DNA of 39,027 nt, from NCBI GenBank assembly GCA_030531905.1, contig JAUNMG010000013.1, positions 1 to 39,027 on the forward strand, written 5' to 3'. Of the stretch, positions 1 to 39,027 are shown piece by piece. The stretch comes from a bacterium (GTDB taxonomy: Bacteria > Bacillota_I > Bacilli_A > RF39 > UBA660). The notes under the pieces were generated by a model. That model had not been told where the DNA came from, made no database searches, and saw nothing but the letters and a program-made list of their open reading frames with translations. Made by a program: the position numbers and the translations under genes. Position 1 is the first letter of the stretch, and each line of letters starts with the position of its first letter.

Positions 1-47
1 GGGCTATACAGAGAAACCCTGTCTCAAAAAACAAACAAACAAACAAT
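1..47 (+). mobile_element. 3' end and A-rich tail of a rodent B1 SINE (host-derived chimera)
   Basis: The first bases match, from memory, the 3' end of the mouse B1 (Alu-like) SINE: a GGGCTAYACAGAGAAACCCTG core followed by TCTC and a CAAA-repeat tail. I recall one difference from the consensus (TATACAG for TACACAG). No bacterial gene covers it. The match fits a host read or chimeric fragment joined to a bacterial contig and points to a mouse or other rodent source. The exact junction is unclear and lies somewhere between about 47 and 70. Confidence 0.8.
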
Positions 48-70
48 ACATTTGTTTGGCAAAAATTGGA

Positions 71-102
71 AAGGAGGTTCAGTTATTTACTAGAATCTCC
101 TT
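71..102 (+). other. Stem-loop enclosing a Shine-Dalgarno-like AAGGAGG
   Basis: Bases 71-80 pair with 93-102 over ten positions (one G-T wobble) around a 12-base loop. The 5' arm holds a perfect AAGGAGG, yet no start codon follows at a usable distance. It could be a spacer hairpin between tail genes or the remnant of a ribosome binding site whose gene was rearranged. It lies close to the chimera junction, so caution is needed. Confidence 0.45.
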
Positions 103-114
103 GTTTAGAATGTA
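81..114. repeat. Inverted repeat A, left copy (partner at 984-1008)
   Basis: The reverse complement of 984-1008 (25 bases) aligns to 81-114 with every base matched. The left copy only carries two insertions: one T, and an 8-base CTCCTTGT that also forms an arm of the 71-102 stem-loop. The pair encloses the first two tail-tip genes. It could be a site for DNA inversion, a long-range RNA stem, or a duplicated spacer in opposite orientation. Confidence 0.55.
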
Positions 115-131
115 TAAGAAAAGAGGTGACT

Positions 132-147
132 GGTACTATTTAGTATC
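132..147. repeat. Inverted repeat B, left copy (partner at 546-560)
   Basis: GGTACTATTTAGTATC here matches the reverse complement of 546-560 at 15 positions with a single one-base gap. The left copy is also nearly self-complementary (7-bp stem, TT loop). A further small hairpin, CATCA/TGATG, follows at 147-161 and reaches the start codon region of the next gene. The repeat pair encloses exactly one gene. Confidence 0.5.
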
Positions 148-158
148 ATCATCTCGTG

Positions 159-542
159 ATGTTTATGCTTAAACTTAATCCAAAATTATTACAAGAGGCA
201 TTTCCAATTAACAAAGTGGAAGTGTTTTTTGATGCAGAAGATCATTCTAATTTTTTAGGATTTACTTGGGAAATGATTTCACAAGGTAGAGTACCTGTAG
301 GGCTTGATAATACTGATAAAGATTTTAATAAAATCGGTAAGACTGGTGGTGGAACGGTTTATGAAAAAGTAAAAATTTCTGCTACTGCCTATGGTGCAAC
401 TAACAGTAATCCTATTTACAATGGGCAATTATTGGTTTCAACCGCAAAAAACACTGGCACTGGAACACAAACATTAACTGATAATGGAATCGATTTTAAA
501 GATCCATATATAGTTATGGCTTTTTGGAAAAGAACAGCATAA
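159..542 (+). CDS. Phage tail-tip / baseplate-type fibre C-terminal protein
   Basis: About 127 residues. It resembles the C-terminal module of phage tail or baseplate fibre proteins: an early segment with GFTWEMISQGRVPVG (the usual form is GGTWEQI followed by a glycine-rich stretch) and a terminal FWKRTA like the WKRTA ends of such proteins. It probably contributes to a receptor-binding tip of the virion. No Shine-Dalgarno sequence precedes any of the possible starts (GTG 156, ATG 159, ATG 165). The ATG at 165 gives an N-terminus (MLKLNPKLL) that aligns loosely with the next two genes. The gene may be a detached C-terminal cassette of a longer fibre gene lying outside the window. The family is recognised by motif only. 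Confidence 0.65.
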   Translation: MFMLKLNPKLLQEAFPINKVEVFFDAEDHSNFLGFTWEMISQGRVPVGLDNTDKDFNKIGKTGGGTVYEKVKISATAYGATNSNPIYNGQLLVSTAKNTGTGTQTLTDNGIDFKDPYIVMAFWKRTA

Positions 543-545
543 CAA

Positions 546-560
546 GATACTAAATATACC
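546..560. repeat. Inverted repeat B, right copy
   Basis: GATACTAAATATACC lies in the 24-base spacer between the first and second tail-tip genes and is the reverse complement of 132-147 with one gap. There is no Shine-Dalgarno sequence in this spacer. Confidence 0.5.
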
Positions 561-566
561 GTTTGT

Positions 567-983
567 ATGCAAATAAATGAGAAATTAATACCAAAATTAA
601 AAAATATAGATGTTAATACACAGAACATTTCAAATATAACTGGTAAAATTTTGTGGACTAATCCTGATCCAACAAAATCAATAACAAGCAATACTAATAT
701 AACCTTATCAAGCTCAAATTATGATTTTTATGAGGTTATATATAGAGGCTCTATTGATCCAAACAATAATGAGAGATTATCTACCGGAAGAATACCTAAA
801 GGAAATAGTACTAGAATTTTTCAAACATATCAATCTTCAACAGGTAATGTTGCTGTCAGAGATAGAAAAATAACATTTGTAGATGATACAACACTTTCAG
901 TTGGAACAGGATTAGCTAACGATCCAGACAATACTTGCATACCATACTATATAATTGGTTATAAAACAGGACCATTTTCTTAG
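567..983 (+). CDS. Phage tail fibre/tip protein, second of three tandem genes
   Basis: 138 residues starting MQINEKLIPKL. The N-terminal seven residues are identical to those of the next gene, and both then contain a YDF-centred beta-rich segment (here NYDFYEVIYRG) of the type seen in short C-terminal tail fibre domains. The end (YYIIGYKTG) also fits such modules. The role would be virion tip or host adsorption. There is no Shine-Dalgarno sequence before the ATG, and an inverted repeat fills the spacer upstream, so expression may depend on translational coupling or on rearrangement. No catalytic motif is seen. Confidence 0.65.
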   Translation: MQINEKLIPKLKNIDVNTQNISNITGKILWTNPDPTKSITSNTNITLSSSNYDFYEVIYRGSIDPNNNERLSTGRIPKGNSTRIFQTYQSSTGNVAVRDRKITFVDDTTLSVGTGLANDPDNTCIPYYIIGYKTGPFS

Positions 984-1008
984 TACATTCTAAATTCTAG
1001 TAATAACT
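984..1008. repeat. Inverted repeat A, right copy
   Basis: The spacer between the second and third tail-tip genes begins with TACATTCTAAATTCTAG and continues to 1008. Its reverse complement is contained in 81-114. It includes a small CTAGT/ACTAG inverted repeat at 997-1010. No Shine-Dalgarno sequence is present. Confidence 0.55.
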
Positions 1009-1016
1009 AGATTATT

Positions 1017-1409
1017 ATGCAAATAAATGAAAAATTAACAAAAAATTTAAGAAAATTAATTGATAATAAGGTAATTGTAGATACATTATTTAATGGTATA
1101 GGAACAAAAGCAACAAATGCAACTGATTTTTTTACTACGGCTATGACTAAGAATCCTTTAGATTATGATTTTGTTGTAATAACACTTTCAAATTCTGGAA
1201 ATCAATATGAAGAGATGAACGTAGTAATGACACCAAAAACTGATACAAATGGTATAGTTGTGTATTTTGCTGCAACAACTCAATATTATGCATATCTAAG
1301 AATTATGTGTGCAGAGAATTCCATTAAACATAGAATTATGGAGGTTAAAACTTGGGGATTAAGTAACGTATATATAAAGCAAGTTTTAGGAATTAAAATA
1401 AGTAATTAA
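1017..1409 (+). CDS. Phage tail fibre/tip protein, third of three tandem genes
   Basis: 130 residues with the same MQINEKL start as the preceding gene, then a different body with a matching LDYDFVVITL segment and an end (YIKQVLGIKIS) typical of beta-structured fibre tips. The pattern of a constant N-terminus with a variable C-terminus suggests paralogous adhesion modules. No Shine-Dalgarno sequence precedes the ATG. The holin gene follows after 20 bases that do contain a good one, so this is the last structural gene before the lysis module. Confidence 0.65.
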   Translation: MQINEKLTKNLRKLIDNKVIVDTLFNGIGTKATNATDFFTTAMTKNPLDYDFVVITLSNSGNQYEEMNVVMTPKTDTNGIVVYFAATTQYYAYLRIMCAENSIKHRIMEVKTWGLSNVYIKQVLGIKISN

Positions 1410-1429
1410 TAAAAGAAAGGAAATAAAAA

Positions 1430-1786
1430 ATGGAACAATTTGTTGAAAAAGTAGTAGGTTTAAACGAACCTAAAACAATATTTATGTTATGTGGGATATT
1501 TGTTTTTACAGATGTCTTAACAGGATACTTAAAGGCGTTTAAAAATAAGAAAGTGAATTCATCAATTTCAAGAGATGGATACATAAAAAAGGTGGGCTGG
1601 GTAATAGCAATATTACTTGGTTTTTTGGTTGATTTGCTTGTAGGAGTAAATTTATTTCTTATTGGTAGTGCAATAGTATGTATTTCTACTGAAGGAATAA
1701 GTGTTTATGAAAATTTGGGAGAAATAGGAATTAATATGCCTTTTAAAAAGTATTTTGAGAAATTAGATCAAAAGGAGAGTGAATAA
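1430..1786 (+). CDS. Phage holin (toxin-secretion/phage-lysis holin type)
   Basis: 118 residues. It resembles the Firmicutes phage holin family with the signature TDVLTGYLKAFKNKKVNSSISRDG near residues 28-51 (read in pieces), three hydrophobic segments, and a C-terminal region with EGISVYENLGEIGINMP. It would form membrane lesions that release the endolysin encoded 100 bases downstream. An AAAGGAAA ribosome binding site lies 7 bases before the ATG. Gene order fibre - holin - small peptide - endolysin is classical for siphovirus prophages. Confidence 0.85.
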   Translation: MEQFVEKVVGLNEPKTIFMLCGIFVFTDVLTGYLKAFKNKKVNSSISRDGYIKKVGWVIAILLGFLVDLLVGVNLFLIGSAIVCISTEGISVYENLGEIGINMPFKKYFEKLDQKESE

Positions 1787-1788
1787 AA

Positions 1789-1881
1789 ATGGCTACAATA
1801 GATAATAGAACAGATGAAGAAATTAATATGATAGCAGGGTTGTCAGGTGAAGAAGATAAAGAAATAGAGGAAGTGATTTAA
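1789..1881 (+). CDS. Small acidic peptide between holin and endolysin
   Basis: 30 residues (MATIDNRTDEEIN... ending EEDKEIEEVI), strongly acidic with no membrane segment. It begins two bases after the holin stop, with AAAGGAGAGTG in the holin 3' end as ribosome binding site, and ends one base before the endolysin start. The tight packing and good ribosome binding site argue that it is translated. The function is unknown; a lysis accessory role is only a guess from position. Confidence 0.55.
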   Translation: MATIDNRTDEEINMIAGLSGEEDKEIEEVI

Positions 1882-1882
1882 T

Positions 1883-2824
1883 ATGCAAAAAGGTCAAAAA
1901 TCAGTTCGTGGAGGTATAGAAGATTTTCTATGTCCTTTCACAGATATGAGGATAACTCAAGGTTCAAACAGTAATTATTCTCATAAAGGTATTATGGCAA
2001 ATGATGTGGCTGGAAAAATAGCTGGAACTAAATATCCTTATTATGCACCTTGTACTTGTAAAGCACTGAAAAAATATAGTGCTACAGGTCAAGTTATGTG
2101 GCAGTCAACAAGTAAAGTAAGATTTTCAAATGGAAGAATAGATTATGCTACTTTTATGACTGCACATGATAATAGTATGGATGTAAAGATAAGCCAAGTT
2201 GTACCTCAAGGTAATCAGCTAGGTAATATGGGAAATAAAGGCTTTTCAAACATGACTGGAGTACATTGCCATATTGAAGTATCACAAAGTGCTGACACAA
2301 GTTGGATTAAAAATCAATATGGAAACTATCATTTTAATAATGAATATGATCTAGATGATTGTTATTTTGTTAATAATACTAATATATTGAATGGCATGGG
2401 TGGTAACTGGAAAACAACTGATAAAGTACCAGTGACTAATCCTCAACCTCAAGGTGCAGACCAAAAACTATATAAAGGCAGCAAAGTTAAATTTGATGGA
2501 ATATTTAAGGTTGATATCCTAAAAAGCCCATTATCAAGTAACTTATTTGGCTGTTGTGCATTAACAGGATGTTCTTTTAATGATTATCAAAAGGAAAAGG
2601 TAAAGCCATTTCACTGGTTGCCAACTGGACCATTTACAGAATGTGATAGTAATGGTAATGCAACATCAGATCAACGATTAATAGGTGGTAGTTCATATGT
2701 TAAAAATAATAATATTTATAATGTAGAAGATATAGATATAAAAAGTAACTCAGCTAAACTTATTGTTGATGGTAGAGTAGTATGGGTATTTAGCAAATAT
2801 TTATACGAAGTAAGTGATAGATAG
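1883..2824 (+). CDS. Phage endolysin with M23-type peptidase domain
   Basis: 313 residues. The N-terminal half (about 20-150) has the layout of M23 / lysostaphin-type zinc peptidases: SHKGIMANDVAG supplies the first His and the Asp, and GVHCHIEVS supplies the HxH of the usual GPHLHFE motif. It should cleave cross-bridges or stem peptides in peptidoglycan. A proline/glutamine linker near residues 183-192 leads to a C-terminal domain (about 195-313) that is probably a cell-wall-binding, SH3-like module. There is no signal peptide, as expected for a holin-dependent endolysin. The stop codon overlaps the GTG start of the next gene by one base. Confidence 0.8.
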   Translation: MQKGQKSVRGGIEDFLCPFTDMRITQGSNSNYSHKGIMANDVAGKIAGTKYPYYAPCTCKALKKYSATGQVMWQSTSKVRFSNGRIDYATFMTAHDNSMDVKISQVVPQGNQLGNMGNKGFSNMTGVHCHIEVSQSADTSWIKNQYGNYHFNNEYDLDDCYFVNNTNILNGMGGNWKTTDKVPVTNPQPQGADQKLYKGSKVKFDGIFKVDILKSPLSSNLFGCCALTGCSFNDYQKEKVKPFHWLPTGPFTECDSNGNATSDQRLIGGSSYVKNNNIYNVEDIDIKSNSAKLIVDGRVVWVFSKYLYEVSDR

Positions 2825-3015
2825 TGTATTCATACGAAATAGAAAGATTATTAAAAATAAAAAATTATCTTATATCATATAGTGATTATTCAAATATAAT
2901 AGCAACAAGTCCACAGATAGATCATGTAAGATATGATAAGAATAATGATATATTTGAACTGAATACAGATGATAGGTATACATTAAAATTTAAAGTAAAA
3001 GTCAAAAATAAATAA
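2824..3015 (+). CDS. Small protein of unknown function, coupled to endolysin
   Basis: 63 residues read from a GTG that shares its first base with the endolysin stop codon, so translation is probably coupled. The sequence is polar and tyrosine/asparagine rich (MYSYEIERLLKIKNYLISYS...), with a KFKVKVKNK basic end and no membrane segment or known motif. As the last gene of the prophage lysis module it may be a late accessory protein. The function is not recognised. Confidence 0.5.
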   Translation: MYSYEIERLLKIKNYLISYSDYSNIIATSPQIDHVRYDKNNDIFELNTDDRYTLKFKVKVKNK

Positions 3016-3018
3016 AAA

Positions 3019-3045
3019 TGCACAATATTATTGAAATGTTGTGCA
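3019..3045 (-). terminator. Possible minus-strand terminator hairpin
   Basis: GCACAA (3020-3025) pairs with TTGTGC (3039-3044). On the minus strand the hairpin is followed by a T-rich run, and on the plus strand only by A-rich sequence, so it would act on leftward transcripts. No leftward gene is evident immediately upstream of it. Confidence 0.35.
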
Positions 3046-3140
3046 AAAAAATTTTGAAATATAGTAAACTTAATTTTTGAATTATATGATTTATATCAAA
3101 AATTAAAATTCACTAGGCGAAAAACAAAAATTCAATTGAA

Positions 3141-3190
3141 AAAAGATACTGAATTTGTCAAAATGGCGATTTGCAGTATCTTTTTTTTAT
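3141..3190 (+). terminator. Rho-independent terminator of the prophage lysis module
   Basis: AAAAGATACTG (3141-3151) pairs perfectly with CAGTATCTTTT (3174-3184), followed by an eight-T run. It closes transcription of the late phage genes. Confidence 0.85.
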
Positions 3191-3222
3191 GCAATAATTT
3201 AGTCACGAAAGGGGGAAATATT

Positions 3223-3393
3223 ATGTTTACAAAAATATTAAATGATAATGAAGTAAATAAATTTAATGAACTTACTGGGATGAAAGTGATGAAAGTATTC
3301 ATAAGTAAAAATAAAAAATACTATTATGCTACTATAGTAGATAAATCACTAAAAGTAAGAATCAGCAAAGAACTAGCTAGTATGTTTATATAG
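3223..3393 (+). CDS. Small basic protein of unknown function
   Basis: 56 residues from ATG 3223, preceded by a very strong AAAGGGGG ribosome binding site. A longer in-frame reading from 3136 would run through the terminator and is rejected. The protein (MFTKILNDNEVNKFNELTG...) is mixed polar with KNKKYYYATIVDK in the middle and no membrane segment. It lies alone between the prophage terminator and the toxin-antitoxin locus. I do not recognise it; a promoter is not obvious. Confidence 0.5.
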   Translation: MFTKILNDNEVNKFNELTGMKVMKVFISKNKKYYYATIVDKSLKVRISKELASMFI

Positions 3394-3496
3394 TTTTAAA
3401 AATATTGAATTGTAAAAAAATGTAATTAAAAATTCAAAAAATGTTGTATTTTTTTATTAATGTGTTAAAATTTAATTGTAGAGAGTTAAAAAAATA

Positions 3497-3532
3497 TTTA
3501 AATAATTTAAAAAGACGTTTAAATTATTTAAA
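3497..3532. repeat. Perfect 15-bp inverted repeat upstream of the antisense RNA promoter
   Basis: TTTAAATAATTTAAA (3497-3511) is the exact reverse complement of 3518-3532, with a 6-base AAGACG centre. It ends 7 bases before the -35 box at 3540. It could be an operator or an AT-rich upstream element. It lacks the T-run of a terminator. Confidence 0.6.
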
Positions 3533-3539
3533 GAAAAAT

Positions 3540-3568
3540 TTGACTTTTAAAAAGAAAATTGTTATAAT
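3540..3568 (+). promoter_or_regulatory. Consensus promoter of the predicted antitoxin RNA
   Basis: TTGACT (3540-3545), a 17-base spacer and TATAAT (3563-3568). This is one of the best promoters in the window, yet no protein gene follows on this strand before the terminator at 3684-3722. That is what an abundant small antisense RNA needs. Confidence 0.8.
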
Positions 3569-3621
3569 ACAGTCATTTCTTAAGAAAAATGTATTTTATG
3601 TATATTTTTACATAAAATAAA

Positions 3622-3662
3622 AAAGAGACATATCTATTTTTCCAGTAGATACTTCTCTGTTC
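3622..3662 (-). terminator. Terminator of the toxin mRNA (minus strand)
   Basis: On the minus strand AGAGAAGTATCTA pairs with TAGATATGTCTCT (a two-base internal mismatch), followed by TTTTTTATTTT. This ends the leftward toxin transcript near 3615-3620. The same bases form part of the inverted repeat complementary to the mRNA 5' end (3871-3912). Confidence 0.65.
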
Positions 3663-3683
3663 AATTAGTTGTTTAATTGATGT

Positions 3684-3722
3684 GAAAAGTACCAATCACT
3701 TGATGAGAGGTACTTTTCTTTT
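3684..3722 (+). terminator. Terminator of the antisense RNA (plus strand)
   Basis: GAAAAGTACC (3684-3693) pairs perfectly with GGTACTTTTC (3709-3718), followed by TTTT. It sits immediately beyond the 3' end of the toxin reading frame, which stops at 3721 on the other strand. Confidence 0.65.
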
Positions 3723-3789
3723 AGTTCTTTTGTCGTAAAGCGACAATACACAATAGAGTAATAAAAGCAAATGCTAATACTAGCTCCAT
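3721..3789 (-). CDS. Type I toxin: 22-aa hydrophobic membrane peptide
   Basis: 22 residues: MELVLAFAFITLLCIV followed by the polar end ALRQKN. It is one short membrane helix with a charged C-terminus, like the holin-like type I toxins of Firmicutes (BsrG/TxpA/Fst class). The ribosome binding site AGAAGGAGA lies at 3805-3797, seven bases before the ATG at 3789. The mRNA should start near 3909 from a minus-strand promoter, giving a ~120-base 5' UTR whose first part is complementary to the mRNA 3' end. A competing 52-codon frame from ATG 3823 overlaps it but reads as a polar, motif-free protein and is less likely. Toxicity is inferred from form and locus architecture, not from a database match. 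Confidence 0.65.
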   Translation of the reverse strand: MELVLAFAFITLLCIVALRQKN

Positions 3790-3870
3790 GTCCAAGTCTC
3801 CTTCTGTGAAGTTGATTACGCATTGAACATCACCTCCATTCTTTTTAATATTGATTTTTAATCATTTATT

Positions 3871-3912
3871 AAATTGAACAGAGGAAGTACCTACAATAGA
3901 TACATCTCATAC
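3871..3912. repeat. Inverted repeat of 3624-3666: complementary 5' end of the toxin mRNA
   Basis: AATTGAACAGAG, then AAGTA.CTA, then ATAGATA..TCTC occur here and again, inverted, at 3624-3666, with one bulge, wobble-compatible substitutions and a 5-base size difference. In the toxin mRNA these are the 5' and 3' ends, so the mRNA can pair end to end. Known type I toxin mRNAs such as hok and AapA1 use comparable 5'-3' pairing to hold full-length mRNA inactive. Confidence 0.65.
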
Positions 3913-3915
3913 TCA

Positions 3916-3944
3916 ACTATACACTATATCAAAAAAAATTACAA
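3916..3944 (-). promoter_or_regulatory. Promoter of the toxin mRNA (minus strand)
   Basis: Read on the minus strand: TTGTAA (3944-3939), 17-base spacer, TATAGT (3921-3916). The start would be near 3909. The -35 box overlaps the stop region of the upstream HNH-type gene, so the toxin has its own promoter. Confidence 0.65.
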
Positions 3945-4403
3945 ATGGTTTTTCCAAAATAATTCTCTAAATTCATCAATTGTCTTATTATAATAATTCA
4001 TAAAGGTAGCCTGTGCTATCTTTTTAAGTTGTATCATTTCCAAAGGATGATCATGTAAGTATCTGTGTTGTTCTTCGGTTATCCATACAAATAGTCCATA
4101 CTGTTCAGATTTAGGTCTATTAGCGACATTTCCAAATATGTGATGTTTCTGACAACCAGTAGTCTTTTTATTAAAATATAGTGTACTAGATGGCATAATA
4201 GATATGTCATTGTAATATCTATTACATTTTCCTTTCTTGGGCCTATATTTATACTCAGTTTTAGCTTGTAGTATTTTGTATTGTTTGTATTCTTTCTTAC
4301 CACATTCCTGATAACAGGAAAATGGTACTTCTTTTTTTAATAGAGTGCAATATCCGTATTTAGTTCCTTTTTTGGTTCTAATTTTATAATATTTACATTT
4401 CAT
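3939..4403 (-). CDS. HNH-type nuclease-like protein with cysteine-rich N-terminus
   Basis: 154 residues from ATG 4403 (MKCKYYKI...). The C-terminal half has KHHIFGNVANRPKSEQYGL, then TEEQHRYLHDHP, matching the layout of phage HNH proteins (HHIF.G..NR..SEKYGL...L...HH...H). The N-terminal part carries spaced cysteines (CKYYK, YCTLLKK, CYQECGKK) that may bind zinc. The role could be a homing or restriction nuclease acting on DNA. The start is uncertain: no Shine-Dalgarno sequence precedes 4403, and an in-frame TTG at 4460 would add 19 residues. An 11-base tandem repeat (ATTACTCCGAA) sits at 4420-4440. Confidence 0.6.
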   Translation of the reverse strand: MKCKYYKIRTKKGTKYGYCTLLKKEVPFSCYQECGKKEYKQYKILQAKTEYKYRPKKGKCNRYYNDISIMPSSTLYFNKKTTGCQKHHIFGNVANRPKSEQYGLFVWITEEQHRYLHDHPLEMIQLKKIAQATFMNYYNKTIDEFRELFWKNHL

Positions 4404-4561
4404 ATTTTTATTAACAGAAATTACTCCGAAATTACTCCGATATGGGTGTAATGAGTGCAATTTTTAGGAGTAAAAAGTAAAAAGATGATGTGAATTAATA
4501 TTGAAAAATAACAATTTAGTTTTATTATTAACCCTTTAGTCGGCACCATTATGATAGGAAA

Positions 4562-4583
4562 CTCGAACTTTTAAAGTATCGAG
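4562..4583. repeat. Short inverted repeat CTCGA...TCGAG
   Basis: CTCGAACTTT and AAAGTATCGAG form a ten-base-pair inverted repeat with one bulged base and almost no loop, in the gene-free stretch 4404-4649. It may be a protein or recombinase binding site. Nothing else in that stretch is recognisable apart from the terminator at 4595. Confidence 0.3.
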
Positions 4584-4594
4584 AGTAATAAATT

Positions 4595-4618
4595 ACTAAC
4601 AGAAATGTTAGTTTTTTT
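4595..4618 (+). terminator. Rho-independent terminator
   Basis: ACTAACA (4595-4601), a GAAA tetraloop, TGTTAGT (4606-4612) and a seven-T run. It lies about 30 bases before the start of a small gene and has no obvious rightward gene before it, so it may act as a leader terminator for 4650-4922. Confidence 0.65.
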
Positions 4619-4649
4619 GTTATTTAAGAAAGAAAGTGAGAGTGATTAT

Positions 4650-4922
4650 ATGTTAACAATAGAAACTAAAGAATTAAATATAAGTGAGAAATTAAAAAAG
4701 AAAGTTGATATGATATGTAAATTTGCTTATGCTAAACCTACATATAAAAATGGTAATATTAGAAATATTAAAGGAACAAATATTGCTTATGTAAAACCTC
4801 ACATAATAACTATTAATAAAATAGATTATTTAATGTTTGATGAGTGTGAAGATATTTATATTAATGGTTATGATAAAAAGATTAAATTTAAAGATTTATT
4901 AGAATATATTAAATCAAACTAA
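4650..4922 (+). CDS. Small protein of unknown function (mobile element)
   Basis: 90 residues from ATG 4650, preceded by GAAAGTGAGAGTG as a weak ribosome binding site. A longer frame from 4605 would start inside the terminator T-run and is rejected. The sequence is lysine/isoleucine rich (MLTIETKELNISEKLKKKVDM... ending KDLLEYIKSN), soluble, with no known motif. It precedes the recombinase leader and may be an accessory gene of the mobile element. Confidence 0.5.
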   Translation: MLTIETKELNISEKLKKKVDMICKFAYAKPTYKNGNIRNIKGTNIAYVKPHIITINKIDYLMFDECEDIYINGYDKKIKFKDLLEYIKSN

Positions 4923-4944
4923 TATTCATTCACTGAATAAGAAA

Positions 4945-4973
4945 TTGACAAATTAAAGATAAAAGTATAATAT
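4945..4973 (+). promoter_or_regulatory. Promoter of the recombinase leader
   Basis: Consensus TTGACA (4945-4950) with TAATAT at 4968-4973 (17-base spacer) or TATAAT at 4966-4971 (15-base spacer). Transcription would start near 4980, about 175 bases before the recombinase. Confidence 0.75.
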
Positions 4974-4981
4974 AGTAAACC

Positions 4982-5012
4982 AATAAAAGCAAGCAGTATC
5001 TAGTCTTTTATT
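4982..5012 (+). promoter_or_regulatory. Leader stem-loop upstream of the leader peptide
   Basis: AATAAAAG (4982-4989) pairs perfectly with CTTTTATT (5005-5012) at the very 5' end of the predicted recombinase transcript. It may be part of an attenuator or protect the transcript end. Confidence 0.5.
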
Positions 5013-5030
5013 AGAAAGAGAGGTACTTCT

Positions 5031-5105
5031 ATGGTTAAAAGTAAACGAAAACATTTAAAAACTTATTATATTAGTATTATTGAGGAGTCAAGAGTATTAG
5101 TTTGA
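5031..5105 (+). CDS. Possible 24-aa leader peptide of the recombinase attenuator
   Basis: ATGGTTAAAAG... encodes 24 residues (MVKSKRKHLKTYYISIIEES then RVLV). A weak GAGAGG ribosome binding site lies about 8 bases upstream. The last third of the frame is the 5' arm of the terminator at 5082-5134. Ribosomes translating it would therefore disrupt the terminator, as in leader-peptide attenuators. It is basic and codes for two adjacent tyrosines. Translation is inferred only from the arrangement. Confidence 0.4.
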   Translation: MVKSKRKHLKTYYISIIEESRVLV

Positions 5106-5134
5106 ACTACTAGTATTTTTGATTCCTCTTTTTT
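5082..5134 (+). terminator. Attenuator-like terminator before the recombinase
   Basis: GAGGAGTCAA (5082-5091) pairs with TTGATTCCTC (5119-5128), one G-T wobble, followed by six T. It lies between the promoter at 4945 and the recombinase start at 5157, so read-through must be controlled for the gene to be expressed. Confidence 0.75.
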
Positions 5135-5138
5135 GTAG

Positions 5139-8262
<3,124 letters not shown>

Positions 8263-8267
8263 AAAGT

Positions 8268-8277
8268 GTGATATAAT
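8268..8277 (+). promoter_or_regulatory. Extended -10 promoter before the metallopeptidase-like gene
   Basis: TGATATAAT, i.e. TG (8269-8270), one base, TATAAT (8272-8277), with no clear -35 box. If used, the mRNA would start near 8284, which rules out the TTG at 8277 and favours a start at 8292 or 8301. Confidence 0.45.
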
Positions 8278-8300
8278 TGATATGTAAGGATGTGGTTGGT

Positions 8301-9404
8301 TTGAATAAATTAAATGAAAAAAAAGCAAAAATATATTTAAAAATAATTTCTAATGTTCTTTTAGGTGAAAATTTTTCTAAAAAGGGAACATTTAAAGAAT
8401 TATGCGATAAACTAATTCTTAATATAGATACTATCAAATCTAATCAAAAAGTTAAAACTGGTAATGGTGATTCAGATGGTGGTTGTATAATAAAAAAAGG
8501 TATGGTTGAAGAATATGATGGCTACGATGTTAGAATACCTGAATATAAATTTTTTCAACAAAAAAGCGAAAAAGAATGGGTAATTCATGCAGGTATACAT
8601 GAGTTTTGTCATGCTTGTACTAATATATTAAATCTAGTATATTCGAAAAATGAAAATGGAATTATTGTTGGAAAAGAGTTAAGAAAAAATACAAATGGAT
8701 TAATTAAAACTACAGATGTTAAAACTGGAGAATTTTGTTCCCAACATTTCTATTTTAAATTATTTAATGAAACAATGATGGATATTATGACTATGATTGC
8801 AATAGAACATGATATAACCAAAACTGATAAAATTAAAGATGTTTTGACTGGAGATATAATTAATTATAATTCTTATTTCGGAAATTTTATTCCATTAACA
8901 TTATTATACATATCTGCCTTTTCAAATACGACTAATCCAAATTATATAGATGCCATTAACAATGAGAACGGAATGGTATTTGATGAAATCATAACTGATA
9001 AAAGACAAAGGCTTTATGCAAATGATTTTATTTATGGAAGTTTTTGCGATCCTTTATCTATTGAAATTGAATTTGATAAATATGTAAAAAAAGGTATATT
9101 CAGTGAAATATCAAAAACTATGGACTTATATTATATTAAAAGATTGAACAATTATGATTCTAATTTTGTGAAGTATAATATAAAAAATTTAGTATGTTTC
9201 TTAGATAGTAAAATGAAAGATTATATTAATAGGGAAATTTTTACTGAAGAATATGCTAATAATATTATTGATAATTTTAGTATTCAATTAAACAAAGTAT
9301 TGCAGTTTTATAATGTTGAACTAACTGAAAAAGAAATACAAAGTATAAAAGAAAAAGGAATAAAAATATCACAAAATTCTATTGGTACTGTTGGACTAAA
9401 ATAA
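8301..9404 (+). CDS. Gluzincin-like metallopeptidase protein (HExxH...NExxxD)
   Basis: 367 residues from TTG 8301, with TAAGGA about ten bases upstream; GTG 8292 and TTG 8277 are alternatives in frame. HEFCH at residues 100-104 fits the zinc motif HExxH, and NETMMD at 156-161 fits the NExxxD third-ligand motif of gluzincins such as thermolysin. No signal peptide or membrane segment is visible, so it would act in the cytoplasm or be exported another way. The rest of the chain has no motif I know. It is the cargo-like third gene of the recombinase-relaxase module. A peptidase or effector role is inferred from two short motifs only. Confidence 0.65.
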   Translation: MNKLNEKKAKIYLKIISNVLLGENFSKKGTFKELCDKLILNIDTIKSNQKVKTGNGDSDGGCIIKKGMVEEYDGYDVRIPEYKFFQQKSEKEWVIHAGIHEFCHACTNILNLVYSKNENGIIVGKELRKNTNGLIKTTDVKTGEFCSQHFYFKLFNETMMDIMTMIAIEHDITKTDKIKDVLTGDIINYNSYFGNFIPLTLLYISAFSNTTNPNYIDAINNENGMVFDEIITDKRQRLYANDFIYGSFCDPLSIEIEFDKYVKKGIFSEISKTMDLYYIKRLNNYDSNFVKYNIKNLVCFLDSKMKDYINREIFTEEYANNIIDNFSIQLNKVLQFYNVELTEKEIQSIKEKGIKISQNSIGTVGLK

Positions 9405-9407
9405 AAA

Positions 9408-9425
9408 GACAAGCATTTGCTTGTC
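9408..9425 (-). terminator. Perfect hairpin, terminator on the minus strand
   Basis: GACAAGCA (9408-9415) and TGCTTGTC (9418-9425) pair perfectly. On the minus strand the hairpin is followed by TTTTTATTTT, so it should terminate leftward transcription from the gene at 9639-10133. Confidence 0.55.
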
Positions 9426-9430
9426 AGTAA

Positions 9431-9488
9431 TATCTATTTCCAATAGATAAAACACACTTCTCTATTGGCAGAGCCAATAGAGTGTGTG
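9431..9488. repeat. Two further stem-loops in the mobile-element 3' region
   Basis: TATCTATT/AATAGATA pair around TCC at 9431-9449. Then CTCTATTGGC (9460-9469) and GCCAATAGAG (9473-9482) pair around a 3-base loop, extended by CACAC/GTGTG (9453-9457, 9484-9488). No T-run follows on the plus strand. The stretch 9405-9638 holds no gene and is filled by these hairpins and the terminator at 9515. The sequence around 9430-9463 resembles 3630-3658. Confidence 0.55.
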
Positions 9489-9514
9489 CAAAGGAAAATC
9501 CCTTTTGAAACCCT

Positions 9515-9565
9515 AAAACATAATTAAGCAAGAACTCTTCGTTCAAGCAAAATTATGTTTTTTTG
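9515..9565 (+). terminator. Rho-independent terminator of the recombinase-relaxase-peptidase module
   Basis: AAAACATAATT (9515-9525) pairs perfectly with AATTATGTTTT (9551-9561). A GAAC/GTTC inner hairpin lies in the loop, and a seven-T run starts inside the 3' arm. Confidence 0.8.
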
Positions 9566-9638
9566 AATTGCAATAAATTGCAATTATTTTTTTAAAAAAT
9601 TTGTAATGAAAATAAATATTAAATATATATCGATTTGA

Positions 9639-10133
9639 TTACATTGTTTTATTATGTTCTTCAATTAATGTTTTATTAATAATACCAAGTTGAGGAACAT
9701 CTAATGATTGTGTAATGTAATCAATATCAACAAATTCATCTTCATCTTCTTTCATTATTCCTATACCATTTTCTTTCATTATTCTTGAAAATGATTCAAA
9801 ATCAACTATACCAGATCCATCTTTGATAGGAAAAATGTCTCCTTGTTGATCTTCATAAAAAGAACAAACAAAAACATGCTTTTTATCAATTTCATCAGTT
9901 TCTCTAAGTTTTTCCCATATTTTATCGCTATTTTCTCGAGAACTAGTATCAAAAGTCATTTTTAATGCTGATTGAACAGAAATAAGTGGGCAAAGATTCA
10001 TACTATATGGAGTTGGATTGTTTGCTATTGTAGTAGCAATTTTTTCTGAATTATAATTATATTCTTCATTCTTACTATTATCAATTATTGTTCCATTTCC
10101 ACCTAGAATAATATAAGCATTTTTTATTTCCAT
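9639..10133 (-). CDS. Hypothetical protein, accessory region
   Basis: 164 residues from ATG 10133, with GGGAGG seven bases upstream. An in-frame ATG at 10151 would place the start before this ribosome binding site and is less likely. It begins MEIKNAYIILGGNGTIIDN and is acidic with NPTPYSMNLCPLISV in the middle and a DEDEFVDIDYITQSLD segment near the end. It has no membrane segment and no motif I recognise. It is convergent with the mobile element's last gene and probably ends at the minus-strand hairpin at 9408-9425. Confidence 0.65.
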   Translation of the reverse strand: MEIKNAYIILGGNGTIIDNSKNEEYNYNSEKIATTIANNPTPYSMNLCPLISVQSALKMTFDTSSRENSDKIWEKLRETDEIDKKHVFVCSFYEDQQGDIFPIKDGSGIVDFESFSRIMKENGIGIMKEDEDEFVDIDYITQSLDVPQLGIINKTLIEEHNKTM

Positions 10134-10154
10134 AACATAACCTCCCATCACAAT

Positions 10155-10183
10155 TTTATCACATATTTTATTAAATTTATCAA
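10155..10183 (-). promoter_or_regulatory. Promoter of the 9639-10133 gene
   Basis: On the minus strand: TTGATA (10183-10178), 17-base spacer, GATAAA (10160-10155). The start would fall just before the GGGAGG ribosome binding site. Confidence 0.5.
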
Positions 10184-10494
10184 TTTTATGTAAAATTAGA
10201 CATTTTTTCTCTAAAAATGTAAATATTGTGATATACCTATATTAGTTAGTAAATTATTATTACCTATTAATGTTTGTAAGAAAAGTTATTCGACTTCTTC
10301 TTCACAGGCACCATCAAATAATTTATCCTAACTATTGTTGGATTTAAATATATATGGTATCAAATTAATTTCAAAGAAAGTTTGTTTTTTACATTTTAGG
10401 AAAGAAAAATTGGATGCTATCTTGAAGAATGTTGAGTTTTAAATTAAAAGTGATTAAAAAACACAATATTATTTATATAAAAAGGAGTATATTT
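10184..10494. other. Gene-free stretch with a hairpin and a possible coding remnant
   Basis: ACATTTTT (10200-10207) pairs perfectly with AAAAATGT (10213-10220). On the minus strand, bases about 10317-10279 read in one frame as DKLFDGACEEEVE followed by a stop codon (TAA). That looks like the last codons of a protein whose upstream part is missing (a stop codon lies just before it). I see no complete gene, tRNA or clear promoter here. Confidence 0.3.
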
Positions 10495-10881
10495 ATGAAA
10501 GATAAAGTAGAATATGTAAGAGATAAAGTTAAAGCTGGAGAGTTTACAGTTTTACCAGAAACAATTGCAATTGGTAAAGTGTACAAAATATCAAGAGGTG
10601 ATAGTTTAGAAAAGAATGGTATTGAAAATGGTTTTCTATTTATTCCAAAAGGAAGTGGAATAAAAGAACATCGTCATACAAATGATATTGAATTTTATAC
10701 TTTGGTATGTGGTTCATTAAGCGTTTGTGGAAATAAGCAAGACTTAAATGTGTGTTTAATTGGAGATAAGCACAACATAGATGTGGTTGATGAAGATACT
10801 ATTATTGAAACAAAAAAAATAAGCAAAAATAAAATAATTAATGATTCTTGGAATCGTGGAACAAAGGGTAAATCTATATAA
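10495..10881 (+). CDS. Small cupin-fold protein
   Basis: 128 residues from ATG 10495, with AAAAGGAG eight bases upstream; a longer frame from 10429 lacks a ribosome binding site. Residues from about 59 read HRHTNDIEFYTLVCG, an exact match to the cupin motif 1 pattern HxH(x4)E(x6)G. A weaker motif 2 (LIGDKHNID) follows about 25 residues later. It probably binds a metal and a small ligand. The partner pathway is unknown and neighbours give no hint. The last residues (WNRGTKGKSI) are basic. Only the fold is supported. Confidence 0.7.
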   Translation: MKDKVEYVRDKVKAGEFTVLPETIAIGKVYKISRGDSLEKNGIENGFLFIPKGSGIKEHRHTNDIEFYTLVCGSLSVCGNKQDLNVCLIGDKHNIDVVDEDTIIETKKISKNKIINDSWNRGTKGKSI

Positions 10882-10900
10882 TTATTAGAAGGTGATAGTT

Positions 10901-11155
10901 GTGAATATAGAAAAAGAAATTAAGGAAATTAAAAAAAGAAATAAGAAAGTTGAATTAAATAAGGCATGGGAAACAAGTTTAACAAGAAGAATTTGTATTA
11001 TGTTACTGACATATATTGTAGTTGTTTTATATTCCTTTTCAACTGATAAAATAAATGATATATTTTTAAGTTCTCTTGTTCCTGTAATAGGATTTGCTTT
11101 ATCTAATTTGTCATTAAATGCAGTTAGAAAAATATGGGAGAGAAAAATTAAATAA
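10901..11155 (+). CDS. Small membrane protein with basic N-terminal helix
   Basis: 84 residues from GTG 10901, with AGAAGG nine bases upstream; GTG 10892 in frame overlaps that ribosome binding site. A charged N-terminal helix (KEIKEIKKRNKKVELNKAWE) precedes two hydrophobic segments (about 32-48 and 56-72), then a short basic tail (KIWERKIK). The topology suggests cytoplasmic ends and two membrane passes. It starts 20 bases after the cupin stop, so the two may share an mRNA. The function is not recognised. Confidence 0.6.
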   Translation: MNIEKEIKEIKKRNKKVELNKAWETSLTRRICIMLLTYIVVVLYSFSTDKINDIFLSSLVPVIGFALSNLSLNAVRKIWERKIK

Positions 11156-11166
11156 CTTATTTGGAT

Positions 11167-11313
11167 ATGCAAAGAAATCCACATATTTTTCAACCTACTG
11201 AGGAAGAAAAAAACTTTACACAAGCTTTTAGAGTTTTCGAAGAAAGCAAAAAAATGGGCAAAATATATGCGATAATAATGAAAATAAAAGTGGAAAATCC
11301 AGATAAACAATAA
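11167..11313 (+). CDS. Possible 48-aa protein
   Basis: A short open frame MQRNPHIFQPTEEEKNFTQA and onward to VENPDKQ, charged and soluble, starting 11 bases after the preceding stop and ending right before a terminator. The composition is protein-like, but no Shine-Dalgarno sequence precedes the ATG (or the TTG at 11161). It could be translated by reinitiation or be the remnant of a longer gene. Confidence 0.35.
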   Translation: MQRNPHIFQPTEEEKNFTQAFRVFEESKKMGKIYAIIMKIKVENPDKQ

Positions 11314-11317
11314 TGTT

Positions 11318-11346
11318 AGTCTAGTTGTTTACCTAGGCTTTTTTTA
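11318..11346 (+). terminator. Rho-independent terminator of the cupin operon
   Basis: AGTCTAG (11318-11324) pairs with CTAGGCT (11333-11339), one wobble, followed by seven T. Confidence 0.7.
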
Positions 11347-11353
11347 TTGTGTA

Positions 11354-11362
11354 TGTTATAAT
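11354..11362 (+). promoter_or_regulatory. Extended -10 promoter giving a leaderless mRNA
   Basis: TGTTATAAT: TG at 11354-11355 and TATAAT at 11357-11362. The ATG at 11369 lies six bases downstream, where transcription itself should begin. No clear -35 box is seen; the spacer region overlaps the preceding terminator's T-run. Confidence 0.6.
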
Positions 11363-11368
11363 ATTTCT

Positions 11369-11902
11369 ATGATGAAAGATATTAGTAAAATTAAAGATTG
11401 TAGAAGATGTTCTTTGTATAAAAACCAATTACCTTTACTTGATGATATTAAAGATATAGATGTTATGTGGGTAGGTTTAAGTGCTAAAGAAGTTAATGAC
11501 ATAGATAAAAATATACCACTAGAAAATAATACTAATAGTGGGAGAATTATAGAAAAAATTGAAAATAATTTTGATGGTATTAGTTTTTATAAAACCAATT
11601 TAGTTAAGTGTTTACCCTTAGATAGTAATAAAAAATTAAGATATCCAACTAAGAAAGAAATTGATATGTGTATAAATAATTTACTTTGTGAAATATCTTA
11701 TTTTAAACCTAGAGTTATATTTTTATTAGGTAATAAGGTTTCTTCTTATGTAGAAAAATATTTAAAAAATAATAATATATTAATTAATTCTAAAATTATA
11801 ACTATTTATCATCCATCATATATTTGGATATATAAGAAAAAAGAACTTGATAAATATATAGAAGATATTACACTTAAGATAAAAGAAAATATTAATATTT
11901 AG
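11369..11902 (+). CDS. Uracil-DNA glycosylase superfamily protein (family 4-like)
   Basis: 177 residues. The order of motifs fits family-4-type uracil-DNA glycosylases: CRRCSLYKNQLP at the N-terminus (first two Fe-S cysteines), VMWVGLSAKE in place of the usual GEAPG-like motif, YKTNLVKCLP, RYPTKKEIDMCINNL, PRVIFLLGNKVSSY, and a late TIYHPSYIW with the catalytic-loop His-Pro-Ser. It would excise uracil from DNA. The first active-site motif is divergent, so activity is uncertain. The mRNA is probably leaderless because the -10 box ends six bases before the ATG. Confidence 0.75.
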   Translation: MMKDISKIKDCRRCSLYKNQLPLLDDIKDIDVMWVGLSAKEVNDIDKNIPLENNTNSGRIIEKIENNFDGISFYKTNLVKCLPLDSNKKLRYPTKKEIDMCINNLLCEISYFKPRVIFLLGNKVSSYVEKYLKNNNILINSKIITIYHPSYIWIYKKKELDKYIEDITLKIKENINI

Positions 11903-11931
11903 AACTGTTTAACAATTTAGACTTTAAAAAA

Positions 11932-11963
11932 TCTTACGATAATGTTATTATATTATTGTAAGA
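11932..11963 (+). promoter_or_regulatory. Extended -10 promoter inside an 11-bp inverted repeat
   Basis: TGTTATTAT (11943-11951) is an extended -10 element. It is bracketed by TCTTACGATAA (11932-11942) and its near-perfect inverse TTATTGTAAGA (11953-11963). The repeat may be an operator controlling the downstream membrane protein, or a start-proximal RNA hairpin. Confidence 0.45.
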
Positions 11964-11978
11964 ATAGAAGGTGGATAG

Positions 11979-12536
11979 ATGGATTTTATTATTACGTTTT
12001 TTAGGGACATACTTGATGGTCCTTTATATATAATAGTAGCAATTATATCAGGAATATTAATTTGTTCATGTATTGGATATATGGCTGAGGTTAGTTTAAA
12101 TAAGAAAAAAGCAAAGAAAGAGTATGAAGAATCGCATGCTGATCTTTCGTCTGCTTCTATTAATCAAGTAGAAAGTCAAGGTCAAGCATCAATGCCTATA
12201 TCTGATATTTCTAGTCCTGTTAATCAGCCTCAACCAACAAATCAAACAGTTTCTAATCAAGCAGTAGGTGTTAAGGCCACTACTATTCCAACTCAAAATT
12301 TAGAACTAAATTCAAATATTAATCAACAACCTATGAATATTAACTCTACAATTCCAGAAATTGGAACAAGTCAAAATATGAATCAACCTCTAACTATGGG
12401 AGGTATTTCAAATACAATGCCAACTTCTGCGATAAATAATATTCCAGTACCAACAAATAACATCCCAAATGCTATTAATTCTGGAATGATACCACCAACA
12501 GTTACACAAACACAACAAATAAATAACAATCAATAG
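11979..12536 (+). CDS. Single-pass membrane protein with long N/Q/P/S-rich tail
   Basis: 185 residues with AGAAGGTGG before the ATG. Residues about 12-38 form one membrane helix (PLYIIVAIISGILICSCIGY), followed by a basic KKKAKKEYEE stretch. Residues about 55-185 are low-complexity and probably disordered, rich in Asn, Gln, Pro, Ser and Thr (for example NQPQPTNQTVSNQ and NNIPVPTNNIPN). The basic patch after the helix favours a cytoplasmic tail. I know no family for it. It precedes cdaA by 65 bases, but cdaA has its own promoter. Such tails often act as scaffolds, which is only a suggestion here. Confidence 0.7.
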   Translation: MDFIITFFRDILDGPLYIIVAIISGILICSCIGYMAEVSLNKKKAKKEYEESHADLSSASINQVESQGQASMPISDISSPVNQPQPTNQTVSNQAVGVKATTIPTQNLELNSNINQQPMNINSTIPEIGTSQNMNQPLTMGGISNTMPTSAINNIPVPTNNIPNAINSGMIPPTVTQTQQINNNQ

Positions 12537-12541
12537 ATAAC

Positions 12542-12570
12542 TTTACTAATTAGATAAAATTTTGTATACT
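12542..12570 (+). promoter_or_regulatory. Promoter of cdaA-cdaR
   Basis: TTTACT (12542-12547), 17-base spacer, TATACT (12565-12570). The 5' UTR would be about 25 bases including GGAGACG. Confidence 0.65.
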
Positions 12571-12601
12571 AGATAAATATGAATATAAAGGAGACGATGT
12601 A

Positions 12602-13435
12602 ATGACAATAACAGTTACAGATATAATTAATATAGCAAGAAAGCTAATTGATGTATCACTTGTTTGGTTAATATTTTATTTCATTTTAAAGAATATTAAG
12701 AATAATGTAAAACTAAGTATGTTATTTAAAGGAGTAGTAATAATCATTATCTTGATGTTTGTTAGTCAAGGATTAGGATTAACTACTGTTAGGGTTTTGC
12801 TTGAATATATTATTCAGTGGGGACCAGTTGCTTTAATGATTATCTTTCAACCAGAAATTAGAAATATTTTGGAACAACTTGGAAGAAGTCAATTGTTAGG
12901 AAGACATAAAGTATTAACAGTTGATGAAAGAGAGCACTTAGTTTATGAAATAGTTCAAGCTATGGATTATTTAAGAAAAGAAAGAATTGGAGCTTTGATT
13001 GTTCTTGAACGTGATATTAGTTTAGGAAACTATATAGATAAAGCTAAGAAAATATATGCAGATTTAACAAGTGACCTTTTAATAGCAATATTCTATGAAG
13101 GTAATCCATTACATGATGGTGGAGTTATTATTCAAGGAGATAGAATAAGCTGTGCAGGAGCAGTATTCCCTACAAGCAATAGTACTAAGATTAATAGGAG
13201 ACTTGGTACTAGACATAGAGCAGCTTTAGGTATCAGTGAAGAAACAGATTGTATTTCACTAATTGTTTCAGAAGAAACTGGTAGAATGTCTGTTGCTGTT
13301 AAAGGTGAATTATATTACAATTTATCTTTAGATGATATTCGTATTATGTTAATTGATGAGTTAAGACCAAAGCAAGATATGAATTTAGATGAAGATGAAA
13401 TAGATGAGGAAGAGATATATGAAGAAAATAATTAA
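12602..13435 (+). CDS. cdaA: Diadenylate cyclase CdaA (c-di-AMP synthase)
   Basis: 277 residues. Three N-terminal membrane helices (to about residue 85) precede a DAC domain that joins two ATP into c-di-AMP at the inner face of the membrane. Catalytic motifs: LHDGG at 170-174 (the family usually has DGA) and TRHRAALG with RHR at 204-206. IVSEETG follows. The C-terminus is very acidic (DEDEIDEEEIYEENN). It overlaps cdaR by 17 bases and should form the CdaA-CdaR complex. c-di-AMP controls potassium and osmolyte transport in Bacillota. Confidence 0.95.
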   Translation: MTITVTDIINIARKLIDVSLVWLIFYFILKNIKNNVKLSMLFKGVVIIIILMFVSQGLGLTTVRVLLEYIIQWGPVALMIIFQPEIRNILEQLGRSQLLGRHKVLTVDEREHLVYEIVQAMDYLRKERIGALIVLERDISLGNYIDKAKKIYADLTSDLLIAIFYEGNPLHDGGVIIQGDRISCAGAVFPTSNSTKINRRLGTRHRAALGISEETDCISLIVSEETGRMSVAVKGELYYNLSLDDIRIMLIDELRPKQDMNLDEDEIDEEEIYEENN

Positions 13436-14774
13436 TTTTATCGCAAGATTTTTGCATCATATTGGATCATTCTTTGACAAATGGCTAATTACTCCTATTA
13501 CAAAATTTATTTTAAAGATAACAGATTTATTTAAAAACAATAGTAAAAGTTTTGATAGATTTATGAGTAAAAAATCAACTTTGATAGTTATTAGTTTACT
13601 TCTTGCTTTTGCAGTATTTGTTTTAATAGATCAAGAGTCAAGTGTTATGGCTGATCAATATGCTGAAATTTTATATAATCAACCAGTAACTGCAGTTTAT
13701 AATGAAGAATTATATGTTGTAGAAGGATTACCAAAATCAGTTGATATTACATTAGTTGGTGAAAAAAGACATATTTTCCTAGCTAAACAATCTCCTTCTA
13801 AAGGAGTTTCAGTAGATTTAACTGGTCTTGGTGAAGGAAATCATAAAGTAACACTTAAGTATTCTCAAAAATTAAAGTCTCTAGATTATAAACTAGATCC
13901 TTCAACTGTGACAGTTACAATTTATCCAAAAGTATCTGCTACTAAGAGTCTTACTTATGATGTTTTACATAAAGATGACTTAGATACAAAATTATCTATT
14001 AAAAATGTTGAACTTGACCGTGATAATGTAATTATTAAGGGTGCTGAATATAAACTTAAGAAAGTTGCTACTGTTAAGGCATTAGTGGATGTTGATGAAA
14101 TTACTAATCCAAAAGCAGGAGATATTACTTTAAAAGATGTTGATTTAGTAGCATACGATACTGATGGTAAAGTAGTAGATGTTGAAATAGTTCCTAAAAA
14201 GGTTACTGCTAAAGTAACAATAACATCTCCAAGTAAAGAAGTTCCTATTAAGATAGTTCCAAAGGGAGATTTAGCAACAGGTAAATCAATTCAATCAACT
14301 GACTTAAGTGTTGAAAAAGTAGTTGTTTATGGTAGTGAAGAAGCTATTAATGATATTGAATATTTACCAGTAGAAATAGATGTTGATGGACTTGCAAGTA
14401 ATAAAACATACAAGGTAACATTAAAGAAACCTAGTGGTATTACAGCTATAAGTTCTAAGACATTAACTGTTACTGTAAATGTTGATTCTTCAACAAGTAA
14501 GGAAATTCCAAATATTTCTATTGCAACTGAAAATCTAGATAGCAAATATAAAGTACAAGCTTTATCAGAAGCTGATAGTAAAGTAGTTGTTATAGTTAAA
14601 GGTAGTCAAGATGTTGTTAATAAAGTTGATGCAAATTCTATCACTGCTTACATTGATCTTAAGGGCTATGGTGTTGGTGAGCATGAAGTAGAAGTTAAGG
14701 TTAAGGGTGAAGATTTGAAACTTTCATATACATCTAAGACAAAGAAAGTTAAAGTTAGAATTAGTGAAAAGTAA
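13419..14774 (+). CDS. cdaR: CdaA regulator CdaR (YbbR-domain protein)
   Basis: 451 residues from ATG 13419, with GAGGAAGAG upstream inside cdaA; ATG 13404 in frame is possible. One membrane helix (about residues 53-72, TLIVISLLLAFAVFVLI) anchors a large extracellular part made of repeated YbbR-like beta domains with proline/valine-rich strands (VTVTIYPKV, VTAKVTITSPSKEV, LTVTVNVD). It modulates CdaA activity from outside the cell. glmM, the usual third gene of this operon, does not follow; two terminators do. Confidence 0.9.
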   Translation: MKKIINFIARFLHHIGSFFDKWLITPITKFILKITDLFKNNSKSFDRFMSKKSTLIVISLLLAFAVFVLIDQESSVMADQYAEILYNQPVTAVYNEELYVVEGLPKSVDITLVGEKRHIFLAKQSPSKGVSVDLTGLGEGNHKVTLKYSQKLKSLDYKLDPSTVTVTIYPKVSATKSLTYDVLHKDDLDTKLSIKNVELDRDNVIIKGAEYKLKKVATVKALVDVDEITNPKAGDITLKDVDLVAYDTDGKVVDVEIVPKKVTAKVTITSPSKEVPIKIVPKGDLATGKSIQSTDLSVEKVVVYGSEEAINDIEYLPVEIDVDGLASNKTYKVTLKKPSGITAISSKTLTVTVNVDSSTSKEIPNISIATENLDSKYKVQALSEADSKVVVIVKGSQDVVNKVDANSITAYIDLKGYGVGEHEVEVKVKGEDLKLSYTSKTKKVKVRISEK

Positions 14775-14800
14775 ATCTAAGTGGTTTACTTTTTCTTTTT
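14767..14800 (+). terminator. First terminator after cdaR
   Basis: AAAAGTAAA (14767-14775, spanning the stop codon) pairs with TTTACTTTT (14785-14793), followed by more T. Confidence 0.65.
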
Positions 14801-14801
14801 C

Positions 14802-14821
14802 GACAAAACTTGTCTTTTTTT
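14802..14821 (+). terminator. Second, tandem terminator after cdaR
   Basis: GACAA (14802-14806), AAC loop, TTGTC (14810-14814), then seven T. The two terminators in series isolate spo0A from cdaAR read-through. Confidence 0.65.
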
Positions 14822-14848
14822 GCGCTTTAAAAAATTTTTATATTGGTA

Positions 14849-14854
14849 TATAAT
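14849..14854 (+). promoter_or_regulatory. -10 box of the spo0A promoter
   Basis: TATAAT at 14849-14854. A matching -35 box is weak (TTTAAA at 14826-14831, 17-base spacer). I did not find a convincing sigma-H or Spo0A box, though one could be degenerate. Confidence 0.45.
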
Positions 14855-14886
14855 ATAGTTGCGTGCAGTATAGGGAAGGAGAAATA

Positions 14887-15663
14887 ATGGAAAAAACAAG
14901 ATTATTAGTGATTGATGATAATAAAGAATTAATCAGTATGATAAAGGAGTATTTTAGTAAACACGCAAGCATTGAGGTTGCAATGGAGGCACATGATGGA
15001 GTTGAAGGGTTAAATATAATAGAAAAACAAGCTGATAAATTTGATGTTATGGTACTTGATTTGATAATGCCAAACAAAGATGGAATATCAGTTCTTGAAT
15101 ATATGAAAAAGAAAAATATTGAAAGAAAGACAATTGTTTTAACTTCATATAATACACCAGATATAATAAGAAGAGTATCTGAATTAGGGGTAAATTATTA
15201 TATTTTAAAACCATTTGAATTATCAGATTTAGAGAAAAGAGTTCTAGAAATAACTGATAATAACAATTACAAATCTAAGAGTATTGATTTATATCGAAAT
15301 AATTTAGAAAAATCAACGACTAAAATTTTACATGAGTTAGGAATGCCATCTCATATAAAAGGTTATCAATATATAAGAGATGGAATAATGATGCTTTATG
15401 AAAGACCAGATGTAATTGGAGGAATTACCAAGGAGTTATATCCAGAAGTAGCCGAAAAGTATTCAACAACAGTATCTAGGGTTGAAAGAGCAATACGTCA
15501 TGCCATAGAAGTTAGTTGGAATAGAGGCAATTGGCAATTAATGGAAGAAATATTTGGACATAGTGTTGATATTGATAAAGCAAAACCAACTAATTCAGAA
15601 TTTATTGTAACAATTGCAGATAAATTACGATTAGAATTTAATGAAGCCTCAGCAGTAAAGTAA
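14887..15663 (+). CDS. spo0A: Sporulation master regulator Spo0A
   Basis: 258 residues from ATG 14887, with AAGGAGA upstream. The N-terminal receiver domain has Asp10-Asp11, the phosphoacceptor Asp58 in [10 protein letters not shown], and a late LKPF lysine. The C-terminal DNA-binding domain (about 145-258) is the characteristic Spo0A fold with [20 protein letters not shown], then [15 protein letters not shown] and the recognition segment [15 protein letters not shown]. When phosphorylated it would switch on sporulation and stationary-phase genes. Its presence implies that the organism forms spores or descends recently from one that did. Confidence 0.95.
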
Positions 15664-15690
15664 GACGAGCAGTATTAGTCTTTTTATTTT
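15662..15690 (+). terminator. Probable weak terminator after spo0A
   Basis: AAGAC (15662-15666) pairs with GTCTT (15678-15682), followed by TTTTATTTT. The stem is only five base pairs. Confidence 0.4.
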
Positions 15691-15710
15691 GCAAATTTTT
15701 AAGACTTTTA

Positions 15711-15739
15711 TTGACTAAAATATAAAAAAATAATATACT
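15711..15739 (+). promoter_or_regulatory. Promoter of the AAA/DUF4143 ATPase gene
   Basis: TTGACT (15711-15716), 17-base spacer, TATACT (15734-15739). Confidence 0.75.
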
Positions 15740-15772
15740 TATTTTAGAAAATATGTAGGGAGATGACACTTT

Positions 15773-17050
15773 ATGGAACGAAAAATATCTTTATTTTTTA
15801 CAAAATGGAAAAAAGATCTAATTAGAAAACCATTAGTTGTATATGGACCTAGACAAATAGGAAAAACTTTTACAGTTTTAAAATTTGGAAAAAATGAGTA
15901 TAAAAATGTTGTTTACTTTAACGCTGATAATAATAAAAGACTACTTGAGATTTTTAAACAAGAAAAGTCGCCTGATAAAATAATAGTCAATTTATCCATT
16001 TTATCTGGTGAAACAATTCTACCTAATGATACCCTAATAGTATTTGATAATCTTAATAGTATTGATATAGTTAAAGGAATAAAGTTATTTGGTGGTGGTA
16101 ACAACCCTTATCATATAATTGCTATAACTTCTAGAAGAGAAAACTTAAATGAATTTAAAGGCGTTGAGTTACAATTCAAATCTATGTATGAAATGGATTT
16201 TGAAGAATTTTTGTGGGCACGTGGTGAAAAACAGTTAGCAGATATTATCAGAGAATCTTTTATAAAAAGAAGAACTTGTACTTTCCATCAGGTAGCACTA
16301 GATTTATTTTATGATTACTTGAGAATTGGTGGGCTTCCAGAAATTGTTAAAGCTTATTTAGATGGATATAGTGATAGCCAAATAAAAGCCTTAAAACAAA
16401 AAACTTTAGATGCTTATATAAAAGAAATTGCTTTAAGCAGTAATTTAATTGATATTCCAAGAGGAATAGAGGTATTATCATCAGTTTCTTTTCAATTACG
16501 TAAAGAAAACAAAAAATTTCAATATGGTTTAATTGGTTATGGACGTCGTGCTAAAGAATATGAATCATCAATTAATTATTTAGTTAATAATCAGATAGTT
16601 GCAAGAAGTTATAAGATTAGAAATATTAAATCTCCACTTAGTAGTTGTAGAGAAGAAGAAAGTTTTAAATTATATATGTTAGATGATGGACTTCTTTATT
16701 CAATGTTAAATGTTACTAAAAAAGAATTTGAAACTGACGAAAATATCAGAGAGACCTTATATGAAAATCATATCGCAAAGACCTTAGTAGAATCAGGATA
16801 TTCTCTATATTATTATCAATCTCAGGGAAAAGCAGAGGTTAACTTTGTAATTCAAAACCGTATGGGTGAGATTATTCCTTTAGAAATTACTACTAAGTTA
16901 ATGTCAAAGGCTAAGTCATTATCTGTCCTAATGAAAAAATTCACAGTCAAAGAAGGATATCGTATAACAGAAAATAATTTTTCCACAAAGAAAGATATTA
17001 GATATTTACCTATATATGCAATCTTCTGTTTAAATGATAGTAAAATCTAA
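15773..17050 (+). CDS. AAA_14 / DUF4143 family ATPase
   Basis: 425 residues. Walker A is GPRQIGKT at 25-32, and a Walker B-like DTLIVFDNL follows near 105. The C-terminal half has the DUF4143 nuclease-like layout, including LYMLDDGLLYSML and later YYQSQGKAEVNFVIQ...IPLEI, which resembles the ExK core of PD-(D/E)XK folds. Members are common orphan genes in gut bacteria; their cellular role is unknown. It stands alone with its own promoter and a strong terminator. The start is supported by AGGGAGATG ten bases upstream. Confidence 0.85.
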   Translation: MERKISLFFTKWKKDLIRKPLVVYGPRQIGKTFTVLKFGKNEYKNVVYFNADNNKRLLEIFKQEKSPDKIIVNLSILSGETILPNDTLIVFDNLNSIDIVKGIKLFGGGNNPYHIIAITSRRENLNEFKGVELQFKSMYEMDFEEFLWARGEKQLADIIRESFIKRRTCTFHQVALDLFYDYLRIGGLPEIVKAYLDGYSDSQIKALKQKTLDAYIKEIALSSNLIDIPRGIEVLSSVSFQLRKENKKFQYGLIGYGRRAKEYESSINYLVNNQIVARSYKIRNIKSPLSSCREEESFKLYMLDDGLLYSMLNVTKKEFETDENIRETLYENHIAKTLVESGYSLYYYQSQGKAEVNFVIQNRMGEIIPLEITTKLMSKAKSLSVLMKKFTVKEGYRITENNFSTKKDIRYLPIYAIFCLNDSKI

Positions 17051-17051
17051 T

Positions 17052-17107
17052 TACATTAAAAACTAATAAATATAATATCTTTAATTAGTTTTTAGTGTAT
17101 TTTTTTG
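17052..17107 (+). terminator. Strong Rho-independent terminator
   Basis: A 16-bp stem, TACATTAAAAACTAAT (17052-17067) with its inverse at 17084-17099 (one wobble), then a T-run. Confidence 0.85.
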
Positions 17108-17116
17108 TTTGTTCGA

Positions 17117-17146
17117 TTGTAATTATAGAAACTTTGTTCTATAATT
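17117..17146 (+). promoter_or_regulatory. DNA polymerase gene promoter with LexA-like operator in the spacer
   Basis: TTGTAA (17117-17122), 17-base spacer, TATAAT (17140-17145). Within it AATTATAGAA (17121-17130) and TTCTATAATT (17137-17146) form a perfect inverted repeat. Its core GAAACTTTGTTC (17128-17139) differs by one base from the Gram-positive LexA/DinR box GAAC-N4-GTTC. A repressor bound here would block both promoter elements. This fits SOS control of the gene. Confidence 0.7.
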
Positions 17147-17161
17147 AATTTGGGTGGTAGC

Positions 17162-18367
17162 ATGGAGAAAAAAAGGATAATATTTCACGTTGATGTTAAT
17201 AACGCTTTTTTGTCTTGGACTGCAGTCTTACTTTTAAAAGAAGGATATAATATTGATATTAGAAAAATACCAGCAGTTATAGGTGGAGATGAGAAAAAAA
17301 GAAGTGGTATTGTTTTAGCTAAAAGTCCTATTGCTAAAAAGTTTGGAATAGTAACAGCAGAAACTTTGTATTCAGCTAGAAGTAAATGTCCAAATTTAAA
17401 AATATTTCCACCAAACTATAATTGGTATTATCAAAAATCAAAGGAGTTTCACGATTTTCTAAAGACATTTACACCTAATGTTTTAAAATATTCAGTAGAT
17501 GAAGCTTTTATGGATTTTACAGGAACAAGCTATATATATAAGGATTATATAAAACTAGCTTATTATATAAAGGATGAAGTAAAGAAAAGATTTGGTTTTA
17601 CAGTTAATGTTGGTGTTGCTAATAACATGTTATGCGCTAAGATGGCTAGTGACTTTGAAAAACCAGATAAGGTTCATACCCTTTTTGATGATGAGGTTAA
17701 AACAAAAATGTGGCCTCTTCCTATAGAAAATCTATTTATGGTAGGAAGACAAACATCAAAGAAATTAAGAAATTTAAATATTAATACGATTGGTGCTCTA
17801 GCAGCTAAAGATATTGATTTTTTGAGATATCATTTTAAGAATCAAGCAGAATTTCTAAAAAATTCAGCTAATGGTATTGATGAAAGTAAGGTTGAACATC
17901 AAACATCGAAAAATCAAAGTATAAGTGTTACTGAAACTTTACCAAAAGATGAAGAAGATATTTTAAAACTCAAGAAAGTTCTTTTAAGACAGGTTTCTAA
18001 TATAAGCAGAGAACTTAGAGAGAAGAAGAAGTATTGTAATGTAGTAGCAATAATCTTTAAAAATAATCAGTTTGAAACTTATTCTAGACAAACTAAGTTA
18101 TCAAATCCAACAGATAAAACAGAAATTATCTATCAAACAATAATTGAGTTATTAGAAAAATATTGGAAGAAAGATCCGATTAGACTTATAGGGGTTCGTT
18201 TAGCAGATTTATGTAATGATAGAAAAACTCAGGTATCCTTATTTGATTTAGAAGAAGAACAAGATGATTCTTCAATTCAAAAGACAATAGATGATATAAA
18301 TTCTAAATTTGGAAATAATTTTATAATTCCTGCATCACTAGTTGAAAAACAAACTAAAGAAAAGTGA
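17162..18367 (+). CDS. dinB: Y-family DNA polymerase (DinB/UmuC type)
   Basis: 401 residues from ATG 17162; an in-frame TTG at 17150 is unlikely because GGGTGG lies between the two. HVDVNNAFLSW near the N-terminus holds the first metal-binding Asp, and YSVDEAFMDFT near 110 holds the catalytic Asp-Glu pair. VNVGVANNMLCAKMASDFEKP follows in the palm. The thumb has helix-hairpin-helix-like residues, and the C-terminal little finger ends in LFDLEEEQDD. It performs error-prone translesion synthesis at stalled forks. A QVSLFDLE-type end resembles beta-clamp binding motifs. The LexA-like operator suggests DNA-damage induction. Confidence 0.9.
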   Translation: MEKKRIIFHVDVNNAFLSWTAVLLLKEGYNIDIRKIPAVIGGDEKKRSGIVLAKSPIAKKFGIVTAETLYSARSKCPNLKIFPPNYNWYYQKSKEFHDFLKTFTPNVLKYSVDEAFMDFTGTSYIYKDYIKLAYYIKDEVKKRFGFTVNVGVANNMLCAKMASDFEKPDKVHTLFDDEVKTKMWPLPIENLFMVGRQTSKKLRNLNINTIGALAAKDIDFLRYHFKNQAEFLKNSANGIDESKVEHQTSKNQSISVTETLPKDEEDILKLKKVLLRQVSNISRELREKKKYCNVVAIIFKNNQFETYSRQTKLSNPTDKTEIIYQTIIELLEKYWKKDPIRLIGVRLADLCNDRKTQVSLFDLEEEQDDSSIQKTIDDINSKFGNNFIIPASLVEKQTKEK

Positions 18368-18374
18368 TAATAAT

Positions 18375-18443
18375 AATTAGGCTATAAATATTCATTAAAA
18401 GAAATTTTTTTGAATAAGTTTTTATGATAGCCTAATTTTTTCT
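18375..18443 (+). terminator. Terminator after the Y-family polymerase gene
   Basis: AATTAGGCTAT (18375-18385) and ATAGCCTAATT (18427-18437) pair perfectly over 11 bp around a 41-base loop, followed by TTTTCTT. Confidence 0.75.
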
Positions 18444-18463
18444 TATAAAACGACAAAAAATGC

Positions 18464-18493
18464 TTGCAAAATAAGCCAGTAGTGTGCTATAAT
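18464..18493 (+). promoter_or_regulatory. Main promoter of the S10-spc-alpha operon
   Basis: TTGCAA (18464-18469), 18-base spacer containing an extended TG (18485-18486), TATAAT (18488-18493). No other clear promoter is seen until after rplQ, so some 14 kb may be read from here. Confidence 0.75.
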
Positions 18494-18499
18494 TTTAAC

Positions 18500-18617
18500 T
18501 GTGTGACTGCTTAGATATGCAAGGTTGTCGATACACTAGGTTAAGTTGCTAACTAAGTATTGGGTTATTTGCATGGAGCAAGTCTATACTAGATATAGGC
18601 GAAGGGAGGATATATAA
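18500..18617 (+). ncRNA. Structured 5' leader of the S10 operon (candidate r-protein regulatory RNA)
   Basis: About 118 untranslated bases. ATGCAA (18517-18522) pairs with TTGCAT (18569-18574), enclosing ACTAGGTTA (18535-18543) paired with TAACTAAGT (18550-18558, one mismatch). A third hairpin, CTATA/TATAG (18584-18598), sits just before the GGGAGGA ribosome binding site. S10 operons are often autoregulated through such leaders, classically by L4. That this leader does so is inferred from position and structure. Confidence 0.5.
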
Positions 18618-18929
18618 ATGTCAAAAGCAACAGTTCGTATTCGTTTAAAAGCTTATGATCACAGAGTTTTAGATAATGCGGCTACTAAAATTGTTGAAAC
18701 AATTAAAAGATCAGGCGGAGAAATTTCTGGACCAGTTCCACTTCCAACTGAAATTGAAAAGTTTACAATTTTAAGAGCTGTTCATAAATATAAAGATTCT
18801 CGTGAACAATTCGAAATGCGTACACACAAGAGACTTATAGATATCAAAAATCCAAGTAAGGAAACTATTGATGCGTTAGCTCATTTAGATTTACCAAGCG
18901 GTGTTGATATTGATATTAAAACAAAATAA
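18618..18929 (+). CDS. rpsJ: 30S ribosomal protein S10
   Basis: 103 residues, the usual length. [32 protein letters not shown] and [10 protein letters not shown] are the conserved blocks. S10 binds the head of the small subunit and pairs with NusB in antitermination. It is the first gene of the cluster, behind the leader at 18500, with GGGAGGA upstream of the ATG. rplC follows after 17 bases. Confidence 0.98.
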
Positions 18930-18946
18930 TTTAGGAGGATTAGAAA

Positions 18947-19687
18947 ATGAAAGGAATCTTAGGTAAAAAAATCGGAATGACCCAAGTATTTACTAAAAAT
19001 GGTAAATTAATTCCGGTTACTGTTATTGAAGTAGAACCAAACGTTGTTACTCAAATTAAAACAGTTGAAAAAGATGGTTATGATGCTGTACAACTTGCTA
19101 CAGGAACTGTAAGAGAAAAAGTTGCAAACAAACCACAATTGGGTCATACAAAGAAAGCAAATACTGAACCTAAGCGCTTCTTAAGAGAAATTAGAGGTAT
19201 TAATACAAGTGATTATTCATTAGGACAAATCATTTCAGTTGATACTTTTAAAGAAGGGGAAATGGTTGATGTAAGTGGAATCAGTAAAGGTAAAGGATTC
19301 CAAGGTGTTATTAAACGTCATAACCAATCTCGTGGTCCTATGGGACATGGTTCTCAATATCATAGAGGTGTTGGTTCACTTGGTACAATGTTACCAATGC
19401 ATGTTCTTAAAGGTAAAAAAATGCCAGGACACATGGGTAATGTTAAAACAACAATTCAAAATCTAGAAGTTATTTCTATAGATACAGAAAATAACGTAAT
19501 CCTTGTAAAAGGAAATGTTCCAGGTCCAAAACAATCATTAGTTATCATTCGTACAGCTGTAAAAAATCCTGATGTAGTTAAAACTCCAGCTGACTTAATT
19601 ACTTATGTAGAAGAAGTTGAAGTTATAGATACACCAGAAGAAAATGCAGAAGCTACTGTTGAAGAAGCAGAAAATGCAGCAGAATAA
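18947..19687 (+). CDS. rplC: 50S ribosomal protein L3 with acidic C-terminal extension
   Basis: 246 residues against about 206-215 in most bacteria. [15 protein letters not shown] and [16 protein letters not shown] mark the family; the latter is the loop near the peptidyl-transferase centre that carries the methylated Gln in E. coli. The extra length is a C-terminal tail from about residue 215 made of Glu, Val and Ala ([12 protein letters not shown], then [11 protein letters not shown]). L3 starts 50S assembly with 23S rRNA. GGAGGA precedes the ATG. Confidence 0.97.
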
Positions 19688-19688
19688 A

Positions 19689-19739
19689 TCATCACAGGCT
19701 AAATAATATGAATAAAAACTATGATAAATAATGTGATGA
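19689..19739 (+). promoter_or_regulatory. Spacer hairpin before rplD
   Basis: TCATCACA (19689-19696) is perfectly complementary to TGTGATGA (19732-19739), enclosing a 35-base loop, immediately before the AAAGGAGG of rplD. The L3-L4 spacer is the longest of the S10 gene group. A role in setting L4 expression is possible but unproven. Confidence 0.35.
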
Positions 19740-19753
19740 AAGGAGGAAATGAT

Positions 19754-20380
19754 ATGAAAAAAGTAGATTTTTTCAATATAAAAGGTGAAAAAATTAATGA
19801 TGTTAAATTAAATGAAAATGTATTTGGTGTTACTCCAAATGATAAAGTTTTATATGATGCAATTATTTTAGGACGTGCATCACTTAGACAAGGAACACAT
19901 TCAACAAAAACTCGTTCAGAAGTTAGTGGTGGTGGAAGAAAACCATGGAGACAAAAAGGAACAGGACATGCTCGTCAAGGTTCAATTAGAGCTGTTCAAT
20001 GGGTAGGTGGAGGAAGATACGGAACTCCAGTACCTCGCGATTATAGTAAAAAACAAAATCGTAAAGAAAGACAAATTGCTATTAAATCAGCTTATTCTCA
20101 TAAAGCTTTAGAAAATGCAATTATCGTATTAGAAGAATTAGTTTTAGCAACACCTAAGACTAAAGATTTCAAAAAAGTATTAGAAGCATTAAAAGTTGCT
20201 GATAAGAAAGTTTTATTAGTAGTAAATGAATTCGATGAAAATACAATTTTAGCTACTAGAAATTTAGCTAACGTATTCTTAGTTACACCAGAAGAAATTA
20301 GTCCACTAGATTTAGTTGGAGCTGATTACTTAGTAGTAACAAAAGATGCTTTAGCAAAAATTGAGGAGGTGCTAGCATAA
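19754..20380 (+). CDS. rplD: 50S ribosomal protein L4
   Basis: 208 residues from ATG 19754, behind AAAGGAGG; a frame from 19721 would include the spacer hairpin and is rejected. The conserved exit-tunnel loop is clear: [18 protein letters not shown] and then HARQGS...[10 protein letters not shown]4 lines the nascent peptide tunnel, and in enterobacteria it also represses its own operon. The stop codon TAA overlaps the start of rplW by one base, so the two are translationally coupled. Confidence 0.97.
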
Positions 20381-20664
20381 TGCAAGATACTAAATATTTA
20401 GAAATTATCAAAGCACCAGTAATTACTGAAAAGAGTCAAATAGCAAAAGAAGCTGGACAATATACTTTCAAAGTTGATCCAAGAGCTAATAAGACTGAAA
20501 TTAAGGCTGCTATTGAAAAAATATTTGATGTTAAAGTTACATCAATTAAAACAATAAATGAAAAACCTAAAAAAAGAAGAGTTGGTCGTTATACAGGTAT
20601 GACTAATAGATCAAAGAAAGCTATTGTTACACTTAAGGAAGGCCAAACAATTGATCTTGGTTAA
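20380..20664 (+). CDS. rplW: 50S ribosomal protein L23
   Basis: 94 residues. [12 protein letters not shown] at the N-terminus and [20 protein letters not shown] in the middle are the family marks. L23 sits at the tunnel exit and docks trigger factor, SRP and the translocon. It overlaps rplD by one base (TAATG) and uses GAGGAGGTG at the rplD 3' end as ribosome binding site. Confidence 0.97.
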
Positions 20665-20679
20665 GGAGGATAAAAAATT

Positions 20680-21510
20680 ATGGCAATAAGAAATTATAAA
20701 CCTACTACACCAGGACGTAGAAAAATGAGTACTTTAGTAAATACTGAAATTACTAAAACTACTCCTGAAAAAAGTCTAGTTGTTACATTAAAGAAAAATG
20801 CTGGACGTAATAATCAAGGTAAGATTACTGTTCGTCATCAAGGTGGCGGTGTTAAAAGAAAATATCGTATCATTGATTTTAAAAGAAATAAATTTAACGT
20901 ACCTGGAGTTGTAGCAAGTATAGAATATGATCCAAATAGAACTGCTAATATTGCATTAATTAATTATGTAGACGGAGAAAAAAGATATATTATCGCTCCA
21001 AAGAACTTAGCAGTAGGTATGAAAGTTGAATCAGGAGAAGGAGCTGATATAAAAGTTGGTAATGCATTACCTATTATGTCAATTCCTGTTGGTACTACAA
21101 TTCATAATATTGAACTTCGTCCAGGAAAAGGTGGAGAATTAGCAAGAAGTGCTGGTTCATCAGCTCAAATCCTTGGTCGTGAAGGAAAATATGTAATGAT
21201 TCGTTTATCAAGTGGAGAACAAAGAAAAGTTCTTGGAACTTGTATGGCAACAATTGGTGAAGTTGGAAATGAAGACTCATCACTTGTAAAAGTTGGAAAA
21301 GCAGGACGTAAACGTCATATGGGAGTTAGACCTACAGTACGTGGATCTGTTATGAACCCTAATGACCATCCACATGGTGGTGGTGAAGGACGTGCACCAA
21401 TTGGACGTAAAGCACCAGTTACACCTTGGGGTAAACCTGCACTTGGATATAAGACACGTAAGAAAAAACAATCTGATAAGTTTATTGTACGTCGTCGTAA
21501 TGGTAAATAG
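20680..21510 (+). CDS. rplB: 50S ribosomal protein L2
   Basis: 276 residues, standard length. [13 protein letters not shown], the central [16 protein letters not shown], and [19 protein letters not shown] with the conserved His-rich loop near the peptidyl-transferase centre are all intact. L2 helps subunit association and tRNA binding. AAGGAGGA precedes the ATG. The downstream basic tail ([19 protein letters not shown]) is normal for the family. Confidence 0.98.
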
Positions 21511-21527
21511 GAAAGGATGATAAAGTA

Positions 21528-21797
21528 ATGGCAAGAAGTTTAAAAAAAGGACCTTACGTTTTTGATAGATTACTTAAGAAGGTTCAAGAATTAAATAAGT
21601 CTGGAAAAAAAGAAGTTATAAAAACTTGGTCACGTCGTTCTACTATTTTTCCTGATTTTATAGGACACACATTTGCAGTTCACAATGGTAAAGAATTTAT
21701 CCCTGTTTATGTTACTGAAGATATGGTTGGACATAAACTTGGAGAGTTTGCATTAACTCGTAAATTCGGTGGACATGGTTCAGATAAAAAGAAATAA
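21528..21797 (+). CDS. rpsS: 30S ribosomal protein S19
   Basis: 89 residues. [41 protein letters not shown] and [16 protein letters not shown] are the conserved blocks. S19 lies in the 30S head next to S13, near the A-site tRNA. A weak GAAAGGATG ribosome binding site sits before the ATG, 17 bases after rplB. Confidence 0.97.
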
Positions 21798-21821
21798 AAT
21801 ATTGACTAGGAGGAAAAGTAA

Positions 21822-22154
21822 ATGGAAGCAAGAGCAATTGCAAAGATGCTTCGTATTTCACCAATTAGAGCTCGTTTAATATCTGATCTAATTCGTGGTA
21901 AGAATGTTAATGAAGCATTAAATATATTAGCAAACGTTAATAATAAAGCTGCTAGAATGACTAAAAAAGTTTTAGATTCAGCAATAGCTAACGCTGTTAA
22001 TAATAATGGAGCTGACGTTGCTACATTATATGTAAAAGAAGCAAGAGTAGATGCTGGTCCAGTTATGAAACGTCATATGTTTGATTCACGTTCTCATATC
22101 GGACACAATAATCACAGAACTAGTCACATTATAATAACAGTGGCTACAAAATAA
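21822..22154 (+). CDS. rplV: 50S ribosomal protein L22
   Basis: 110 residues. [19 protein letters not shown] and the beta-hairpin region [17 protein letters not shown] mark the family; the tip of that hairpin lines the exit tunnel and is where macrolide-resistance changes occur. The tip looks ordinary here. AGGAGG precedes the ATG; rpsC follows after 17 bases. Confidence 0.97.
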
Positions 22155-22171
22155 TTAAGGAGGTTACAAGA

Positions 22172-22825
22172 ATGGGACAAAAGGTAAATCCTAATGGACT
22201 TAGACTTGGTATCAATAAAGACTGGGAAGCTAAATGGTATTCAAATAAAAAAGATTTCTCTAAATATTTAGATAAAGATATTAAACTTCGTAAATATATA
22301 GAAGAAAACTTAAAGAATGCTGGTATTGCTAAGGTTGAAATTGAAAGAAATGCCAAGAGATGTGAAGTTGTAATTCATACTTCTAAACCAGGTGTTATGA
22401 TTGGCCGTGGTGGAGAAGAAATTGAAAAACTAAAGAAAACATTATCAAAGGTTGCAGATGAAAACGTTCAAATTTCAATCGTTGATATTAAAAAAGTAGA
22501 TTTAAATGCTCAATTAGTTGCTGATTCAATAGCTAACCAAATTACTAATAGAGCATCATTCCGTATGGCTCAAAAACGTGCTATTAGAAACGCTATGAAA
22601 GCAGGAGCTAAGGGAATTAAAACATCAGTATCTGGACGTCTAGGTGGTGCTGATATGGCACGTAGCGAAGGATACACTGAAGGAACTATTCCTCTACATA
22701 CATTAAGAGCAGATGTTGATTATGCTACAAGTGAAGCTGATACAACATTTGGTAAAATTGGTGTAAAGGTATGGATCTATAAAGGAGAAATCCTAAATTC
22801 AAAAAAGGCTAAAGGAGGTAATTAA
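22172..22825 (+). CDS. rpsC: 30S ribosomal protein S3
   Basis: 217 residues. [13 protein letters not shown] opens the protein, a KH domain with [15 protein letters not shown] lies near residues 70-85, and the C-terminal domain has [21 protein letters not shown]3 is at the mRNA entry site and shows helicase-like activity with S4 and S5. AAGGAGG precedes the ATG. The protein ends one base before rplP begins. Confidence 0.98.
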
Positions 22826-22826
22826 T

Positions 22827-23246
22827 ATGTTAATACCGTCAAGAACAAAGCATCGTCGTGTGCATAGATTACCTTACGAAGGAAAGTCAAGAGGAAATAC
22901 AACATTAAGCTTTGGTGAATATGGTCTTCAAGCAAAAAGTGGTGCTTGGATTACTGCTAACCAAATTGAAGCTGCCCGTGTTGCTATGACTCGTTATATG
23001 AAACGTGGTGGTAAAGTTTGGATTAATATATTCCCACACATGCCACTAACTAAAAAACCAATTGGTACTCGTCAAGGTAAAGGTAAAGGTAATGTTGAAG
23101 GATGGGTTGCTGTAGTTAAAGAAGGAAAAATCATGTTCGAAATTTCTGGAGTTAGCGAAGAAGTTGCTCGTGAAGCATTAAGATTAGCATCACACAAATT
23201 ACCAGTTGCCACAAAATTTGTAAAGAAAGAAAATGGTGGTGAATAA
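22827..23246 (+). CDS. rplP: 50S ribosomal protein L16
   Basis: 139 residues. [29 protein letters not shown] and [14 protein letters not shown] followed by RQGKGKG are the family blocks. L16 organises the A-site side of the peptidyl-transferase centre. AAAGGAGG in the end of rpsC serves as ribosome binding site. rpmC starts two bases after the stop. Confidence 0.98.
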
Positions 23247-23247
23247 A

Positions 23248-23442
23248 ATGAAGGTTAAAGAAATTAGAGAATTATCTACTGAAGAAATTCAAGCTAAATT
23301 AGTAGAAACAAAAAAAGAACTATTTAATTTACGTTTTCAACAAGCAACAGGTAATCTTGAAAAGCCTTCAAGAATTAGAGATTTAAGACACACCGTTGCT
23401 AGAATGAAAACTGTTCTTAAAGAACGCGAAGTAAATGAATAG
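23248..23442 (+). CDS. rpmC: 50S ribosomal protein L29
   Basis: 64 residues from ATG 23248 ([18 protein letters not shown]). The start at 23233 in frame would lie inside rplP before its GGTGGTG, which instead works as a weak ribosome binding site. [18 protein letters not shown] is the family signature. It is a two-helix protein near the tunnel exit beside L23. Confidence 0.95.
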
Positions 23443-23452
23443 GAGGATGTAT

Positions 23453-23713
23453 ATGGAAAAAGCGATTAAAAAAGAATTAGTTGGTAAAGTAGTTAGTGCT
23501 ACTAACAATAAAACTATTACCGTTTTAGTTGAAAGTTATAAAAATCATCCATTATATCATAAAAGAGTTAAAAGCTCTAAAAAGTATTGTGTTCATGATG
23601 AAACAAATAAAGCAAAAGTAGGAGATGTAGTTCGTATCGTATCAACAAGACCAATTTCAAAAACTAAACATTTCTACTTAAAAGAAATTGTAAAAGAAGC
23701 AGTAATTATTTAA
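23453..23713 (+). CDS. rpsQ: 30S ribosomal protein S17
   Basis: 86 residues from ATG 23453, behind AGGAGGA; an in-frame start at 23435 overlaps rpmC and lacks a ribosome binding site. [19 protein letters not shown] and an OB fold with [25 protein letters not shown] are conserved. It is a primary 16S rRNA binder in the 30S body. Confidence 0.96.
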
Positions 23714-23738
23714 TTGCTTAGGTGAGGAGGAATAATTT

Positions 23739-24107
23739 ATGTTACAACAAGAAAGTCGTATGAAGGTTGCTGACAACTCTGGAGCACGTGAATTATTAGT
23801 AATTCGTGTACTTGGTGGTAGTCATGTTAAAACTGGAAATATTGGTGATGTTGTAGTTGGTACTGTTAAAAATGCAATACCTAACTCAAACATGAAAAAA
23901 GGAAAAGTTGTAAAAGCAGTTATCGTTCGTAGCCGTCAAGGTGTTCGTCGTGAAGATGGAAGTTATATTAAGTTCGATGACAATGCTTGTGTCATTATAA
24001 AGGATGACAAGAGTCCAGTAGGAACTCGTATTTTTGGACCAGTTGCAAGAGAACTTCGTGATAAAGATTATATGAAAATAGTATCTTTAGCAAAAGAAGT
24101 ACTATAA
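23739..24107 (+). CDS. rplN: 50S ribosomal protein L14
   Basis: 122 residues, standard. [20 protein letters not shown] and the late [20 protein letters not shown] are diagnostic. L14 forms the inter-subunit bridge with 16S helix 14 and is the target of the silencing factor RsfS. GAGGAGG precedes the ATG. This gene opens what is the spc operon in E. coli; no separate promoter is visible here. Confidence 0.98.
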
Positions 24108-24119
24108 GAGGAGGATAAT

Positions 24120-24428
24120 ATGAACTTAAAAGTTGGAGATAAAGTTGTAGTTATCACTGGTTCTGATAAAGGAAAAGAAGGAAAAATTATTAAGACACTT
24201 AGAGCAGAAAACAGAGTAATAGTTGAAGGTGTTCATATTGTAAAGAAACATCAAAAAGCTAATGGTCAAAACTCTGGTGGAATTGTTGAAGTTGAAGCAC
24301 CAATTCATGCATCTAATGTAATGATTATTGATCCTAAATCTAAGAAAAGAACTAGAATAGGACATACAACAGATAAAAATAATAAAAAAATAAGAATAGC
24401 AAAAAAATCAAACGAAAAGCTTGATTAA
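24120..24428 (+). CDS. rplX: 50S ribosomal protein L24
   Basis: 102 residues with the N-terminal KOW motif (KVGDKVVVITGSDKGKEGKI) and the assembly-initiator region VEGVHIVKKHQK. It binds the 5' part of 23S rRNA early in assembly. GAGGAGG lies before the ATG, 12 bases after rplN. Confidence 0.97.
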   Translation: MNLKVGDKVVVITGSDKGKEGKIIKTLRAENRVIVEGVHIVKKHQKANGQNSGGIVEVEAPIHASNVMIIDPKSKKRTRIGHTTDKNNKKIRIAKKSNEKLD

Positions 24429-24446
24429 TTGAAAGGAGGGTAACTT

Positions 24447-24986
24447 ATGAACCGCCTAAAAGAAAAATACTTAAATGAAGTTGTTCCAAGTTTAATGAAT
24501 AAATATAATTATAAATCAGTAATGGAGGCTCCTAAACTAGAAAAAATAGTTATTAATATGGGAGTTGGAGATGCTACATCAAATTCTAAATTATTAGATG
24601 CAGCAGTAGCTGACTTAGCTAAAATCTCTGGACAAAAACCAGTAGTTACTAAAGCTAGAAAATCAATTGCTGGGTTTAAAGTAAGAGAAGGTCAATCAAT
24701 TGGATGTAAAGTTACATTAAGAGGAGAAAATATGTATAACTTTATGGATAAATTAATTTCAATTGCATTACCTCAAGTTCGTGACTTTAGAGGAGTTTCT
24801 CCTCGTGCATTCGATGGAAGAGGAAACTATACAATGGGAATTAAGGAACAATTGATTTTCGCTGAAATAGATTATGATGAAGTTGTAAAAGTTCGTGGTA
24901 TGGATATCGTGTTCGTTACAACAGCAAAAACTAATGAGGAATCATTTGACTTATTAAATGGACTTGGAATTCCTTTTAGAAAGTAA
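24447..24986 (+). CDS. rplE: 50S ribosomal protein L5
   Basis: 179 residues. [11 protein letters not shown], the segment [21 protein letters not shown] and [20 protein letters not shown] are conserved. L5 binds 5S rRNA and contacts P-site tRNA and S13. AAAGGAGGG precedes the ATG. rpsN follows after 12 bases. Confidence 0.98.
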
Positions 24987-24998
24987 TTGGAGGGTAAA

Positions 24999-25184
24999 AT
25001 GGCAAGAAAAAGTATGAAAATTAAAGCTAATAGACCACAAAAGTTTAAAGTACGTGAATATACTAGATGTTCTCGTTGTGGTAGACCACATGCAGTTATG
25101 AGCAAGTTTGGTATATGCCGTATTTGCTTTCGTGAATTAGCTTATAAAGGACAAATACCAGGAATAAAAAAATCAAGTTGGTAA
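24999..25184 (+). CDS. rpsN: 30S ribosomal protein S14, zinc-binding type
   Basis: 61 residues from ATG 24999, behind TGGAGGG. Cysteine pairs CSRC and CRIC, 12 residues apart, make the zinc ribbon of the short C+ type S14 found in Firmicutes. [13 protein letters not shown] and the end [11 protein letters not shown] are typical. It binds the 3' domain of 16S rRNA. A zinc-independent paralogue, if any, is not in this window. Confidence 0.97.
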
Positions 25185-25205
25185 TTGGAAAGGAGGATAT
25201 AAATT

Positions 25206-25607
25206 ATGGCAGTAGTTACAGATACAATTGCAGATATGTTAACTCGTATTCGTAATGCTAACCAAATGCGTTATGAAGAAGTTAAAGTTCCTGCATCAAA
25301 AGTAAAAGAAGAAATTGCTAGAATTTTAAAAGAAGAAGGATTTATTAAAGATTACAAGTTAGAAAAAGATAATGTTCAAGGAACTCTAGTATTAAGTTTA
25401 AAATATACTGAAAAACGTGAAAGAGTTATAACTGGACTTAAGAGAATTTCCAAACCAGGACTTCGTGTATATGCGAAAAATGATGAAATTCCTAAAGTGT
25501 TAAATGGATTAGGAATCGCAATTATTTCTACATCTAAAGGAATTATGACAGATAAGGAAGCTCGTAAACAAAATATAGGTGGGGAAGTTCTAGCTTATAT
25601 TTGGTAA
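25206..25607 (+). CDS. rpsH: 30S ribosomal protein S8
   Basis: 133 residues. [17 protein letters not shown] at the N-terminus and the C-terminal [21 protein letters not shown] are diagnostic. S8 binds 16S helix 21 and in E. coli represses the spc operon at L5. AAAGGAGGA precedes the ATG. Confidence 0.98.
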
Positions 25608-25632
25608 TTATAAAATATAAGGAGGTGTCAAG

Positions 25633-26163
25633 ATGAGCCGTATTGGAAATAGAATAATAACAATTCCTGAAGGAGTTACAGTAACTTTAGAAAATAATGA
25701 AGTTGTTGTAAAAGGACCAAAGGGTGAATTAAAACAAGTAATGTTAAAAGATATTACTATGAAACAAGAAAACAATGAAATTATCTTAGAACGTAAAAAT
25801 GAAGCTGCTAAAGCTATGCATGGAACAATGAATGCATTAATTTCAAATATGATTACTGGAGTAACTAAAGGTTACGAAAAAGCTCTTGAAATTATTGGTG
25901 TTGGTTATCGTTTCAATGTTCAAGGTAAAAAGTTAACTATTAATGCTGGTTATTCTCATCCAGTAGAAATGGAAGTTCCTGAAGGTCTTACAGTTGAATC
26001 TGTAAGCAATACTGAAATTACAGTAAAAGGAATTGATAAAGTATTAGTTGGTGAATTTGCTGCTAATATTAGAAAAGTTAGAAAACCTGAACCATATAAA
26101 GGTAAAGGAATTCGTTATAAAGATGAACATATTATTCGTAAAGAAGGAAAGAAAGCTGCTTAA
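25633..26163 (+). CDS. rplF: 50S ribosomal protein L6
   Basis: 176 residues. MSRIGNRIITIPEGVTV, VKGPKGEL and the C-terminal EPYKGKGIRYKDEHIIRKEGK are the conserved parts. It lies near the factor-binding site beside the sarcin-ricin loop. AAGGAGGTG precedes the ATG. It starts 25 bases after rpsH. Confidence 0.98.
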   Translation: MSRIGNRIITIPEGVTVTLENNEVVVKGPKGELKQVMLKDITMKQENNEIILERKNEAAKAMHGTMNALISNMITGVTKGYEKALEIIGVGYRFNVQGKKLTINAGYSHPVEMEVPEGLTVESVSNTEITVKGIDKVLVGEFAANIRKVRKPEPYKGKGIRYKDEHIIRKEGKKAA

Positions 26164-26191
26164 GGCAAGTAGATAGAAGGGAGAAAATAAA

Positions 26192-26554
26192 ATGATAAAA
26201 AAACAATCTCGTAATAGTATGCGTATTGTACGTCATGAAAGAATTCGTTCTTCAATTAAAGGAACAGCTGAAGTACCAAGATTATGTGTTTTCCGTTCAA
26301 ATACTGGAATTTATGCACAAATAATTGATGACGAGGCTAAAACTACTCTTTGTTCTGCTTCAACACTTGATAAGGATTTAAAACTTAAAAATACAAAGAA
26401 TATTGAAGCAGCTAAAGCTGTTGGAGAAGCAATCGCTAAGAAAGCTTCAAAAGCAAAAATTAAAAAGGTAGTATTTGATAGAGGTGGATATCTTTATCAT
26501 GGTCGTGTAGCTGCTTTAGCAGATGCTGCACGTGAGAATGGATTAGAATTCTAA
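26192..26554 (+). CDS. rplR: 50S ribosomal protein L18
   Basis: 120 residues. [35 protein letters not shown] and the end [20 protein letters not shown] are diagnostic. It binds 5S rRNA with L5. AAGGGAG precedes the ATG. Confidence 0.97.
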
Positions 26555-26566
26555 TAGGAGGTTATT

Positions 26567-27073
26567 ATGCAAAGAAAGGCACAAGAAAAAGACAAGACTT
26601 TAGAAGAATTAGTAATTGATGTTAAAAGTGTTGTTAAAGTTAACAAAGGTGGACGTCAAAGAAGATTCTCTGCTACAGTTGTTGTTGGAGATAGAAAAGG
26701 TCGTGTTGGATTAGGTATTGGTAAAGCTAACGAAGTACCTGATGCAATAAAAAAAGCTATTCAAGATGCTAATAAGAACATCGTTAAAATACCTTTAATT
26801 GATGGAAGAACAGTTGCTCATGAAGCTATTGGAACTAGTGGAGCTGCAAGAGTTATTATTAAACCTGCAAAAGCTGGTACTGGTGTAATCGCTGGTGGAT
26901 CTGTTCGTGCTGTTCTTGAATTAGCAGGAATTCGTGATATTGTTTCAAAGTCCCTTGGAGCAAGAACAAAATTAAATATGGCTAGAGCTGCAGTTAATGC
27001 ATTAGCATCAATTAAAACACCAGAAGAAGTTGCTGCATTACGTGGTAAAACAGTAGAGGAGATATTAGGATAA
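26567..27073 (+). CDS. rpsE: 30S ribosomal protein S5
   Basis: 168 residues. The N-terminal double-stranded RNA binding domain has [18 protein letters not shown], followed by [14 protein letters not shown] and later [21 protein letters not shown]5 sits at the mRNA entry tunnel and affects decoding accuracy. TAGGAGG precedes the ATG. Its stop overlaps the rplO start by one base. rpmD (L30), which usually lies here, is missing. Confidence 0.98.
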
Positions 27074-27516
27074 TGAAGTTACATGAATTAGAGAAAAATA
27101 TCGGAGCTAAACAAAGCAAAAAACGTGTAGGTCGTGGACCAGGAAGTGGACTTGGAAAAACTTCTGGAAAAGGACAAAAGGGACAAAAAGCACGTAGTGG
27201 TGGTAGTATTAATCCAGTATTCGAAGGTGGACAATTACCATTATATAGAAGACTTCCAAAAAGAGGTTTCTCAAACTACTTATTCAAAACTGAATATGCA
27301 GTTATCAATGTTGAAGATTTAAATGTATTCGATAACGGTACAGTTGTTACTCCAGCATTATTAAAAGAAAAAGGAATAATTAAAAAACAATTAAAGGGTA
27401 TTAAAGTATTAGGAAATGGTAAATTAGAAAAGAAATTAACTATTCAAGCTAATAAATTTTCTACTAGTGCTTTAGAAAAGATCAAAGAAAGCGGAAGTAA
27501 AGCTGAGGTGATCTAG
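27073..27516 (+). CDS. rplO: 50S ribosomal protein L15
   Basis: 147 residues. [18 protein letters not shown], then [20 protein letters not shown] and [17 protein letters not shown] are conserved. It is a late assembly protein with a long rRNA-threading N-terminus. It starts within the rpsE stop (TAATG), with GAGGAG upstream, confirming there is no room for rpmD. Confidence 0.98.
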
Positions 27517-27517
27517 G

Positions 27518-28786
27518 ATGTTTAAAACCATGAAGCAATTATTCACTCCTACAAATAAAGACTTACGTCATAGAATTTATTTTACACTTGGTGCTTTAAT
27601 GATTTTTATTCTAGGAATATCAATTCGTGTTCCTGGAACTGAAGATTTAAGTGAAAATTTAAGTTTCCTTGAATTATTAAACACTATGGGTGGAGGAGCT
27701 TTGAAGAATTTTTCAATATTTGCTTTAGGTGTTATGCCTTACATTACTGCATCAATTATAATGCAGCTATTACAAATGGATATTATTCCATATTTTACAG
27801 AATTAAGTAAACAAGGTCCAACAGGACGTCAAAAATTAAATACAATAACAAGATATATGGGTATAGCTTTTGCCTTTATAGAAGGTTATGCATTCGCATT
27901 TGCTTTCATTGGTAAAAATGGAAATCCAATGGAATACTTATATATATCAACAGTATTAACTGCTGGTACATCATTCTTGTTATGGTTGGGTGATCAAATC
28001 ACTCAAAAAGGTATTGGTAATGGTACAAGTTTAATTATCATGGCTGGTATTATTGCTACATTACCTCAAATGTTCGTAACAGCTTTCCAAAGCTTAGTTA
28101 CATTTGATACAGTTCAAGTGGCTGCACTTGGTATTACTAAGTTTATACTATTTGTAATTGTATATTTCTTAGTTGTAATTGGAATGATTTATGTTCAAGA
28201 ATCAGAAAGAAGAATTCCTATTCAATATGCTAATAAATCAACATCAGCATATGGAAATGCAGGACAATCTTTCATGCCAATTAAGATTAATACAGCAGGA
28301 GTTATTCCAGTAATTTTTGCATCAAGTTTAATTTCTATTCCAGGAATTATAGCAAGAGTAGTAAAGAATGAAGCATTCTCAGTATTTGTTTCTAAATACT
28401 TATCTTATACTACACCAGTTGGTTTCTTAATATATGTTATACTAATATTCTTATTTGCATATTTTTATACATTTATTCAAGTTAAACCAGAAGAGTTTGC
28501 TAAAAACTTGAAAGAAAATGGTGGATACATTCCAGGTATTAGACCAGGTGATGATACTCAAAAATATTTAGTTAAAATCTTATCAAGATTAACTGTTTTA
28601 GGAGCTGTATTCCTAGTAATAATTGCAGGTATTCCAATTCTATTTTCTAATTTCACAAGTATGCCTACAACTGTTTCAATCGGTGGTACTGGTTTATTAA
28701 TCGTTGTTGGAGTTGCGCTTGAAACTTACAAACAATTAGAAGGTAGTCTACTTGCAAGAAATTATAAGCGAGGATATAGAAGATAA
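27518..28786 (+). CDS. secY: Protein translocase channel SecY
   Basis: 422 residues with ten membrane helices. Family blocks include FALGVMPYITASIIMQLL (plug/TM2 region), the segment GQQG-like LSKQGPTGRQKLN, GIGNGTSLIIMAGI, the cytosolic loop ESERRIPIQYA, and the late FYTFIQVKPEEFAKNLKENG. It forms the SecYEG channel for secreted and membrane proteins. It begins one base after rplO, and its stop overlaps adk by one base. Confidence 0.98.
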   Translation: MFKTMKQLFTPTNKDLRHRIYFTLGALMIFILGISIRVPGTEDLSENLSFLELLNTMGGGALKNFSIFALGVMPYITASIIMQLLQMDIIPYFTELSKQGPTGRQKLNTITRYMGIAFAFIEGYAFAFAFIGKNGNPMEYLYISTVLTAGTSFLLWLGDQITQKGIGNGTSLIIMAGIIATLPQMFVTAFQSLVTFDTVQVAALGITKFILFVIVYFLVVIGMIYVQESERRIPIQYANKSTSAYGNAGQSFMPIKINTAGVIPVIFASSLISIPGIIARVVKNEAFSVFVSKYLSYTTPVGFLIYVILIFLFAYFYTFIQVKPEEFAKNLKENGGYIPGIRPGDDTQKYLVKILSRLTVLGAVFLVIIAGIPILFSNFTSMPTTVSIGGTGLLIVVGVALETYKQLEGSLLARNYKRGYRR

Positions 28787-29448
28787 TGAAGAATATAATG
28801 TTTATTGCTCCACCTGCTGGAGGAAAAGGTACTCAAGCTGAAATTATTGAAGCTAAGTACCATATTCCACATATTTCTACTGGTGATATCCTAAGAGATA
28901 TAGCAGAAGAAAATAGTGAATTAGGACAATATGTTGCTGAAGTTCTATCTAGTGGAGAATTAGTTAAGGATGAAATAACCGATAAGCTAATTGAAAATCG
29001 TCTAAGAAAAGCTGATTGTAAAAATGGTTTTATAATAGACGGTTTTCCAAGAAATATTGATCAAGCACTTCGCTATGATCATATTTTAAAAAGATTAGGC
29101 TATGATATTGGTGCAGTCCTATTAATTAATATCGAAAAGAAAACATTAGAAAAAAGGGTAATTGGTAGAAGAGTATGTGAAGATTGTGATGCTGTATTCA
29201 ATATCAATATTGAAGATAGTAAGCCACAAGTTGATTCCATATGTGATAATTGTGGAGGAAGACTTTATCAAAGAAATGATGATAATTTAGAAGCATTTGA
29301 AAATAGATATAGTCTTTATTTAGAAAAAGTTACACCAATTATAGAACATTATAAAAATTTAGGTGTTTTATATGAAATAGATGGTAATAAACCAAAAGAA
29401 GATGTAACAAAACAAATTGAGAGTATTATTGGGGATGATCATAAGTGA
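28786..29448 (+). CDS. adk: Adenylate kinase with unusual P-loop
   Basis: 220 residues. It interconverts ATP + AMP and 2 ADP. STGDILRD, IDGFPRN and a zinc LID with two CxxC pairs (CEDCDAVF and ICDNCGG) fit the long Gram-positive form. The P-loop reads APPAGGKGTQ where nearly all family members have G-x-PG[AS]GKGTQ: Ala replaces the first and the fourth-position Gly, while Gly13, Lys14, Gly15 and Thr16 are kept. It overlaps secY by one base and map by four. Confidence 0.95.
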   Translation: MKNIMFIAPPAGGKGTQAEIIEAKYHIPHISTGDILRDIAEENSELGQYVAEVLSSGELVKDEITDKLIENRLRKADCKNGFIIDGFPRNIDQALRYDHILKRLGYDIGAVLLINIEKKTLEKRVIGRRVCEDCDAVFNINIEDSKPQVDSICDNCGGRLYQRNDDNLEAFENRYSLYLEKVTPIIEHYKNLGVLYEIDGNKPKEDVTKQIESIIGDDHK

Positions 29449-30203
29449 TTACTTTAAAAAGTAAGAGAGAAATTGAATTAATGAGAATTGCTGGTAATAT
29501 AGTTTACAAAACTCATAAATATTTAGAACCATTTTTAAAGCCAGGTATTACTACTCAAGAAATTGATGATTTAGCAGATAAGTATATTAGAAGTTTAGAT
29601 GCTACTCCATCATGTAAAGGGTATGAAGGTTTCCCAGCTGCTATATGTATTTCTGTAAACGATGAAGTTGTTCACGGTATTGCTAGTCAAAGAAAGCTTG
29701 AAGAAGGTGACATAGTAACACTTGACATTTGTGCATGTTATAAAGGTTACCATGGTGATTCAGCTTGGAGCTATGCTGTTGGTAATATTGATGAAGAAAA
29801 AGCTCATTTAATGAAATATACAGAAGAAGCTTTGTTTGCTGGTCTTAATGAAGTAAAACCTGGAAACAGAATTGGTGATATTGGCTATGCAGTTTCAGCA
29901 CTTGCTAAAGAACATGGTTTAGGTGTTGTAAAGGAATTGTGTGGTCATGGTATAGGTACTGATTTACACGAAGATCCTGACGTTCCAAATTATGGGTTAA
30001 AACATACTGGAGTAAAATTGAGAGAAGGTATGGTTATAGCAGTTGAACCTATGTTAACTGCAAAGAGTCCAAGTATTGAAATCTTAGATGATGACTGGAC
30101 AATAGTAACTAGAGATCATCATCCTGCTGCACACTTTGAACATACAGTGGTAGTAACGAGTGATGGTTATGAAATCTTGACAGGAGAGTGGAAAGATGGC
30201 TAA
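29445..30203 (+). CDS. map: Methionine aminopeptidase type I
   Basis: 252 residues from GTG 29445, which overlaps the adk stop (GTGA). The metal ligands are visible in [17 protein letters not shown] (two Asp), [15 protein letters not shown] (His), VEPML (Glu) and AHFEHTVVV (the Glu follows the fold's final strand). Substrate His lies in DEVVHGI. It removes the initiator Met from nascent proteins. infA starts inside its last codons (8-base overlap). Confidence 0.97.
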
Positions 30204-30411
30204 AGAAGATACAATTGAAGTAGAAGGTAAAGTCCTTGAGATAATACCTGGTGGTAAATTCAAAGTTCAATTAGAGAACGGACACATTATAGAAGCCCAC
30301 GTTTCTGGTAAAATACGAATGCACTATATTCGTATCTTAGCAGGGGATACTGTAATGGTCGAATTATCACCATATGACTTAACACGTGGGCGTATTACCT
30401 ATCGTAAATAG
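30196..30411 (+). CDS. infA: Translation initiation factor IF-1
   Basis: 71 residues, a single OB fold. [40 protein letters not shown] and [12 protein letters not shown] match the family. It binds the 30S A site during initiation. The gene overlaps map by eight bases, so the two are probably translated together. Confidence 0.97.
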
Positions 30412-30425
30412 TAGGAGGGATAAGA

Positions 30426-30542
30426 ATGAAAGTAAAAGCATCAGTTAAACCAATTTGTGCAAATTGTAAAGTAGTAAAGCGTAAAGGAAAAATAAGAATT
30501 ATTTGTAGTAAAAATCCAAAGCATAAACAAAGACAAGGATAA
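30426..30542 (+). CDS. rpmJ: 50S ribosomal protein L36, zinc-binding type
   Basis: 38 residues from ATG 30426 ([20 protein letters not shown]...), behind AGGAGGG. C11-x2-C14, a later Cys in IIC, and His in PKHKQRQG form the zinc site of the C+ type L36. It is one residue longer than the 37-residue B. subtilis protein. It lies in its standard place between infA and rpsM. Confidence 0.95.
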
Positions 30543-30562
30543 TTAATAGGAGGTGTAGATAA

Positions 30563-30931
30563 ATGGCACGTATTAAAGGTGTAGACATTCCAAATGATAA
30601 ACATATTGTTATTTCGTTAACTTATATTTATGGTATTGGAAGAAGTTTAGCAAAAGAAATTTGTGAAAATGCAGGTGTTGAACCTACTAAAAAAGCAGGA
30701 GATATCACTCAAGAAGAATTAATTAAATTACGTGATGAAATTAATAAGCATTTAACTGAAGGTGATTTACGTCGTGAAGTTAACATGAATATTAAAACTA
30801 AGATGGAAATTAATTCATATGAAGGTTCTCGTCACAAAAAGGGATTACCTGTTAGAGGACAAAGAACAAACCGTAATGCTAGAACTCGTAAGGGTAAAGG
30901 TAAGACTGTCGCAAATAAGAAGAAAGTATAG
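30563..30931 (+). CDS. rpsM: 30S ribosomal protein S13
   Basis: 122 residues. [20 protein letters not shown] and [17 protein letters not shown] open the protein; the C-terminal [20 protein letters not shown] and basic tail reach the P-site tRNA. It bridges the head of the 30S to L5. AGGAGGTG precedes the ATG. Confidence 0.98.
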
Positions 30932-30971
30932 TAATTAAAAGTTAAATAAAAATAATGAGGAGGTTATAATT

Positions 30972-31355
30972 ATGGCTTACAAGACAAGAAAGAAAAAAGT
31001 CAAAAAGAATGTTCCAGAAGGTGTTGCACATATTCACTCAACATTTAACAACACAATTACAACAATTACAGATAAAGATGGTAATGCAATTAGCTGGGCA
31101 TCAAGTGGAGCACTAGGATTTAAAGGTAGTAAAAAATCAACTCCATTTGCTGCAGGTATGGCAGCAGAAGCTGCAGGAAAAGCTGCATATGATATCGGTA
31201 TGCGTAAAGTTGAAGTATATGTTAAAGGATTAGGTCCAGGACGTGAAACTGCTATTCGTTCACTTCAAACAGCAGGACTTGAAGTAACAGCAATCTATGA
31301 TGTTACACCAATACCACATAATGGATGTCGTCCACCAAAACGACCACGTGGTTAA
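30972..31355 (+). CDS. rpsK: 30S ribosomal protein S11
   Basis: 127 residues. [20 protein letters not shown], then [20 protein letters not shown] and the end [10 protein letters not shown] are diagnostic. It lies on the 30S platform near the E site and the Shine-Dalgarno helix. GAGGAGG precedes the ATG after a 40-base spacer. Confidence 0.98.
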
Positions 31356-31376
31356 TTAAAGGGAGGTTAGTAATAT

Positions 31377-32327
31377 ATGTTACAATTTGAAAAACCAATT
31401 TATAAAATAACAGATTCAGTAGAAAGTAATTTTTATGGCAAGTTTGAACTTGAACCATTAGAAAGAGGATTTGGTACTACTTTAGGTAATGCTTTAAGAA
31501 GAGTTATGTTATCATCTCTTCCTGGTAGTGCTATTAGTAGTATTAAAATAGATGGTGTTCTTCATGAATTCCAAACAATTGAAGGAGTATATGAAGATGT
31601 AACAACTATTATCTTAAATTTAAAAGGTGTAGTGTTAAAGAATCATTCTAATGAAGCAAAAGTTGTTAGAATTAACGCTGATAAAGAAGGAGTAATTACT
31701 GCTGGGGATATTGAACATGATGCTGATATCGAAGTAATTAATCCTGATAAAGTTATTGCAACTTTAGCTAATGGTGGTCACTTAAGTATGGAAATGACTG
31801 TTACAAATGGTCGTGGATATGTTAAGAGTGAAGAAAATAAGAGATTATATGACTTAAAGAAAGCAGGAGTTATTGCAATAGATTCATTATATTCTCCAAT
31901 TGAAAGAGTATCATATGAAGTTGGAAATGCTCGTGTTGGTCAAGATGAAAGTTATGATAAATTAACTATGAATGTATGGACAAATGGTTCTATTAAACCA
32001 GAAGAAGCTATCGCTTTAGCATCTCGTATTTTAATTGAACACTTTGAAGTACTTACAGATTTATCATCAATAGCAGATGCTACAGGAATGATGATTGAAA
32101 AAACTGAAGATCCAACAGTAAAAGCTTTAGAAACATCTATTGAAGATTTAGATTTCTCAGTAAGAGCTTATAACTGTTTAAAAAGAGCTGGTATTCATAC
32201 TTTACAAGATCTTGTTAATAAGAGCGAAAATGATATGATGAAAATCCGTAATCTAGGTAAGAAGTCTCTAAAAGAAGTTCTTGATAAGATTAGAGATATG
32301 GGATTAGTTTTACGTGATGATGATTAA
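31377..32327 (+). CDS. rpoA: RNA polymerase alpha subunit
   Basis: 316 residues. The N-terminal domain (about 1-230) has [18 protein letters not shown], the dimerisation element for polymerase assembly. The C-terminal domain (about 250-316) has [20 protein letters not shown] and [14 protein letters not shown], the helix-hairpin-helix part that touches UP elements and activators. GGGAGG precedes the ATG. The stop is 17 bases before rplQ. Confidence 0.98.
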
Positions 32328-32344
32328 AAGAGGAGGAAATAATT

Positions 32345-32707
32345 ATGGCATATAGAAAATTAGGTAGAGACAACAAACATAGAAGAAGTATGCTTGCTAC
32401 ATTAACTAAGCAAGTAATCGTTAATGAATCAATTAACACTACTGAAACAAGAGCTAAAGAAGTTCGTAAGTTTGTTGATAAAATGATTACTTATGGTAAA
32501 AAAGGTGATCTAGTTTCTCGCCGTAAAGCATTAGCTTTCTTACATAATGATAAGAAAGTTGTTGATAAAATATTCAATGAATTAGCACCACGTTATCAAA
32601 ATCGTAATGGTGGTTATACACAAATCTTAAAATTAGATGAAAGACGTGGAGATGGATCATTAATCGTTATGTTAAAATTAATGGATGGTGATTCACAAGC
32701 AAAATAA
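32345..32707 (+). CDS. rplQ: 50S ribosomal protein L17
   Basis: 120 residues. [20 protein letters not shown] and [21 protein letters not shown] are diagnostic. It sits near the tunnel exit. It is the last gene of the S10-spc-alpha operon; the stop codon is followed directly by a terminator. AGAGGAGGA precedes the ATG. Confidence 0.98.
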
Positions 32708-32728
32708 GACAGATTTCTGTCTTTTTTT
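32706..32728 (+). terminator. Terminator of the S10-spc-alpha operon
   Basis: AGACAG (32707-32712), ATTT loop, CTGTCT (32717-32722), then seven T. The T-run overlaps the -35 box of the next promoter. Confidence 0.85.
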
Positions 32729-32755
32729 GTTTTTCTTCCATTTTTTTGATATACT
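32727..32755 (+). promoter_or_regulatory. Promoter of the 77-aa / transglutaminase-like cassette
   Basis: TTGTTT (32727-32732), 17-base spacer with an extended TG (32747-32748), TATACT (32750-32755). The -35 box uses the last T of the rplQ terminator. Confidence 0.65.
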
Positions 32756-32782
32756 TAAATTAGATATAGGAGAGTGATTACA

Positions 32783-33016
32783 ATGTCAGAAAACAGTATT
32801 TATATCGATGAAAAAACTGGTAATGCTATTTTTGCAAAGAAAAAAGAAAATGGTAGTTATAGTTTCTATGGAACTAGAAAAAATGATGATGGCAGTTTTT
32901 GTATAAACGAGCTTGAACCAATAAATGATATTTTTGACTATATTGAACAAAATGACATAGATGTAAAAATCCTTTCAAAAAAAGATGCAAGTGTAGGTGG
33001 AAAGAATGGAAAGTAA
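32783..33016 (+). CDS. Small protein of unknown function, first gene of a two-gene cassette
   Basis: 77 residues from ATG 32783, with TAGGAGAG eight bases upstream; GTG 32774 in frame is too close to that site. The sequence (MSENSIYIDEKTGNAIFAKK...) is acidic in the middle (NDDGSFCINELEPINDIFDY) with a basic glycine end. It suggests a small beta-alpha domain; there is no membrane segment. It overlaps the next gene by 11 bases, so they are co-translated and probably work together. No family is recognised. Confidence 0.65.
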   Translation: MSENSIYIDEKTGNAIFAKKKENGSYSFYGTRKNDDGSFCINELEPINDIFDYIEQNDIDVKILSKKDASVGGKNGK

Positions 33017-34325
33017 TGATAAAGATTTATATCAAGAATGTGATGATATCGTAGATAATATCCTAAATAATTATGCATCATATTCTAACGATGAAAAATT
33101 AAGAAAACTTTATATTGAAGTTGGAAAACTATTATCTAAAAGTCCTGTTTTCTTTTATGAAAGAGATCCAGAAAAACAAAAGGAAATTTATGATAATTAT
33201 AAAATAATTAAGAATAGAGAAGTTGTTTGTAAAAGTGTTGTTTTTCTATTTTGCAATTTAGCTAAAAAACTTGATTTAAAGTGTCGTCCGATAGAATGTG
33301 ATGATATAGAAAATATTAATTTTAATCACTGGGCGTTAGTATATGAAAATGAAGGTAAAAAATACTTAATTAATCCTATTCCCGATTTTTATAGAGTTCA
33401 AATGAACTCATCTACTAAAAGTTTTTGTCATACAGAAGATTATAAATTTTATCAAGATGAAAAGTTTGATAGTATGAGTGATGAATATTTAAGACAAATA
33501 GATAAATCAATTGGTTATTTAAAAAATGATTGTTATACTGATGAATTATTTGAAAAACTTAGTGAAGAAATGCAATCTGGTTTGGGTACATTTATTGTTA
33601 GAACTAGCAATTATTATCAAGAATATTATCTAAAACTATTAGATTTAATTGATGATAACAAGTTAAGTATTGAAGAGAAAATGACTGAGATTGAAAAAAT
33701 AGATATAAATTATGATAAAAATAAACCAATTATTGAAGAAACATTACAAAAGAAAATAATCAGTCAAAAAATGAAAAAAGCTATTCACGGAGGTGCATAT
33801 AAATCTTTAAGAAATACGGATTCTGATATGAACAAATCCCGTTATGGTGCTGATTTTGTTGGGAGTATGGATGTTACAAATTTAAAAGAAATGAAAAGAG
33901 ATATTTTATTGTATAAATTTAATTATCTTATGAAATGTATTCCTAAATATACGACCGATTTGACTGGTTATATTGAAAATAAAAATTTCATGGATGAACT
34001 AAGTAAAATGTTTTTTAAATCTTCAATGGAAAGAGAATGTATACACAGGCATACTGTTGTTCAAGGAAAGGATGATGGTACGAATAATTATTATTTAATG
34101 TTTGCGATTAAGGATTCAGAGGAAGATAATAGTTATTATTGTTTTTATGATCATAAAAGCAAAACTTTCGAAATGCCTCTTGAACCAATTTCATTTATGA
34201 TGGAACATAAAATGTCACCACTAAAGAATAGTTCTTTAAATGAAAAGATAGCTAATGAATATAGAACTAGTGCATTGGCTGTTAATACACATTTTATACT
34301 TGATAGTGTTGGTATTAAAAAGTAG
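33006..34325 (+). CDS. Transglutaminase-fold-like cysteine enzyme candidate
   Basis: 439 residues from ATG 33006 (AGGTGGAAAG upstream). Residues about 64-130 have the order of a transglutaminase-like Cys-His-Asp triad: REVVCKSVVFLFCNLAKKL (Cys75), FNHWALVYENEGKKYLIN (His108) and PIPDFYR (Asp127). The remaining 300 residues are highly charged, with no signal peptide or membrane helix, and include KKAIHGGAYKSLRN near 260 and an HRHTVVQGKDDG segment near 345. It could be a protease, a cross-linking or a deamidating enzyme, or a cytoplasmic effector. The triad assignment is by eye; spacing is plausible. Confidence 0.6.
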   Translation: MESNDKDLYQECDDIVDNILNNYASYSNDEKLRKLYIEVGKLLSKSPVFFYERDPEKQKEIYDNYKIIKNREVVCKSVVFLFCNLAKKLDLKCRPIECDDIENINFNHWALVYENEGKKYLINPIPDFYRVQMNSSTKSFCHTEDYKFYQDEKFDSMSDEYLRQIDKSIGYLKNDCYTDELFEKLSEEMQSGLGTFIVRTSNYYQEYYLKLLDLIDDNKLSIEEKMTEIEKIDINYDKNKPIIEETLQKKIISQKMKKAIHGGAYKSLRNTDSDMNKSRYGADFVGSMDVTNLKEMKRDILLYKFNYLMKCIPKYTTDLTGYIENKNFMDELSKMFFKSSMERECIHRHTVVQGKDDGTNNYYLMFAIKDSEEDNSYYCFYDHKSKTFEMPLEPISFMMEHKMSPLKNSSLNEKIANEYRTSALAVNTHFILDSVGIKK

Positions 34326-34343
34326 TTATAAACTACTTTTTTG
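34320..34343 (+). terminator. Terminator after the transglutaminase-like gene
   Basis: AAGTAGTT (34320-34327), ATA loop, AACTACTT (34331-34338), then T-rich sequence. The stop codon TAG lies within the 5' arm. Confidence 0.75.
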
Positions 34344-34356
34344 TTAGCATTTTTTT

Positions 34357-34365
34357 TGATATAAT
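34357..34365 (+). promoter_or_regulatory. Extended -10 promoter of the dehydrogenase / ABC / truA genes
   Basis: TGATATAAT: TG at 34357-34358 and TATAAT at 34360-34365. At 17-base spacing the -35 region is only the T-run of the preceding terminator. AAGAGGTG follows as ribosome binding site. Confidence 0.6.
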
Positions 34366-34384
34366 AAAGAAAAAGAGGTGATTA

Positions 34385-35143
34385 ATGATGAAGGCCTTAA
34401 TTACAGGAGCAAGTAGTGGAATTGGACTTGAATGTGCTAAATATTTAGCTAGTAAGAAAATAGAAGTTATTTTAGTTGCAAGAGATAGAGAAAAGTTAGA
34501 AACTATTCAAAAGACTTTACCAACAAAAACAACTATAATTGTAATGGATTTAAGTAATGAACAAAAGGTTAAAGAACTATGTGCACTTCTTAAGAATGAA
34601 TCTATAGATATTTTAATAAATAACGCTGGATTCGGTTCATTTGGTAATTTTATAGAAACAGAATTAAACAGAGATTTAGAGATGATTGATACTAATATAA
34701 AAGCTGTTCATATCTTAACTAAATATATTTTAAAAACAATGAAATTAAGAAATAGTGGTTATATTCTTAATGTTTCTTCATCAGCATCTTTTATGCCTGG
34801 TGGACCATTAATGAGTACATATTATGCTACTAAATCATATGTTTCAAGTTTAACTAAAGCAATTAATTATGAACTAAAAAAAGAAAAAAGTAAAGTAGTT
34901 GTTTCAGTTTTATGTCCTGGACCAGTTGATACTAATTTTAATAATGTAGCAGGAGTAAAGTTCGGAGTTAAACCACTATCTGCAAAGTTTGTCGCAAGAT
35001 ATGCAATTGATGAAATGTTAGATAAACATAAAATGCTTATTATTCCAGGTAAGAAAATGAAATTAGCAAAATTTTTCAGTAGATTTGTATCAGAAAAATT
35101 TTTATTAAAAATAACTTATAAAATACAAAGAAATAAGAAATAG
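34385..35143 (+). CDS. Short-chain dehydrogenase/reductase
   Basis: 252 residues (251 if the second ATG at 34388 is used). TGASSGIG at about 8-15 binds the dinucleotide, INNAGFG follows near 83, and the catalytic set is SSSASF (Ser) with YYATKSY (Tyr-x3-Lys) near 150. CPGPVDTNF is the usual post-catalytic loop. It resembles YqjQ/DltE-type classical SDRs that reduce or oxidise small alcohols or acyl groups; the substrate is unknown. It leads the operon containing the ABC-like genes. Confidence 0.9.
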   Translation: MMKALITGASSGIGLECAKYLASKKIEVILVARDREKLETIQKTLPTKTTIIVMDLSNEQKVKELCALLKNESIDILINNAGFGSFGNFIETELNRDLEMIDTNIKAVHILTKYILKTMKLRNSGYILNVSSSASFMPGGPLMSTYYATKSYVSSLTKAINYELKKEKSKVVVSVLCPGPVDTNFNNVAGVKFGVKPLSAKFVARYAIDEMLDKHKMLIIPGKKMKLAKFFSRFVSEKFLLKITYKIQRNKK

Positions 35144-35155
35144 GAATGATACTAC

Positions 35156-35944
35156 ATGAATGAAGTACTACAAGTAAAAAATTTAAATTATAAAGCCTTG
35201 TTTAAAGACTTAAACCTAACTATTTATGAAAATACCATAAACTTAATTACAGGTTCTAATAATTGTGGTAAAACGACATTTATCAAAATATTAAGTGGTT
35301 TAATTGATACTGAAAAGTCTGTTTTTTATCAAAAAAAAGATATAAGTAAGTTAAAATCCAAGGAGTTAGCGACTACTTTTTCACAAGTGATCTTTACTAA
35401 TAATTTTAATTTTCATTTTTTAAATTTAGATCAAGAAATTCTTTTTTATTTAGATAAAACTGATTTATCTGTTTCTGAAAAAAAGATGAAATATAGACAT
35501 TTGGTAAAACTATTTGACTTGGAAATGTTTTTATATGAAGATATAAATAGATTAGACTATTATACAAAAATTAAAATTTTAGTTTTACTTGCGACTATAT
35601 CTTCTCCCAAAATTCTCTTTTTAGATAATGTATTAGACAATCTAGAAGAAAAAGAAGGATTAGAAATTATTAATACTTTGAAAAAAATAGGTGGAATGAC
35701 TGTTATTATAAGTTCAAGTAGTCTTAATTTGGCTCTTAGTTGTGATTATATTCATGTCTTAAGTAAATCTAATTTTATTTTATCCGATACTACTATGGAA
35801 GTGTTGAAAGAAGACAGCCTTCTAAATAAAATTGGTTTAACTCTACCATTTATGGTTGATTTATCACTTAAATTAAAATACTATGATTTAATAGATGATG
35901 TTGAACTTGATATGAATAGGATGGTTGATAAATTATGGAAATAA
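35156..35944 (+). CDS. Degenerate ECF-type ATPase, EcfA1-like
   Basis: 262 residues in the chromosomal position of ecfA1. Walker A is nearly kept (GSNNCGKTT, 33-41, Asn for the second Gly) and a Q-loop-like FSQVIF follows. The ABC signature LSGGQ is replaced by LDYYTK, Walker B reads ILFLDNVLDN with Asn where the catalytic Glu belongs, and the switch-loop His is absent (VIISSSSL). The normal role is energising vitamin uptake by ECF transporters. This copy may bind but is unlikely to hydrolyse ATP. It overlaps the next gene by 10 bases. No EcfT gene follows. Confidence 0.75.
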   Translation: MNEVLQVKNLNYKALFKDLNLTIYENTINLITGSNNCGKTTFIKILSGLIDTEKSVFYQKKDISKLKSKELATTFSQVIFTNNFNFHFLNLDQEILFYLDKTDLSVSEKKMKYRHLVKLFDLEMFLYEDINRLDYYTKIKILVLLATISSPKILFLDNVLDNLEEKEGLEIINTLKKIGGMTVIISSSSLNLALSCDYIHVLSKSNFILSDTTMEVLKEDSLLNKIGLTLPFMVDLSLKLKYYDLIDDVELDMNRMVDKLWK

Positions 35945-36699
35945 CTTTTGAAAGTAAATTTAAATTAAAAAGTAATCAAATAATTGGGCTTATAGATAAG
36001 AATCGATATTTTATCAATTATTTAGAAAAAATAGGTTTTACAAAGAATAATATTGTTGTTGATAAAAAGAAAGTATTAATAAAAGAACTTGGTAGCTTTA
36101 AAAAGAAAATAAGTATTATAAACAATTATTTAAATGATACTTTAGATCTAACTGTGTATCAACATATGAAATATATTATTTTTACAGATATGTTAGATTT
36201 GAAAAATTACAAGAAAAAAATTTATGACTCTTTAAAAATTATTGGTTATCAAGAAAGTTATTTAGATAAGAAAATAAATTCTTTATCTAAAACTGAGAAA
36301 CAATGGATAAGTTTTGCGATAGGATTGCTTTCTAATCCTGATATGATTGTTTTAGATAACTTTTTTAAATCATTTGATTTGAAAAATACTAAGAAGATGA
36401 TGAGACTTTTAACACAATTAACAGAACAATATAATAAGATTGTTGTTATTTATGAAAATAGTTCTGATATTATTTATTCTTTATCTAAATATACTTTTAT
36501 TATAAAAAACAGTGAAGTTTTAATAGAAGGCGATACTAAAGATATATTTAGTAATAACATGAACTATTTATTAACTAATGGTGTAGAAATACCTAAAACG
36601 GTAGAATTTTCTTATCTAGTAAATGAAAAGAAAAAAGTAAGATTAGGATACTTTAAGGATGTTAGGGATTTAATAAAAGATATATATAAAAAAGTTTAG
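35935..36699 (+). CDS. Degenerate ECF-type ATPase, EcfA2-like, without Walker A
   Basis: 254 residues in the ecfA2 position. The P-loop region reads GLIDKNRYFINYL instead of GxNGSGKST, so no nucleotide-binding Lys-Ser/Thr remains. The signature segment is SLSKTEKQW (partly kept), Walker B is DMIVLDNFFKSFD with Asn for Glu, and the switch region VVIYENSSD lacks His. Length and secondary-structure pattern are those of an ABC ATPase, so the frame is under selection rather than being a pseudogene. It could be a structural or regulatory partner of the preceding protein. Confidence 0.75.
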   Translation: MEITFESKFKLKSNQIIGLIDKNRYFINYLEKIGFTKNNIVVDKKKVLIKELGSFKKKISIINNYLNDTLDLTVYQHMKYIIFTDMLDLKNYKKKIYDSLKIIGYQESYLDKKINSLSKTEKQWISFAIGLLSNPDMIVLDNFFKSFDLKNTKKMMRLLTQLTEQYNKIVVIYENSSDIIYSLSKYTFIIKNSEVLIEGDTKDIFSNNMNYLLTNGVEIPKTVEFSYLVNEKKKVRLGYFKDVRDLIKDIYKKV

Positions 36700-36707
36700 G
36701 TGATAAA

Positions 36708-37457
36708 ATGAGATTTTTAATATGTTTTTCATATGATGGTTCTAATTATTCTGGTTATCAGATACAACCAGGATTAAATACAATTCAACAGTGTTTAGAA
36801 GATGCAGTATATAAAGTTAATAATAGTATTAAAAGAAGTGTTCATTCATCAGGAAGGACAGATAAACATGTTCATGCTTTAAGACAACATGCTCATGTTG
36901 ACTTAGATATTGATATAACTCCTAAAAAATTAAAAAGAGCTTTAAATAGTAATTTGCCCGATGATATTCATGTTATTGATGTATTAGAAGTATCAGATGA
37001 ATTTCATGCTAGATACAACGTTTCTTCTAAAGAATATAAATATTATTTGAATATGGGTGAATATAATCCAATTGAAAGAAATTATGTTTTTCAATATAAT
37101 TATGATCTTGATGTAGAAAGAATGAAGGATGCTATAAAGGTATTTTTAGGGGAACATGATTTTAGAGCTTTTGTTACTGATAATAAAGAGAAAGAAAATT
37201 GTGTAAGAACCATTACAACTGCTGATATTGATATTTTACCTGATAAAAAAATTGTTTTCACTTTTAAAGGAACTGGTTTTTTACGTTATCAAGTAAGAAA
37301 TATGGTGGGTATTTTAATTAAAGTTGGAGAAGGAAAAATATCCACAGAAGATGTGGAAAAAATATTGTTGAGTAAAGAAAGAGGCTCTTTATCAAAAACA
37401 GCACCAGCTAATGGTCTATATTTAGTTGATGTTAAATATAATAATATTGAATTTTAG
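36708..37457 (+). CDS. truA: tRNA pseudouridine synthase A
   Basis: 249 residues. FLICFSYDGSNYSGYQ opens the enzyme, SSGRTDKHVHA holds the catalytic Asp, and FHARYNVSSKEYKYYLN, then GTGFLRYQVRNMVG are conserved. It makes pseudouridine at positions 38-40 of tRNA anticodon stems. It follows the EcfA2-like gene by eight bases with an AGGTG ribosome binding site, the normal place after ecfT, which is missing. Confidence 0.97.
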   Translation: MRFLICFSYDGSNYSGYQIQPGLNTIQQCLEDAVYKVNNSIKRSVHSSGRTDKHVHALRQHAHVDLDIDITPKKLKRALNSNLPDDIHVIDVLEVSDEFHARYNVSSKEYKYYLNMGEYNPIERNYVFQYNYDLDVERMKDAIKVFLGEHDFRAFVTDNKEKENCVRTITTADIDILPDKKIVFTFKGTGFLRYQVRNMVGILIKVGEGKISTEDVEKILLSKERGSLSKTAPANGLYLVDVKYNNIEF

Positions 37458-37461
37458 TTAT

Positions 37462-37489
37462 AAAACTATTGCAATTTAATAGTTTTTTT
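37462..37489 (+). terminator. Terminator after truA
   Basis: AAAACTAT (37462-37469) pairs with ATAGTTTT (37479-37486), then more T. Its loop contains the -35 box of the rplM promoter. Confidence 0.75.
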
Positions 37490-37497
37490 AGTATAAT
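37469..37497 (+). promoter_or_regulatory. rplM-rpsI promoter nested in the truA terminator
   Basis: TTGCAA (37469-37474), exactly 17 bases, TATAAT (37492-37497). The -35 box begins at the last base of the terminator's 5' arm and fills its loop. Confidence 0.75.
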
Positions 37498-37503
37498 GAT
37501 AAC

Positions 37504-37574
37504 TGGTACATTCAAATATCCCCACATAAATTGAGTCCTGGGAAAACTCGATTTAAGTAAAAGGAGAAAAAATT
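37504..37574 (+). ncRNA. L13-leader-like 5' UTR of rplM
   Basis: AAATTGAGT (37528-37536) pairs with ACTCGATTT (37546-37554), one wobble. CCCCAC lies just upstream and CCTGGGAAA is in the loop, where CCC and GGG could make a pseudoknot. Known L13 leaders of Bacillota have a comparable short conserved hairpin before rplM, proposed to be bound by L13. The match is from memory of that family, not from a model search. Confidence 0.55.
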
Positions 37575-38006
37575 ATGAAAAGTTATATGCAAAAAAAAGA
37601 AACAGTAGAACGTAAGTGGTATGTTATTGATGCTGAGGGTAAACCTCTAGGTAGAGTAGCAAGTTTAGCTGCAGTATATTTACGTGGTAAAAACAAACCT
37701 ACATATACACCACATATTGATTGTGGAGATAATATTATTATTATCAATGCTGAAAAAGTATTATTAACAGGTAATAAGGAAAATAACAAGATGTATTATA
37801 ATCATTCTATGTATTTAGGAGGATTAAGAGAAAGAACAGCTAAAGAAATGAGAGAAAGATATCCAGAAGAGATGGTAGAAAGAGCCGTAAAAGGAATGTT
37901 ACCACATAACAGATTAGGACGTCAAATGTATAAGAAATTACATGTATATACTGGATCAGAACATAAGCACGAAGCTCAAAAGCCAGAAGTGCTTGAGGTT
38001 AAGTAG
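37575..38006 (+). CDS. rplM: 50S ribosomal protein L13
   Basis: 143 residues. [36 protein letters not shown] and the later [21 protein letters not shown] are diagnostic. It is an early 50S assembly protein and the likely autoregulator of its leader. AAAAGGAG precedes the ATG. rpsI follows after 12 bases. Confidence 0.98.
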
Positions 38007-38018
38007 GAGGTTTAAAGT

Positions 38019-38444
38019 ATGGCAAAAGATAAGAAAAATGTTTATACTGGTACTGGACGTAGAAAGACAAGTGTTGCACGTGTTAGTCTAACTTCAGGAA
38101 CAGGTAAAATTACTATTAATGGACATGATGTAAATGAATATTTTCCTAATAAATTATTAGTTCTTGATTTATGTCAACCATTAGATATCACAAATACAAG
38201 AGAAATGTTTGATGTTACTATCGTAGTTAAAGGTGGAGGTCTTTCAGGACAAGCAGGAGCAAGCCGTTTAGGAATTTCTCGTGCATTACTTGATTATGAC
38301 AAAACAACACCAGCTGACTCTGAAAATAGTTTCCGTAAAACATTAAAGGTTGCTGGATTTATTACTAGAGATGCTCGTAAGAAAGAACGTAAAAAACCAG
38401 GTTTAAAGAAAGCACGTCGTGCACCACAATTCTCAAAACGTTAA
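38019..38444 (+). CDS. rpsI: 30S ribosomal protein S9
   Basis: 141 residues, about ten more than usual, mostly in the N-terminal lead (MAKDKKNVY). [32 protein letters not shown] and the C-terminal [17 protein letters not shown] are conserved; the final Ser-Lys-Arg reaches P-site tRNA. AGGAGG precedes the ATG. A terminator follows. Confidence 0.98.
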
Positions 38445-38458
38445 TCTACAAAGTTTCG

Positions 38459-38485
38459 AAGACATATTTATATATGTCTTTTTTT
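38459..38485 (+). terminator. Terminator of rplM-rpsI
   Basis: AAGACATAT (38459-38467), TTAT loop, ATATGTCTT (38472-38480), then a T-run to 38485. Confidence 0.85.
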
Positions 38486-38517
38486 GTTTGTTAACATATA
38501 ATAAATTAGGTGATATT

Positions 38518-38817
38518 ATGCTTATTGAATTATTTAAAAAGGTTTTATTTGTCGCAATAGTCATTAGTACAATTTCATGTTCTTTTATTCAAAAGACAAA
38601 AAGTGGATTTAAAAGTAGTAAATTTTTAGTGTTTTATAGTTTTATAATAAACATGGTTATAAGTATTTTATTTTGTAAAAGTTTTACTGACTTTGATATA
38701 GGTTATAGTATTTGGGTGGGATTCTTTTCTTTTATTGGAGCAGATACTATATTTAAAACATTAGAGGGTAAAATTAGTTCTTACAGTGATTTGAAAATAA
38801 GTAATAAAGCTAGTTGA
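38518..38817 (+). CDS. Holin-like small membrane protein
   Basis: 99 residues from ATG 38518, with AGGTG seven bases upstream; a longer frame from 38419 crosses rpsI and its terminator and is rejected. Three hydrophobic segments are visible: LFVAIVISTISCSFI, FLVFYSFIINMVISILF and SIWVGFFSFIGADTIF. The ending FIGADTIFKTLEGKI closely resembles the C-terminal part of small phage holins. It stands alone between the rpsI terminator and its own terminator. It may be a domesticated phage lysis gene, the edge of another prophage, or a housekeeping membrane protein. Confidence 0.65.
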   Translation: MLIELFKKVLFVAIVISTISCSFIQKTKSGFKSSKFLVFYSFIINMVISILFCKSFTDFDIGYSIWVGFFSFIGADTIFKTLEGKISSYSDLKISNKAS

Positions 38818-38828
38818 TAGCTTTTTTT
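38806..38828 (+). terminator. Terminator of the holin-like gene
   Basis: AAAGCTA (38806-38812), GTTGA loop containing the stop codon, TAGCTTT (38818-38824), then T to 38828. Confidence 0.8.
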
Positions 38829-38897
38829 GATTTATAAGAAATAAAATTAATTCCATAATTACTCATATTAGTTAGTCATTCATAAGGAGTATATATA

Positions 38898-38939
38898 ATG
38901 ATTACAAAAAATACAAGTGTTGTTATACAATTGATGTGA
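38898..38939 (+). CDS. Possible 13-aa peptide
   Basis: ATG 38898 opens MITKNTSVVIQLM and a stop. ATAAGGAG lies eight bases upstream, a strong ribosome binding site for so short a frame. It may be a leader peptide, a signalling peptide, or a broken gene. The last bases of the frame form a GTTGTT/AACAAC hairpin (38919-38945). The gene it would lead, if any, lies beyond the window. Confidence 0.3.
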   Translation: MITKNTSVVIQLM

Positions 38940-38998
38940 AACAACAATATATTTCTATTAAAATCGTTAAGCTGAATATTAGTCAATGATGTGAAACA
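38932..38998. repeat. Two copies of TGATGTGAAACA
   Basis: The 12-base unit occurs at 38932-38943 and 38987-38998, 55 bases apart start to start. Flanks do not match beyond a base or two. Two copies do not make an array. Apart from this and the short frame, 38829-39027 shows no gene. Confidence 0.4.
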
Positions 38999-39027
38999 TA
39001 ATTTTTTATAAATGACTTGGTCGTAAG

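Follow-up and report, generated by a model that had tools for sequence, protein, structure and literature searches.

The window analyzed here, a 39,027-nt stretch of DNA, is part of a 1.36-Mb draft genome (92% complete; 3% contamination). Its last part carries, in order, a ribosomal protein/rpoA operon ending with rplQ, two uncharacterized ORFs, a short-chain dehydrogenase (SDR) gene, an ecfA1-like gene (positions 35156 to 35944; 262 aa), an ecfA2-like gene (35935 to 36699; 254 aa), the tRNA pseudouridine(38-40) synthase gene truA (36708 to 37457), rplM, and rpsI; the ecfA-like genes, assigned from the ORF list, NCBIfam models, AF2 models, and Foldseek, lie on the forward strand together with truA. 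The two ATPase frames (here called A1 and A2) are both open and overlap, the ATG of A2 lying inside the final codons of A1 (TTATGGAAATAA). The usual place of ecfT is between ecfA2 and truA, and since truA starts 8 bp after A2, ecfT cannot fit there. All seven further genus members that have the locus share this EcfT-less arrangement. An assembly or contamination artifact, to which the draft state and the contamination level of the genome might point, is scarcely credible for an arrangement that recurs in these seven genomes and in dozens of other genera.

The SDR gene (34385 to 35143), between the rplQ region and ecfA1, holds this position in many relatives, among them some from which the ecfA pair has been deleted. 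The two ORFs between rplQ and the SDR gene (32774 to 34325; 80 and 442 aa) gave no confident family match; similar ORF pairs occupy the same place in two members of the genus (G003 and G007) and not in others. Upstream of the ribosomal operon, positions 1 to 8300, read by eye, contain phage-like ORFs and an apparent mobile element, with a large serine recombinase ORF (5148 to 7025) and a mobilization/relaxase-like ORF (7006 to 8262). In two genomes of the same class (G027 and G039), TGA occurs inside conserved genes, a feature that points to Bacilli with the Mollicutes included.

ECF ATPases are the motors of micronutrient importers. By sequence and by fold (i.e., an NBD followed by a C-terminal domain), A1 and A2 both belong with EcfA. 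The best ECF models in NCBIfam were ECF_ATPase_1 for A1 (79 bits; cutoff, 315) and ECF_ATPase_2 for A2 (68 bits; cutoff, 330), with scores far below the cutoffs. The AF2 models were confident, complete ECF ATPase folds (pLDDT, 92.3 for A1 and 91.1 for A2), and their top Foldseek matches were CbiO/EcfA proteins of ECF transporters, over the full length. PADLOC matches were rejected as generic ATPase similarity. Neither subunit carries the full EcfA motif set (i.e., Walker A, signature, catalytic Glu, and switch His); what is left is Walker A of A1, the Walker B Asp of both proteins, and the LSxxE of A2. In A1, Walker A is intact (GSNNCGKTT, residues 33 to 41; 35252 to 35278), the signature position is degenerate (LDYYTK, residues 133 to 138; 35552 to 35569), the Walker B Asp157 is followed by Asn158 in place of the catalytic Glu (35624 to 35629), and the switch His is replaced by Ser. 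The C-terminal domain of A1 (residues 219 to 262; 35810 to 35941), which contains LPFMVDLSLKLKYY..NRMVDKLWK, is nearly equally conserved with and without EcfT. In A2, Walker A is absent and a signature remnant persists (LSKTE, residues 117 to 121; 36283 to 36297), of which L117 and S118 are invariant and E121 is nearly invariant in a 23-sequence family set. The Walker B Asp141 of A2 is likewise followed by Asn, at position 142 (36355 to 36360), the switch His is replaced by Asn, and the C-terminal domain (residues 209 to 254; 36559 to 36696), ending in KDVRDLIKDIYKKV, is conserved across the family.

We searched for transporter partners in the same genome and its relatives. In the window's own genome, the Pfam EcfT model (PF02361) had a sole, weak match (E value, 0.07), which was rejected as an EcfT since the frame encodes an MgtC-like protein, and a profile built from the family's own EcfT sequences matched nothing. 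No second ecfA pair was found in this genome, in which the remaining ABC matches were weak and generic. Nor was there any S component of the three families searched (PF12822, PF07155, and PF02632), so that the genome yielded neither an EcfT nor an S component of these families to make up a group II ECF transporter. No convincing S component was found in EcfT-less relatives either. In 22 EcfT-less genomes, the family profile (E value, 0.1) detected no EcfT elsewhere, save weak matches in an incomplete genome (G006) that lie in long unrelated frames. No description of EcfA pairs lacking EcfT turned up in the open-access literature. The sequence-only reading of the locus had named the loss of the catalytic Glu and the switch His from both ATPases, of Walker A from the second, and of the signature from the first, together with the absence of ecfT; all of these hold, and neither a second ecfA/ecfT set in the genome nor an EcfT that could pair with the ATPases in these relatives came to light.

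The family comprises more than 160 genera in the genome set used, with genome sizes of about 0.4 to 1.8 Mb. An even draw of 145 genomes yielded truA in 137, and the region upstream of truA was examined in 139 genomes, with extra members of the genus included. Both ATPase genes were present as open frames in 127 of the 139 genomes, EcfA1 alone in none, EcfA2 alone in one (G141, with EcfT), and neither in 11 (one of them at a contig edge). An EcfA1 match in G141 was rejected as an unrelated exporter-type ABC protein, and this genome was therefore counted as having EcfA2 only. By the family profile, an EcfT-like gene was present in 53 genomes. EcfT was gone in 67 others, where ecfA2 and truA often lie only about 10 bp apart or overlap slightly. 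In nine genomes, including near sisters of the genus, an open frame of about 190 to 230 aa with four or five TM segments occupies the place of ecfT and is not recognized by the EcfT profile. Frames of this kind, which the profile barely or no longer matches, were noted in G022, G079, G082, G114, G125, G132, G140, G180, G264, and G016; these diverged, shortened membrane proteins adjoin degenerate ATPases. The Pfam EcfT model scored above its cutoff in 47 of the 145 whole genomes, and the strong matches adjoin truA. Stops or random gene loss in relatives, named beforehand as evidence against a retained role, were not seen: all 67 EcfT-less pairs consist of single open frames without stops or splits, and the two genes were not lost one by one.

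The ATG of A2 lies within A1, at position -7, in at least 94 of 117 genomes. In three genomes (G049, G088, and G122), a clean deletion has removed the pair, and truA still follows the SDR gene. The EcfA1 C-terminal domain was not found in seven other genomes in which truA has moved, nor in six (G102, G109, G150, G153, G158, and G175) without a truA match at an E value of 1e-18, a threshold that may miss diverged copies. The resulting association between the pair and truA (127/2 versus 10/6; P = 1.7e-5) is uncorrected for shared ancestry. The pair and truA thus tend to disappear together, which could be an effect of the locus or a functional link. Since both genes have been lost in some relatives, the function of the pair is dispensable in some backgrounds.

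Motifs were tallied for 67 EcfT-less and 50 EcfT-positive genomes, leaving out G141 and G151 (which has runs of N); these counts are inflated by shared ancestry, and Fisher P values derived from them do not amount to independent evidence. Walker A of A1 (GK[ST]) was kept in 58/67 EcfT-less versus 45/50 EcfT-positive genomes and the signature Ser of A2 in 59/67 versus 45/50, while Walker A of A2 was kept in 7/67 versus 42/50. The catalytic Glu was present in 4/67 versus 34/50 genomes for A1 and in 16/67 versus 42/50 for A2, and the switch His of A1 in 1/67 versus 26/50. A full consensus site remained in 1 EcfT-less genome of the 67, compared with 38 of the 50 EcfT-positive ones. Most EcfT-less genomes retain the motif pattern of the putative composite site (A1 Walker A with A2 LSxxE); its signature glycines are mostly lost. 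In EcfT-less genomes and those with a relic membrane frame, the replacement for the catalytic Glu of A1 is Asp or Asn 67 times out of 72 (D and N together make up 15% of the sequence), and the Walker B Asp is retained in 69/76. Such a combination is what would be expected of a site that holds Mg-ATP and does not hydrolyze it.

The loss of conservation that accompanies the absence of EcfT is unevenly distributed. In each protein, the Q-loop region has lost 1.4 bits, compared with only 0.18 and 0.33 bits for the C-terminal domains (P = 1.7e-10 and 6.5e-7). We take the Q-loop region to be the groove for the EcfT coupling helices and the C-terminal domains to be the contact of the ATPase dimer. 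These results bear on whether the pair might still drive an ECF transporter, with a highly diverged EcfT encoded elsewhere and the ATPases acting as a slow or binding-driven motor. The shortened membrane frames in the place of ecfT in nine relatives, near sisters of the genus among them, would suit such a transporter, and a genome that is 92% complete could hide a component. We nevertheless doubt it, given that neither Pfam nor the family profile found an EcfT in the EcfT-less genomes tested, that S components are likewise missing from the searches described above, and that the presumed holder of the coupling helices has lost more conservation than any other part.

Purifying selection acts on both genes. 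For the eight genomes of the genus, omega under GY+F3X4 was 0.052 (N part) and 0.034 (C part) for A1, 0.025 and 0.042 for the corresponding parts of A2, and 0.023 for truA (MGK estimates, in the same order: 0.124, 0.090, 0.115, 0.073, and 0.074), and fixing omega at 1 worsened the fit of the four ATPase partitions by 234, 114, 251, and 65 log-likelihood units. Because synonymous sites are saturated in this set, less saturated EcfT-less pairs of genomes were also considered; they gave values of 0.25 and 0.23 (G046/G184), 0.24 and 0.13 (G042/G181), and 0.34 and 0.26 (G001/G005). EcfT-positive pairs (G009/G170, G011/G172, and G045/G183) gave 0.08 to 0.20, and a more distant EcfT-positive pair with degenerate motifs (G010/G171) gave 0.35 and 0.22. 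Selection on EcfT-less pairs is therefore relaxed about two- to threefold relative to EcfT-positive ones, yet clearly purifying (omega, 0.03 to 0.12 within the genus and 0.13 to 0.34 in the less saturated pairs). The pair shows neither the stops and frameshifts nor the neutral evolution of pseudogenes. One could still regard the genes as slowly decaying relics, left behind when ECF transport was lost and not yet deleted; the weaker selection relative to EcfT-positive relatives, the shortening of some proteins to 155 to 200 aa, and the loss of both genes from some genomes are in line with this. We consider it unlikely, because every partition is under purifying selection, none of the 67 EcfT-less pairs has a split frame, the pair persists at deep divergence in many genera with EcfA1 never found alone, the C-terminal domains are almost as conserved as in EcfT-positive genomes, and the catalytic Glu gives way nearly always to Asp or Asn.

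The same selection data speak to the possibility that the frames are kept merely for translational coupling to truA and the ribosomal genes that follow, with an irrelevant protein sequence. Coupling would account for the A2 start inside A1 in most genomes, for the distance of about 10 bp or less between A2 and truA in many EcfT-less genomes, and for the nearly constant absence of the pair where truA has moved or is missing. The extreme conservation of Trp261-Lys262 in A1 and Met1-Glu2 in A2 is in part due to the gene overlap. Coupling requires, however, neither conserved residues far from the gene junctions (P231, S237, and Y243 in A1; P220 and F225 in A2) nor omega values below 0.35; some genomes retain the pair despite gaps of 40 to 130 bp to truA, and in the three genomes without the pair, truA is still in place. 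We thus judge this explanation to be improbable.

Some pairs are much reduced. In five genomes (G015, G110, G067, G057, and G128), A1 is only 155 to 171 aa from stop to stop, with the P-loop and the helical domain mostly gone (the short A1 of G057 still has GKS); what persists is the part from Walker B onward, together with the C-terminal domain. Retention across all lineages thus cannot be explained by A1 binding ATP, whereas paired C-terminal halves could account for it. The description of the ATPases as full-length, coupled frames thus fits the window (262 and 254 aa, overlapping) and fails for these smallest pairs. They likewise limit the proposal of one shared site built from A1 Walker A and A2 LSxxE, whose two elements are preferentially kept across EcfT-less genomes (58/67 and 59/67, compared with 7/67 for A2 Walker A).

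A tree was built from A1 and A2 together with the start of TruA. Parsimony places 10 to 14 changes of the EcfT state on it, an approximate count, since the proteins at issue themselves contribute to the tree and some of its branches are long. At least six changes are forced by the starred branches, and on this tree EcfT was lost at least six times. Degenerate sites already occur in several EcfT-positive sisters (e.g., G016, G118, and G189, as well as a clade made up of G054, G080, G092, G096, and G099). Motif decay therefore did not simply follow EcfT loss, which is not necessarily its trigger; hydrolysis seems to have decayed before EcfT was lost or along with it. A test of motif loss against EcfT loss on independent pairs was not significant, with too few informative pairs because sisters already shared the state. 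The EcfT-positive clade of G054 (L200, L185, L194, L183, and L178, respectively) shows the mirror-image asymmetry: its A1 has lost the P-loop, whereas its A2 still has the lysine of Walker A and, for the most part, the catalytic Glu. This motif pattern suggests a one-site ECF motor.

Selection keeps the pair throughout the family despite the loss of its membrane partner and of ATP chemistry, and the job it does is therefore probably not transport. The absence of stops and the purifying selection are in line with the putative new role that had been proposed from the intact frames. On balance, the former ECF importer ATPases probably form a separate, non-transport EcfA1-EcfA2 heterodimer, likely soluble and usually with one nonhydrolyzing ATP site. 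A1 and A2 would still pair via their C-terminal domains. In most lineages, including that of the window, the composite site of A1 Walker A and A2 LSxxE may bind ATP without turnover, and this ATP would serve as structural glue or as a sensor instead of fuel. In the smallest lineages, the ATP site would be gone as well and the paired C-terminal halves alone would do the job; since these versions have no ATP site, the paired halves appear to be the retained core. A point against the heterodimer is that 9/67 EcfT-less genomes have no A1 Walker A. Pure relic decay, pure translational coupling, and a hidden transporter would each account for some of the observations, and all three rank below the heterodimer.

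Given its linkage to truA, a candidate role for this heterodimer lies in tRNA modification or in translation. More tentatively, we suggest that an importer motor may have been repurposed several times within one family into a small soluble pseudo-ATPase heterodimer tied to the truA/ribosomal protein operon (e.g., as a partner that senses ATP or serves as a scaffold in translation or in tRNA modification), the minimal form of which would be two C-terminal halves. The retention of a motor pair after the loss of both membrane partner and hydrolysis suggests a second function, which may have arisen here or may have gone unnoticed in ordinary ECF modules, and the EcfT-positive, relic, and EcfT-less genomes provide a series in which such a function can be tested directly. 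For annotation, vitamin uptake should not be concluded from the presence of an ecfA pair.

Soluble ABC proteins (i.e., ABC-F and SMC/RecN) share ABC ATPase descent and a non-transport role with the proposed heterodimer, but they hydrolyze ATP and have other domain architectures, whereas the window pair descends from EcfA. With group II EcfA1/EcfA2 (CbiO), the pair has in common the gene order beside truA, the overlapping genes, the whole fold including the C-terminal domain, and the match to TIGR04520/TIGR04521; it differs in the absence of EcfT, of any S component found, of the catalytic Glu, of the switch His, and of one Walker A, and in scores far below the cutoffs. ECF structures show the EcfT coupling helices anchored in grooves on EcfA and EcfA' (PMC10368641), and an ECF module with a double E-to-Q substitution (2EQ) binds ATP and closes without hydrolysis (PDB 8BMS; PMC10368641). 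The replacement of the catalytic Glu in both ATPases is common to the 2EQ module and the window pair, although the former is engineered and bound to EcfT, with ATP in both subunits engaging both signature motifs. Among the marks of degenerate sites in human ABC proteins, Glu-to-Asp replacement ranks second in frequency, and ATP has been proposed to act there as a permanent glue (PMC7756269). Heterodimeric ABC exporters with such sites (e.g., TAP, ABCC1, and CFTR) still have their membrane domains and a second site that is active, whereas the window pair has no consensus site and its membrane subunit is gone; what the two have in common is asymmetric motif loss, Glu-to-Asp replacement, signature changes, and the proposed use of ATP as glue (PMC7756269).
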